Source: Spirochaetales bacterium
GTDB lineage: Bacteria > Spirochaetota > Spirochaetia > Sphaerochaetales > Sphaerochaetaceae
Direction of reading: 5' to 3'
Length of the DNA: 41,398 bases
Assembly (NCBI GenBank): GCA_012728215.1
Contig: JAAYFO010000046.1
Span: forward strand, 1-41,398
Shown here: positions 1 through 41,398 of the stretch, in pieces
How the letters are laid out: every line of letters begins with the position of its first letter
How positions within the stretch are numbered: the first letter of the stretch is position 1
Notes under the pieces: model-generated
What the model saw: only the letters and a program-made list of their open reading frames with translations
Told to the model about the DNA's origin: nothing
Database searches by the model: none
Translations under genes and position numbers: made by a program

Positions 1-85
1 AATCCCTCCAAAGCCCTTACAAAAACTGACACCTATTCACCGGCTTCCAAGCTCCGTCAGCTTAGAATATCATCGAAACCTCCAG

Positions 86-121
86 CTGTGAAAGAAAAGA
101 ATCATTTCTCTCCTTTCACAG
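86..121 (+). terminator. Inverted repeat, possible terminator of an upstream gene
   Basis: Perfect 9-base arms CTGTGAAAG (86-94) and CTTTCACAG (113-121) with an 18-base loop, followed by a T-rich stretch ending in six T at about 133-138. It may end transcription from a gene left of the window. The loop is long and the T-run is not adjacent, so an operator or a leader structure for the next gene is also possible. Confidence 0.35.
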
Positions 122-188
122 TTATCATTCTATTTTTTAGTTTATTTTCAACTGAATATCCATTATATTTAGACAAGGAGAATATAAT

Positions 189-752
189 ATGAAGAAGTTC
201 TTTTTAATTCTATCAGTTCTCGTTGCCTTTTCCATGCCATTGATGGCTGAAGGGTTCATTGGTGCCTATGGTGCTGGAGTAGCTTCCGGTCAGGTGTATG
301 GAGGAGTAAATCCAGTCGTCAGCCGTTGCCTTCCGATTGGTGTCAAGTGGGAGCAGGATATCGGATGGTTTGCCATCGGTACTGAACTATCATACAATGG
401 ATTGCTTCTCAAGACTGTTCCCGATGGTTCAGTGCCTGACGGCTCTGTCCTTCTTGGTGCAGCTATTCCAATTTCATATCACTATGCAATCTCTGATGTG
501 CTGAACCTCAATGTCGGGCTTCTGGCCAAAAGCGAGTTCACACTGAAGGGCACGGCGTTCAGTGCCATCGATATCGGTGCGGGGATTGAAAGCTCGCTTA
601 GATTCGATATTGCAGATGCAGTGGGAATAATGCTGGGAATGGAGCTAAGTGTAAGCGTATATTCAATGCAGTTCTCAGGAGGGACAATGAGCATTCTGGA
701 TAACAGGAAGTTCAACGTAGCTCCAAAGATAGCAATCGGATATATTTACTGA
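189..752 (+). CDS. Small outer-membrane beta-barrel protein, function unknown
   Basis: 187 residues. Residues 1-20 form a clear Sec signal peptide (two lysines, a hydrophobic core, cleavage after Leu-Met-Ala). The mature part alternates short hydrophobic strands with glycine-rich turns and ends in an aromatic residue (Tyr), as many barrel proteins do. I do not recognise a named family; size and pattern resemble the OmpA-like or OmpW-like small barrels. The start is supported by AAGGAG at 175-180, eight bases before the ATG. It appears monocistronic, with a hairpin terminator just after it. A second protein of the same general type lies at 23943-24557. The role could be structural, porin-like or adhesive; the sequence does not say which. 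Confidence 0.7.
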   Translation: MKKFFLILSVLVAFSMPLMAEGFIGAYGAGVASGQVYGGVNPVVSRCLPIGVKWEQDIGWFAIGTELSYNGLLLKTVPDGSVPDGSVLLGAAIPISYHYAISDVLNLNVGLLAKSEFTLKGTAFSAIDIGAGIESSLRFDIADAVGIMLGMELSVSVYSMQFSGGTMSILDNRKFNVAPKIAIGYIY

Positions 753-779
753 TAATAAACCGAATTCCTATTTGTATTG

Positions 780-814
780 CAGGCGGAACCGTTGCTATGA
801 TTCCGTCTGTTTTT
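780..814 (+). terminator. Rho-independent terminator
   Basis: CAGGCGGAA (780-788) pairs with TTCCGTCTG (801-809), with one G-U pair, and is followed directly by five T (810-814). It lies 28 bases after the stop of the barrel protein gene and fits as its terminator. Confidence 0.7.
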
Positions 815-955
815 GCATAATGAGTTCCATCTTTCCGTTTTGTTGACTTAAGGACAGGGAAAGGTTAACCTTCTGTTTTGGAGAGGGTCGTATGTTCGGA
901 CATTTGGTGAGCACTGATCAGATATTGACTACTCTTTGCACAAGGGATGACAGAA

Positions 956-1798
956 ATGGAAAAGCAGTATTCAAATAAGCAGTTCAATCTTCATTGCCAC
1001 AGCTTCTATTGTGGACATGGAGAGGGAGAAGTTGATGAGTTCTGCCAGGCGGCAATCAATGCTGGTCTGGAGGTTCTTGGAGAAAGCGAGCATTGCCCTT
1101 TACCTGATGACCGGTATGGCAGTACAAGGATGCAATATGCACAGCTGGACAACTATATCCATGATTGCAGGGCAGCTGAGGCAAAGCATGCTGGCAGTCT
1201 GATTGTGTTCTGCGGAGCTGAGTGCGATTGGGTTGATGAATACAGAAACTATTACGAAGATGAACTGCTTGGAAAGAAAGGTCTGGATTATGCCTTGCTT
1301 TCTGTTCATTATGTTTTTGATGAGAATAATCAAGAACAGCTTGTGATTCGAGGCAAGCCGCTTGGGACGGCAGGCCTCTCAAGATACACTGACAAGTATA
1401 TCAAGGGACTTGAGTCAGGGCTTTTTCTGTTTGGATGCCATCCAGATCTTTTTGGAATGATGTATCGACAATGGGATGCGAATTCTGCAAGCTGCTCACG
1501 TGCCATTATCCAGGCTGCCCTTGAGCTTGATATCCCACTTGAGATCAATGGATTGGGGATGAAAAGAAAGACCGACATGGAGAAGGAAAAGCATGAAAGT
1601 CAGGATTTTATGTATCCAGTTCCGCAATTCTGGGAGATTGCTGCTGAATATGGTGTGAAAGTCATAGTGAATAGTGATTCACATCGTCCAGAGGATGTAT
1701 ATGGAGAAGGACGAAGACTGGCAGAAGCATTTGCTTTAGACATGGGAGTCCGAAGGGTCTCGATGATTGTCCGTGATGGCAGACCTTCAGTTGTCTGA
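956..1798 (+). CDS. PHP-domain phosphoesterase, HisJ/histidinol-phosphatase-like
   Basis: 280 residues from the chosen start. The N-terminal metal motif HCHSF (residues 13-17), a second His at 21, the GESEHCPLP segment, a Cys-His-Pro-Asp motif near 160 and a late Ser-Asp-Ser-His motif near 240 match the PHP family, closest in layout to HisJ histidinol phosphatases (His-P to histidinol, cytoplasmic, metal-dependent). No other histidine genes are near, so the true substrate may be another phosphate ester. Start: an in-frame ATG at 947 abuts the only AGGG, whereas ATG 956 sits nine bases after AAGGG (942-946), so 956 is preferred. It stands alone between the terminator at 780-814 and the next gene's own promoter. 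Confidence 0.75.
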   Translation: MEKQYSNKQFNLHCHSFYCGHGEGEVDEFCQAAINAGLEVLGESEHCPLPDDRYGSTRMQYAQLDNYIHDCRAAEAKHAGSLIVFCGAECDWVDEYRNYYEDELLGKKGLDYALLSVHYVFDENNQEQLVIRGKPLGTAGLSRYTDKYIKGLESGLFLFGCHPDLFGMMYRQWDANSASCSRAIIQAALELDIPLEINGLGMKRKTDMEKEKHESQDFMYPVPQFWEIAAEYGVKVIVNSDSHRPEDVYGEGRRLAEAFALDMGVRRVSMIVRDGRPSVV

Positions 1799-1863
1799 AT
1801 CAACGATACAGTTGCTTTTTTGCTGCTTTTTTTACCACAGAATGAAACTTGAGAAAATAAATA

Positions 1864-1892
1864 ATTCCAAACTGGAATCATTGTGATATAAT
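1864..1892 (+). promoter_or_regulatory. Extended -10 promoter with overlapping palindrome
   Basis: TGATATAAT (1884-1892) is a consensus extended -10 element. Where the -35 should be sits a perfect palindrome, ATTCCA-AAC-TGGAAT (1864-1878). No good -35 hexamer is visible, which fits an extended -10 promoter; the palindrome is a candidate operator. Confidence 0.5.
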
Positions 1893-1928
1893 TAATTTGC
1901 AGAAGTTGTTGCTTCGGGGGAGAATACT

Positions 1929-2546
1929 ATGTCTAAGATCATTACTATTGGAAGAGAATTCGGAAGCGGAGGAAGGTTGATAGCAAAGAACCTTGCGGAG
2001 AAACTCAAAGTCCCATTCTATGACAAGGAGATAGTTCACAAGGCATCTGAGATATCCGGTCTTGATGAGAAGTTCGTTGAAGAAATGGAACAGAAACTCA
2101 ATACACGGCTGCTTTTCAATGTGTCTTCAAATGGACATTTCTTCCCTTCCACTCCAGATGGACAGTTCCCGCCGTTGGAGGACCAGGTGTTCTTTGCGGA
2201 AAGCAAAGTAATCAAATCCTATGCAGACAAAGGTCCATGCATAATTATTGGGCGATGTGCGGATTTTGTCCTTCGTGATAAGTATGAGAGTTTCAACATC
2301 TTCATATATGCACCAAAGGACAAGAGACTGGAAAGGCTTGAGAAGTATTATCATCTGGATACCGATGATTATGAGGGAAGACTGAAGAAGATTGACAAGC
2401 TTCGTGCCCGCCATTATGAATTCTACACCGACAAAAAATGGGGACTGATAGAGAACTATGACCTTTCGATTGATTCGTCAGTATTTGGAATTGAAGGCAC
2501 AGTTGAAATACTAGCCTTGGCAGGGGAACGCTTTCTTAACGGTTGA
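1929..2546 (+). CDS. Cytidylate-kinase-like family protein
   Basis: 205 residues. The N-terminus carries a P-loop variant, GREFGSGGR (residues 8-16), followed by an NMP-kinase-type pattern (FYDKEIV, then helices rich in Glu/Lys). This matches the cytidylate-kinase-like family (Cytidylate_kin2, AAA_26), whose members bind nucleotides but mostly have no proven substrate; CMP/dCMP phosphorylation is a guess. The usual GKST Walker lysine is absent, as is normal for this family. SD GGAG (1919-1922) is six bases before the ATG. It has its own extended -10 promoter. The next gene, sufC, starts 123 bases later and may be separate. Confidence 0.75.
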   Translation: MSKIITIGREFGSGGRLIAKNLAEKLKVPFYDKEIVHKASEISGLDEKFVEEMEQKLNTRLLFNVSSNGHFFPSTPDGQFPPLEDQVFFAESKVIKSYADKGPCIIIGRCADFVLRDKYESFNIFIYAPKDKRLERLEKYYHLDTDDYEGRLKKIDKLRARHYEFYTDKKWGLIENYDLSIDSSVFGIEGTVEILALAGERFLNG

Positions 2547-2669
2547 TGCCTGAATTTGCAAATCTCAATCTGCTTTCGCGCTGTTTGCCGGAAGCGCTTG
2601 AACAGGATTCCAAAGGTTGTTCATTTGCCTGGAATTCAGTATATTCAACTATAAGGAATTATTCAGAAT

Positions 2670-3368
2670 ATGATAGAACTGAAGGACATAGCCATCACCA
2701 AGGGTGGCAGGCAGATACTGCACGACATTAATTTGCGGATTCCTGATAATGAATTCGTCGCAATCACGGGACCTAATGGGTCTGGAAAATCAACTCTTGC
2801 AAAAATCATGATGGGAATCGAAAAGCCGGATTCGGGAATGATTCTCATGGATGGGAAGGATATAACGGATCTGACGATCCCGCAGCGAGCTGCACAGGGA
2901 ATCGCATTTGCCTTTCAGGCACCTGTGTCTTTCAAGGGGATTACAGTCAGACGCCTTATGGAATTGGCTTCCAAGAAGGAACTTTCCAAGAGTGAAGTCT
3001 GCAATTATCTTTCCAAGGTCGGACTCTGTGCCAATAACTATCTCTCAAGAGAGGTGAATTCTTCACTGTCCGGTGGAGAGCTGAAACGAATTGAGATTGC
3101 ATCTGTCCTTGCCCGACATGCCAGCGTCTCAATCTTTGATGAACCTGAAGCTGGCATAGACCTTTGGAGCTTCAAGAACCTCATCGATGTGTTTGGTGAA
3201 CTCAGGGCAGAGTGCAATGGCAGCATTGTCGTGATTTCTCACCAGGAGAGGATCCTGAACATCGCTGACAGAGTGGTTCTTCTGGAAGACGGGACTATCA
3301 AGGATGTGATCAAGCAAGGCGAGAAATACAGCCTTTTCACAGACCAGATACGTTGCTGCAAATGCTGA
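2670..3368 (+). CDS. sufC: SufC-type Fe-S assembly ATPase
   Basis: 232 residues, a single ABC ATPase domain. Walker A GPNGSGKST is at 34-42, the signature LSGGE near 133, and Walker B with Asp-Glu near 156-157. The glutamate-rich FDEPEAGID segment is typical of SufC rather than of transporter ATPases. SufC drives conformational change in the SufB scaffold during [4Fe-4S] cluster building in the cytosol. The stop overlaps the SD of the next gene (sufB), so the two are translationally coupled. No sufS, sufU, sufD or sufE is alongside, so this is a two-gene SUF unit. SD AAGGAA lies around 2655, about ten bases before the ATG. Confidence 0.9.
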   Translation: MIELKDIAITKGGRQILHDINLRIPDNEFVAITGPNGSGKSTLAKIMMGIEKPDSGMILMDGKDITDLTIPQRAAQGIAFAFQAPVSFKGITVRRLMELASKKELSKSEVCNYLSKVGLCANNYLSREVNSSLSGGELKRIEIASVLARHASVSIFDEPEAGIDLWSFKNLIDVFGELRAECNGSIVVISHQERILNIADRVVLLEDGTIKDVIKQGEKYSLFTDQIRCCKC

Positions 3369-3376
3369 GGTGCGAT

Positions 3377-4363
3377 ATGGAAAGCAATAAAGATTCAATG
3401 ATTGATAAAGCAGAAGCACGGGATTCGTCCAATGATGTGGATGTGAGACTTCTTGATACGATCTTGGCCAGCAAGAGTCTGAAGGACGACAAGGGCCTGG
3501 AGACTGGTGCGCATAGCCTCAGAAAGAACGGTCTTTCGGTCGAGCTTAAAAGCACACCTAATGTAAGGATCGAAAAGAAGGAAGATCATCCGGGCATAGA
3601 TGTGTTCGTCAGGGACGACACACCTCTTGAGTTCGTTCACGTTCCTGTGATCATCACTAAAGGCGGATTTGATGATGTCGTTTATAATGACTTCCACATA
3701 GGTCGAAATGCACATGCCATCATTGTCGCAGGTTGCGGGATTCATAATGATGACGCCTGCAATGCCCAGCATGATGGAATTCACCGGTTCTTTCTCGACG
3801 AAGGTGCAGATGTGCAGTATGTCGAGAACCATTATGGAGAAGGCGAGGGAAGCGGAGAGAGAATCCTCAATCCAGAGACCGACGTCCATTTGGGCAAGGG
3901 TGCTGTGCTTCGCATGGAGATGGTTCAGATCAAGGGTGTTGATTCTACTGTCCGTACAACCAATGCCGAGCTGGATGATAATGCGACCCTGCTGGTCACT
4001 GAGAAAATAATGACATCCCAAAAGCAGAGTGCCAAGACGATTTTCAATGTGAAGCTCAATGGCAAGGATTCAAAATGTCAGGTCACTTCCCGCAGCTATG
4101 CCATTGACGATTCCAGCCAGAAGTTCATCTCAAACATTGAAGGCAATGCAAAGTGCTTTGCACATGTTGAATGTGATGCAATAATTAGAGATCATGGAAA
4201 GGTGACTTCGGAGCCGGCGATAACCGCCAATGATGTCGATGCCAACATGATTCATGAAGCTCAGATTGGAAAGATTGCAGGAGAGCAGCTTGTCAAGCTG
4301 ATGACATTGGGGCTTTCAGAGAAAGAGGCGGAAAAGGAAATCATCAACGGTTTTCTTGCCTGA
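3377..4363 (+). CDS. sufB: SufB/SufD-family scaffold (minimal SufB-like)
   Basis: 328 residues, much shorter than canonical SufB (about 470-495). The middle is the beta-helix-rich SufBD core; the C-terminus has the family signature, with acidic N-terminal anchor, MIHEAQIG (the conserved His of the SHGATVG motif), then LMTLGLSEKEAEKEIINGF. It should be the cluster scaffold partnered by SufC. A TTG at 3353 could extend the frame, but ATG 3377 has GAGG (3367-3370) six bases upstream and is preferred. With only sufC beside it, the pair resembles the minimal SUF-like systems (SMS type) described in anaerobes; assignment as SufB rather than SufD cannot be settled by eye. Confidence 0.85.
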   Translation: MESNKDSMIDKAEARDSSNDVDVRLLDTILASKSLKDDKGLETGAHSLRKNGLSVELKSTPNVRIEKKEDHPGIDVFVRDDTPLEFVHVPVIITKGGFDDVVYNDFHIGRNAHAIIVAGCGIHNDDACNAQHDGIHRFFLDEGADVQYVENHYGEGEGSGERILNPETDVHLGKGAVLRMEMVQIKGVDSTVRTTNAELDDNATLLVTEKIMTSQKQSAKTIFNVKLNGKDSKCQVTSRSYAIDDSSQKFISNIEGNAKCFAHVECDAIIRDHGKVTSEPAITANDVDANMIHEAQIGKIAGEQLVKLMTLGLSEKEAEKEIINGFLA

Positions 4364-4443
4364 CCTGTCGTGTGGATCCGGATTGTGCATTGCAGGCATG
4401 ATTCGGTAATTGAATTAAGAACTAACTTCAGATGGAGGAATAA

Positions 4444-5751
4444 ATGAATAATCTGATCGGTAACTATATGGATTTCATAAGCGATTGCAAGACAGAACGC
4501 AAATGCGTCAGTCGTATCGAGCAGGAAGCCAGGGAAAATGGATACAGGAGCATTGATGAATTTGAATCAATCACTTTTGGTGACAAGGTGTTTGTCAACA
4601 AGATGGGCAAAAGCATTGCATTGTTTGAGGTTGGAACTGGTGACATTTCAGAGGGAATGAACATACTCTGTGCACACCTGGATTCGCCGCGGTTGGACGT
4701 GAAGCAGAATCCGGTTTATGAGAAGGAAGGCATAGTCTATCTGAACACTCATTACTACGGTGGAATCAAGAAGTACCAATGGGTCGCCATTCCGCTTGCG
4801 ATTCATGGAGTTGTCTGCCTGAAGGACGGAAGTTCGATCGAAGTGAACATCGGCGATGAAGACGGCGATCCTGTCTTCTGTGTGTCGGATATTCTTCCCC
4901 ATATAGCACAGGAGCAGATGAAGAAGCCTGCTTCTGACTTCATTGAAGCTGAGAAGCTCGACCTTCTGATGGGAGCCTTTTTTGAAGAGAATACCGGAAA
5001 GGAGAAGATCCTTGCAATTCTCAAGGAAAAGTATGGAATAGACGAAGTTGATTTCATTTCCTCTGAATTGGAGGTTGTCCCAGCTGGAAAGGCTCGTGAA
5101 TGCGGCCTGGACCGCAGCCTGATTCTTGGCTATGGTCAGGATGACAGAGTCTGTGGCTATTCTTCGGCGAAGGCGATGTTCGAATCCAAGGCTGGAAGTA
5201 GAACCAATTGCTGCCTTCTGGTGGACAAGGAAGAAATTGGAAGCTGTGGCGCAACAGGAATGAGAAGCCGATTTCTTGATAACGCTGTAGCTGATGTAGT
5301 TGCAAAGATGAACAAGCCATACAGTGAGTACACGGTGAGGAAGACACTTGAGAATTCAATGATGCTGTCAAGCGATGTCAATTCTGCGTATGACCCATTG
5401 AACAGTGAACTCTATGACAAGCAGAATTCTTCTTTCCTTGGAAAGGGTGTTGTCTTCAACAAGTATACAGGTTCGAGAGGAAAGAGCGGAGCCAGTGATG
5501 CCAACCCAGAGTTCATTGCCAAGCTTCGAGGTCAGTTGGAAGCCCATGAAGTGACATTCCAGACAGCCGAGATGGCCAAGGTCGATGTCGGTGGTGGTGG
5601 AACGATTGCACTCTATGCTGCCTACTATGGCATGCAGGTGATAGATTGCGGAGTTGCTGTTCTCAGCATGCATGCTCCATGGGAGATCACCAGCAGATTT
5701 GATGTGGAGCAGGCGTTTGCCGCATACAAGGCTTTCCTGCTGATTGGCTGA
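4444..5751 (+). CDS. M18-family aminopeptidase
   Basis: 435 residues, full length for M18 dinuclear zinc aminopeptidases. Expected metal and catalytic residues are all present: His78 and Asp80 (AHLDSPR), Asp-Asp near 234 (GQDDR), Glu263-Glu264 (DKEEIGS), Asp311 (SSDVN) and His410 (MHAPWE). The cytoplasmic enzyme removes N-terminal residues, classically acidic ones, from peptides. SD GGAGG is just upstream of ATG 4444. It follows sufB by 80 bases without a visible terminator. A second, clearly distinct M18 enzyme is at 14192-15478, so the organism carries two subtypes. Confidence 0.9.
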   Translation: MNNLIGNYMDFISDCKTERKCVSRIEQEARENGYRSIDEFESITFGDKVFVNKMGKSIALFEVGTGDISEGMNILCAHLDSPRLDVKQNPVYEKEGIVYLNTHYYGGIKKYQWVAIPLAIHGVVCLKDGSSIEVNIGDEDGDPVFCVSDILPHIAQEQMKKPASDFIEAEKLDLLMGAFFEENTGKEKILAILKEKYGIDEVDFISSELEVVPAGKARECGLDRSLILGYGQDDRVCGYSSAKAMFESKAGSRTNCCLLVDKEEIGSCGATGMRSRFLDNAVADVVAKMNKPYSEYTVRKTLENSMMLSSDVNSAYDPLNSELYDKQNSSFLGKGVVFNKYTGSRGKSGASDANPEFIAKLRGQLEAHEVTFQTAEMAKVDVGGGGTIALYAAYYGMQVIDCGVAVLSMHAPWEITSRFDVEQAFAAYKAFLLIG

Positions 5752-5791
5752 CGGCAGTCTGTGATATGTGAGGATTCAGACTTCACTTTTG

Positions 5792-5820
5792 TTGACACCC
5801 CATACAGTGGGTGCTAGATT
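5792..5820 (+). promoter_or_regulatory. Sigma-70-type promoter of deoC-cdd with embedded inverted repeat
   Basis: TTGACA (5792-5797), a 17-base spacer, and TAGATT (5815-5820). An inverted repeat CACCC (5796-5800) / GGGTG (5809-5813) lies inside the promoter, overlapping the end of the -35 and most of the spacer. A repressor bound there would block polymerase. The predicted start (about 5827) gives a leader of only about 11 bases with AAGGAG at its 5' end. Confidence 0.6.
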
Positions 5821-5837
5821 TAGTTCAAGGAGTTGTC

Positions 5838-6485
5838 ATGAAAATTAATGAAATTGCAAGACATATTGATTATACGCAGCTGAAGGCCTTTGCCACTTGG
5901 GATGACATCAAGGCCCTTTGTGATGAAGCCATAGCTCATGAGACAGCATCGGTATGCATCCCACCAAGCTATGTGAGGCCAGTGCATCAGGCATATGGTG
6001 ACAAGATTCGCATATGCACAGTAATTGGATTCCCATTGGGATACAACACAACCGAGACCAAGGTGTTCGAAGCAAGAAAAACAATCGAGGAAGGGGCTGA
6101 GGAAGTGGACATGGTGGTGAACATTGGTGATGTGAAGATGCATCATTGGGACAAGATCACTGATGAGATAGCCGCAATTCGCAAGGCTTCCAAGGGAAAG
6201 ATTCTGAAGGTCATCGTTGAGACTTGCTATGATACCGACGAAGAGAAAGTTCAGCTGTGCAGATGCGTGACCGAAGGTGGTGCTGACTATATCAAGACCT
6301 CCACCGGATTTGGAACCGCAGGAGCAGCGTTGGAGGATATCAAGCTGTTTGTCAGCAATATCGGACCAGACGTGAAGATCAAGGCTGCCGGAGGAATTCG
6401 GACCAAGGCCGACATGGAAGCATTCCTGGATGCTGGTTGCGATCGCATCGGGGCAAGTGCCAAGTTCGATTCCCTTAAGGATTGA
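5838..6485 (+). CDS. deoC: Deoxyribose-phosphate aldolase
   Basis: 215 residues, normal for DeoC. It cleaves 2-deoxyribose-5-phosphate to glyceraldehyde-3-phosphate and acetaldehyde in deoxynucleoside breakdown. The Schiff-base lysine is Lys153 (YIKTSTGFG), the proton-relay lysine Lys182 (IKAAGGIRT), and Asp91 lies in VDMVVNIG. An in-frame GTG at 5811 exists, but ATG 5838 has AAGGAG (5827-5832) at ideal spacing and gives the family N-terminus. The stop overlaps the start region of cdd, so the two form an operon for (deoxy)nucleoside use, controlled by the promoter/operator at 5792-5820. Confidence 0.95.
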   Translation: MKINEIARHIDYTQLKAFATWDDIKALCDEAIAHETASVCIPPSYVRPVHQAYGDKIRICTVIGFPLGYNTTETKVFEARKTIEEGAEEVDMVVNIGDVKMHHWDKITDEIAAIRKASKGKILKVIVETCYDTDEEKVQLCRCVTEGGADYIKTSTGFGTAGAALEDIKLFVSNIGPDVKIKAAGGIRTKADMEAFLDAGCDRIGASAKFDSLKD

Positions 6486-6487
6486 TG

Positions 6488-6904
6488 ATGGTTGACAGGA
6501 AAGATCTGATCAATATGGCTTTGGATATGAGAAGCCGTTCTTATGTCCCTTATTCTCATTTTGCTGTAGGCGCTGCTTTGCTTTGCCGTGATGGGAAGGT
6601 TTTCCCAGGCTGCAATATTGAGAATTCGAGCTTTGGTGCGACAAACTGTGCAGAAAGAACTGCTTTCTTTTCTGCAGTTGCAGATGGTGAGAAGAAATTT
6701 TCAGCGATTGCCATAGTAGGTGGACCAGAGGGGAAGGCTCCTTCTGCCCTGTGTCCACCCTGTGGAATCTGCAGGCAGATCATGCTTGAATTCTGTTCAG
6801 ATGACTTTGAGGTGATTCTTGCAAAAAATCCTGATGACTATCAGGTGTTTCAGCTTTCAGAGCTGATTCCAGTTTCGTTCGGTCCCGGTGACTTGGGAAA
6901 GTGA
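6488..6904 (+). CDS. cdd: Cytidine deaminase
   Basis: 138 residues, the short tetrameric form. It deaminates cytidine/deoxycytidine to uridine/deoxyuridine. Zinc ligands Cys54 with catalytic Glu56 (CAERTAF) and Cys92/Cys95 (PPCGICRQ) are present, as is the N-terminal YVPYSHFAVGAAL motif. Possible starts are TTG 6482, ATG 6485 and ATG 6488; AAGGA (6477-6481) spaces best to 6488. It is coupled to deoC: the deoC stop ends at 6485. Together they feed the pyrimidine deoxynucleoside route toward acetaldehyde and glycolysis. Confidence 0.93.
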   Translation: MVDRKDLINMALDMRSRSYVPYSHFAVGAALLCRDGKVFPGCNIENSSFGATNCAERTAFFSAVADGEKKFSAIAIVGGPEGKAPSALCPPCGICRQIMLEFCSDDFEVILAKNPDDYQVFQLSELIPVSFGPGDLGK

Positions 6905-6954
6905 CGATTTCATACCGACCTGATTGTTTATCTTAATCTCAAATTGAAGGCAGA

Positions 6955-8061
6955 ATGAAGAAGATCATTATTGTTATGCTTGTCATTTTGTTTGCAGGTT
7001 TGTCCTTATCTGCAGACTTTGACTATCAGTTGGATTTAATTTCGTTGGATCCTCTCCACAAGGAATACTTTGCAGACCGCTCAAAGCCTGAAACAAGTCT
7101 TACCTATCTTTTTTTTATTGAAGGTTTTCCAGACCGATTGATTCAGGACAAATATGTCTCTGAAGGAAACCCGAATTATGTGAAAGTCTATAATTTCAAT
7201 GGTGAGATTCCTGGAACAGGAAAAATGGTACGGTTCAATCTGGGAGAAACCATATCGCTTCTCAGAAATACTTTCACTTTTGACAGCTGGCTTAGTCCCA
7301 TAGCTCTGGACTTTTCATTCCAGCCGCTTCTTTCATTTCTCTTTACAGGAAAATTTGATGACAACATAGGCTATGACGGTATCTATTTCTTTGGCGGGAC
7401 ATTCAGCATAGCTGACAAGGTGTCGATGCGTATTGGATATCACCACTATTGCAGTCATTATGGAGATGCCATAATCAAGCGGATTTCTACCGGGGACAGA
7501 CCAGGCACGATAGACGATTCGTTCTGGCTTACATACAAGTATGTCAGGATGAATGACCTGTGCTTTGGATTGTCGATAGAACCTTTCTCATGGTTGAGAC
7601 TTTATGGAGAATACCTTTATCCACCTCGGAACATCAGGAGTCTCAGACCGGATATGTTTGCTCCAAACTGGGTGGAACGGAATGGGCATGCGATCAACCC
7701 TGATTACCCGGATTCATACAATTCAAGGATTGTCAGCCTCGGGATTGAGCTTACCTACGCTTTGTTCCCAAAGTTGGGGGAGACGACGATAGGATATGAT
7801 CTTCATATGTATGAGGAAGGAAAGGTCAAGTATGACAGCGTGAATGGCGGACCTATCACATTTGATGAAGATTCACCGTGGGATATAGAGCATACTGTTG
7901 CCCTCGAGCAGCAGCTGGGATCGGGTTTGTCGTTCAAGATGACCTATCACAACGGTCGCTCGCCAAGCTCGTTTCTATACTTCATGAAGACGTCATATCT
8001 CTCCATTGGAATGAGATTCAATCCTGATTCCAGCCTCAAGCTGTTCAATGTCGGAACCTGA
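6955..8061 (+). CDS. Secreted/outer-membrane protein, DUF1207-like
   Basis: 368 residues with a Sec signal peptide (residues 1-20, cleaved after Leu-Ser-Ala). The rest is rich in aromatic beta-strand segments. The block around IGYHHYCSHYGDAIIKR, followed by the PFSWLRLYGEYLY segment, resembles the DUF1207 family of presumed outer-membrane proteins. Function is unknown. It is 50 bases downstream of cdd with a GAAGG SD, so it may be transcribed with deoC-cdd, which would hint at a link to nucleoside uptake; that is inference only. Its stop is two bases from the stop of the convergent kinase gene, and no terminator is visible between them. Confidence 0.6.
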   Translation: MKKIIIVMLVILFAGLSLSADFDYQLDLISLDPLHKEYFADRSKPETSLTYLFFIEGFPDRLIQDKYVSEGNPNYVKVYNFNGEIPGTGKMVRFNLGETISLLRNTFTFDSWLSPIALDFSFQPLLSFLFTGKFDDNIGYDGIYFFGGTFSIADKVSMRIGYHHYCSHYGDAIIKRISTGDRPGTIDDSFWLTYKYVRMNDLCFGLSIEPFSWLRLYGEYLYPPRNIRSLRPDMFAPNWVERNGHAINPDYPDSYNSRIVSLGIELTYALFPKLGETTIGYDLHMYEEGKVKYDSVNGGPITFDEDSPWDIEHTVALEQQLGSGLSFKMTYHNGRSPSSFLYFMKTSYLSIGMRFNPDSSLKLFNVGT

Positions 8062-8063
8062 GC

Positions 8064-9659
8064 TCAGTGCAGACAGACAGCCGCAGTCTTTTCAACCGCT
8101 AGGCAGGATTTGTACCGGTCCATGAATTTGTCAAATCCATCCATGTCTTGTTTGGAGGCCATGATCGTGGATGCGTCACTGGAGGCAAAGACCTTGTCCT
8201 GAAGAAAATCAACAAGGGAGCATCCTTTCCCGTTTGCCATGAATGAGGCAAGAAGGGCAATTCCCCATGGTCCACCTTCTCCTGCGGTCTTCATCACCGT
8301 GACTGGTGTATGCATTGCGGCACTCATCATGATCTGGCCGACTTCTGCCGTCTTGAAAAAACCTCCATGTCCATTGAGAGTTTCCAGCTTCACATTTTCC
8401 TTCTCAAACAGAATTTCCATTCCAATCCTGATTACTGCCAGGGAAGAGAAAAGCTGGGATCTCATGAAGTTTGCAAGGTTCAGCTTACTTTCTGGAGTTC
8501 TTATGAACAGTGGCCTGCCTTCGTATATGCCAGTCATTGTTTCGCCTGCAATGTAATTATAGGCCATCAGACCGCCACAATCCTTTTCGCCTTCCAATGC
8601 TTTGGAAAGAAGAATATCGTAAAGCTTTGCCTTGGAACAGCTCAATCCCATGGACTGCATGGCTTCACCGAGAAGTGAAATCCAATTGTCGTATTCGCCA
8701 GTGCAGTTGTTTCCATGACTCATTGCAACAAGCGATCCATCAGGTGTGGTCACAAGATCAATTGATTTGCTGTAGAAGCCCTCAAGCTCATGATCTAGAA
8801 CTACCATCACGAATACAGAGGTTCCCGCTGAAACGTTTCCCGTCTTCTGCCTTATGCTGTTGGTGGCGACCATCCCTGTTCCCGCATCCCCTTCCGGAGG
8901 ACAGAATGGAATCCCAGGCTTCAGATCTCCTTGCTGGTCTATCAGCATTGCACCCTCTGCTGTGAGGTAGCCGGCATTTTCTCCGGCAAGTCGGATCTTG
9001 GGCAGAACCTCCAGCAGCTTCCAGTCATATTTGAAGTTCTTGATTAGAGTGTCAAACTTTTCAGTCATCTCCAAGTTGTATCTGTGGTTCTTCACATCAA
9101 TTGGGAACATGCCTGAAGCATCTCCAATCCCGACAACCTTGTTTCCGGTAAGAAGCATATGAACATATGCGGACAAGGTCAGAATGCTGTCGAGCTTTCG
9201 TAGATGTTCCTGTTTTTCGATGATTGACTGATACAGATGCGATATGCTCCATCTTTCGGGAACAGGATAGGAAAACAGATTGGAGAGCTCATCGCTTGCC
9301 TTCTTTGTGTTGGTATTTCGCCATGTCCTGAATGGGACAAGAAGATCTCCATCCTTATCCAATGCGATGTAGCCATGCATCATGGCACTTATTCCAATTG
9401 CCTTGAAGGAAGTCACAGTGACACCGTATCGACTGAGGATATCCGCCTTAAGCCTGCTGTAGCAGGTCTGCAAACCAAGCTTCACTGCTTTCATGCTGTA
9501 TGTCCAAAGACCATCTATAAGTTGGTTCTCCCAGTCATAGGATCCTGACGCTATCGGGTTGTTCTCCGAGTCAATTGCAACTGCCTTGATTCTTGTGGAA
9601 CCAAACTCTATTCCCAGTATAGCCAGACCCTGTTTCAGTTCTGATTCTGCATTAGCCAT
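8064..9659 (-). CDS. FGGY-family carbohydrate kinase
   Basis: 531 residues. The first ASKHA phosphate loop is GIEFGSTRIKAV (residues 16-27), with Glu in place of the usual Asp; a second nucleotide loop is seen in GNVSAGTSVFVMV, with an Ala-Gly-Glu-Gly-Gly-Pro-Trp-Gly stretch near the C-terminus. The family phosphorylates pentoses, hexoses or polyols. The length and the GNVSAGTS block resemble a group annotated as xylulokinase- or ribulokinase-like in gut bacteria; the substrate is not provable here. The frame opens upstream to 9764, but ATG 9659 has AGGAG directly before it and starts at the domain. It diverges from the dehydratase-activase pair. No sugar transporter or isomerase is adjacent. 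Confidence 0.8.
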   Translation of the reverse strand: MANAESELKQGLAILGIEFGSTRIKAVAIDSENNPIASGSYDWENQLIDGLWTYSMKAVKLGLQTCYSRLKADILSRYGVTVTSFKAIGISAMMHGYIALDKDGDLLVPFRTWRNTNTKKASDELSNLFSYPVPERWSISHLYQSIIEKQEHLRKLDSILTLSAYVHMLLTGNKVVGIGDASGMFPIDVKNHRYNLEMTEKFDTLIKNFKYDWKLLEVLPKIRLAGENAGYLTAEGAMLIDQQGDLKPGIPFCPPEGDAGTGMVATNSIRQKTGNVSAGTSVFVMVVLDHELEGFYSKSIDLVTTPDGSLVAMSHGNNCTGEYDNWISLLGEAMQSMGLSCSKAKLYDILLSKALEGEKDCGGLMAYNYIAGETMTGIYEGRPLFIRTPESKLNLANFMRSQLFSSLAVIRIGMEILFEKENVKLETLNGHGGFFKTAEVGQIMMSAAMHTPVTVMKTAGEGGPWGIALLASFMANGKGCSLVDFLQDKVFASSDASTIMASKQDMDGFDKFMDRYKSCLAVEKTAAVCLH

Positions 9660-9687
9660 GTAATTCTCCTTTTGCACCGCTGATGCC

Positions 9688-9716
9688 ATTATATTGCAAA
9701 AAGTGGCTTTGTTGAA
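9688..9716 (-). promoter_or_regulatory. Promoter of the FGGY kinase gene
   Basis: Reading on the minus strand: TTCAAC (9716-9711), 17 bases, and a perfect TATAAT (9693-9688), giving a leader of about 20 bases before ATG 9659. Confidence 0.5.
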
Positions 9717-9729
9717 GAAGCTTGTCTGG

Positions 9730-9743
9730 CTTTGGAGCCAAAG
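9730..9743. promoter_or_regulatory. Palindrome in a divergent promoter region
   Basis: CTTTGG-AG-CCAAAG, a 14-base perfect palindrome located upstream of the kinase -35 and in the shared 177-base region between the divergent kinase and activase genes. It is a candidate operator; the regulator is not in view. Confidence 0.35.
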
Positions 9744-9836
9744 TGTTGCTGACACTATTTCCAAAAATGTATTTATTGGCTATATTCAAGGTGCTTACAT
9801 TTGTTGAAGCACATAGAATTATGAAGCTGGGCATAT

Positions 9837-12764
9837 ATGCTACGAATAGGTATAGATGTCGGATCCACGACATTGAAATGTGTTGCTTTGGATGCTGAAG
9901 GGGAATTGGTATTTTCTTCTTACGAAAGGCATTTTTCCAAAATCAAGTCCACAGCAGTTTCGATGCTGGACTGTCTGATGAAACAAGTCGGAGACTGTGA
10001 TGTCTCAATCGGAATCAGCGGTTCCGCTGGGATGGGGATGGCTCAGGAACTGGGTATCTCTTTTTCGCAGGAAGTGTATGCCACCAGAAAGGCTGTGCTC
10101 GAAAAGTACCCTGAGACCTCGGTAGTGATTGAACTTGGCGGTGAGGATGCAAAGATTCTCTTCCTCAGTGGGCAGTTGGAAGTGCGGATGAATGGTTCCT
10201 GTGCAGGTGGCACCGGTGCATTCATCGACCAGATGGCAAGCCTGCTGAACGTTGAGACCAGTCAGTTTGAAGAATTAGCGGCCAAAAGCACTGCAATCTA
10301 CACTATAGCCTCCCGATGTGGTGTGTTCGCAAAGACAGATGTCCAGGCTCTTGTGAGTCAGGGAGCCTCCAAGGAGGACATAGCCTGCTCCGTATTGCAA
10401 TCAGTGGTGAACCAGACCATCTCAGGACTTGCCCAGGGAAGGCGGATCGATGGAAATGTAGTATACCTTGGCGGGCCACTGACTTTTCTGCCAACATTGA
10501 GACGATGTTTTGATATGACTTTGGGCATTGATGGAATCTGCCCAAAGAATTCACTTTTTTATGTTGCCATAGGAACAGCGCTTCTCAGTGATGGCTGCTG
10601 CCATCTGGGTGAACTGAAGAAACTCATCAGCGACTATGAACCCCAAAGAAACTTTTCGTCGCTTCAGCCGTTGTTTGCCTCTAAGAAAGACCTTGAGGAA
10701 TTCAAGGAGCGTCATGATTGTGATGTCATACCGCAGATTGATCCTTCTGGTTACTCTGGCAATGCATATGTAGGCATTGATGTAGGCTCGACTACTGTGA
10801 AGGTCTGCATAGTAAGCGAGGATCGGCATCTGCTTTATCACTCATATGAGAAGAACAATGGCACCCCGGTTCTTGCTGTTAAAAAATCACTTCAGGAATT
10901 CATGGAGAAATATCCACAGATAAAGCTGGTAAGAGGCTGCAGCACGGGGTATGGAGAGAACCTTGCCAAGACAGCCTTCTGTCTCAGCGACTCCATAGTG
11001 GAGACTGTGGCACATCTGTACGGTGCCAGATTCTTCTATCCTGAAGTGGATTTCATTATTGATATTGGTGGACAAGACATCAAATGCTTCAAGGTAACAG
11101 ATGGAATCATTGATGATATCTTCCTTAATGAAGCCTGCTCCTCCGGTTGTGGCAGCTTTCTTCAGACTTTCTTCGCCTCACTTGGATATACTGCTTCTCA
11201 AGCTGCTCAGCTGGCAATCACTTCCAAGAACCCCGTCAATTTAGGTTCACGTTGTACCGTATTCATGAACAGCTCTGTGAAGCAAGCCCAGAAGGATGGA
11301 GCACAGATCGGCGATATATTCGCAGGTCTTGCAATCAGTGTGGTGAAGAATGCGTTATACAAGGTAATCAGGTGCTTAGACCCAAGACAGCTTGGCCATC
11401 ACATAGTGGTGCAGGGTGGAACTTTCCTGAATGACGCAGTTCTTCGGTCATTTGAACAGGAGCTTGGACTTGATGTCGTTAGAGCCGACAAGGCTGAACT
11501 GATGGGGGCTTTTGGCTGTGCACTCTATTCGATTTCCAAGGGGGCCGGCGATGGCATGATTTCATTGGAGGAGCTTCGTGATTTTGAATATGATGCAAAG
11601 AATGTCACATGCAACGGATGCACGAACCACTGCCACCTGATGATCAGCACTTTCAGAAATGGTCGAAAGTTCGTCAGTGGAAACAAATGCGAACGGATGG
11701 TGAATCCGTCTGCTTTCATTGAGAATCCGGAAGAACTGGATATTTACGCATTCAAGCAGAAGTACATGGAGAATCTGGATTTGTGCAGTGGACAGGGACG
11801 TGAGAGGATTGGCATTCCCATGGTTCTGAATATGTGGGAGCTTCTCCCATTCTGGACTGCCTTTTTTACAGCACTTGGGTTTGAAGTCGTTGTTTCAGGA
11901 TCTTCCAGCCGTCAGACATATCTTGACGGGCAGATGACTGTGGTGAGCGACACCATATGTTACCCTGCAAAGCTTGCCCATGGTCATATGCAGAAGCTTG
12001 CTGATTTGGGATTGAAGAAGATCTTCTACCCATGTTCCAGCTACAATGTGGATGAAAAGATGGGCGATAACCATTTCAATTGTCCGATTGTCGCTTATTA
12101 TCCTGAAGTTCTCAAACATAACATTCCATTTCTGGAAGACGGATCGATTTCATTCATCAATCCATATGTAAGTCTTGCATCTCGAGGAAAGTTCATCAGC
12201 AGGATGCACGAATGCCTTGGCTCTTCAAAAAGCCGTGTTGCCAAGGCCGCCGACTGTGCATTCAAGGCTTACGATGATTATATGAATGCCGTGAGGACAC
12301 AGGCAGAAGTGATAATTGAGAATGCCAGGAAGAAGGCTCTTCCAATTTTTGTTCTGGCAGGACGACCGTATCATGCCGACCAGGAAGTCAATCATGGACT
12401 GGACAGATTGATTCTTCAATGCAATGCCGCAGTTATCAGTGAGGATTGTGTTGCATGGAACGAAAAGAAGCAGAAACGAGATGTGCTCAATCAATGGACA
12501 TACCATGCAAGAATGTATGACAGTGCCAGATTCGTATTGGAACAGAAGGACATGAATCTGATTCAGCTTGTTTCGTTCGGATGTGGACTTGATGCGGTCA
12601 CCGGAGACGAGGTGCGGCGGATAATCAGAAGCGGCAACAAGATCTATACACAGCTGAAGATTGATGAGATTGCCAATCTCGGTGCTGTGAGAATTCGATT
12701 ACGAAGTCTTATCGCGACTTTGGACGAAAGATCCAAAGCTGATCGATCTGGCAATGGGAGGTGA
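9837..12764 (+). CDS. Double-ASKHA acyl-CoA dehydratase activase with COG3580-like domain
   Basis: 975 residues. Two BadF/HgdC-type ATPase domains in tandem begin with GIDVGSTT at residues 5 and 313. Each has the paired cysteines that hold the activator's [4Fe-4S] cluster: Cys122/Cys161 and Cys434/Cys473, both 39 apart. Next comes a Cys cluster, CNGCTNHC (592-599) plus Cys618, and from about 665 a DUF2229/COG3580-type domain with conserved Cys in TICYPAK, YPCSSYN and FGCGLDAV. Such proteins are ATP-driven reductases of the 2-hydroxyacyl-CoA dehydratase/double-cubane group; the substrate is unknown. In many Firmicutes this and the next gene are one protein of about 1400 residues. The upstream SD is weak. 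Confidence 0.85.
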   Translation: MLRIGIDVGSTTLKCVALDAEGELVFSSYERHFSKIKSTAVSMLDCLMKQVGDCDVSIGISGSAGMGMAQELGISFSQEVYATRKAVLEKYPETSVVIELGGEDAKILFLSGQLEVRMNGSCAGGTGAFIDQMASLLNVETSQFEELAAKSTAIYTIASRCGVFAKTDVQALVSQGASKEDIACSVLQSVVNQTISGLAQGRRIDGNVVYLGGPLTFLPTLRRCFDMTLGIDGICPKNSLFYVAIGTALLSDGCCHLGELKKLISDYEPQRNFSSLQPLFASKKDLEEFKERHDCDVIPQIDPSGYSGNAYVGIDVGSTTVKVCIVSEDRHLLYHSYEKNNGTPVLAVKKSLQEFMEKYPQIKLVRGCSTGYGENLAKTAFCLSDSIVETVAHLYGARFFYPEVDFIIDIGGQDIKCFKVTDGIIDDIFLNEACSSGCGSFLQTFFASLGYTASQAAQLAITSKNPVNLGSRCTVFMNSSVKQAQKDGAQIGDIFAGLAISVVKNALYKVIRCLDPRQLGHHIVVQGGTFLNDAVLRSFEQELGLDVVRADKAELMGAFGCALYSISKGAGDGMISLEELRDFEYDAKNVTCNGCTNHCHLMISTFRNGRKFVSGNKCERMVNPSAFIENPEELDIYAFKQKYMENLDLCSGQGRERIGIPMVLNMWELLPFWTAFFTALGFEVVVSGSSSRQTYLDGQMTVVSDTICYPAKLAHGHMQKLADLGLKKIFYPCSSYNVDEKMGDNHFNCPIVAYYPEVLKHNIPFLEDGSISFINPYVSLASRGKFISRMHECLGSSKSRVAKAADCAFKAYDDYMNAVRTQAEVIIENARKKALPIFVLAGRPYHADQEVNHGLDRLILQCNAAVISEDCVAWNEKKQKRDVLNQWTYHARMYDSARFVLEQKDMNLIQLVSFGCGLDAVTGDEVRRIIRSGNKIYTQLKIDEIANLGAVRIRLRSLIATLDERSKADRSGNGR

Positions 12765-12769
12765 AGCGG

Positions 12770-13993
12770 ATGAAAAAAGATGCAGAGAAGATGACTTTCC
12801 TGATTCCCAATATGGCTCCGATTCACTTTGGGCTCATTCGTCAGGTGTTCGTCAATTTCGGATACGGTGCAGTGCTTCTTGAGAATACCAGTTCCAAGGT
12901 CTTGGAAGCAGGATTGAAGTATGTTCACAATGACATCTGCTATCCTGCACAGTTGGTCATAGGTCAGTTCATTGATGCATTGAACAGCGGAAAATATGAC
13001 AGGAAGCATACGGCTCTCTTCATCACACAGACAGGTGGCGGATGCAGGGCGAGCAATTACTACTATCTGTTGAAGAAAGCGTTGAAAAGAAGCGGATTCG
13101 AAGATGTGGAAGTCATATCTCTGAATCTCAAGGGAATGAATCGGAGCAAGACCTTCCATCTGAATCCAATCATGATGATTCAGGCGTTTGTCGCTCTGAT
13201 CTACGGTGACCTCATAATGATGCTTGCAAATCAGACAAGGCCATATGAGAAACATCAAGGTGACGCTGATGCGATGATCCAGAGATGCCTAGCCATTCTT
13301 GGTGAGAAGTTCTCTACAAACCGCGGATACCTCAATCAAAGCATGAGAGCCAATTTCAGAAGAATTACTGAGGATTTTGCAGGAATTCCAATTTGCAGGA
13401 TTCCAAAGGTCAAGGTCGGCATAGTAGGTGAAATCTACATGAAGTATTCGGAGCTGGGCAATAATCATCTTCAGTCTTATCTTGAAAGCCAGGGATGCGA
13501 GGTGGTGCTTCCTGGCATGTCCGGTTTCATCTTCTATGGGTTTGATAATGTTCCGACCGACAGACATTATTATGGTGGAAAATTCTGGTCATCAATTGGT
13601 TCTGGACTCATGGTGAGGATAATGACACGCATGGAGCGAAACATGCTGTCGATAGTCAGAAAGCAAGGTCGATTCGAGGTTCCTTCCTCGTATCATCAGA
13701 TGAAGAAGAATGCTTCGGGTCTTCTGGACTATGGGGTGAAGATGGGAGAAGGCTGGCTTCTTCCTGCAGAAATGCTTGATCTGGCCAAGAGTGGCACGAT
13801 GAACATTGTCTGCACTCAGCCATTTGGCTGTCTTGCCAATCATATTGTCGCAAAGGGGATGATTCGTTCTGTTTCTGCAATGACCGGAGCCAATATCGTG
13901 GCAATTGACTATGATGCTTCTGCCACTGAGGTGAATCAGGAAAACCGAATAAAGCTGATGCTTTCCATAGCAAGGGAACGGCTTGGAGAGTGA
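12770..13993 (+). CDS. COG3581-like 2-hydroxyacyl-CoA dehydratase-type subunit
   Basis: 407 residues, equivalent to the C-terminal third of the large single-chain activases. Conserved cysteine sites include NDICYPAQ, TGGGCRASNYYYLL and QPFGCLANHI, as in proteins that bind Fe-S clusters in the dehydratase/double-cubane fold. It probably pairs with the COG3580-like part of the upstream protein to form the electron-accepting component. ATG 12770 is preceded by GGGAGG (12756-12761); a GTG at 12761 overlaps the upstream stop, but its spacing is poor. The tight overlap argues for coupled, equimolar translation. The reaction catalysed is unknown. Confidence 0.8.
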   Translation: MKKDAEKMTFLIPNMAPIHFGLIRQVFVNFGYGAVLLENTSSKVLEAGLKYVHNDICYPAQLVIGQFIDALNSGKYDRKHTALFITQTGGGCRASNYYYLLKKALKRSGFEDVEVISLNLKGMNRSKTFHLNPIMMIQAFVALIYGDLIMMLANQTRPYEKHQGDADAMIQRCLAILGEKFSTNRGYLNQSMRANFRRITEDFAGIPICRIPKVKVGIVGEIYMKYSELGNNHLQSYLESQGCEVVLPGMSGFIFYGFDNVPTDRHYYGGKFWSSIGSGLMVRIMTRMERNMLSIVRKQGRFEVPSSYHQMKKNASGLLDYGVKMGEGWLLPAEMLDLAKSGTMNIVCTQPFGCLANHIVAKGMIRSVSAMTGANIVAIDYDASATEVNQENRIKLMLSIARERLGE

Positions 13994-14034
13994 GCGAGAT
14001 TTCTGGTCAAACCATTGAATGTTGCCTGCTGTGA

Positions 14035-14063
14035 TTGACTAAAGAGTGAAAAGGCATTAAAAA
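14035..14063 (+). promoter_or_regulatory. Promoter of tRNA-Ala
   Basis: TTGACT (14035-14040), a 17-base spacer and TAAAAA (14058-14063) place the transcript start about five bases before the tRNA. Confidence 0.55.
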
Positions 14064-14074
14064 TGAATCGTAAC

Positions 14075-14147
14075 GGGGAATTAGCTCATCTGGTAGAGCG
14101 ATAGGTTCGCAATCTATAGGTAGAGGGTTCGAGTCCCTTATTCTCCA
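14075..14147 (+). tRNA. tRNA-Ala (anticodon CGC)
   Basis: The full cloverleaf is readable: acceptor arm 14075-14081 with 14140-14146, D arm GCTC/GAGC, anticodon arm 14101-14105/14113-14117 with loop TTCGCAA (anticodon CGC, 14108-14110), and T arm GAGGG/CCCTT with loop TTCGAGT. The third acceptor pair is G-U, the identity mark of alanine tRNA, and the discriminator is A (14147). The CCA tail is not encoded. It decodes GCG. Confidence 0.95.
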
Positions 14148-14149
14148 TC

Positions 14150-14180
14150 GGCCATCTGTTTTCAGACGGCCTTTGTTTTT
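14150..14180 (+). terminator. Rho-independent terminator after tRNA-Ala
   Basis: GGCCATCTG (14150-14158) pairs with CAGACGGCC (14163-14171) with one mismatch and a TTTT loop, followed by TTTGTTTTT (14172-14180). The T-run is immediately followed by the SD of the next gene. GGCCT (14168-14172) could alternatively pair with AGGCC (14183-14187) and mask that SD. Confidence 0.75.
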
Positions 14181-14191
14181 GGAGGCCTCAA

Positions 14192-15478
14192 ATGGAAGAA
14201 AAAAGGAAAGAGAACATCAAGGTGACTGAAGATCTGATTGACTTCATTCATCGTAGCCCCAGTCGCTATCATGCAGTTGCAAATGCCGAGGCTCTGCTCC
14301 AGAAAGCAGGTTTCACTGAACTGAATGAGAGTCAGAGATGGATTATTGAAAGAGGAATGTCATACTATGTCAAACGCAACTCATCGGCTTTGATAGGCTT
14401 CAGGATTCCAAGAGAAGAAGAATGCCGTTGGTCGATGATTTCCGCACATACAGACTCTCCTTCATTCAAGATCAAGGGAAAGCCTGAGATTGCAAGCGAC
14501 CAGTACACTACTCTGAACGTGGAAGGGTACGGTGGGATGCTCATGGCTCCTTGGTTTGACCGCCCCCTTTCGATTGCCGGCAGGGTATTCATCCAGAATG
14601 GAGGCAAGGTTGAGGAAAGGCTTGTCGATTTTGACCAGGATCTCTGCCAGATAGTGAATCTGGCAATTCATCAGAACCGTGAAGCGAACAATGGAGTTGC
14701 ATACAAGGTTCAGCAGGATCTTCTGCCGATCATCGGGCTGGGGAAGAAGCCCGGACTGATTTCCAAAATGATTTCATCCAAGCTCGGAATTGCCGAGACT
14801 GATATCCTGGATAGTGACCTGTTCCTTTACAATAGGACAAGAGGAACAATCTGGGGTGCCGAGAACGAGCTGTTCTCTTCGGCTCAGATTGATGATCTGC
14901 AATGTGCTTACTGTGCTATTCAGGCCTTGATCGCAGCAAAGGATGGTGCATCAATCAAGGTTTCGGCATTGTTTGACAACGAAGAAGTCGGAAGTGGAAC
15001 TCGCCAGGGAGCACTCAGCGACTTTCTTTGTGATGTTGTCGATAGAATCGGAACCGGACTTGGCTGGGATAGTGAGAAGAAGTACATGTCCAAATCAGTC
15101 AGCCTCATGGTTTCTGCAGACAACGGCCATGCGTTTCATCCGAATCATCCTGAAACAAGTGATGTGACAAACCATATTCTCATGAATGGAGGAGTCGTCA
15201 TCAAGTATTCTGGAAATCAGAAATACGCAACAGATGCTGGTACTGGTGCAAAATTCAAGGCAATTCTTCGAAGCAACGAAGTACCATATCAGGAGTTCTT
15301 TAATAATTCCAACATCCCCGGAGGGAGTACTCTTGGAAATCTGAGCACTACAAAGTATTCGATACCTACTGTCGATATCGGTGCCGCTCAGCTGGCGATG
15401 CATTCTCCTTATGAGACTGCAGGCACCGATGATACTTCAACAATGCTGAAGGCAATGAAATGCTTCCTCGAAAACTGA
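14192..15478 (+). CDS. M18-family aspartyl aminopeptidase
   Basis: 428 residues. All M18 residues are present: His86/Asp88 (AHTDSPS), Asp234-Asp235 (IDDLQC), Glu264-Glu265 (DNEEVGS), Asp310 (SADNGHAF, with the following His-rich FHPNHP) and His404 (MHSPYE). This is closer to the ApeB/DNPEP aspartyl aminopeptidase type than the M18 protein at 4444. It is a cytosolic peptide-degrading enzyme. GGAGG (14181-14185) precedes ATG 14192. There is no room for a promoter between the tRNA terminator and the start codon, so expression appears to depend on readthrough from the tRNA transcript or on a start inside the tRNA gene. Confidence 0.9.
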   Translation: MEEKRKENIKVTEDLIDFIHRSPSRYHAVANAEALLQKAGFTELNESQRWIIERGMSYYVKRNSSALIGFRIPREEECRWSMISAHTDSPSFKIKGKPEIASDQYTTLNVEGYGGMLMAPWFDRPLSIAGRVFIQNGGKVEERLVDFDQDLCQIVNLAIHQNREANNGVAYKVQQDLLPIIGLGKKPGLISKMISSKLGIAETDILDSDLFLYNRTRGTIWGAENELFSSAQIDDLQCAYCAIQALIAAKDGASIKVSALFDNEEVGSGTRQGALSDFLCDVVDRIGTGLGWDSEKKYMSKSVSLMVSADNGHAFHPNHPETSDVTNHILMNGGVVIKYSGNQKYATDAGTGAKFKAILRSNEVPYQEFFNNSNIPGGSTLGNLSTTKYSIPTVDIGAAQLAMHSPYETAGTDDTSTMLKAMKCFLEN

Positions 15479-15507
15479 GGAGGCATTTCATCTGATGTTA
15501 AGGAAGG

Positions 15508-16089
15508 CTAGAATCTGCCTGTGATTCCTTTGAGAACCATGGCTATTGAACTCTCGATTCCCTCTGGAGTCTTTGGCAATGTTCCGTCTGCCATCAGCTT
15601 TGCACACATCAAAGTGGCGTTGATTGCATATTCCTTTGCCATGTTCCGTTCTTCAGAATTCATATTTGAAATCTCACTGTATTTCTCAGTCAGCTTATCA
15701 AAGAATGAATCCAACCATGTGACATCCCGTGTCTTGCTGCAGTCGTTGAAAGCCTTTGTGTTTCTATATGCGAAAAAAAACAAAGCTTTCTTTGGTGTCT
15801 TCATAAAATATCCGATGACATTTTGGCACATTCCAGCCAAGGCTTGCTCGCAGCTCTGATCATCCGATAGGTTGAAATCAGTGAATACTTTGGCGATTTC
15901 ATTGCTTATCATCAAGAAGCACTGCTTCAGCAATTCATTTTTGCTGGAGAAGAAATTATAGATGTTTCCATCGGTCATTTCCGACTCTTTTGCAATAAGT
16001 TTCGTAGTCAGATTCTCGATGCCGTATTTACACGTGGCTTTGATGGTGCCAAGCATAATCCTGCTGGTTGAGTTTTTAGCCTCTCTCAT
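15508..16089 (-). CDS. TetR/AcrR-family regulator
   Basis: 193 residues. The N-terminal 50 residues form a TetR-type HTH (KATCKYGIENLTTKLIAKES, then DGNIYNFFSSKNELLKQCF); the rest is a helical ligand-binding domain without recognisable specificity. The frame opens at 16122, but ATG 16089 has an AGGGAG SD and is chosen. It lies downstream of trmO and a MATE exporter on the same strand. TetR proteins beside MATE genes usually repress the exporter in response to its substrates; here that is inference. It converges on the M18 gene with a 29-base gap. Confidence 0.85.
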   Translation of the reverse strand: MREAKNSTSRIMLGTIKATCKYGIENLTTKLIAKESEMTDGNIYNFFSSKNELLKQCFLMISNEIAKVFTDFNLSDDQSCEQALAGMCQNVIGYFMKTPKKALFFFAYRNTKAFNDCSKTRDVTWLDSFFDKLTEKYSEISNMNSEERNMAKEYAINATLMCAKLMADGTLPKTPEGIESSIAMVLKGITGRF

Positions 16090-16193
16090 GTTTGTTTTCT
16101 CCCTATTTCTACTTTTTACCATGATTCAAGGGTTTGTGCAAATAAATAAACTTATATTAACCTGATAAATGCTGAAAATACACCAATTCTTCA

Positions 16194-16211
16194 CAATCAG
16201 TTATTTGATTG
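16194..16211. repeat. Inverted repeat between trmO and tetR
   Basis: CAATCA (16194-16199) and TGATTG (16206-16211) are perfect arms around six bases, just beyond the trmO stop and upstream of tetR. There is no T-run, so it may be a TetR operator or a weak 3' hairpin. Confidence 0.25.
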
Positions 16212-16212
16212 A

Positions 16213-16896
16213 TTAATGATCGATCGGCGTTATTGAAATTACATGCAATTGTCTCTCATCCGCGGTGAACTGAATTTCAAATCCAGCAAACTCCATCCCA
16301 TATATTCTCAATGGATCATGCTGGCAACGGGGTCTAGGATCCAAAGACAGTATTTGCTTGAGGGCATTGCATTTGTCTTCTGGAATCAAGGATGCCGATT
16401 CAGGAGGGAAAACGACTTCAAGCTTTAAAAATGCTTGATTGTTTACATATCCAAGCTTCGCATCGGGGTGAGAATCCGTGTATGCCAGATATGGTTTTAT
16501 ATCTAAAATTGGAGTGCCGTCCATCAGATCGGCTCCAAGGATATGGAGTATCGGTCCGGTGGATTGGGAATATTCGATGGACTTGATCAAGACCGAAGAT
16601 AAGCCTATCGGATTTGGTCTGAATGGGGATCTGGTGGCAAATACGCCCATTCGTTTTTCTCCACCAAGGCGGGGAGGTCTCACTGTCGGAGACCATTCGT
16701 CACGGATGGCTTCTGAAAACAGCCATATCAGCCATATATGGGTACAGTCTTCCAATCCCCTGAACGCTTCAGGATTCCGGTATTTGGGTTCCATGATGAT
16801 TCGTGATTCCAGATTGTTCACCAACCCGCTTTGGCGTGGAATGCCAAACTTGGTTGCAAAGTCGCAATGGATGTGTCCGATAGGTTCGAAATTCAT
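16213..16896 (-). CDS. trmO: tRNA t6A37 N6-methyltransferase TrmO
   Basis: 227 residues. It begins with the family's FEPIGHIHCDFATKFGIPRQ motif and contains GLEDCTHIWLIWLF and the signature RSPFRPNPIGLS near 93-104, all typical of TrmO (YaeB/TsaA), a SAM-dependent enzyme that methylates N6-threonylcarbamoyl-adenosine 37 in threonine tRNAs. The DGTPILDIKPYL segment is also present, and length is normal. It starts eight bases after the MATE stop and so is the second gene of that operon; its SD is weak, suggesting coupling to MATE translation. Confidence 0.93.
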   Translation of the reverse strand: MNFEPIGHIHCDFATKFGIPRQSGLVNNLESRIIMEPKYRNPEAFRGLEDCTHIWLIWLFSEAIRDEWSPTVRPPRLGGEKRMGVFATRSPFRPNPIGLSSVLIKSIEYSQSTGPILHILGADLMDGTPILDIKPYLAYTDSHPDAKLGYVNNQAFLKLEVVFPPESASLIPEDKCNALKQILSLDPRPRCQHDPLRIYGMEFAGFEIQFTADERQLHVISITPIDH

Positions 16897-16904
16897 CTTT
16901 GTTC

Positions 16905-18287
16905 TCAGTCGCCATCATTGGCAGAAGAAGGGATTGGTTCAGCTTCAATCTGCTTGAATCGCTTTATTTCCTTGGAGAAGAAGAACAAGGACAATGTTAG
17001 AGAAGCTGCTTCGCTGATGATGAAACCGTACCATACCATGTCCAGCCCAAATAGTTTTCCAAGGATCCAGGAAGAAGGAATGAGGAAGACAAGCTGCCTT
17101 GTGATTGAGCATATCATGCTGTATATTCCGTCTCCTGTGCCCTGGAACACTCCTGAAAGCATTATCTGTATGCCAGCAAGAATGAATGACCAGCTTATTG
17201 ATCTCAATGCCACGACTCCGATATCCAGCATCGCTTGGGATGGATTGAAGAATGACAGGAGCAGCTGTGGAAACAATTGGAAGATTCCAAACCCAAATGC
17301 CATGATCAAAACAGCGATAAGAATCCCGACTTTCACAGTACGATGGATTCTGCCAAAATTCCTCGCACCGAAATTATAGCCGACAATCGGGATGAAACCA
17401 CTGTTTAGTCCGAAGATCGGCATGAAGACAAAGCTCTGCAACTTGAAGTAAGCACCAAAGACGGTAGTTGCAGTCGGTGTGAACGATATGAGGATCAGAT
17501 TCATTGCAGAGGTCATGATTGTTCCGATTGCCTGCATGATTATGGAAGGGAGACCGACTTTGTAAGTCTCTTTTGAAATACCTGGATTGAATCGTGCCTT
17601 GAGGAACCTGACTTTGACGTACTTGTTCCTTCTTACCAGAATTATTCCTGCAATCATTGATGCTATCTGTCCAATGACAGTGGCGATTGCAGCTCCACGC
17701 ACTCCTAGTGCGGGGATACCGAACAGACCGAATATGAGTATCGGGTCGAGAATAATGTTCACTACGGCGCCTACGAGCTGTATCAGCATCGACACCATGG
17801 TTTCTCCTGTTCCCTGGATGATTTTCTCACATGCAATTGATATGAAGATTCCAAAGGAGAAGATCATGCAGATTTTCAGATACTGATTACCCATGGTGAT
17901 AAGTTCGGCATCATCAGTGAACATCTTCATGAATGGGTCGGTGAAGCATATCCCAATGATAAGGAATGCCAGATAAGTCAAAAACAGAAGGACTATTCCG
18001 TTTCCAGCGACTTTCTCTGCCTCTTTTTTGCGTCTTTCACCCAGTCGTCGGGCAAGGAGCGAGTTCACACCTACTGATGTTCCTACTGCAAACGATATCA
18101 TCAGCATCTGAAGTGGAAATGCCAAGGAGACCGCTGTAAGGGCACTTTCACTGACTCTGGCGATGAAGATGCTGTCTACGATGTTGTAAAGAGCCTGTAT
18201 GAGCATTGAGAACATCATAGGAATACTCATGCTGATCAGTAGTTTCCCAACGGGCATTGTACCCATTTTATTTTCTTTGATTTCCAT
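16905..18287 (-). CDS. MATE-family multidrug/toxin exporter
   Basis: 460 residues with about twelve hydrophobic segments. The N-terminus (LLISMSIPMMFSMLIQALYN, then VDSIFIARV) and the duplicated six-helix halves are typical of MATE antiporters, which export organic cations or drugs using Na+ or H+ gradients in the inner membrane. Its family branch is the NorM/DinF-like group; the substrate is unknown. No SD is visible before ATG 18287. Upstream on the minus strand are TTGACA (18326-18321) and a possible -10, TAAATC (18303-18298), ending ten bases before the start. A TetR gene lies two genes downstream on the same strand. Confidence 0.9.
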   Translation of the reverse strand: MEIKENKMGTMPVGKLLISMSIPMMFSMLIQALYNIVDSIFIARVSESALTAVSLAFPLQMLMISFAVGTSVGVNSLLARRLGERRKKEAEKVAGNGIVLLFLTYLAFLIIGICFTDPFMKMFTDDAELITMGNQYLKICMIFSFGIFISIACEKIIQGTGETMVSMLIQLVGAVVNIILDPILIFGLFGIPALGVRGAAIATVIGQIASMIAGIILVRRNKYVKVRFLKARFNPGISKETYKVGLPSIIMQAIGTIMTSAMNLILISFTPTATTVFGAYFKLQSFVFMPIFGLNSGFIPIVGYNFGARNFGRIHRTVKVGILIAVLIMAFGFGIFQLFPQLLLSFFNPSQAMLDIGVVALRSISWSFILAGIQIMLSGVFQGTGDGIYSMICSITRQLVFLIPSSWILGKLFGLDMVWYGFIISEAASLTLSLFFFSKEIKRFKQIEAEPIPSSANDGD

Positions 18288-18297
18288 AACACATGTT

Positions 18298-18326
18298 GAT
18301 TTAGTCTATAATAAATTATATGTCAA
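18298..18326 (-). promoter_or_regulatory. Putative MATE promoter with palindrome in its spacer
   Basis: Minus-strand TTGACA (18326-18321), 17 bases, TAAATC (18303-18298). The spacer contains the palindrome TATAAT-AA-ATTATA (18307-18320), a candidate repressor site. The -10 match is poor, so the exact promoter is uncertain. Confidence 0.4.
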
Positions 18327-18489
18327 TAGCATGATTGAAAAAGCCTTGATCAAAACAGATGGAAGTAGAGATCGGTTTTTCTTGATTTCGGCAGCCGATG
18401 ATCTGTCCACAGACTTATTAAATTAATTTATATAGGAACTTCATCTGTTTGCTGATGCAACTACTTGTCACATTTTGCACGCCGAAAGC

Positions 18490-18518
18490 TTGAATCAAAG
18501 TTGTATAGGTTTTATCAT
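18490..18518 (+). promoter_or_regulatory. Promoter of the capD-like gene
   Basis: TTGAAT (18490-18495), 17 bases, TATCAT (18513-18518). The predicted leader is about 40 bases before ATG 18565, which has GGAGAG at 18554-18559. Confidence 0.5.
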
Positions 18519-18564
18519 TCTTCTGTCTATCAGGTATGAAACATGAATGGACTGGAGAGTTTGA

Positions 18565-20391
18565 ATGACTGAAAATGAAAAAAGAATCAAGCACGCTCAG
18601 ATAAGTAGAAAGTGTTTACTTGCTGCTGCAGATTTCATAGGGCTTTGTGGTGCAGGGGTGTTTGCATACTATTTAGCGGTTGGTAATTTTCAAGGGCTCC
18701 CGTGGGGAATCGTTTGTCTGGTTTCAGGAATACAGGTTCTTGTCTTGTTCCTTACGAGACTTTATCATGTCAGACTATGTGACAGCTCGATCGACCTTGC
18801 TTTTAGAGTCTCTTTGGGTGTCTTGCCTGTCTGGCTCTGCCTCTTGATGCTCAGCATAGCCTTCTATGGCGGATCTTCGAGCTTTGTACGTGTTTCATTT
18901 CTTTATTCCGGTATGTCGCTGGCGATAATTCTTGGAATACGGCTTATATACAGATTGGTTTTCCAAAAACTATTGCAGCATCAGATGAACGGGCAGCCAA
19001 AGGCCATAGTATATGGTGCTGGTGATACAGGAACCACCATTGCCAGAATGGCTCAGAAAAAGAAATTCAAATACTCAATTGTAGGTTTTGTTGATGACAA
19101 GCCTGAGCTGAATAATGAAATAGTCATGGGATTGCCTGTCATGGGCGATATCGATGATCTTTCGAGGATCATGGACAAGGAAGAGGTGGATGCCTTGGTA
19201 ATCGCCATCACGGCAATCTCATCAGAGAAGATGCAGAAGGCGGTAGCGATAGCCAAGGAACACAATGTTGATGTGAAGGTGGTTCCCAATCTTTTTGAAA
19301 AGGGAAGGAAGCCTGGCGATGTCAGCATCCGTGACATTGACTACGCAGATCTTCTGGGGCGTTCGCTTAATACCATAAAGCAAGATGAGATTGAGCATAT
19401 GGTTGCCGATCGTGTGATCCTTGTAACAGGTGCCGGGGGCAGCATCGGTTCGGAGATTTGTCGTCAGCTTGTATCTTTTGTGCCCAAAAAGCTCTATTTG
19501 CTGGATATAGATGAATCTGAATTGCATGATCTGTGTCTCAGGCTTCTGAATTACAGGGCCGAATGGAGTGATAGGGTCTATCCTATCCTATGTGACATAA
19601 GAGACAGAGAGAAAATCAGAAGGATTTTCCAGCAGTGCAAACCTGATATTGTATTTCACGCTGCGGCGGTAAAGCATGTTCCGATGTCTGAACTCTACCC
19701 AGAGGAGGCTATCAGAACCAACATAATAGGTTCATACAACGTCCTGTCTTCGGCAAAGGAAGTGGAAACCTCGAAAGTAGTTGTGATTTCCACCGACAAG
19801 GCTGTCAATCCTACCAATGTAATGGGAGCGACCAAGCGTGTTGTCGAGATGATGGCCAGTGCGCTTTCATGCGACAAGACACAGATGTGTGCTGTAAGAT
19901 TTGGAAACGTCATAGGTTCCAGAGGCTCGATGCTTCCACTCTTTCTTGAAGAGATCAAGGCTGGTGTGCCTATCACAGTCACGGACAAGAATATCATCCG
20001 GTATTTCATGGCTATTCCTGAAGCTGTCGGTCTGGTGTTTCAGGCTGCCGTGCTTGCCAACGGTGGTGATGTAATGGTCCTGGACATGGGTGAGCCTGTG
20101 AACATCTACAACTTTGCACAGAAGCTGATTGATATTTTCGGTGATGAGCGCTCATCTATCATTGTCACCGGTCTTAGGCCAGGTGAGAAACTCTATGAAG
20201 AACTGCTTGCCAACAAGGATACGACTATTCCTACAGCAAATACCAAGATATTCCAAGCTCGGGTGACATCTTCGATAGATCCTGATGGCTTGGAGGGCAG
20301 AATTGATTCCATGATGAAGAAGAGTGTTTCAGAGCAGCTTGATTCTCTTCATAAGTTAGTCCCCGAATGGAAGAGTCCTGAAGCGAAATGA
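18565..20391 (+). CDS. Membrane UDP-GlcNAc 4,6-dehydratase-like (PglF/WbpM/CapD family)
   Basis: 608 residues. Four transmembrane helices lie within residues 17-135, followed by a CoA-binding-type Rossmann domain (VYGAGDTG near 149-156) and a second NAD(P) SDR domain starting at VTGAGGSIGSE (near 288). The active-site segment STDKAVNPTNVMGATKR (409-425) gives the Met420/Lys424 pair of the S/T-M-K triad used by large 4,6-dehydratases. The product would be UDP-4-keto-6-deoxy-GlcNAc for surface glycan or protein glycosylation. It is the only glycan-synthesis gene here, without glycosyltransferases. It converges on the AraC gene. Confidence 0.88.
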   Translation: MTENEKRIKHAQISRKCLLAAADFIGLCGAGVFAYYLAVGNFQGLPWGIVCLVSGIQVLVLFLTRLYHVRLCDSSIDLAFRVSLGVLPVWLCLLMLSIAFYGGSSSFVRVSFLYSGMSLAIILGIRLIYRLVFQKLLQHQMNGQPKAIVYGAGDTGTTIARMAQKKKFKYSIVGFVDDKPELNNEIVMGLPVMGDIDDLSRIMDKEEVDALVIAITAISSEKMQKAVAIAKEHNVDVKVVPNLFEKGRKPGDVSIRDIDYADLLGRSLNTIKQDEIEHMVADRVILVTGAGGSIGSEICRQLVSFVPKKLYLLDIDESELHDLCLRLLNYRAEWSDRVYPILCDIRDREKIRRIFQQCKPDIVFHAAAVKHVPMSELYPEEAIRTNIIGSYNVLSSAKEVETSKVVVISTDKAVNPTNVMGATKRVVEMMASALSCDKTQMCAVRFGNVIGSRGSMLPLFLEEIKAGVPITVTDKNIIRYFMAIPEAVGLVFQAAVLANGGDVMVLDMGEPVNIYNFAQKLIDIFGDERSSIIVTGLRPGEKLYEELLANKDTTIPTANTKIFQARVTSSIDPDGLEGRIDSMMKKSVSEQLDSLHKLVPEWKSPEAK

Positions 20392-20429
20392 GCCTTGGTG
20401 CCTGTCGGCATTGGCAAATTCGGGGATGA

Positions 20430-21359
20430 TCATTTTTTGTATTGAGTTCCTTTGCCAGCCAGAACGCTTTTTATCGATCTTGAGTATTCCACGGGAGACA
20501 TTTTTGCAAATTGCTTGAACTGTCTGGAGAAGTAATGCACAGAATTGTATCCGAGGGAATAGGCGATGGTAGTTATTGTCCCGTGTCCTTCCCGTATGCT
20601 CTTCCTTGCTTCCTGAATTTTCAGGCTGTTGTAGTATTCTATGATGCTCATCCCTGTTTCTTTCTTGAATACGGTCTGAAGATTTGCCTTGCAGATGTTG
20701 CACTCCCTGCATATCTGGTCCAATGTCAGATTGCCGGAGATGTTTTCAAGCATGTACTCTCTTGTTCTTAGAAATCTCTCTCTTATGGTTTCCAGCTCTG
20801 TTGTCTTTGCCATCGCCTGGGGGATATGTCTCTCTGTCAGATTGTGGCTTATCAGTTCCAGAAGAAAACACTCGAAATAATTCTGGACAAGGGTCTGAGC
20901 TCCGAAGGACTGTTCGTCGTTGAATACGAGTTCCTTGAAGAATGGGTCTGCCAGATTGGTCTTGAACATGTTCTTTGTCTCTTCCATGATTATTGATAGA
21001 AGAAACCTGGCATGGTTGGAGATGGTTATAAGCCTGCTTCCTAGAAAATCAAGGCACTTGGATCTCGATACGAAAGCGATGACTACCAGAGAAGGAGAAA
21101 TCTCGCCATTGCATTTCACTGTGTGGAACTCATTTGGCTTATGGAATATGATCTGCCCTTGAGTAAGAAGAATACTCGGTCCATGATTCCTGCTGACAAA
21201 AACCTCTCCTTTGTCTACATACAGAAATTCCCAGAAATCATGCTTCTCTCCGGAAAAATTAAAGTCCTTTGGGTACTCGAAATAATGAAAGGAAACGAAT
21301 CCTTCCACTTCAAGCTCCTTCGTCATTGAGACCCATGAAAATCCGTCAATGCTCTTCAT
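20430..21359 (-). CDS. AraC-family transcriptional regulator
   Basis: 309 residues. An N-terminal cupin-like sensing domain (segments EFLYVDKGEVFV and GQIIFHKPNEFHTV) is followed by a C-terminal double HTH (LTLDQICRECNICKANLQTV, then TTIAYSLGYNSVHYFSRQFK). AraC proteins of this kind usually respond to sugars. It diverges from the N-acetylhexosamine-kinase-like gene 121 bases away and is a likely regulator of it. There is no SD before ATG 21359; instead a -10 hexamer ends six bases upstream, so the mRNA is probably leaderless. Confidence 0.9.
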   Translation of the reverse strand: MKSIDGFSWVSMTKELEVEGFVSFHYFEYPKDFNFSGEKHDFWEFLYVDKGEVFVSRNHGPSILLTQGQIIFHKPNEFHTVKCNGEISPSLVVIAFVSRSKCLDFLGSRLITISNHARFLLSIIMEETKNMFKTNLADPFFKELVFNDEQSFGAQTLVQNYFECFLLELISHNLTERHIPQAMAKTTELETIRERFLRTREYMLENISGNLTLDQICRECNICKANLQTVFKKETGMSIIEYYNSLKIQEARKSIREGHGTITTIAYSLGYNSVHYFSRQFKQFAKMSPVEYSRSIKSVLAGKGTQYKK

Positions 21360-21365
21360 CGCCTA

Positions 21366-21394
21366 ATTGTACAACCAGTATGCTAAAAATGCAA
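21366..21394 (-). promoter_or_regulatory. Promoter giving a leaderless araC-type mRNA
   Basis: Minus-strand TTGCAT (21394-21389), exactly 17 bases, TACAAT (21371-21366), then six bases (TAGGCG) and the ATG. A start point seven bases after the -10 coincides with the A of the start codon. Confidence 0.5.
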
Positions 21395-21480
21395 ATAATA
21401 AATCTTTTTGAACAAATACGGGATGATGAATCGGACTTAGAATATCTTTATCGATGTTTGAAACTTCAAAGGAAAACATT

Positions 21481-22557
21481 ATGGAATATGATCTGAAGAG
21501 AATCGCAGGACATTTCAGGATTGAAGGCGAGTTAGTCGGTATCAAGACAAATAATCAGGGACATATAAACAATACTTTTGTTTCTGAGTTCGAGACCCCG
21601 TCAGGTATTGCCAAGTATACTCACCAGAGAATCAATACCAATGTATTCCATTCTCCCCAGGAAGTAATGGAGAATATCTGGGCGGTTACAGAACATATCA
21701 AGGGTGTCTTGAGAAATCGTTATGATGACATTTCGATGCGATGTCTCACGGTGGTAAGGACCTTGGATGACAAACTTCTCTTCGAGGATTCTGACGGAGG
21801 GTTCTGGCGGACCTATCATTATATTGACAACGTGACGACTTTCGATACGATTGCTGATCAGACACAGGCTCGTCTTCTAGGTGAGGCCATCGGTGATTTT
21901 CAGCTGGAGCTATCGGATCTGGATGGCTCAGCACTTCATCAGACCATCCCGCATTTTCATGATATGGAGATGCGTTACAGACAATTGGACAAGAGCATTG
22001 CTGAAGACTGCTGCGGCCGTCTGTCCAGTGTCAGGGAAGAAGTGGATTTTCTCCAGACAAACAGAGCCCGTGGTCGGATTCTCTGGGATTGCATGGAAAA
22101 TGGCGAAGTGCCGATGAGGGTCACTCATAATGATACAAAGATGAACAACGTCCTGTTCAGTCAGGATGGCAGTGAAGCTCTCTGTGTGATAGACCTGGAT
22201 ACGGTAATGCCGGGAACAATTCTATTCGATACCGGTGACATGATCAGAACCGCTACGAATACTGCTTGCGAGGACGAGACTGACCTGGACAAGGTCACAT
22301 GCAATGTTGATCTTCACAAAGCTCTTCTGGCAGGCTACCGTAGCCGTGCCGCTAGTTTTCTCACTCCTCGTGAAAATGAACTCATAGTTGAATCGGGACG
22401 TTGCATCACTCAGATAATGGCTGTGCGTTTCCTTACTGACTATATTGCTGGTGACAAGTATTATCAAATCACACATCCTTCCCACAACCTGGACAGGTCC
22501 CGCACTCAGATACGTCTGATGCAGGATATGGATCGAAAGTGGGACGTTCTTTGTTGA
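21481..22557 (+). CDS. N-acetylhexosamine 1-kinase-like protein (APH fold)
   Basis: 358 residues, matching the roughly 359 of bifidobacterial NahK. The N-terminus has the GHINNTFV segment; the catalytic loop is THNDTKMNN (His216, Asp218, Asn223) and the metal-binding loop IDLDTVMPG (Asp238, Asp240), all as in NahK. That enzyme phosphorylates GlcNAc/GalNAc at C1 for salvage of host glycans. It could also act on another amino sugar, and related proteins are often labelled aminoglycoside phosphotransferase or mucin desulfatase. ATG 21481 follows AAAGGAAAAC at good spacing; the frame opens at 21454 without an SD. It is divergent from an AraC regulator. Confidence 0.75.
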   Translation: MEYDLKRIAGHFRIEGELVGIKTNNQGHINNTFVSEFETPSGIAKYTHQRINTNVFHSPQEVMENIWAVTEHIKGVLRNRYDDISMRCLTVVRTLDDKLLFEDSDGGFWRTYHYIDNVTTFDTIADQTQARLLGEAIGDFQLELSDLDGSALHQTIPHFHDMEMRYRQLDKSIAEDCCGRLSSVREEVDFLQTNRARGRILWDCMENGEVPMRVTHNDTKMNNVLFSQDGSEALCVIDLDTVMPGTILFDTGDMIRTATNTACEDETDLDKVTCNVDLHKALLAGYRSRAASFLTPRENELIVESGRCITQIMAVRFLTDYIAGDKYYQITHPSHNLDRSRTQIRLMQDMDRKWDVLC

Positions 22558-22573
22558 AACTGACGGTAGTTTC
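22556..22573 (+). terminator. Weak hairpin after the kinase gene
   Basis: GAAACT-GACGGT-AGTTTC forms a 6-pair stem spanning the stop codon. There is no clear T-run, so termination is uncertain. Confidence 0.25.
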
Positions 22574-22741
22574 GCCAATCAATTCTCTTATCATTCAAGA
22601 CAGGCAGAGTCAGCTCAGATACCTGGCTTCTGCTGGTTATAAGATGCAGAAAAAATATAAAAAATGAAGCGAAATGCAGGCTCTTGCATTGATATGAACT
22701 GAGCGTTTGTTTATAGAAAAAAATTACAATAATTTTTATTC

Positions 22742-22770
22742 TTGCCAGTATAAAGAATAATTGATATCAT
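22742..22770 (+). promoter_or_regulatory. Promoter of the KamA-family gene
   Basis: TTGCCA (22742-22747), 17 bases, TATCAT (22765-22770) preceded by TGA, giving an extended -10. The SD AGGAG follows before ATG 22793. The 235-base gap before the gene otherwise holds only AT-rich sequence. Confidence 0.55.
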
Positions 22771-22792
22771 TATAGGTGATTTAGGAGTTTTT

Positions 22793-23887
22793 ATGGATTG
22801 GAAAAATGAACTGAGAATGAACATCACCGACGTGGACGAGCTGTGCCGTTACTACCCAATGTCCGAAGATGAAAAGCGGAAACTGAAGGAAGTTGAAAGG
22901 ATATGGCCAATGTCGATTTCCAGATATTATCTGGGGTTGATCAAGGAATTCAATTCCTCAGACCCGATTTTCAAGATGTGCATTCCAGACGTGGTAGAGA
23001 TGGATCTGAACGAAGGGAAACTGGATACAAGCGGAGAGAAGGAGAGTACAAAGGATGATGGACTTCAGCATAAGTATGAGCGTACGGCTTTGATTCTGAG
23101 TACTCAGACTTGCGCTATGTACTGTCGTCATTGTTTTAGAAAAAGGCTGGTAGGGCTATCTGATGCGGAAATTGCCGAAAGAGATGAAAGACTGTTCCGC
23201 TATATACGGGAGCATTCTGAAATCACGAATGTACTGATCTCCGGTGGAGATGCATTTCTCAACAGCAATGCCAGATTGGAAAAGTTTCTGAAGGTGTTCA
23301 CCGAGTTGCCCAACATCACCTTGGTTAGATTCGGGACGCGGACACCTGTCACATTCCCGCAGAGAATCACTGGAGATGCTGAACTGCTGGATATCCTTGG
23401 CAGATATTCAGACAAGGTCGGGATACATGTAGTGACTCAGTTCAACCATCCGGCAGAAGTGACCCTCGAGGCTGTTGCTTCGATCCGTGCATTGATGAAT
23501 CAGAAAGTGGTTGTCAGCAATCAGACTGTGATGCTCAAGGGCGTCAATGATGATTCCAACACTCTGGAAGAGCTTATGAGAAAGCTGACAGCGGTAGGCG
23601 TTGTTCCGTACTATGTTTTTCAATGCCGTCCTGTGACGGGTGTGAAACAGCAGTTTCAGGTTCCAATTGTGGAATCCTACAGAATCATCGAAGAGGCAAG
23701 GAAGAAGCTCGATGGGCTCTCGAAGCGTTTCCGCTATATCATGAGCCACAACACAGGCAAGATAGAAATTTTTCATGTAGCTGAAAATGGTGATGCCATA
23801 TTGAAGTACCATCAGGCAAGGAATCCTGATGATGTGGGAAAGGTGTTCAAGCATCATTTTGATTCGGAGGACTGCTGGCTAGACTGA
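22793..23887 (+). CDS. KamA-family radical SAM protein (lysine 2,3-aminomutase-like)
   Basis: 364 residues. The radical SAM cluster motif is CAMYCRHC (Cys107, Cys111, Cys114), followed by the SAM-binding ISGGDAF segment. Lys323 in SHNTGKIEIF is in the place of the PLP-binding lysine. The RFGTRTPVTFPQRI and QFNHPAEVT segments are typical of lysine 2,3-aminomutases. It is shorter than clostridial KamA (about 415), closer to EpmB-type enzymes that act with EpmA on elongation factor P; neither efp nor epmA is nearby. It may make beta-lysine as an osmolyte precursor or modify a protein. It is a single-gene unit with its own promoter. Confidence 0.85.
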   Translation: MDWKNELRMNITDVDELCRYYPMSEDEKRKLKEVERIWPMSISRYYLGLIKEFNSSDPIFKMCIPDVVEMDLNEGKLDTSGEKESTKDDGLQHKYERTALILSTQTCAMYCRHCFRKRLVGLSDAEIAERDERLFRYIREHSEITNVLISGGDAFLNSNARLEKFLKVFTELPNITLVRFGTRTPVTFPQRITGDAELLDILGRYSDKVGIHVVTQFNHPAEVTLEAVASIRALMNQKVVVSNQTVMLKGVNDDSNTLEELMRKLTAVGVVPYYVFQCRPVTGVKQQFQVPIVESYRIIEEARKKLDGLSKRFRYIMSHNTGKIEIFHVAENGDAILKYHQARNPDDVGKVFKHHFDSEDCWLD

Positions 23888-23914
23888 AAAAATGATTCTG
23901 CTCCCTTCGAATCG

Positions 23915-23923
23915 TGATATAAT
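23915..23923 (+). promoter_or_regulatory. Extended -10 promoter of the second barrel gene
   Basis: TGATATAAT (23915-23923) matches the extended -10 consensus and repeats the GTGATATAAT string seen at 1883-1892. No convincing -35 is visible. Confidence 0.5.
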
Positions 23924-23942
23924 ACTTTTCAAAGGAAAACAA

Positions 23943-24557
23943 ATGAAAAGATTATTGATAGTGCTGACACTGATTGTCATAGTAATGTCCAGTGCATCAG
24001 CCCAAGGTTTCTTGGGAACAGAAGTCAATTGGCTTGGTGTTGGAATGACCGGTGGTTATGAGTCGGAGCATTTCGGGGTGGATGGCGCAATGACTCTTCC
24101 GGTATTCTCTTATGTAGGTGGTATAGTTGAATATTTCGAGAAAAGGGGGACTGCGGAAGAAACTGAGTTTCCCCTTCCACTTTATCTTGTCCAGATTCCA
24201 TTGGTTTCAACAAGTGCATACTGGAAAATCGTTGACAATCCGCATTTCGGACTGAATCTCGGTCTGAAGCTAGACATGCTTTTCTCATTTGAAAAAAAAG
24301 GTGTTGCGTTCGTGGGAACCTATGGCCCGATGCTTTCCTTGGATTGGGATATCTCTGATGATTTTTGCATAACGCTCAGAGGAACCTGCCCAATTTCTCT
24401 GATTCTCGATTTGATTGATAAAAATCTGAGTGAGCAAGGATTTGGATACTTCAAGTATTCAAACAAATCAAGTAGTGAATTTGAAGAAGCTTTCCTGCTG
24501 CTTTTCGCAATACCTGGCAGTGTAGTGAATCTTGGGTTCAAGTGGACGCTTTGCTGA
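23943..24557 (+). CDS. Small outer-membrane barrel protein, function unknown
   Basis: 204 residues. The signal peptide is 1-21 (Met-Lys-Arg, hydrophobic core, cleavage after Ala-Ser-Ala plus Gln-Gly-Phe). The mature protein has short amphipathic strands separated by turns. The frame opens at 23892, but ATG 23943 has AAAGGAAAAC upstream and begins with the signal peptide. It resembles the protein at 189-752 in size, signal peptide and glycine-rich start, but I cannot show homology by eye. It converges on the xdh operon and shares a bidirectional terminator with it. Confidence 0.65.
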   Translation: MKRLLIVLTLIVIVMSSASAQGFLGTEVNWLGVGMTGGYESEHFGVDGAMTLPVFSYVGGIVEYFEKRGTAEETEFPLPLYLVQIPLVSTSAYWKIVDNPHFGLNLGLKLDMLFSFEKKGVAFVGTYGPMLSLDWDISDDFCITLRGTCPISLILDLIDKNLSEQGFGYFKYSNKSSSEFEEAFLLLFAIPGSVVNLGFKWTLC

Positions 24558-24565
24558 CAGCATTC

Positions 24566-24610
24566 CCGAAAAAAGAAGCTGCGGACCAGGTGTCCACAGC
24601 TTCTTTTCGG
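24566..24610. terminator. Strong bidirectional terminator
   Basis: A long stem (CCGAAAAAAGAAGCTG at 24566-24581 with CAGCTTCTTTTCGG at 24597-24610, plus GGAC/GTCC around CAGGT) lies between the convergent barrel gene and the xdh operon. A-tract and T-tract flanks allow termination in both directions. Confidence 0.85.
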
Positions 24611-24628
24611 TGCTTGATGGATTGATTG

Positions 24629-25111
24629 CTATTTCCCACTTTTGCGGGCTTTTGCTGTCTTCTCAATTGCATTGACTATGGTTTCATATCCGGTGCAGCG
24701 ACAGAAATTGCCAGAAATCTGCTTTCTAATCTCTTCTCTGGAAAATGTCTTTTCACTTTCAATGATTGGAAGCGAACTCATAATGAATCCAGGAGTGCAG
24801 AATCCGCACTGCACAGCTCCTTCGTCGATGAAGGCCTGCTGAATATCAGAGATCTTGCCATCAATGTCAGTCAGACCTTCCAGAGTCAGAACATCTTTCC
24901 CATCGACCCAGATTGCCAGATAAATGCAGGAATTGAAGGGCTCGCCATCAACGAGAACAGTGCATGCACCGCACTCCCCGACATTGCATCCATGCTTTAC
25001 CGAGGTTAATTCCATCTGATCTCTCAGAACTTCCGAAAGTGAGGCACGAGGGTCAATGTATTCCTCTCGTCTGACGTGATTCAGTGTAAAAGTGATCTTC
25101 TGCTTGTCCAT
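24629..25111 (-). CDS. Xanthine-dehydrogenase-type 2Fe-2S subunit
   Basis: 160 residues, normal for the small subunit. Both [2Fe-2S] motifs are intact: Cys42, 47, 50, 62 (plant-ferredoxin type, GCNVGECGAC) and Cys102, 105, 137, 139 (QCGFCTPG and FCRCTG). It carries electrons from the molybdenum site to FAD. Its ATG overlaps the stop of the FAD subunit (TAATG), with GGAGG (25121-25125) upstream, so it is translationally coupled as the last gene of the three-gene operon. Substrate choice (xanthine/hypoxanthine or another heterocycle or aldehyde) is set by the large subunit. Confidence 0.92.
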   Translation of the reverse strand: MDKQKITFTLNHVRREEYIDPRASLSEVLRDQMELTSVKHGCNVGECGACTVLVDGEPFNSCIYLAIWVDGKDVLTLEGLTDIDGKISDIQQAFIDEGAVQCGFCTPGFIMSSLPIIESEKTFSREEIRKQISGNFCRCTGYETIVNAIEKTAKARKSGK

Positions 25112-25992
25112 TAGAATTTACCTCCTGCTTTTTCTACAGAACTACGTGTAGCTCTTCTAGCCAGTTCTGTAATCAGTTGGATTCTGAACTCCTTGGTGGC
25201 TCTCCATGATGTTCTTGGATTGACATCCAGAACAGCATTGGATGCAACTGTCTCCATGAGGTTTTCATCTACCTTTGCCTGATTTGCCGCTTTTTCAGCT
25301 GAGAAGGCTCGAATTGGTGTTGGAGCAGCTACTCCAAAGGCAATTCGCAGTCGCTGAACAGTCTTCTTGTCAGCAGACAATCTGACATTGACAGAACAGC
25401 CCAGGGTGGCGATGTCCATGGCACTTCGCTGTGCGTATTTGATGTATTCTCCGAATGTGTCCTGATAGCTGTCCTTGAGAATCCTGATTCCAGTAAGTAT
25501 CTCATTTGGATGAAGATCGACTTTACCAGGTCCCAGATTGAATTCCGAATACGGGAGTATCCTGACTCCATCAAGACTGGTGATCTCCAGAACTGCATCA
25601 TAAGCCTTCAATGTGGAGGCTGAATCGGCAGAAGTGACTCCGTTGCATATGTTGCCACCGATTGTGCCGATGTTTCTTATCTGAGGGCCTCCTACCTGAT
25701 CGACTGCTTCTCCCAGGGTGGGAAGATACTTCCTGATAATTGGGTTTGCAGTGATGTGTGAGAAACTGGTAAGCGGTCTTATCAGAATCGTTCCATCTTC
25801 TTCGAGACAGATGCCGCGAAGTTCATTCAGGCCATAGATGCTGATCACCGAACTTCCCGCAAGCTTTCCTTCTCGGGTCTTTATCAGAATATCGCTTCCT
25901 CCGGCGAGAATCAGAGCTTTTGGATGGTCAGCCTTCATCTGCAGTGCTTCTGCGACAGTCCTGGGTTGGTATATTTTCTCGAAATCGTACAT
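25111..25992 (-). CDS. Xanthine-dehydrogenase-type FAD-binding subunit
   Basis: 293 residues, normal length. FAD-contacting motifs LILAGGSDILI (near 27-37) and IGTIGGNICNG (near 107-117) are intact, as is the QIRN segment before the second. The C-terminal CO-dehydrogenase-flavoprotein-type domain is present. It passes electrons from the Fe-S subunit to NAD+ or another acceptor. A strong AAGGAGG SD precedes ATG 25992; the gene is 46 bases after the large-subunit gene and overlaps the small-subunit gene by one base. Confidence 0.92.
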   Translation of the reverse strand: MYDFEKIYQPRTVAEALQMKADHPKALILAGGSDILIKTREGKLAGSSVISIYGLNELRGICLEEDGTILIRPLTSFSHITANPIIRKYLPTLGEAVDQVGGPQIRNIGTIGGNICNGVTSADSASTLKAYDAVLEITSLDGVRILPYSEFNLGPGKVDLHPNEILTGIRILKDSYQDTFGEYIKYAQRSAMDIATLGCSVNVRLSADKKTVQRLRIAFGVAAPTPIRAFSAEKAANQAKVDENLMETVASNAVLDVNPRTSWRATKEFRIQLITELARRATRSSVEKAGGKF

Positions 25993-26038
25993 TTCTGTCT
26001 CCTCCTTGCATTAAACTGGTTGAGTGGACTATCTTGTC

Positions 26039-28324
26039 CTACTTAATGAGTCCTGCCTTCTTGAATTCGAAGAATAGATGCTCAGGATTCAGTGGAATGG
26101 CATCAACAGCCACTCCAGTGGCATCCAGCAGAGCATTTCTGATTGCCGGGGCTACAGGGATGACCGGTGGTTCTCCAAGAGCCTTGTTTCCAAACGGTCC
26201 GGTAGGATCCTTTGGTTCCACGAATTCCACATTGAGCTCAGGCGTGTCAAGCGCTGTCATGAGCTTGTAGTCAAGCATGTTGTCATCAAGCGTTCTTCCA
26301 GTCTTGGGATCGTAGACCATCCGTTCCAGAAGTCCATACCCAAGACCCATGCTCATGCCTCCGTGAACCTGTCCCGCCGCAAGCATCGGGTTGATGATCG
26401 TTCCGGAATCATGGACGTTGATGATGTTGTTCACCTTGATCTTGCACAGTGGGATATCCACCTCGATATCTGCAAAGCAGACTCCGAATGAATATGTGTT
26501 GTCAGAGCAATGATGAGTTTCTTCAGCGGCTATATGATGGGAATTGGATAGACTGTAACAGGCTTCCATAGCCACCTCAGCAAGAGAAATGAGCTTCTCG
26601 TTACTCACTGTATGAACTATCCAGTTGTCCTGCAGATCCAGATCGGATTCATCCTTTTTAAGCATGTAGGCGGCGAATTCGCAGATTTTCTTCTTGAGTG
26701 CAAGTCCTGTCTTCTTCACTGCCATTCCGCAGACATAAGTCTGGCGTGAGGCATAGGCTCCTGTATCATATGGTGTGATGTCGGTATCCTGAGTGGACAT
26801 GATGTGAACGCTTTCAAGTGGGATTCCCACGGTGTCGGCGCACATCTGTGAGAATACCGTATCTGCGCCCTGACCGATTTCCGTTGCTCCCCTCTGAAGC
26901 GGCACTGTGCCATCCTGGTTAAGCACCATGCGGCATGCGGAAGTCTCAAGAGAAATTGGGTATACACCTGTCTTGTAGCAGAAAATCGCCATTCCGATGC
27001 CATGGCGGACAGGACCGTTCTCCTTGGCGTATTCTTTTTGTTTCTCGTCCCAGTGAATGAAGTTTCTTCCCTTGTTCATGCATTCCTGAAGCCCTGTGGA
27101 ATGACAGGTTATCGTAGTGATCGGATCGACATAGCCCATTTGCATCATGTTCTTCTCTCTGATGGCGATTCTGTCGATTCCAACGGCCTTTGCCACATCG
27201 TCGATATGAGCTTCCAGTGCGAATCCAATCTGAGGTATTCCATATGCCCGCATGGCGCCAGCTGTCTGCAGATTGGTGTAGACCGTATAGGCATCACCCT
27301 TGATTGCCCCTGATGGATACATCATCCTGAAGGCGTTGACCGCATTGGCAACCAGGGCGTGAGCATGAGAAGCATAGGCGCCTTGGTTGGAATAGGCTTC
27401 AACAGACCTTGCCGCGAAGGTTCCATCCTTGCGGACATAGCTTACAATGTGAAAGTCCATGGCATGGCGGATCCTGGTACATACGAAGGTCTCTTCCCTT
27501 GTGTAAAATAGTCCTACGCAGCGGCCTCCGACCTTTGTAGTCAACCAGGCATTCAACGGTTCTGTCAGTGCATCCTGCTTATTGCCGAATCCACCTCCGA
27601 TGTAAGGCTTCACAATCTTCACCTGACCGAAACTGCATCCCAGCGCCTGGGTGCATATTCTTCGGACAATATGGGGAATCTGAGTGGAAGATACAACGAC
27701 TATCTTGTCTCCCTCCATGTAGGCAAATGAAGAAGCGTTCTCAATATGGCAGTGCTGAACCGGCTGAGTGTGATAATCGCCTTCAACCTTGATCAATCCA
27801 GGTTCTGTGATTGCATTGTCGAATTTTCCAACTTCGTACTGTGAATGGACTATTACGTTTCCAGGTTTCTCTTCATGAATGACTGTCGCACCCGGCTTCA
27901 TTGCATCTGCCACTGTGAAAACAGGCGGGTACTCTTCATATTTGACCTGAATCAGTGCGAGAGCCTGCTTTGCGGCGATTTCAGTCTCAGCAATGACAAC
28001 TGCGATGTCATCACCATAGAATCTGACTCTCTGGTTCAGGAGCTTCCTGTCGGAAATGTCCTGATGTTTCTTTTCCGTGGACCAAGGATGCCCTGCTGTA
28101 GGATACTGTATGTCCGGGACGTCGAAGCATGTGAGTATCTTCACGACTCCTGGTATCTTACCAGCCTCATCCAAATCGAATGACAGAACCTTACCATTTG
28201 CAATGGTGCTGTGCATCACTTTTGCGATCAAGGCATTCCTGGGAAAGAGATCTGCGGTATACTTTGCTCTTCCCGTGACTTTTTCAAAGGCGTCGACTCT
28301 TTCTACTGGCTTCCCAACTACCAT
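26039..28324 (-). CDS. Xanthine-dehydrogenase-type molybdopterin subunit
   Basis: 761 residues. It has the two-part aldehyde oxidase/xanthine dehydrogenase fold: an N-terminal domain (RVDAFEKVTGRAKYTADLF), the GGGFGNKQD cofactor motif, ATEIGQGADT, YDTGAYASRQTYV, and the catalytic glutamate in ALGEPPVIPVAPAI near the C-terminus. The YASRQTYV block recalls purine-hydroxylating XdhA proteins, so xanthine/hypoxanthine oxidation is the favoured role. The frame opens at 28342, but ATG 28324 has GGGAGG (28335-28330) at ideal spacing. It is the first gene of the operon, under a full-consensus promoter. No molybdenum-cofactor or XdhC-type maturation gene is nearby. The adjacent nucleoside phosphorylase is broken. 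Confidence 0.9.
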   Translation of the reverse strand: MVVGKPVERVDAFEKVTGRAKYTADLFPRNALIAKVMHSTIANGKVLSFDLDEAGKIPGVVKILTCFDVPDIQYPTAGHPWSTEKKHQDISDRKLLNQRVRFYGDDIAVVIAETEIAAKQALALIQVKYEEYPPVFTVADAMKPGATVIHEEKPGNVIVHSQYEVGKFDNAITEPGLIKVEGDYHTQPVQHCHIENASSFAYMEGDKIVVVSSTQIPHIVRRICTQALGCSFGQVKIVKPYIGGGFGNKQDALTEPLNAWLTTKVGGRCVGLFYTREETFVCTRIRHAMDFHIVSYVRKDGTFAARSVEAYSNQGAYASHAHALVANAVNAFRMMYPSGAIKGDAYTVYTNLQTAGAMRAYGIPQIGFALEAHIDDVAKAVGIDRIAIREKNMMQMGYVDPITTITCHSTGLQECMNKGRNFIHWDEKQKEYAKENGPVRHGIGMAIFCYKTGVYPISLETSACRMVLNQDGTVPLQRGATEIGQGADTVFSQMCADTVGIPLESVHIMSTQDTDITPYDTGAYASRQTYVCGMAVKKTGLALKKKICEFAAYMLKKDESDLDLQDNWIVHTVSNEKLISLAEVAMEACYSLSNSHHIAAEETHHCSDNTYSFGVCFADIEVDIPLCKIKVNNIINVHDSGTIINPMLAAGQVHGGMSMGLGYGLLERMVYDPKTGRTLDDNMLDYKLMTALDTPELNVEFVEPKDPTGPFGNKALGEPPVIPVAPAIRNALLDATGVAVDAIPLNPEHLFFEFKKAGLIK

Positions 28325-28374
28325 TGGAACCTCCCTATGCATAAGGTCTGTTTCCCTTCATGCTGTATCAATAA

Positions 28375-28404
28375 ATTATAACCTTCTAAAATGTGAGTTG
28401 TCAA
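28375..28404 (-). promoter_or_regulatory. Consensus promoter of the xdh operon
   Basis: Minus-strand TTGACA (28404-28399), 18-base spacer, TATAAT (28380-28375): a perfect match in both hexamers, the best promoter in the window. The predicted leader is about 44 bases. Confidence 0.75.
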
Positions 28405-28412
28405 TGAGAGTT

Positions 28413-28439
28413 GTTGCATTACGTTGCAGAAATTGCAAC
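28413..28439. promoter_or_regulatory. Triple TGCAAC/GTTGCA operator-like cluster
   Basis: On the plus strand GTTGCA occurs at 28413-28418 and 28423-28428, and its complement TGCAAC at 28434-28439. The last two form a palindrome with a five-base spacer; the first two form a direct repeat at ten-base spacing, one helical turn. The cluster ends eight bases upstream of the xdh -35, a typical activator position. Confidence 0.5.
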
Positions 28440-28465
28440 TTGATTTGTCATTGCAGATTGCTGAT

Positions 28466-29224
28466 TCATAGCTGTGCAGCAGTTTCCAAAGCCACCTTCA
28501 TCAGTATCTGCTGCATGCTGCTTCCCATGTGACCCATAGTTCCCTTGTCCCAGCTGGGGCCGTCAAGACGGTCTTCTGTGAACAGAAACTGGTAAGACTC
28601 GATTTTTCTGAATTGTGACACTGCCATTATCGAGGCGCATTCCATGTCCACTCCAATGCATCCAAGAGACTTCATCCTGTTCGTCATTCCTGGTGTCTCG
28701 CGGAAAGGAGCATCAGTCGTCCATACAGGACCTGTCACAAAAGGAACATTCAGTTCCTCGAAAATGGAAGACAGCCTTGGGCATGTCGTGATGTCCACCT
28801 AGTCTCCTTTTTCCATGTAATGACCGCTTGTGCCTTCATCTCTGAAGGTCTTTGACGGGACAATCAGCTTTCCTTGGGTGAGAGAGGAATTCAATGCACC
28901 GCAGGAACCAAAGAAAAGGAACGTGGAAGCCCCTCTGGAGATGGTTTCTTCCATGAATACAGAAGTCGCCGGTCCGCCTTGCATCGAAAGGTACATCCCG
29001 ATTTTTCGTTCACTGTATTCAAACTCGTAGATAGGATACCCCAATCCTGCAAAATGAGTACCGATTACCTTTGCCTGGAACTCTCATTGAAGCATCTCTG
29101 TGAATCTTTTGTGAAAGCATACGATTACTGTCTCGGGAAAGCCTTCCTGCCTTGGGGCTATGTGTTCAGGCCTGAGTATTCCTTGCTCATTCAGATCAAA
29201 TTGAAAGTCTGCTGCGTTGTTCAT
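28466..29224 (-). pseudogene. Nucleoside phosphorylase gene with two in-frame stop codons
   Basis: One continuous frame of 252 codons from ATG 29224 (SD GGAAGGA seven bases upstream) to the TGA at 28466-28468, interrupted by TGA at codon 47 (29086-29084) and TAG at codon 142 (28801-28799). There is no frameshift. All three pieces match one family, the uridine/purine nucleoside phosphorylases (PNP/UDP superfamily): IYEFEYSERKIGMYLS, LFFGSCGALN, the DEGTSGHYM segment, GPVWTTDAPFRET and GCIGVDMECASIMAV with its nucleoside-binding Met-Glu. It would have released bases from nucleosides, feeding the xdh enzyme whose operon starts just downstream. Recent loss, an assembly error or readthrough are all possible; other genes in the window use standard stops. 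Confidence 0.85.
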
Positions 29225-29374
29225 CTTGAATCCTTCCTCGGTTCAGAATAGTGACAGAACTGACATGTGTCCAGCCATGATACTGAATGGTTGATTTATC
29301 GCAGCAAAACCAGCATGCCAGTTGATTGAAACAAGCGTTTGTCCTACTGGAAATCAAAGGGTTGAAATTTATGG

Positions 29375-29403
29375 TTGCAAATTTGGGTTTAATCTCATAA
29401 AAT
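29375..29403 (+). promoter_or_regulatory. Putative promoter of the galactokinase-like gene
   Basis: TTGCAA (29375-29380), 17 bases, TAAAAT (29398-29403). It ends three bases before ATG 29407 and twelve before ATG 29416, so the transcript leader would be absent or very short. Confidence 0.4.
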
Positions 29404-29406
29404 GGA

Positions 29407-30573
29407 ATGGAAAATATGAATCCTGTTGTTGCTAAACATTTTGAGGAATATTCGCAGGAGCCTCTGGTAATAGTCGAGGTCCCCGGTGTTTCAATTCTCT
29501 TCGGTGAGTTTGCAGATTTCTGCAAGGGGCATTCAGTATGTGCCGCGAATAGTCTCAGGCTGGAGATTGGGATTTCCCTTAGGGAAGACAATCTGGTGAA
29601 AATGTCCAATGCATACAGCGGTGATCACAAGAGATTCTCTCTTTCTGGGATAAAATTCCGAAAGGAAGATCGCTGGGGAAACTTCATCAAGGGAGTTGCT
29701 CTTGGCATTCAGAATGAGAATCATCAGATTTCAGGACTCAATATCACTTTCACAGGAAGCTTGCTTGCCAGCGATGCCGAGACAGTTGCCGCAGGCATGG
29801 GAATCGGAGTTGCGATTGGGTTGAACAAGCTCTTTGACCTTCATATGGAACGTGGCGAGATCATTCGGCATGTGTATCTGTCCAATACTGGCTTCTGTCA
29901 GGAGAATTGCCGATACATGGTGCTTATGGCGATGCTGGATGCCAAACAAGACCATGTGATGCTGTTTGACAATCAGCAGGTTTCCAGCAAGTTCCTTCCT
30001 TTTTCCAACCAGAATCCGGAATACAGATTCTGCATTGTGGAGAGCAGGATACAGCCATCCGCAATGCGTGAGGAACTCAGGGCCAAGGAACATGCAATGA
30101 AGAAAGCCTTTGCGATTCTGAAGAAGAACTATCCGAACATCTCTCTCAGGGAGGTTCCCGAGAGTGAACTGTCGGAGAGAGTGATCAGGATTGATGAGGA
30201 ATCAAGGCAGATCTGTTCCTATATTCTGGAAGAAAGCAGAATTGCCAAGGAATCCTTCAAGTGTCTGGAGGCGGATGATGTCGCTGGCCTGGGCAAGCTG
30301 ATGAACAGAGTACAGAAAGGACTGCGTGATAAGCTTGATCTGACATGCCCGGAGGTTGACTGGCTGGTGAAGAGAGCAAATGAGATCAGTGGCTGCATAG
30401 GCTCCTGCCTCATACCCACCGGTCTTGCCGGTTCGATTCTTATGCTGATGAATGCAAATGCATATGAATCTTTCCAGGAAAAACTGGCGGACTATGAGCA
30501 CATATTTGGTTTTTCTGCACAGATCAAGGATTTCAGTTGCAGTGGTCCGGCTGCAATAGTGCAACCTGTATAG
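29407..30573 (+). CDS. Galactokinase-fold protein with degenerate active site (probable pseudokinase)
   Basis: 388 residues and full-length GHMP/GalK architecture, but every diagnostic motif is altered. The GRVNLIGEHTDY motif reads GVSILFGEFADF (Arg to Val, His to Phe). The phosphate-binding GLSSSA motif reads SLLASDAETVAAG. The catalytic GIMDQ becomes RYMVL, losing the Asp. The C-terminal GGGFGG reads PTGLAGS. The surrounding fold is kept, e.g. KQDHVMLFD and LDLTCPEVDWLV. This argues for a binding or regulatory protein, not a working galactokinase, by analogy with Gal3-type sensors. ATG 29416 (fourth codon) is an alternative start; neither has a good SD. It is 32 bases upstream of surE. Confidence 0.75.
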   Translation: MENMNPVVAKHFEEYSQEPLVIVEVPGVSILFGEFADFCKGHSVCAANSLRLEIGISLREDNLVKMSNAYSGDHKRFSLSGIKFRKEDRWGNFIKGVALGIQNENHQISGLNITFTGSLLASDAETVAAGMGIGVAIGLNKLFDLHMERGEIIRHVYLSNTGFCQENCRYMVLMAMLDAKQDHVMLFDNQQVSSKFLPFSNQNPEYRFCIVESRIQPSAMREELRAKEHAMKKAFAILKKNYPNISLREVPESELSERVIRIDEESRQICSYILEESRIAKESFKCLEADDVAGLGKLMNRVQKGLRDKLDLTCPEVDWLVKRANEISGCIGSCLIPTGLAGSILMLMNANAYESFQEKLADYEHIFGFSAQIKDFSCSGPAAIVQPV

Positions 30574-30590
30574 CATTTTATCCTTTGATG

Positions 30591-30599
30591 TGATTTAAT
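30591..30599 (+). promoter_or_regulatory. Extended -10 giving a leaderless surE mRNA
   Basis: TGATTTAAT (30591-30599) is an extended -10; its hexamer TTTAAT ends exactly six bases before ATG 30606, and no SD is present (only GGAC). The -35 is weak. Confidence 0.4.
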
Positions 30600-30605
30600 T
30601 GGACT

Positions 30606-31382
30606 ATGAAGATTCTGATGACAAATGACGACGGCTATGATGCCGGAGGATTGCTTGTTCTGGAAAAAATGTTTTCCGAGGCAGGCCATGAAGTTTGGGT
30701 ATGTGCACCTGATTCGCAGCGAAGTGCAAGTAGCCATCGGATATCGATACATTCACCTGTAAGTATCCGTAATGTCGGTCAAAGGCATTTCGTCTGCTCG
30801 GGAACCCCGGCGGACTGTGTCCTGTTCTTCTTGGGATATCATATCATGGATACTCCTGACCTTGTGGTTTCAGGAATCAATGTCGGTTATAACTGTGGTT
30901 CGGATATAATATATTCGGGAACCGTTGCCGCGGCACGCGAAGCAGCACTTCACGATATTCCATCCATTGCAATAAGCCTTCAGGACCCCCAGTCAAGTGA
31001 TGATGTTCTGGACTTTGTTCCTCCATCCAGATTCCTTCTGGAAAACCTGGACTCCCTTTACCCGCTTTGCAATGGTGCAAGCTTTCTCAACATTAATGTC
31101 CCCAAGGTCTTCAGGCCTGGATTCAAGGTCTCTGAAATCGGAAAGCTGGATTACCAGGACAATCTGGTCCCTGTTGACAGAAATGACACCGATAAAATCA
31201 CGACAAATCTGAAGATAGCCAACTGGGTCCATCCTCAAGTGGTGGATGGGAATGGGAGAAGTGATATGGAACTTGCTCGTCAGGGATGGATAACAGTCAC
31301 TCCACTTATGGTGTTTCCCGGGGTGGATCAGAAAAAGATGGAAGCCCTGAAAAAGCTTTCGGCCTGCTGTAATCCTGACTGA
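30606..31382 (+). CDS. surE: 5'/3'-nucleotidase SurE
   Basis: 258 residues. The N-terminal MKILMTNDDGYDAGG carries the metal-binding Asp8-Asp9; the Ser/Asn ligands appear in APDSQRSASSH and SGINVGYNCGSD, and SGTPADCV is conserved. SurE dephosphorylates nucleoside 5'- and 3'-monophosphates (and polyphosphate) in the cytosol, linking to the nucleoside genes in this window. Length is typical. The start is fixed by the family N-terminus. Its promoter suggests a leaderless transcript, although cotranscription with the galactokinase-like gene 32 bases upstream is also possible. Confidence 0.93.
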   Translation: MKILMTNDDGYDAGGLLVLEKMFSEAGHEVWVCAPDSQRSASSHRISIHSPVSIRNVGQRHFVCSGTPADCVLFFLGYHIMDTPDLVVSGINVGYNCGSDIIYSGTVAAAREAALHDIPSIAISLQDPQSSDDVLDFVPPSRFLLENLDSLYPLCNGASFLNINVPKVFRPGFKVSEIGKLDYQDNLVPVDRNDTDKITTNLKIANWVHPQVVDGNGRSDMELARQGWITVTPLMVFPGVDQKKMEALKKLSACCNPD

Positions 31383-31437
31383 TTTGTCTTGACCTTTTGG
31401 CAATGGAAAGTTAGTTTTGATTTGGCAGAGGTAATAA

Positions 31438-32592
31438 ATGAAATCTGATACTGTCTATATGGACAACAATGCCACGACATGCATGGCGCCTGAAGTGATT
31501 GATGGAATGCATGAGGCAGAGAAAATATATGGAAATGCATCAAGCATGCACCAAAGAGGACGTGAAGCAGCGGCTTTAGTCGGTTTATCCAGAGAGTCGG
31601 TGGCCAGGTTGCTTGGATGTGATGCAGATGAGGTGATATTCAACAGTGGAGCCACCGAGTCAAACAATGCGGTATTCAATATTGCAAGACATCTGATTGC
31701 ACTCAAGGGTGGAAAGATCGTCACGACAACCATCGAACATCCTGCAATAATCGAGACCGTCAAATATCTGAGAACCGAAGGAGTCAGAGTAGATCTTGCT
31801 GAAGTTGACCCCGAAGGCATTGTGAAGATCGATCAGCTTGAAAAGCTTGTCGATGACGATACTGTCCTGGTTTCGGTGATGATGGGCAACAATGAAAGCG
31901 GTGCCATTCAGAATGTCATGGAGGCATGTCGTATCGCCCACAGCCATGGTGCATTGTTTCATACCGATGCCACCCAGGCAATTGGAAAGATGAATATTGA
32001 TTTCAACAAGTCGGCTTTTGACTACATGAGTCTTTCTGCACACAAGTTCTACGGTCCAAAGGGAGTAGGTTGTCTCATCGTCAAAAAGGGTGCTCCCCTG
32101 TTTCCTCTGATGCATGGTGGTCATCAGGAAAATGGAATAAGACCAGGCACTTACAATACTCAGGCAATCTACGGCATGGGAATTGCCGCCGATCTGGCTG
32201 CAAGGAACCTCGATGACGAGATTCAAAGACTATGGGAGATGAGGGAAGCCTTGAGGAAGGGAATTGAGGAAAGAATTGAAGATGTCGTGATCAACGGAAG
32301 TCAGGAGCATTGCCTTCCTGGAACTTTGAACGTCTCATTTCCAAGAGCAGAGGGTGAGTCGATTCTTCTCATGCTTGATCTGAAGGGAGTTGAAGTATCC
32401 ACAGGCAGTGCCTGTGCAACAGGATCGCTTGAGCCGAGCTATGTGCTGATGGCGACTGGAATGGATGTCGAACTGGCCCATGGTTCTATTAGATTCAGCC
32501 TTGGCCGATACAACACTATGGAGGATGTCCAGTATGTTCTGGATGTACTTCCTCCAATTATCAGGAATCTAAGGGAGATGTCTACAAGATGA
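31438..32592 (+). CDS. nifS: Cysteine desulfurase (NifS/IscS type)
   Basis: 384 residues. PLP-binding Lys203 lies in SAHKFYGPKG and catalytic Cys326 in STGSACATGS, the loop form of class I (IscS/NifS) desulfurases. YMDNNATT at the N-terminus and GATESNN are also typical. It takes sulfur from cysteine for cluster assembly. SD AGAGG precedes ATG 31438. The stop overlaps the start of the NifU-like gene (ATGA), so sulfur donor and scaffold are made together. It is separate from the sufCB pair at 2670-4363, which lacks its own desulfurase and may depend on this one. Confidence 0.93.
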   Translation: MKSDTVYMDNNATTCMAPEVIDGMHEAEKIYGNASSMHQRGREAAALVGLSRESVARLLGCDADEVIFNSGATESNNAVFNIARHLIALKGGKIVTTTIEHPAIIETVKYLRTEGVRVDLAEVDPEGIVKIDQLEKLVDDDTVLVSVMMGNNESGAIQNVMEACRIAHSHGALFHTDATQAIGKMNIDFNKSAFDYMSLSAHKFYGPKGVGCLIVKKGAPLFPLMHGGHQENGIRPGTYNTQAIYGMGIAADLAARNLDDEIQRLWEMREALRKGIEERIEDVVINGSQEHCLPGTLNVSFPRAEGESILLMLDLKGVEVSTGSACATGSLEPSYVLMATGMDVELAHGSIRFSLGRYNTMEDVQYVLDVLPPIIRNLREMSTR

Positions 32593-33206
32593 GTGATTTC
32601 AAGAGTTTCATGACAGATTGGGTATATACGGATACAGTCAAGGACCATTTCATCAATCCAAGAAACATATGGAGAAAGGAAGATGAATTCGAGCCTGATG
32701 GATTTGGCGAAGTCGGGTCCCTTGCCTGTGGCGACCAGATGAGAGTCGGAATCAAGGTTGCGGATGGAAAGATTTCTGATATCCGTTGGCTCACATATGG
32801 ATGTGCCTCAGCTATTGCAAGTACTTCAATGATGAGTGAGATGGTAAAAGGAATGACGCTTGCCGAAGCGTATGCCATTACACCTGCGATGATTACAAAC
32901 AAACTCGGAGGACTTCCTGAGCACAAGTTTCATTGTTCCGTTCTAGGTGACAAGGCCCTTCGAGCTGCAATCGATGACTACCTTGAATCCACAGGACAGG
33001 AAAATCCCTTCAAGGGACATGTCGCCAAGATTGTATGTGAATGCAAGGGTGTCAATGATCAGCAGATAGAAGAGCTTGTGAAGACTGACAAGGTTGCAAA
33101 TCTTCAACAGCTGATGGAACTCACAGGCTTGGGTACAGGCTGCGGAAAGTGCAAGGCAGAAGCAGAAAGGCTGATAGCAGAATTCAGACACCTGTATGGG
33201 AAATAG
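32589..33206 (+). CDS. nifU: NifU-like scaffold (IscU domain plus BFD-type 2Fe-2S domain)
   Basis: 205 residues. The N-terminal IscU domain has its three cluster-building cysteines, Cys47 (ACGD, with the adjacent Asp49), Cys72 (YGCASA) and Cys116 (HCSVLG). The middle NifU/BFD domain has a permanent [2Fe-2S] site at Cys150, 152, 185 and 188 (CECKG and GCGKC). The third, Nfu-type C-terminal domain of full NifU is absent; the protein ends 17 residues after the last cysteine. It overlaps nifS by four bases. The pair is a compact house-keeping Fe-S system common in anaerobes rather than evidence of nitrogen fixation. Confidence 0.92.
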   Translation: MSDFKSFMTDWVYTDTVKDHFINPRNIWRKEDEFEPDGFGEVGSLACGDQMRVGIKVADGKISDIRWLTYGCASAIASTSMMSEMVKGMTLAEAYAITPAMITNKLGGLPEHKFHCSVLGDKALRAAIDDYLESTGQENPFKGHVAKIVCECKGVNDQQIEELVKTDKVANLQQLMELTGLGTGCGKCKAEAERLIAEFRHLYGK

Positions 33207-33254
33207 GGAGTTTCTTTATTTTTTGTCCTTATTGCCATTGTCTAGGTTTCGACA

Positions 33255-33281
33255 TGCATATATGATGTGCATATGTTTTTT
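33255..33281 (+). terminator. AT-rich hairpin and direct repeats after nifU, possible terminator
   Basis: CATAT (33257-33261) pairs with ATATG (33271-33275), followed by seven T. The same stretch contains TGCATAT as a direct repeat (33255-33261 and 33268-33274) 13 bases apart. It may be a weak terminator or a binding site for the XRE protein that follows. Confidence 0.3.
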
Positions 33282-33362
33282 TACATAGTGATCGGTATCA
33301 AAGCCGATACACGATGGTATTGGATTATCAGATTTGCTGAACAAACATAGTTGGAGAGAAAT

Positions 33363-33641
33363 ATGAAAACAAGCATTACTGATGGTTTGATGGAGAATGA
33401 GCTGTCTGAGCAGGAGAAACTCCGGAGAACTGTTTCACGCGAACTGAACGAAGCGATGGTCGCCAGAAAAGTATCAAAAGCCGATTTGGCAAGAGCCCTT
33501 GAGACTTCCAGATCGAATATCACACAGATACTGAAGGGTGATAGAAATTTCACTGTCGATACGTTGAGCAGAATCGCAGAGGCCATAGGAATGACTGTGA
33601 CCATTTCGTTTAAGAAAAACACTGGTGCACGCCGGCAATAG
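33363..33641 (+). CDS. Small XRE-family helix-turn-helix protein
   Basis: 92 residues. A single Cro/cI-type HTH occupies residues about 30-78 (KVSKADLARALETSRSNITQ, then ILKGDRNFTVDTLSRIAEAIG). Its shape resembles HigA/antitoxin-type regulators, but no toxin gene is adjacent. The frame opens with TTG 33351, but ATG 33363 has GGAGAG (33353-33358) upstream. It may regulate itself through the repeats at 33255-33274; that is inference. Confidence 0.75.
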   Translation: MKTSITDGLMENELSEQEKLRRTVSRELNEAMVARKVSKADLARALETSRSNITQILKGDRNFTVDTLSRIAEAIGMTVTISFKKNTGARRQ

Positions 33642-33651
33642 CCATCCGGCG

Positions 33652-35325
33652 CTAGTCATCAAATTCACTTCCTCCGATGAACTCTCTCAACAGAGAGTCC
33701 TTGGGTACGAGCGAAGATTGGATCGGATGGACATTTCCTAGAATCTTGAGCAGCCTTCTTGCTGTAGTGTAGTATTCCTCATTTGATGGCTTGACCATTT
33801 TCAGAAGGGGCACGGCGAATCGTGCCAGAACGGCGAGTTCATAGTCCAGGGCACTGTTGAGCATGATGTCGGCGTTGTTCTGGTATGGAAAGATGTATCT
33901 CTGTGCGCCATCCTGAACGGAAGGCCACATCTTCAATGTCTCAAGTGCATTGGTGTCTCTGGTCCTTGCATCACGTACCAGACGGCGGAGAAGCCGGTTG
34001 TCAGTTGTAGACAATCTGGTATGGTCATCGAGGTTGATCTGCGTAAGGGCGGAAATGTAAATCCTATATATTGAATCATCCGTGAAGTCTGGAAGCAGCT
34101 GAGGATTCAGTCCATGGATTCCTTCCACGACAATTATGCTGCTCTGGCTTAGGACAGATGGCTTTTCGTCGAATGACCTTCCATGCTTGTTGAATCCATA
34201 ATGAGGCAGTCTCACTTGTTTCCCTTCCATCAGATCCGCCATGTTTTCTCTGAACAGATCCAGATCCAATGCTTCAAGCGCTTCGTAGTCTGGAGTCCCG
34301 TCATCCAGCTTCGGGGTGAGTTCCTTGGACAAATAATAGTTATCCAGAGATATTCTCAATGCATCGTGTCCCAGCATCTTGAGCTGTATGCAAAGCTTGT
34401 TGGCAAACGTTGTCTTACCGGATGAAGAAGGTCCTGAAATCAAAACTGTCTTAACCGGTCTGGAGTCGATCTCATCTGCGATTGAAGCAATCTTTCGTGC
34501 TTGAAGTGACTCGCTTAACCGAATATATTCTGAAATCTTCTTCTCGTCATAGCATATCTCATCAAGCTTTCCTACGGACTGAACTCCCAGAATCTTTCCC
34601 CACCTCTTGTATTCGGTGAAGACTGAGAAGAGAAGCTGACTGTCCTTGAACGGCCGTATCTCAGTGATGTTTGAGGATCTTGGGTACCGGAGGAGCATTC
34701 CTCGATCTCCATAGGGCATAAGTTCCCAGCAGGTGATGACCGAGGTGTTCGGAACGATCACTTCCATGCTGATGTCATAATAATCTCCGATTCGATAGCA
34801 CTCAACATCAGGATCGTTGCTGTACTTAAGAAGAGCAACGGTGTCTTCATTACCCATTTTGTTGAAATATTTCAGTGCATCTTCATATGATACGAAATTG
34901 CGTTCTATTGGAAGACCTAGTTTTACTATTTCCTTCATCTTGGCTGATATATCTGAAATGGTACGTTCTGTGGTGACATAGCAATCATCGAATGTGAAAT
35001 AGTATCCGTCGCCAAGAGAGTGACAAATCACGATATGACGTTTTGGGAAAAGAATCTTGATTGCGTATGTGAGAAGAAAACAGATGCTTGTCCTGTATAT
35101 CCTCTTGCCAAGCTCAGAGAAAAGGTTGACGATTTCCAGATCGAATGAATGGTTCAGACGGGCAGAAAGTGGAAGAATTTCATTGTTGGCCAATCCTGCA
35201 ACAACAGGATTGTCATTATAGCAAAGGCTTTTGACTGACTCTGGGTCGTTCGCTTCTAGAAATTCACCGATGGAACAGTATTTGTCTGCCTGATACTTTT
35301 TGCCATGGTAGCTGATAGTTATCAA
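33652..35325 (-). CDS. Nucleoside (uridine-type) kinase with TGS/tRNA-synthetase-like N-terminus
   Basis: 557 residues. Residues 1-60 form a TGS domain, about 60-230 resemble the threonyl-tRNA-synthetase second additional domain (HIVICHSLGDGYYFTF), and from about 285 a phosphoribulokinase/uridine-kinase domain follows with P-loop ISGPSSSGKTTF (about 294-305) and SLDNYYLS. Proteins with this layout are annotated as nucleoside kinases and fit the salvage theme (uridine/cytidine to UMP/CMP). The start is TTG at 35325-35323 with a perfect AGGAGG (35337-35332) six bases upstream; no ATG fits the TGS N-terminus. It ends ten bases from the convergent XRE gene. Confidence 0.85.
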   Translation of the reverse strand: MITISYHGKKYQADKYCSIGEFLEANDPESVKSLCYNDNPVVAGLANNEILPLSARLNHSFDLEIVNLFSELGKRIYRTSICFLLTYAIKILFPKRHIVICHSLGDGYYFTFDDCYVTTERTISDISAKMKEIVKLGLPIERNFVSYEDALKYFNKMGNEDTVALLKYSNDPDVECYRIGDYYDISMEVIVPNTSVITCWELMPYGDRGMLLRYPRSSNITEIRPFKDSQLLFSVFTEYKRWGKILGVQSVGKLDEICYDEKKISEYIRLSESLQARKIASIADEIDSRPVKTVLISGPSSSGKTTFANKLCIQLKMLGHDALRISLDNYYLSKELTPKLDDGTPDYEALEALDLDLFRENMADLMEGKQVRLPHYGFNKHGRSFDEKPSVLSQSSIIVVEGIHGLNPQLLPDFTDDSIYRIYISALTQINLDDHTRLSTTDNRLLRRLVRDARTRDTNALETLKMWPSVQDGAQRYIFPYQNNADIMLNSALDYELAVLARFAVPLLKMVKPSNEEYYTTARRLLKILGNVHPIQSSLVPKDSLLREFIGGSEFDD

Positions 35326-35383
35326 AGTGTGCCTCCTGATTGATTATACTACATACAATCTTTTTTACAAAACGATTTTCAGC

Positions 35384-35389
35384 TATACT
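35384..35389 (+). promoter_or_regulatory. -10 element giving a leaderless yfcE-type mRNA
   Basis: TATACT (35384-35389) ends exactly six bases before ATG 35396, with no SD between. The -35 is only a T-run (35361-35366) at 17-base spacing. Confidence 0.4.
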
Positions 35390-35395
35390 TGTTTC

Positions 35396-35923
35396 ATGAG
35401 TGTTACAATTATCCTCTCTGATGTTCATGGAGATGAAACCAGTCTCAATGCCGTTCTTTTGAAAGCGGAAAAAGCAGATGCGTCGGGAATCCTCTTTGCA
35501 GGTGATCTTGGCCTTGCCTCACCGGGAATCATGATGCTTCTCAAATACAGGAATATTCCGTTTGTGTGCGTCAGGGGAAACTGCGACAGCCCGTGGGATT
35601 ACCAGGATGCATCTTTGCCGATAGCTCCTCTTTACAGATTGATGACTGCCTGTGGGCGGTCAGTCTTCATCACCCATGGTGATCGCTACTGCTGTCCTGA
35701 AGACGTAGGGCTTCCTGCTGAGAAGGGAATGATAGTGATCACAGGTCATACCCATGTGCCTGATCTCTCATTTCACGATGACATATACTGGCTGAATCCT
35801 GGATCAATCAGCAGACCAAGAGGCAGGTCAAAGGCGAGCTATGCAATCATTGATGATCGGAGCATAAGGATACTGGGGCTTGAGGATGACTCATGCATCG
35901 CCTCTATCGAATTGAATCCCTGA
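35396..35923 (+). CDS. YfcE/MJ0936-family metallophosphodiesterase
   Basis: 175 residues. Metal motifs in order: SDVHGD (residues 8-13), GDLG, RGNCDSPWD, THGDRY and GHTHVP with PGSISRPRG. All match the YfcE/MJ0936 calcineurin-like phosphodiesterases, which hydrolyse phosphodiesters such as bis-pNPP or cyclic dinucleotide products; the physiological substrate is unknown. The frame opens with GTG at 35327, but the family start is ATG 35396, which has no SD and probably uses a leaderless transcript. Its 3' end overlaps the convergent AOR-like gene by 20 bases. Confidence 0.9.
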   Translation: MSVTIILSDVHGDETSLNAVLLKAEKADASGILFAGDLGLASPGIMMLLKYRNIPFVCVRGNCDSPWDYQDASLPIAPLYRLMTACGRSVFITHGDRYCCPEDVGLPAEKGMIVITGHTHVPDLSFHDDIYWLNPGSISRPRGRSKASYAIIDDRSIRILGLEDDSCIASIELNP

Positions 35924-37718
35924 ACCTTTCACGCTGATAGAATTCAAGAAGCTTGATGAATTCCAATACTTGTGGACGGGCCAATGCACATGCGGTATCT
36001 GTCTGAAAATGGGATGGCATCTGAGGCTCTCCTGTCGATATGACCTTGTTGATTCCGCTTTCCAGCAGATAACAGGCTTTGCCAAGATCTCGGAATGCAG
36101 TGGTGCGGACTTTCTTTCCTGTCACCTCTCTCATCCGTCTGGAAAGTATTGATGGATTGAAGAGTCTTAGAAAAACCGAAGGAAAAAGATATGAGAAGAA
36201 GCTTCCGAAGCTTTCTCTTTCGCACATCATAGGCCCAAGTAGAAGATGGGAAAAGCCTGCGGATTCCAGTCCCTCTGCAAGATTGTTGTTCCATACTATG
36301 AACTTAGCCAAACGGCGAGGCTTGTCATCATACAATGGCATGAGTGGTTCGCACGGACATGTGATCTGGTATCCAAAGTAATCTTCGATTGACATTGATC
36401 TGTATCCACGATAGTCATAAGGTCCGCATTCCAGCCCTTTTATCTGATACAGATGATCTGAATCGAAGAGATTGCTTTCAATTGTTGCCTTTGCACCAAG
36501 TGCCATCAGGCCATAGAGCTTTCGGCCACGTGGGTTTGCAAGCCGATTGATTATTCTGAGAATGTTTCTTTTGGAAAGATCGTCCAGTTCAGGGTAATCT
36601 TCCATTTCTCCGTCCTTGCGTCTGCTCAAAGCCCAGCCGATGATATTCCCTGCAGAGACCGGGTCCAATCCCAGTTCAATGCATTCGGATATCCATGGTT
36701 GAATCTTTGTTATGTCAAAGCATCCAAGATTTGCCCCAAGCATCGAAAGCTGTGAGTATGGGAATTCTTCTGAGCCGTGGGAAAGAAGCGGACTGTCCAG
36801 TGTCCTTCTGCGGTAGATATCGGTTTTTATGTCTCTCTTGGATAAGAGGTAGAATGCTCTCGGATCGGTTCGATAGTTGAAGTTGCAGATAGGAATGAAA
36901 CCTGCATGGGATCCTTTCACCATCATGTTGAATTCATTTTTGCCAAGATAGCAGCTGGACTTTGTCATGGCTGTCATTCTTTCAAGGGCTTTCATCCGCT
37001 TCTGCTTCTTTTCAAAAACCTTTGTCTTCAATGGAACGGAGAGCTTTTCAGAATCCGGGGTGAAGACAATGGCCTTCAGATTCTTCTTCATCATCAGCAT
37101 TCCCAGGCCGCCTCTTCCCAGGACATTGCCTTCGCATACCGGTGCCGCGAAAGGGGCTCCGTTGTCAGCGGCCGGGCCTGTGACTATTATGCACTGATCA
37201 TCGGATCCTCGCAGCTGGGCATCCACAGCACTGGTAGTCATCCCGCCCAGTCCTTCTTCGATTCTTATGCTGTGATTGTCGCTGATTGATATGGTGACGG
37301 TCCTGCTGCTGGAATTAAGGATGATGATCACATCCAATCCCAATGTCCGCATGCAGTTTCCAGCTCTGCACATTGATCCGAATACGGTAAAACGTCCGGT
37401 CACAGGACTTTGAAATGCTATTGAAAAACAATCTGAATACGGGGTGAGTGTATTGTTCATAGGGCTGGAAGCAATGATTATGGGATTTTCCACAGGATCG
37501 CTTCCTTCTGAGTATTCAGCGAACAATCTGGTGGCAAGTGCCCTCCCGCCGATATAACGGTTCATGATTCTATCTGAAATCTTCAATGGGACCATTGCTC
37601 CAGTCTTCAGGTTTATCTCCAGGGCATTGGGAATCGGAGAATTTTCAAAATCCACATTGAAAAATGGTCTTTGATGCTGATCTACAGCATTTGCAAAGTC
37701 GAATTTTCCTGATTTCAT
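35904..37718 (-). CDS. Aldehyde ferredoxin oxidoreductase-family protein lacking the Fe-S motif
   Basis: 604 residues, AOR length. Clear AOR landmarks: YIGGRALATRLF (55-66), TGPAADNGAPFA, GRGGLGMLMMKKNLKAIVF (near 199-217), PYSQLSMLGANLG and LGLDPVSAGNIIGWAL. AORs oxidise aldehydes with a tungsten- or molybdenum-pterin plus a [4Fe-4S] cluster held by CxxCxxxC and a distant Cys. Here the stretch between IPICNFNYR and the LGANLG motif (about 278-331), where CxxCxxxC belongs, has no cysteine. Only a late Cys (DLGKACYLLESG) remains. An extra 28 or so residues precede the usual start. The SD is weak. It may be cluster-less or have a changed function; no ferredoxin partner gene is adjacent. Confidence 0.8.
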   Translation of the reverse strand: MKSGKFDFANAVDQHQRPFFNVDFENSPIPNALEINLKTGAMVPLKISDRIMNRYIGGRALATRLFAEYSEGSDPVENPIIIASSPMNNTLTPYSDCFSIAFQSPVTGRFTVFGSMCRAGNCMRTLGLDVIIILNSSSRTVTISISDNHSIRIEEGLGGMTTSAVDAQLRGSDDQCIIVTGPAADNGAPFAAPVCEGNVLGRGGLGMLMMKKNLKAIVFTPDSEKLSVPLKTKVFEKKQKRMKALERMTAMTKSSCYLGKNEFNMMVKGSHAGFIPICNFNYRTDPRAFYLLSKRDIKTDIYRRRTLDSPLLSHGSEEFPYSQLSMLGANLGCFDITKIQPWISECIELGLDPVSAGNIIGWALSRRKDGEMEDYPELDDLSKRNILRIINRLANPRGRKLYGLMALGAKATIESNLFDSDHLYQIKGLECGPYDYRGYRSMSIEDYFGYQITCPCEPLMPLYDDKPRRLAKFIVWNNNLAEGLESAGFSHLLLGPMMCERESFGSFFSYLFPSVFLRLFNPSILSRRMREVTGKKVRTTAFRDLGKACYLLESGINKVISTGEPQMPSHFQTDTACALARPQVLEFIKLLEFYQRERFRDSIR

Positions 37719-37881
37719 TGTCTGCCTGCCTAGAGAAGAATCTACATTGCATTTCGACTGGTGTCAAGAAAAAGGATAGGATGCATTGTTTTTCGGTTTA
37801 TTTCACATGATGTGTCTTGTTAAATACAAATTTTGATGTTAATATCATATTATACTTATATAAAAACTGGGGCAATGAGTT

Positions 37882-38802
37882 ATGGAAAAGAGAAATTTCA
37901 CCTGTAGCGATTCTCGGGTACTCGCTTATCGTGTCTGGTTGCCAAGAAAAGGCGTCAGGATAATTGCCGCTGTTCATATCCTTCATGGTATGGCAGAGCA
38001 TGGTGCAAGGTATGATGAATTTGCCAAGTTCCTTGCTGCAAGAAGCATTGTTGTGGTTGCCCAAGACCACCGAGGACACGGTGAGTCCATTGAGAATGGG
38101 GAAAAGGGCTTTTTCCTTGACTCCAACGGCTGGCAAAGAGTCGCTGATGATGCGTTTGAGATTTCCAGCAGTATTGCAAACGAGTTTCCAGGCATACCGC
38201 TTTTTCTGATGGGGCATAGCATGGGAAGCTTTTTGGCTCGAACGGTCATGGTCCAGCACCCTGAGCTCTATGATGGCGTGATCATCATGGGCACTGGAGC
38301 AGGGCAGGGACTTATTGGAAAAATCGGCAAGCTGATTGCCCTACATGAAATCAAGAAGAATGGTCCTCATAAGCCTTCCGAGAAGATGAACAATCTGAGC
38401 TTCTCGAGCTATAACAAGAAGTTTGAACCAGCGACGACTGGATTTGAATGGCTTTCTCGTGATCCAGAGGCAGTGAAGAAGTATGTCGATGACCCCTTGT
38501 GCGGATTTGTCTGCACCGGTGAATTCTATAATGACATCATCGATGGCATTGCTTTTGCAAATTCGAACGCGAATGCCGAAAAGCTTCCCAAGGATCTGCC
38601 TTTGCTTATCATCAGTGGCACAGATGACCCTGTTGGAGGTTTCTCCAAGGGAGTCAGGAAAGTATATCAGATGTACAGCGACTGCGGATTGGCCGATGTG
38701 ACACTGAAGCTAGTCGAAGGTGCAAGGCACGAATTGCTTAATGAGACTGACAGGAAGGATACCTTCCAGTTCCTTCTTGGTTGGATAAAGGATCATATCT
38801 AG
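37882..38802 (+). CDS. Alpha/beta hydrolase, monoacylglycerol lipase/lysophospholipase-like
   Basis: 306 residues. VHILHGMAEHGARY near the N-terminus (oxyanion region), DHRGHGES, the nucleophile elbow GHSMGS (Ser113), a later Asp in ISGTDDPVG and the final His in GARHELLNE make up the serine-hydrolase triad, as in PldB/monoglyceride lipase-type enzymes. It lacks a signal peptide, so it is cytosolic, probably cleaving lysophospholipids or monoacylglycerols. The SD is poor (GGGG about nine bases upstream). The YihY gene starts three bases after its stop, so the two form an operon that could act on membrane lipids. Confidence 0.88.
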   Translation: MEKRNFTCSDSRVLAYRVWLPRKGVRIIAAVHILHGMAEHGARYDEFAKFLAARSIVVVAQDHRGHGESIENGEKGFFLDSNGWQRVADDAFEISSSIANEFPGIPLFLMGHSMGSFLARTVMVQHPELYDGVIIMGTGAGQGLIGKIGKLIALHEIKKNGPHKPSEKMNNLSFSSYNKKFEPATTGFEWLSRDPEAVKKYVDDPLCGFVCTGEFYNDIIDGIAFANSNANAEKLPKDLPLLIISGTDDPVGGFSKGVRKVYQMYSDCGLADVTLKLVEGARHELLNETDRKDTFQFLLGWIKDHI

Positions 38803-38805
38803 AAG

Positions 38806-40110
38806 ATGTGCCCCAAGAAGAATCGGCCGAAAACCAACATCTCATGGTCTGAGTTGTCGGGAAGCTCTCCCAGGATGACTCTCAAGTATTTCGTTTCTTC
38901 GTTGGCTGCACGCTATTCCAAGGATAATATTTCCATTCTTGCAAGTGGAATGGTCTATTCGTCTCTGATAGCTTTGGTTCCGTGCATTACATTCTTTGTC
39001 ATGGTGTTCGGGGCCTTGGGCGTGCTGGATCCATTTCTGGATGCCCTGAGCAATCTTCTTGTCGAGGTATTTGGCAACAGGACTGGTGGAGCCCTTTCAA
39101 CTACAATAGATAGTCTGACCATGAATGCAGGTTCGCTCGGAGCATTTGGAATGGTGTCGTTTCTCGTCACATTTGTTCTTCTCATAAACAAGCTTTGGAT
39201 GGTGATAAACCGAATATATCGGACCAGCATGGAAAAGAACCTCTTCAAGCGGTTCCTTACTTTTCTAGTATCGGTGATTATTGGAACTATCCTCATGGGA
39301 CTTCTGCTTGGAATGAAGACGAAATTCAGTGGATGGTACAATACGGTTTTTGGATTGACACCGCTTGCACCTTGGCAGAAGATTCTGGAAAATGTCGCAA
39401 ACAAGACTTTGATATGGGCTCTGATTCTGATTCTGATGATGGCGATTCCAAATACGACTGTGCGGTTCATGAGTGCTTTGATAAGTTCGTTTGGTGTGAC
39501 GCTGGCACTTACCGTTCTTGATCTGGCTTTTTCTTTTGTGTCACGACAAATGGTAAGCTATTCGATTATCTATGGTTCGTTGAGTGTCGTCTTCATCTTT
39601 CTTCTTTGGCTTTACATCCTGTGGGTTCTGATTCTTGTAGGAGTCGAAGCATGCTTCATCCTTCAGTTCAAGCCACAGTCAGAGATGAAGGTTTCTGCCG
39701 GAAGTCCTCTCAATCAGATATCCAATGTCATCAACATGATGACTTATATCGGAGATTGCTATGTGCAAGGTCTTGGGGCAGTGACAATCGAGGAATTGGA
39801 GAGAGGACTTCTGATCACAAACATTCATCTTACAAACGACATCAGGCTGATGGAGAATGCCGGACTGTTGATCAGAGCCGGAAACAATGGCGATAGATTT
39901 GTACCGGGCAAGCCGATTTCGGAAATCAGAGTCTCAGAGATCATTCAAGCTGTGTTTGGCAGCGCTGAGGGTTACGAGAAACACCAAGCAGGTGCAAGGA
40001 TTGCCAACATGTTCCGTGAAGGCGGAATAGGCAATCTTGACGACTTGACACTTGAAGATATTCTGAGAAAAGATCAAAATAACAGTAATTTGGATTCTCA
40101 GAGCAATTGA
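38806..40110 (+). CDS. YihY/BrkB-family membrane protein with C-terminal regulatory-type domain
   Basis: 434 residues. Residues about 40-290 contain six hydrophobic segments and the family blocks SILASGMVYSSLIALVP, LLINKLWMVINRIY and FIFLLWLYILWVLILVGVE, as in YihY/BrkB (once called RNase BN). The function of the family is unsettled; transport or lipid-related roles are proposed. After the membrane part, about 140 residues form a soluble domain with a helical pattern like a winged helix (VTIEELERGLLITNIHLTND, then MENAGLLIRAGNNGDRFVPG). ATG 38806 is three bases after the hydrolase stop. Confidence 0.85.
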   Translation: MCPKKNRPKTNISWSELSGSSPRMTLKYFVSSLAARYSKDNISILASGMVYSSLIALVPCITFFVMVFGALGVLDPFLDALSNLLVEVFGNRTGGALSTTIDSLTMNAGSLGAFGMVSFLVTFVLLINKLWMVINRIYRTSMEKNLFKRFLTFLVSVIIGTILMGLLLGMKTKFSGWYNTVFGLTPLAPWQKILENVANKTLIWALILILMMAIPNTTVRFMSALISSFGVTLALTVLDLAFSFVSRQMVSYSIIYGSLSVVFIFLLWLYILWVLILVGVEACFILQFKPQSEMKVSAGSPLNQISNVINMMTYIGDCYVQGLGAVTIEELERGLLITNIHLTNDIRLMENAGLLIRAGNNGDRFVPGKPISEIRVSEIIQAVFGSAEGYEKHQAGARIANMFREGGIGNLDDLTLEDILRKDQNNSNLDSQSN

Positions 40111-40155
40111 GCTTGCAAAATCCGTTGTTAATTTCACTTTTTGAGAGGAAGCACA

Positions 40156-41187
40156 GTGCTCAGGATAAAGGGTTCAGTCAAGAACTATGATTGGGGAAAT
40201 GATTTTTTCATAGATGATTTTCTTGGAAGAAAGCGTGATGGAAAGAGAAAGGCGGAACTCTGGTTCGGTTCGCATCCCAATGGGCCTTCTGTTTCTGCTG
40301 ATACAGGCGAAATAATTTCCATTGAAGGTTTCCCTTTCCTTTTCAAGATTCTTGCAATAGACAAGTGTCTCTCTCTTCAGGTTCATCCTACACTGGAACA
40401 GGCAGCATCGGGTAAATATCAGGATTTGAATCAGAAAGCAGAAGTGTTCTGTTCGCTTACTCCTGTCACTGCAATGTGTGGATTCCGCCCACTTGCAGAA
40501 ATCAAGGACAATTTCAGGATGATATTTGGTGATGACAGTCCGATTGATGAGGCAGAATCAGTGCATGATTTCTTCTCAATCCTCTATCAGATGAAGAAAT
40601 TGCTTCCCAAATACCATGAGTTCCTGAAGAACCAGACAATCAGGCATTCTGGTGAATTCAAGAGCCCGTTGGAAATCGCAATCGAGATTTCTTCTGACTA
40701 TCCTGATGATCCTGCAATATTGGCGCCATGGTTTCTGAATGTAGTGCATCTGAATCCAGGTCAGACGATCTATCTTCGTCCCAGAGTCATTCATTGTTAT
40801 GTGTTTGGAAATGGAGTCGAGCTGATGAACAGCTCTGACAATGTGATTCGTGCTGGGCTCACTCACAAGGAAGTGAATAGGAGCGAACTTGAGAACGTCT
40901 CGTTGTTTGAACATACTGTCCCTGACATTCTCAGCACCGAGACTTCTGTCGAAGGCTTGCGCTATCTGATTCCCGATGCACCAGGGTTTGAGCTATCGTG
41001 CATGGAAGCTGGAAGCTTTGATATTCCTGAAGGCGAATATCGTATTTTAATCTGTACACAGGGAACCGCAAAGGTAGGAAATATCGAACTTTCCAATGGG
41101 CAGGCGCTGCTTGCAATGCCAGAGGAAGGTTTTCATGTGGATGCTGAAAAAGCACAGCTGTTTGCGGCCTCAGGAAAAAGGGGTTGA
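40156..41187 (+). CDS. manA: Class I mannose-6-phosphate isomerase
   Basis: 343 residues. It interconverts mannose-6-phosphate and fructose-6-phosphate. Zinc-site motifs are SLQVHPTLEQA (Gln and His), QKAEVFCSLTP (Glu) and PRVIHCYVFGNGVELM (His), in the right order; KNYDWG starts the protein. GTG 40156 is chosen because GAGAGGAA lies six bases upstream; TTG 40141 is a weaker alternative. It is followed by an HD-domain gene one base after the stop, so they are cotranscribed. Confidence 0.93.
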   Translation: MLRIKGSVKNYDWGNDFFIDDFLGRKRDGKRKAELWFGSHPNGPSVSADTGEIISIEGFPFLFKILAIDKCLSLQVHPTLEQAASGKYQDLNQKAEVFCSLTPVTAMCGFRPLAEIKDNFRMIFGDDSPIDEAESVHDFFSILYQMKKLLPKYHEFLKNQTIRHSGEFKSPLEIAIEISSDYPDDPAILAPWFLNVVHLNPGQTIYLRPRVIHCYVFGNGVELMNSSDNVIRAGLTHKEVNRSELENVSLFEHTVPDILSTETSVEGLRYLIPDAPGFELSCMEAGSFDIPEGEYRILICTQGTAKVGNIELSNGQALLAMPEEGFHVDAEKAQLFAASGKRG

Positions 41188-41188
41188 T

Positions 41189-41398
41189 ATGACCAGAGAT
41201 GAGGCTTTGGAACTTTTGAAGAAGTACAATGGGAATGAACACCTGATTCAGCATGCCATGGCTGTTGAAGCAACAATGAAGGAATTTGCACAGCTGAAAG
41301 GCGAGGATGTTGATTATTGGGGCATGGTAGGGCTGCTTCATGACGTGGATTATGGGATGTTCCCCGAGGAGCACTGCAAGAAGGCTCCAGAATTGCTC
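41189..41398 (+). CDS. HD-domain hydrolase, cut by the window end
   Basis: 70 residues are visible and the frame is still open at the last base. The N-terminal pattern (TRDEALELLKKYN, HLIQHAMAVE with the first metal His, and GLLHDVDYG with the His-Asp pair) is typical of small HD-domain phosphohydrolases of about 180-190 residues. The substrate is unknown. ATG 41189 follows the manA stop by one base, indicating translational coupling; AAAAAGGGG (41176-41183) contains a usable SD. Confidence 0.8.
   Translation, partial: MTRDEALELLKKYNGNEHLIQHAMAVEATMKEFAQLKGEDVDYWGMVGLLHDVDYGMFPEEHCKKAPELL

Follow-up and report, generated by a model that had tools for sequence, protein, structure and literature searches.

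The AOR-like gene and its neighbourhood

The window, by which we mean the whole 41,398-nucleotide stretch of DNA analysed here, carries on its minus strand an open reading frame with an ATG start (35904-37718) that encodes a 604-residue protein resembling aldehyde ferredoxin oxidoreductase (AOR). This gene and the conserved genes around it are listed below, with the basis of each assignment in brackets.

31438..33206, plus strand: class-V aminotransferase (IscS-type), 24 loci, and NifU_N + BFD protein, 19 loci; conserved neighbours (locus comparison)
33652..35325, minus strand: uridine-kinase-family protein, conserved neighbour at 33 of the 41 loci examined (locus comparison)
35327..35923, plus strand: calcineurin-like phosphoesterase, conserved neighbour at 27 loci, convergent with the AOR-like gene (locus comparison)
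35904..37718, minus strand: AOR-fold protein without cofactor sites, 604 aa (Pfam AFOR_N/AFOR_C, PDB 1b25/1aor, full-length family profile)
37882..38802, plus strand: alpha/beta hydrolase, divergent conserved neighbour at 31 loci (locus comparison)
38806..40110, plus strand: BrkB-family membrane protein, conserved neighbour at 29 loci (locus comparison)

Across much of the family Sphaerochaetaceae the locus reads galactokinase-like, SurE, IscS-type, NifU, uridine kinase, AOR-like, phosphoesterase, alpha/beta hydrolase and BrkB, and this common chromosomal neighbourhood identifies the AOR-like genes as positional orthologues. The AOR-like and phosphoesterase genes overlap tail to tail by 20 bp (35904-35923) and are convergent in most family loci. 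At one locus (L125, G123:C5), the AOR-like gene is split among three ORFs.

Pfam searches of the window protein returned AFOR_N at residues 32-220 (123.3 bits, E = 1.4e-35) and AFOR_C at residues 316-445 only (55.8 bits, E = 5.6e-15), and its top PDB relatives were 1b25 (E = 3e-28) and 1aor (E = 9e-27). A profile of 28 family orthologues aligned with 1aor over residues 8-584 (E = 5.7e-93), and the window protein itself covered positions 3-583 of the family profile with 632 bits. With both AFOR domains present and homology to 1AOR along the full length, the protein belongs to the AOR/WOR family by descent and fold. No second AFOR_C match was found in the window's genome, a 1.76-Mb draft that is 97% complete. 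An AF2 model built from an alignment only two sequences deep was unusable, with a pLDDT of 32.8. A single-sequence search of the genome contigs returned only one relative, as expected for such a query.

Cofactor sites and cofactor synthesis genes

The residues discussed in this section lie at the following positions, all on the minus strand and all placed by alignment.

37428..37430, minus strand: C97, aligned with PfAOR Arg76
36780..36803, minus strand: CxxCxxxC site without cysteine (T306, S309, S313), residues 306-313
36663..36680, minus strand: IELGLD, residues 347-352, relic of the pterin motif DxxGLD, with Asp338 replaced by Ile347
36255..36410, minus strand: residues 437-488, about 11 shorter than PfAOR 430-492; the loop with catalytic His448 and Lys450 is missing
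36249..36251, minus strand: S490, aligned with the fourth cluster cysteine, Cys494

A preliminary description of this DNA had remarked that the region expected to hold three of the four cluster cysteines contains none. The alignment, which included 1AOR and whose 1AOR numbering was verified residue by residue, bears this out: the positions of C288, C291 and C295 in PfAOR are taken by T306, S309 and S313, and the fourth cysteine, C494, is missing as well (S490), so that neither the CxxCxxxC motif nor the C494 that a [4Fe-4S] cluster requires is present. Two genus-mates are likewise free of cysteine at these four positions (I/T/S/S and S/A/S/S), so the loss is no sequencing error. Homologues sharing the loss, which the same description had proposed seeking, also occur elsewhere in the family: among 112 aligned orthologues, 26 have none of the four cysteines, 55 have CxxCxxxC without C494, and 8 have all four. 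On a tree built without those columns the CxxCxxxC state changed seven times; judging from these sequences, the cluster cysteines have been lost several times within Sphaerochaetaceae.

In the 1AOR structure, Arg76 and Asp338/Asp489 are among the residues of the tungsten cofactor site, and Asp338 is the aspartate that contacts the pterin. In the window protein R76 is replaced by C97, R182 by N, T243 by E, E313 by S, D338 by I347 and D489 by E (PfAOR numbering), and E311 falls in an alignment gap. The segment corresponding to R430-G492 is 52 residues long versus 63 in PfAOR, and what it lacks is the loop that bears H448 and K450. The conserved second shell of AORs consists of Thr243, Glu313, Tyr427 and His448 (PMC12096430, PMC13328260); Y427 is the sole survivor of the second-shell residues listed, and the set that marks the W-bis-pterin site and its second shell (R76, T243, E313, D338, Y427, H448) is not retained. 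The earlier view that the pterin-binding segments are recognisable therefore holds for G350-L351-D352 of the DxxGLD motif; it does not hold for the aspartate at position 338, which is isoleucine, or for most other residues of the tungsten cofactor site. Within the family, H448 is missing in 112 of 112 aligned orthologues, and R76 and D/N338 are almost never retained. This pattern of conservation indicates that loss of the pterin site is older than loss of the cysteines and is common to the whole of Sphaerochaetaceae.

Tungsten-cofactor genes elsewhere in the genome, a further check suggested in the preliminary description, were looked for with MoaC and MoeA as markers. The MoaA C-terminal domain (PF06463) was set aside for this purpose, since even class genomes with unmistakable AORs and MoaC/MoeA gave only partial matches to it. 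The window's own 97%-complete draft genome yielded neither MoaC nor MoeA, and by these two markers it does not encode molybdopterin synthesis. Among 139 Sphaerochaetaceae genomes, MoaC is present in 11 and MoeA in 2; the pair occurs only in G063 (62% complete), where the orthologue was not matched, and the two genes together were found in none of the orthologue-bearing genomes. As a control, 20 genomes were tested for both genes, and the 12 with MoaC were the same 12 that have MoeA. Class relatives with ordinary AORs generally encode both. A MoaA-type gene and MoaC without MoeA, a partial molybdopterin pathway, were seen in G008, G011, G064, G066, G122, G123, G127, G128, G158 and G162.

In the class clade, at least seven AORs whose residues are intact lie in genomes where MoaC was not found (G052, G167, G177, G207, G193, G272, and L012 in G007), and MoeA was likewise not found in the MoaC-less class genomes with AORs where it was tested; a pathway gap in a draft genome is therefore, on its own, no proof of a cofactor-free protein. 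Extra AOR copies with the canonical cysteines (L014, L012, L045, L011) occur in G003, G007 and G031, which represent three family genera and in which MoaC and MoeA were not found; use of a salvaged cofactor is thus formally conceivable in those lineages. In G039 (L013/L140), a genome of another family without MoaC/MoeA, the AOR shows independent partial decay (R76L, E313D, H448F). Loss of the cofactor pathway may precede loss of the residues.

Descent, selection and probable function

By profile search, the orthologue is present in 131 of 139 Sphaerochaetaceae genomes, 71 of the 75 high-quality genomes and 20 of the 22 genera, usually as a single copy per genome. The family proteins are monophyletic (SH-aLRT 100), and their sister is a class clade with canonical residues, in a quick tree that has several long branches. 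Of the 21 closest class relatives (20 from other families, plus an additional copy from G007), 20 retain R76, 20 retain H448 and all 21 have the four cysteines. Identity between the window protein and most other family members is 17-29%. In close orthologue pairs from several genera, dN/dS was 0.05-0.10, and in cofactor-bearing class pairs it was 0.04-0.07; one near-identical pair, with hardly any changes to count, gave 0.30. For the window's own closest pair dS was saturated, with pN 0.23 versus pS 0.77.

A motif at residues 283-287 stands out in the family alignment.

36858..36872, minus strand: RTDPR motif, residues 283-287 (family alignment, R287 112/112, D285 108/112)

R287 is invariant in the 112 family orthologues, D285 is otherwise N, and G328, D435 and R437 are also invariant. 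R287 and D285 are missing from canonical AORs and present in a few class relatives; strict family specificity of the motif is ruled out, as L013 has RTDPR and L127 has RTDDR.

We consider it likely that the AOR-like gene is a vertical descendant of a tungsten AOR that has lost its cofactors and is kept by strong purifying selection for a non-redox task. From the sequence changes, the missing synthesis genes, orthology and selection taken together, we strongly infer that in vivo it carries no cofactor. The preliminary description had reasoned that a tungsto-enzyme fold without its cluster would need another electron path or have a new function. The former is not supported: the W-bis-pterin site is lost too and MoaC and MoeA were not found, which probably leaves no redox centre that would need connecting. 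The latter is supported. In outline, the ancestor would have been an ordinary tungsten aldehyde oxidoreductase, inherited vertically, that lost its W-bis-pterin cofactor and, in the window's genus, the [4Fe-4S] cluster too. A small-ligand role is our guess: the cleft left empty where domain 1 faces domains 2/3 might bind a small, probably anionic ligand, contacted by the GRGG(L/V)G...KNxKA segment that once lined the phosphate/Mg end of the cofactor, by PxDxRG and by the newly fixed RTDPR. The protein could then serve in sensing, sequestration, scaffolding or a metal-free reaction.

Four other explanations were weighed against this one. The protein might be a redox-active metalloprotein with a rebuilt site, in which thiols near the old pocket (C117, C195, C346, C431, C454) bind another metal or cluster. 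All three members of the genus share C117, C195, C278, C346, C431, C454, C499 and C549, and in the alignment C117, C195, C346 and C431 are at most a few residues away from PfAOR N93, R182/A183, D338 and Y427; however, the cysteine content of 2.5% is ordinary for the window's proteins, and no more than 3-25% of family orthologues have any given one of the genus cysteines, the exception being C346 (59%), a cysteine that AORs ordinarily have. We regard a rebuilt site as unlikely. At the level of sequence, the ordinary cysteine content and the absence of family-wide conservation of these cysteines also speak against four cysteines from other positions converging at the cluster site, the outcome that the preliminary description had named as a refutation. 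It is very unlikely that the protein is a tungsten- or molybdenum-pterin enzyme with a substituted site whose cofactor is taken up from neighbours or comes from a pathway that went unrecognised. AORs of the class with intact sites, and some canonical copies, do occur in genomes without MoaC or MoeA, and orphan molybdoproteins are known (PMC6147048), but most cofactor-site residues of the window protein are gone, the His448 loop included, and MoaC/MoeA were not found in six single-contig family genomes (98-99% complete) that carry the orthologue.

Strong divergence within the family (17-29% identity to most other members) and the split gene in G123 (L125) are what might be expected of a degenerating pseudogene, or of a relic with little constraint left on it. 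Against this, the frame is open in nearly all 131 genomes, position is conserved, R287, G328, D435 and R437 are invariant, and dN/dS values of 0.05-0.10 indicate that the gene is not a pseudogene; intact frames and these values rule one out for the lineages tested, and for the family as a whole we hold such decay to be barely credible. The least probable reading of all is membership of the BamB/YdhV branch, in which the usual second-shell residues are missing and metal is bound via an extra cysteine. The best NCBIfam match is indeed the YdhV model PRK09849, at 46 bits versus a cutoff of 868, and several second-shell residues are missing in both; E. coli YdhV, however, retains R76, H448 and the four cysteines of the cluster, none of the family proteins has a cysteine in the column of YdhV C336 (where the local alignment is poor), and the window's clade is sister to the class clade with canonical residues, in a tree without YdhV itself. 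Lacking the four cluster cysteines and the extra C336, the window protein was not assigned to YdhV/BamB.

The protein differs from known systems in several ways. Like AOR/WOR enzymes (PfAOR 1AOR, FOR 1B25), it has both Pfam domains, a full-length profile alignment, the G-L-D of the first pterin motif and a DPRG-type motif; unlike them, it lacks the four cluster cysteines and most tungsten-cofactor and second-shell residues, and its genome lacks MoaC/MoeA matches. All known AOR/WOR members are stated to hold a W- or Mo-bis-metallopterin (PMC12096430), and their cofactor ligands are described as varying very little (PMC13328260). YdhV and BamB share with it an AOR fold without several second-shell residues, whereas YdhV still has R76, H448 and the cysteines of the cluster and has acquired one more cysteine that ligates the metal; the window protein has not. 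It also resembles orphan molybdoproteins, Mo/W proteins in genomes without a Moco pathway, as enzyme-family proteins lacking their cofactor pathway; a comparative-genomic survey of them asked about metal independence and did not detect any sequence feature by which a form independent of Mo could be told (PMC6147048), whereas cofactor residues are visibly lost here, and the Sphaerochaetaceae clade plainly shows sequence marks of cofactor loss. Our search of the open-access literature brought up no description of Spirochaetes AOR proteins that lack the cluster or the cofactor. Intermediates that keep the cysteines with the pterin site lost, or keep three of the four cysteines, allow the loss of two cofactors from a single fold to be read step by step. 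An old metal enzyme appears to have been retained for a different job in nearly every member of Sphaerochaetaceae, and an annotation as "aldehyde ferredoxin oxidoreductase" in this family is probably no sign of aldehyde metabolism that depends on tungsten.

Alcohol dehydrogenases with lost metal ligands beside the gene

In genera g2, g6, g15, g17 and g21, a protein of about 170 aa and two Fe-ADH-family paralogues adjoin the AOR-like gene on the opposite strand; in the window's genus these genes are no longer at the locus. The Fe-ADH copies have lost the equivalents of D195/H199 and H277 (14 of 14 copies, 7 genomes), whereas the main Fe-ADH of class relatives has intact metal ligands in 11 of 11 cases. 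At L089-L093, L105 and L106, both paralogues lack all or nearly all Fe ligands, while for one of the two the class orthologues have the full set. The ~170-aa domain, for which no convincing Pfam match was found, is fused to the AOR C-terminus (L136, L142, L143, L144) or encoded adjacent to it across Spirochaetia; it was also noted at L131 and L089:9083-9637.

In the Spirochaetia AOR clade (L127-L146), AOR is linked or fused to the ~170-aa domain and an Fe-ADH. The tree places this clade as sister to the family proteins, and the same accessory genes survive beside the orthologue in some family genera. Those relatives, unlike the window protein, have a nearly full set of cofactor residues, and the metal ligands of their main ADH are in place. 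We see about an even chance that the AOR, the two Fe-ADH paralogues and the AOR-associated domain lost their metal sites together after loss of the tungsten-cofactor pathway, and that the AOR scaffold alone then became a core protein without cofactor, present almost throughout the family and with a new, non-redox role.

In g2, g4, g6, g17 and g21, the gene immediately downstream of the AOR-like one encodes a protein of about 460 aa (L090:5870-7252 and relatives, cluster 13). Searches with it gave no convincing Pfam match and no PDB match; it has a signal-peptide-like N-terminus and a beta-rich look.
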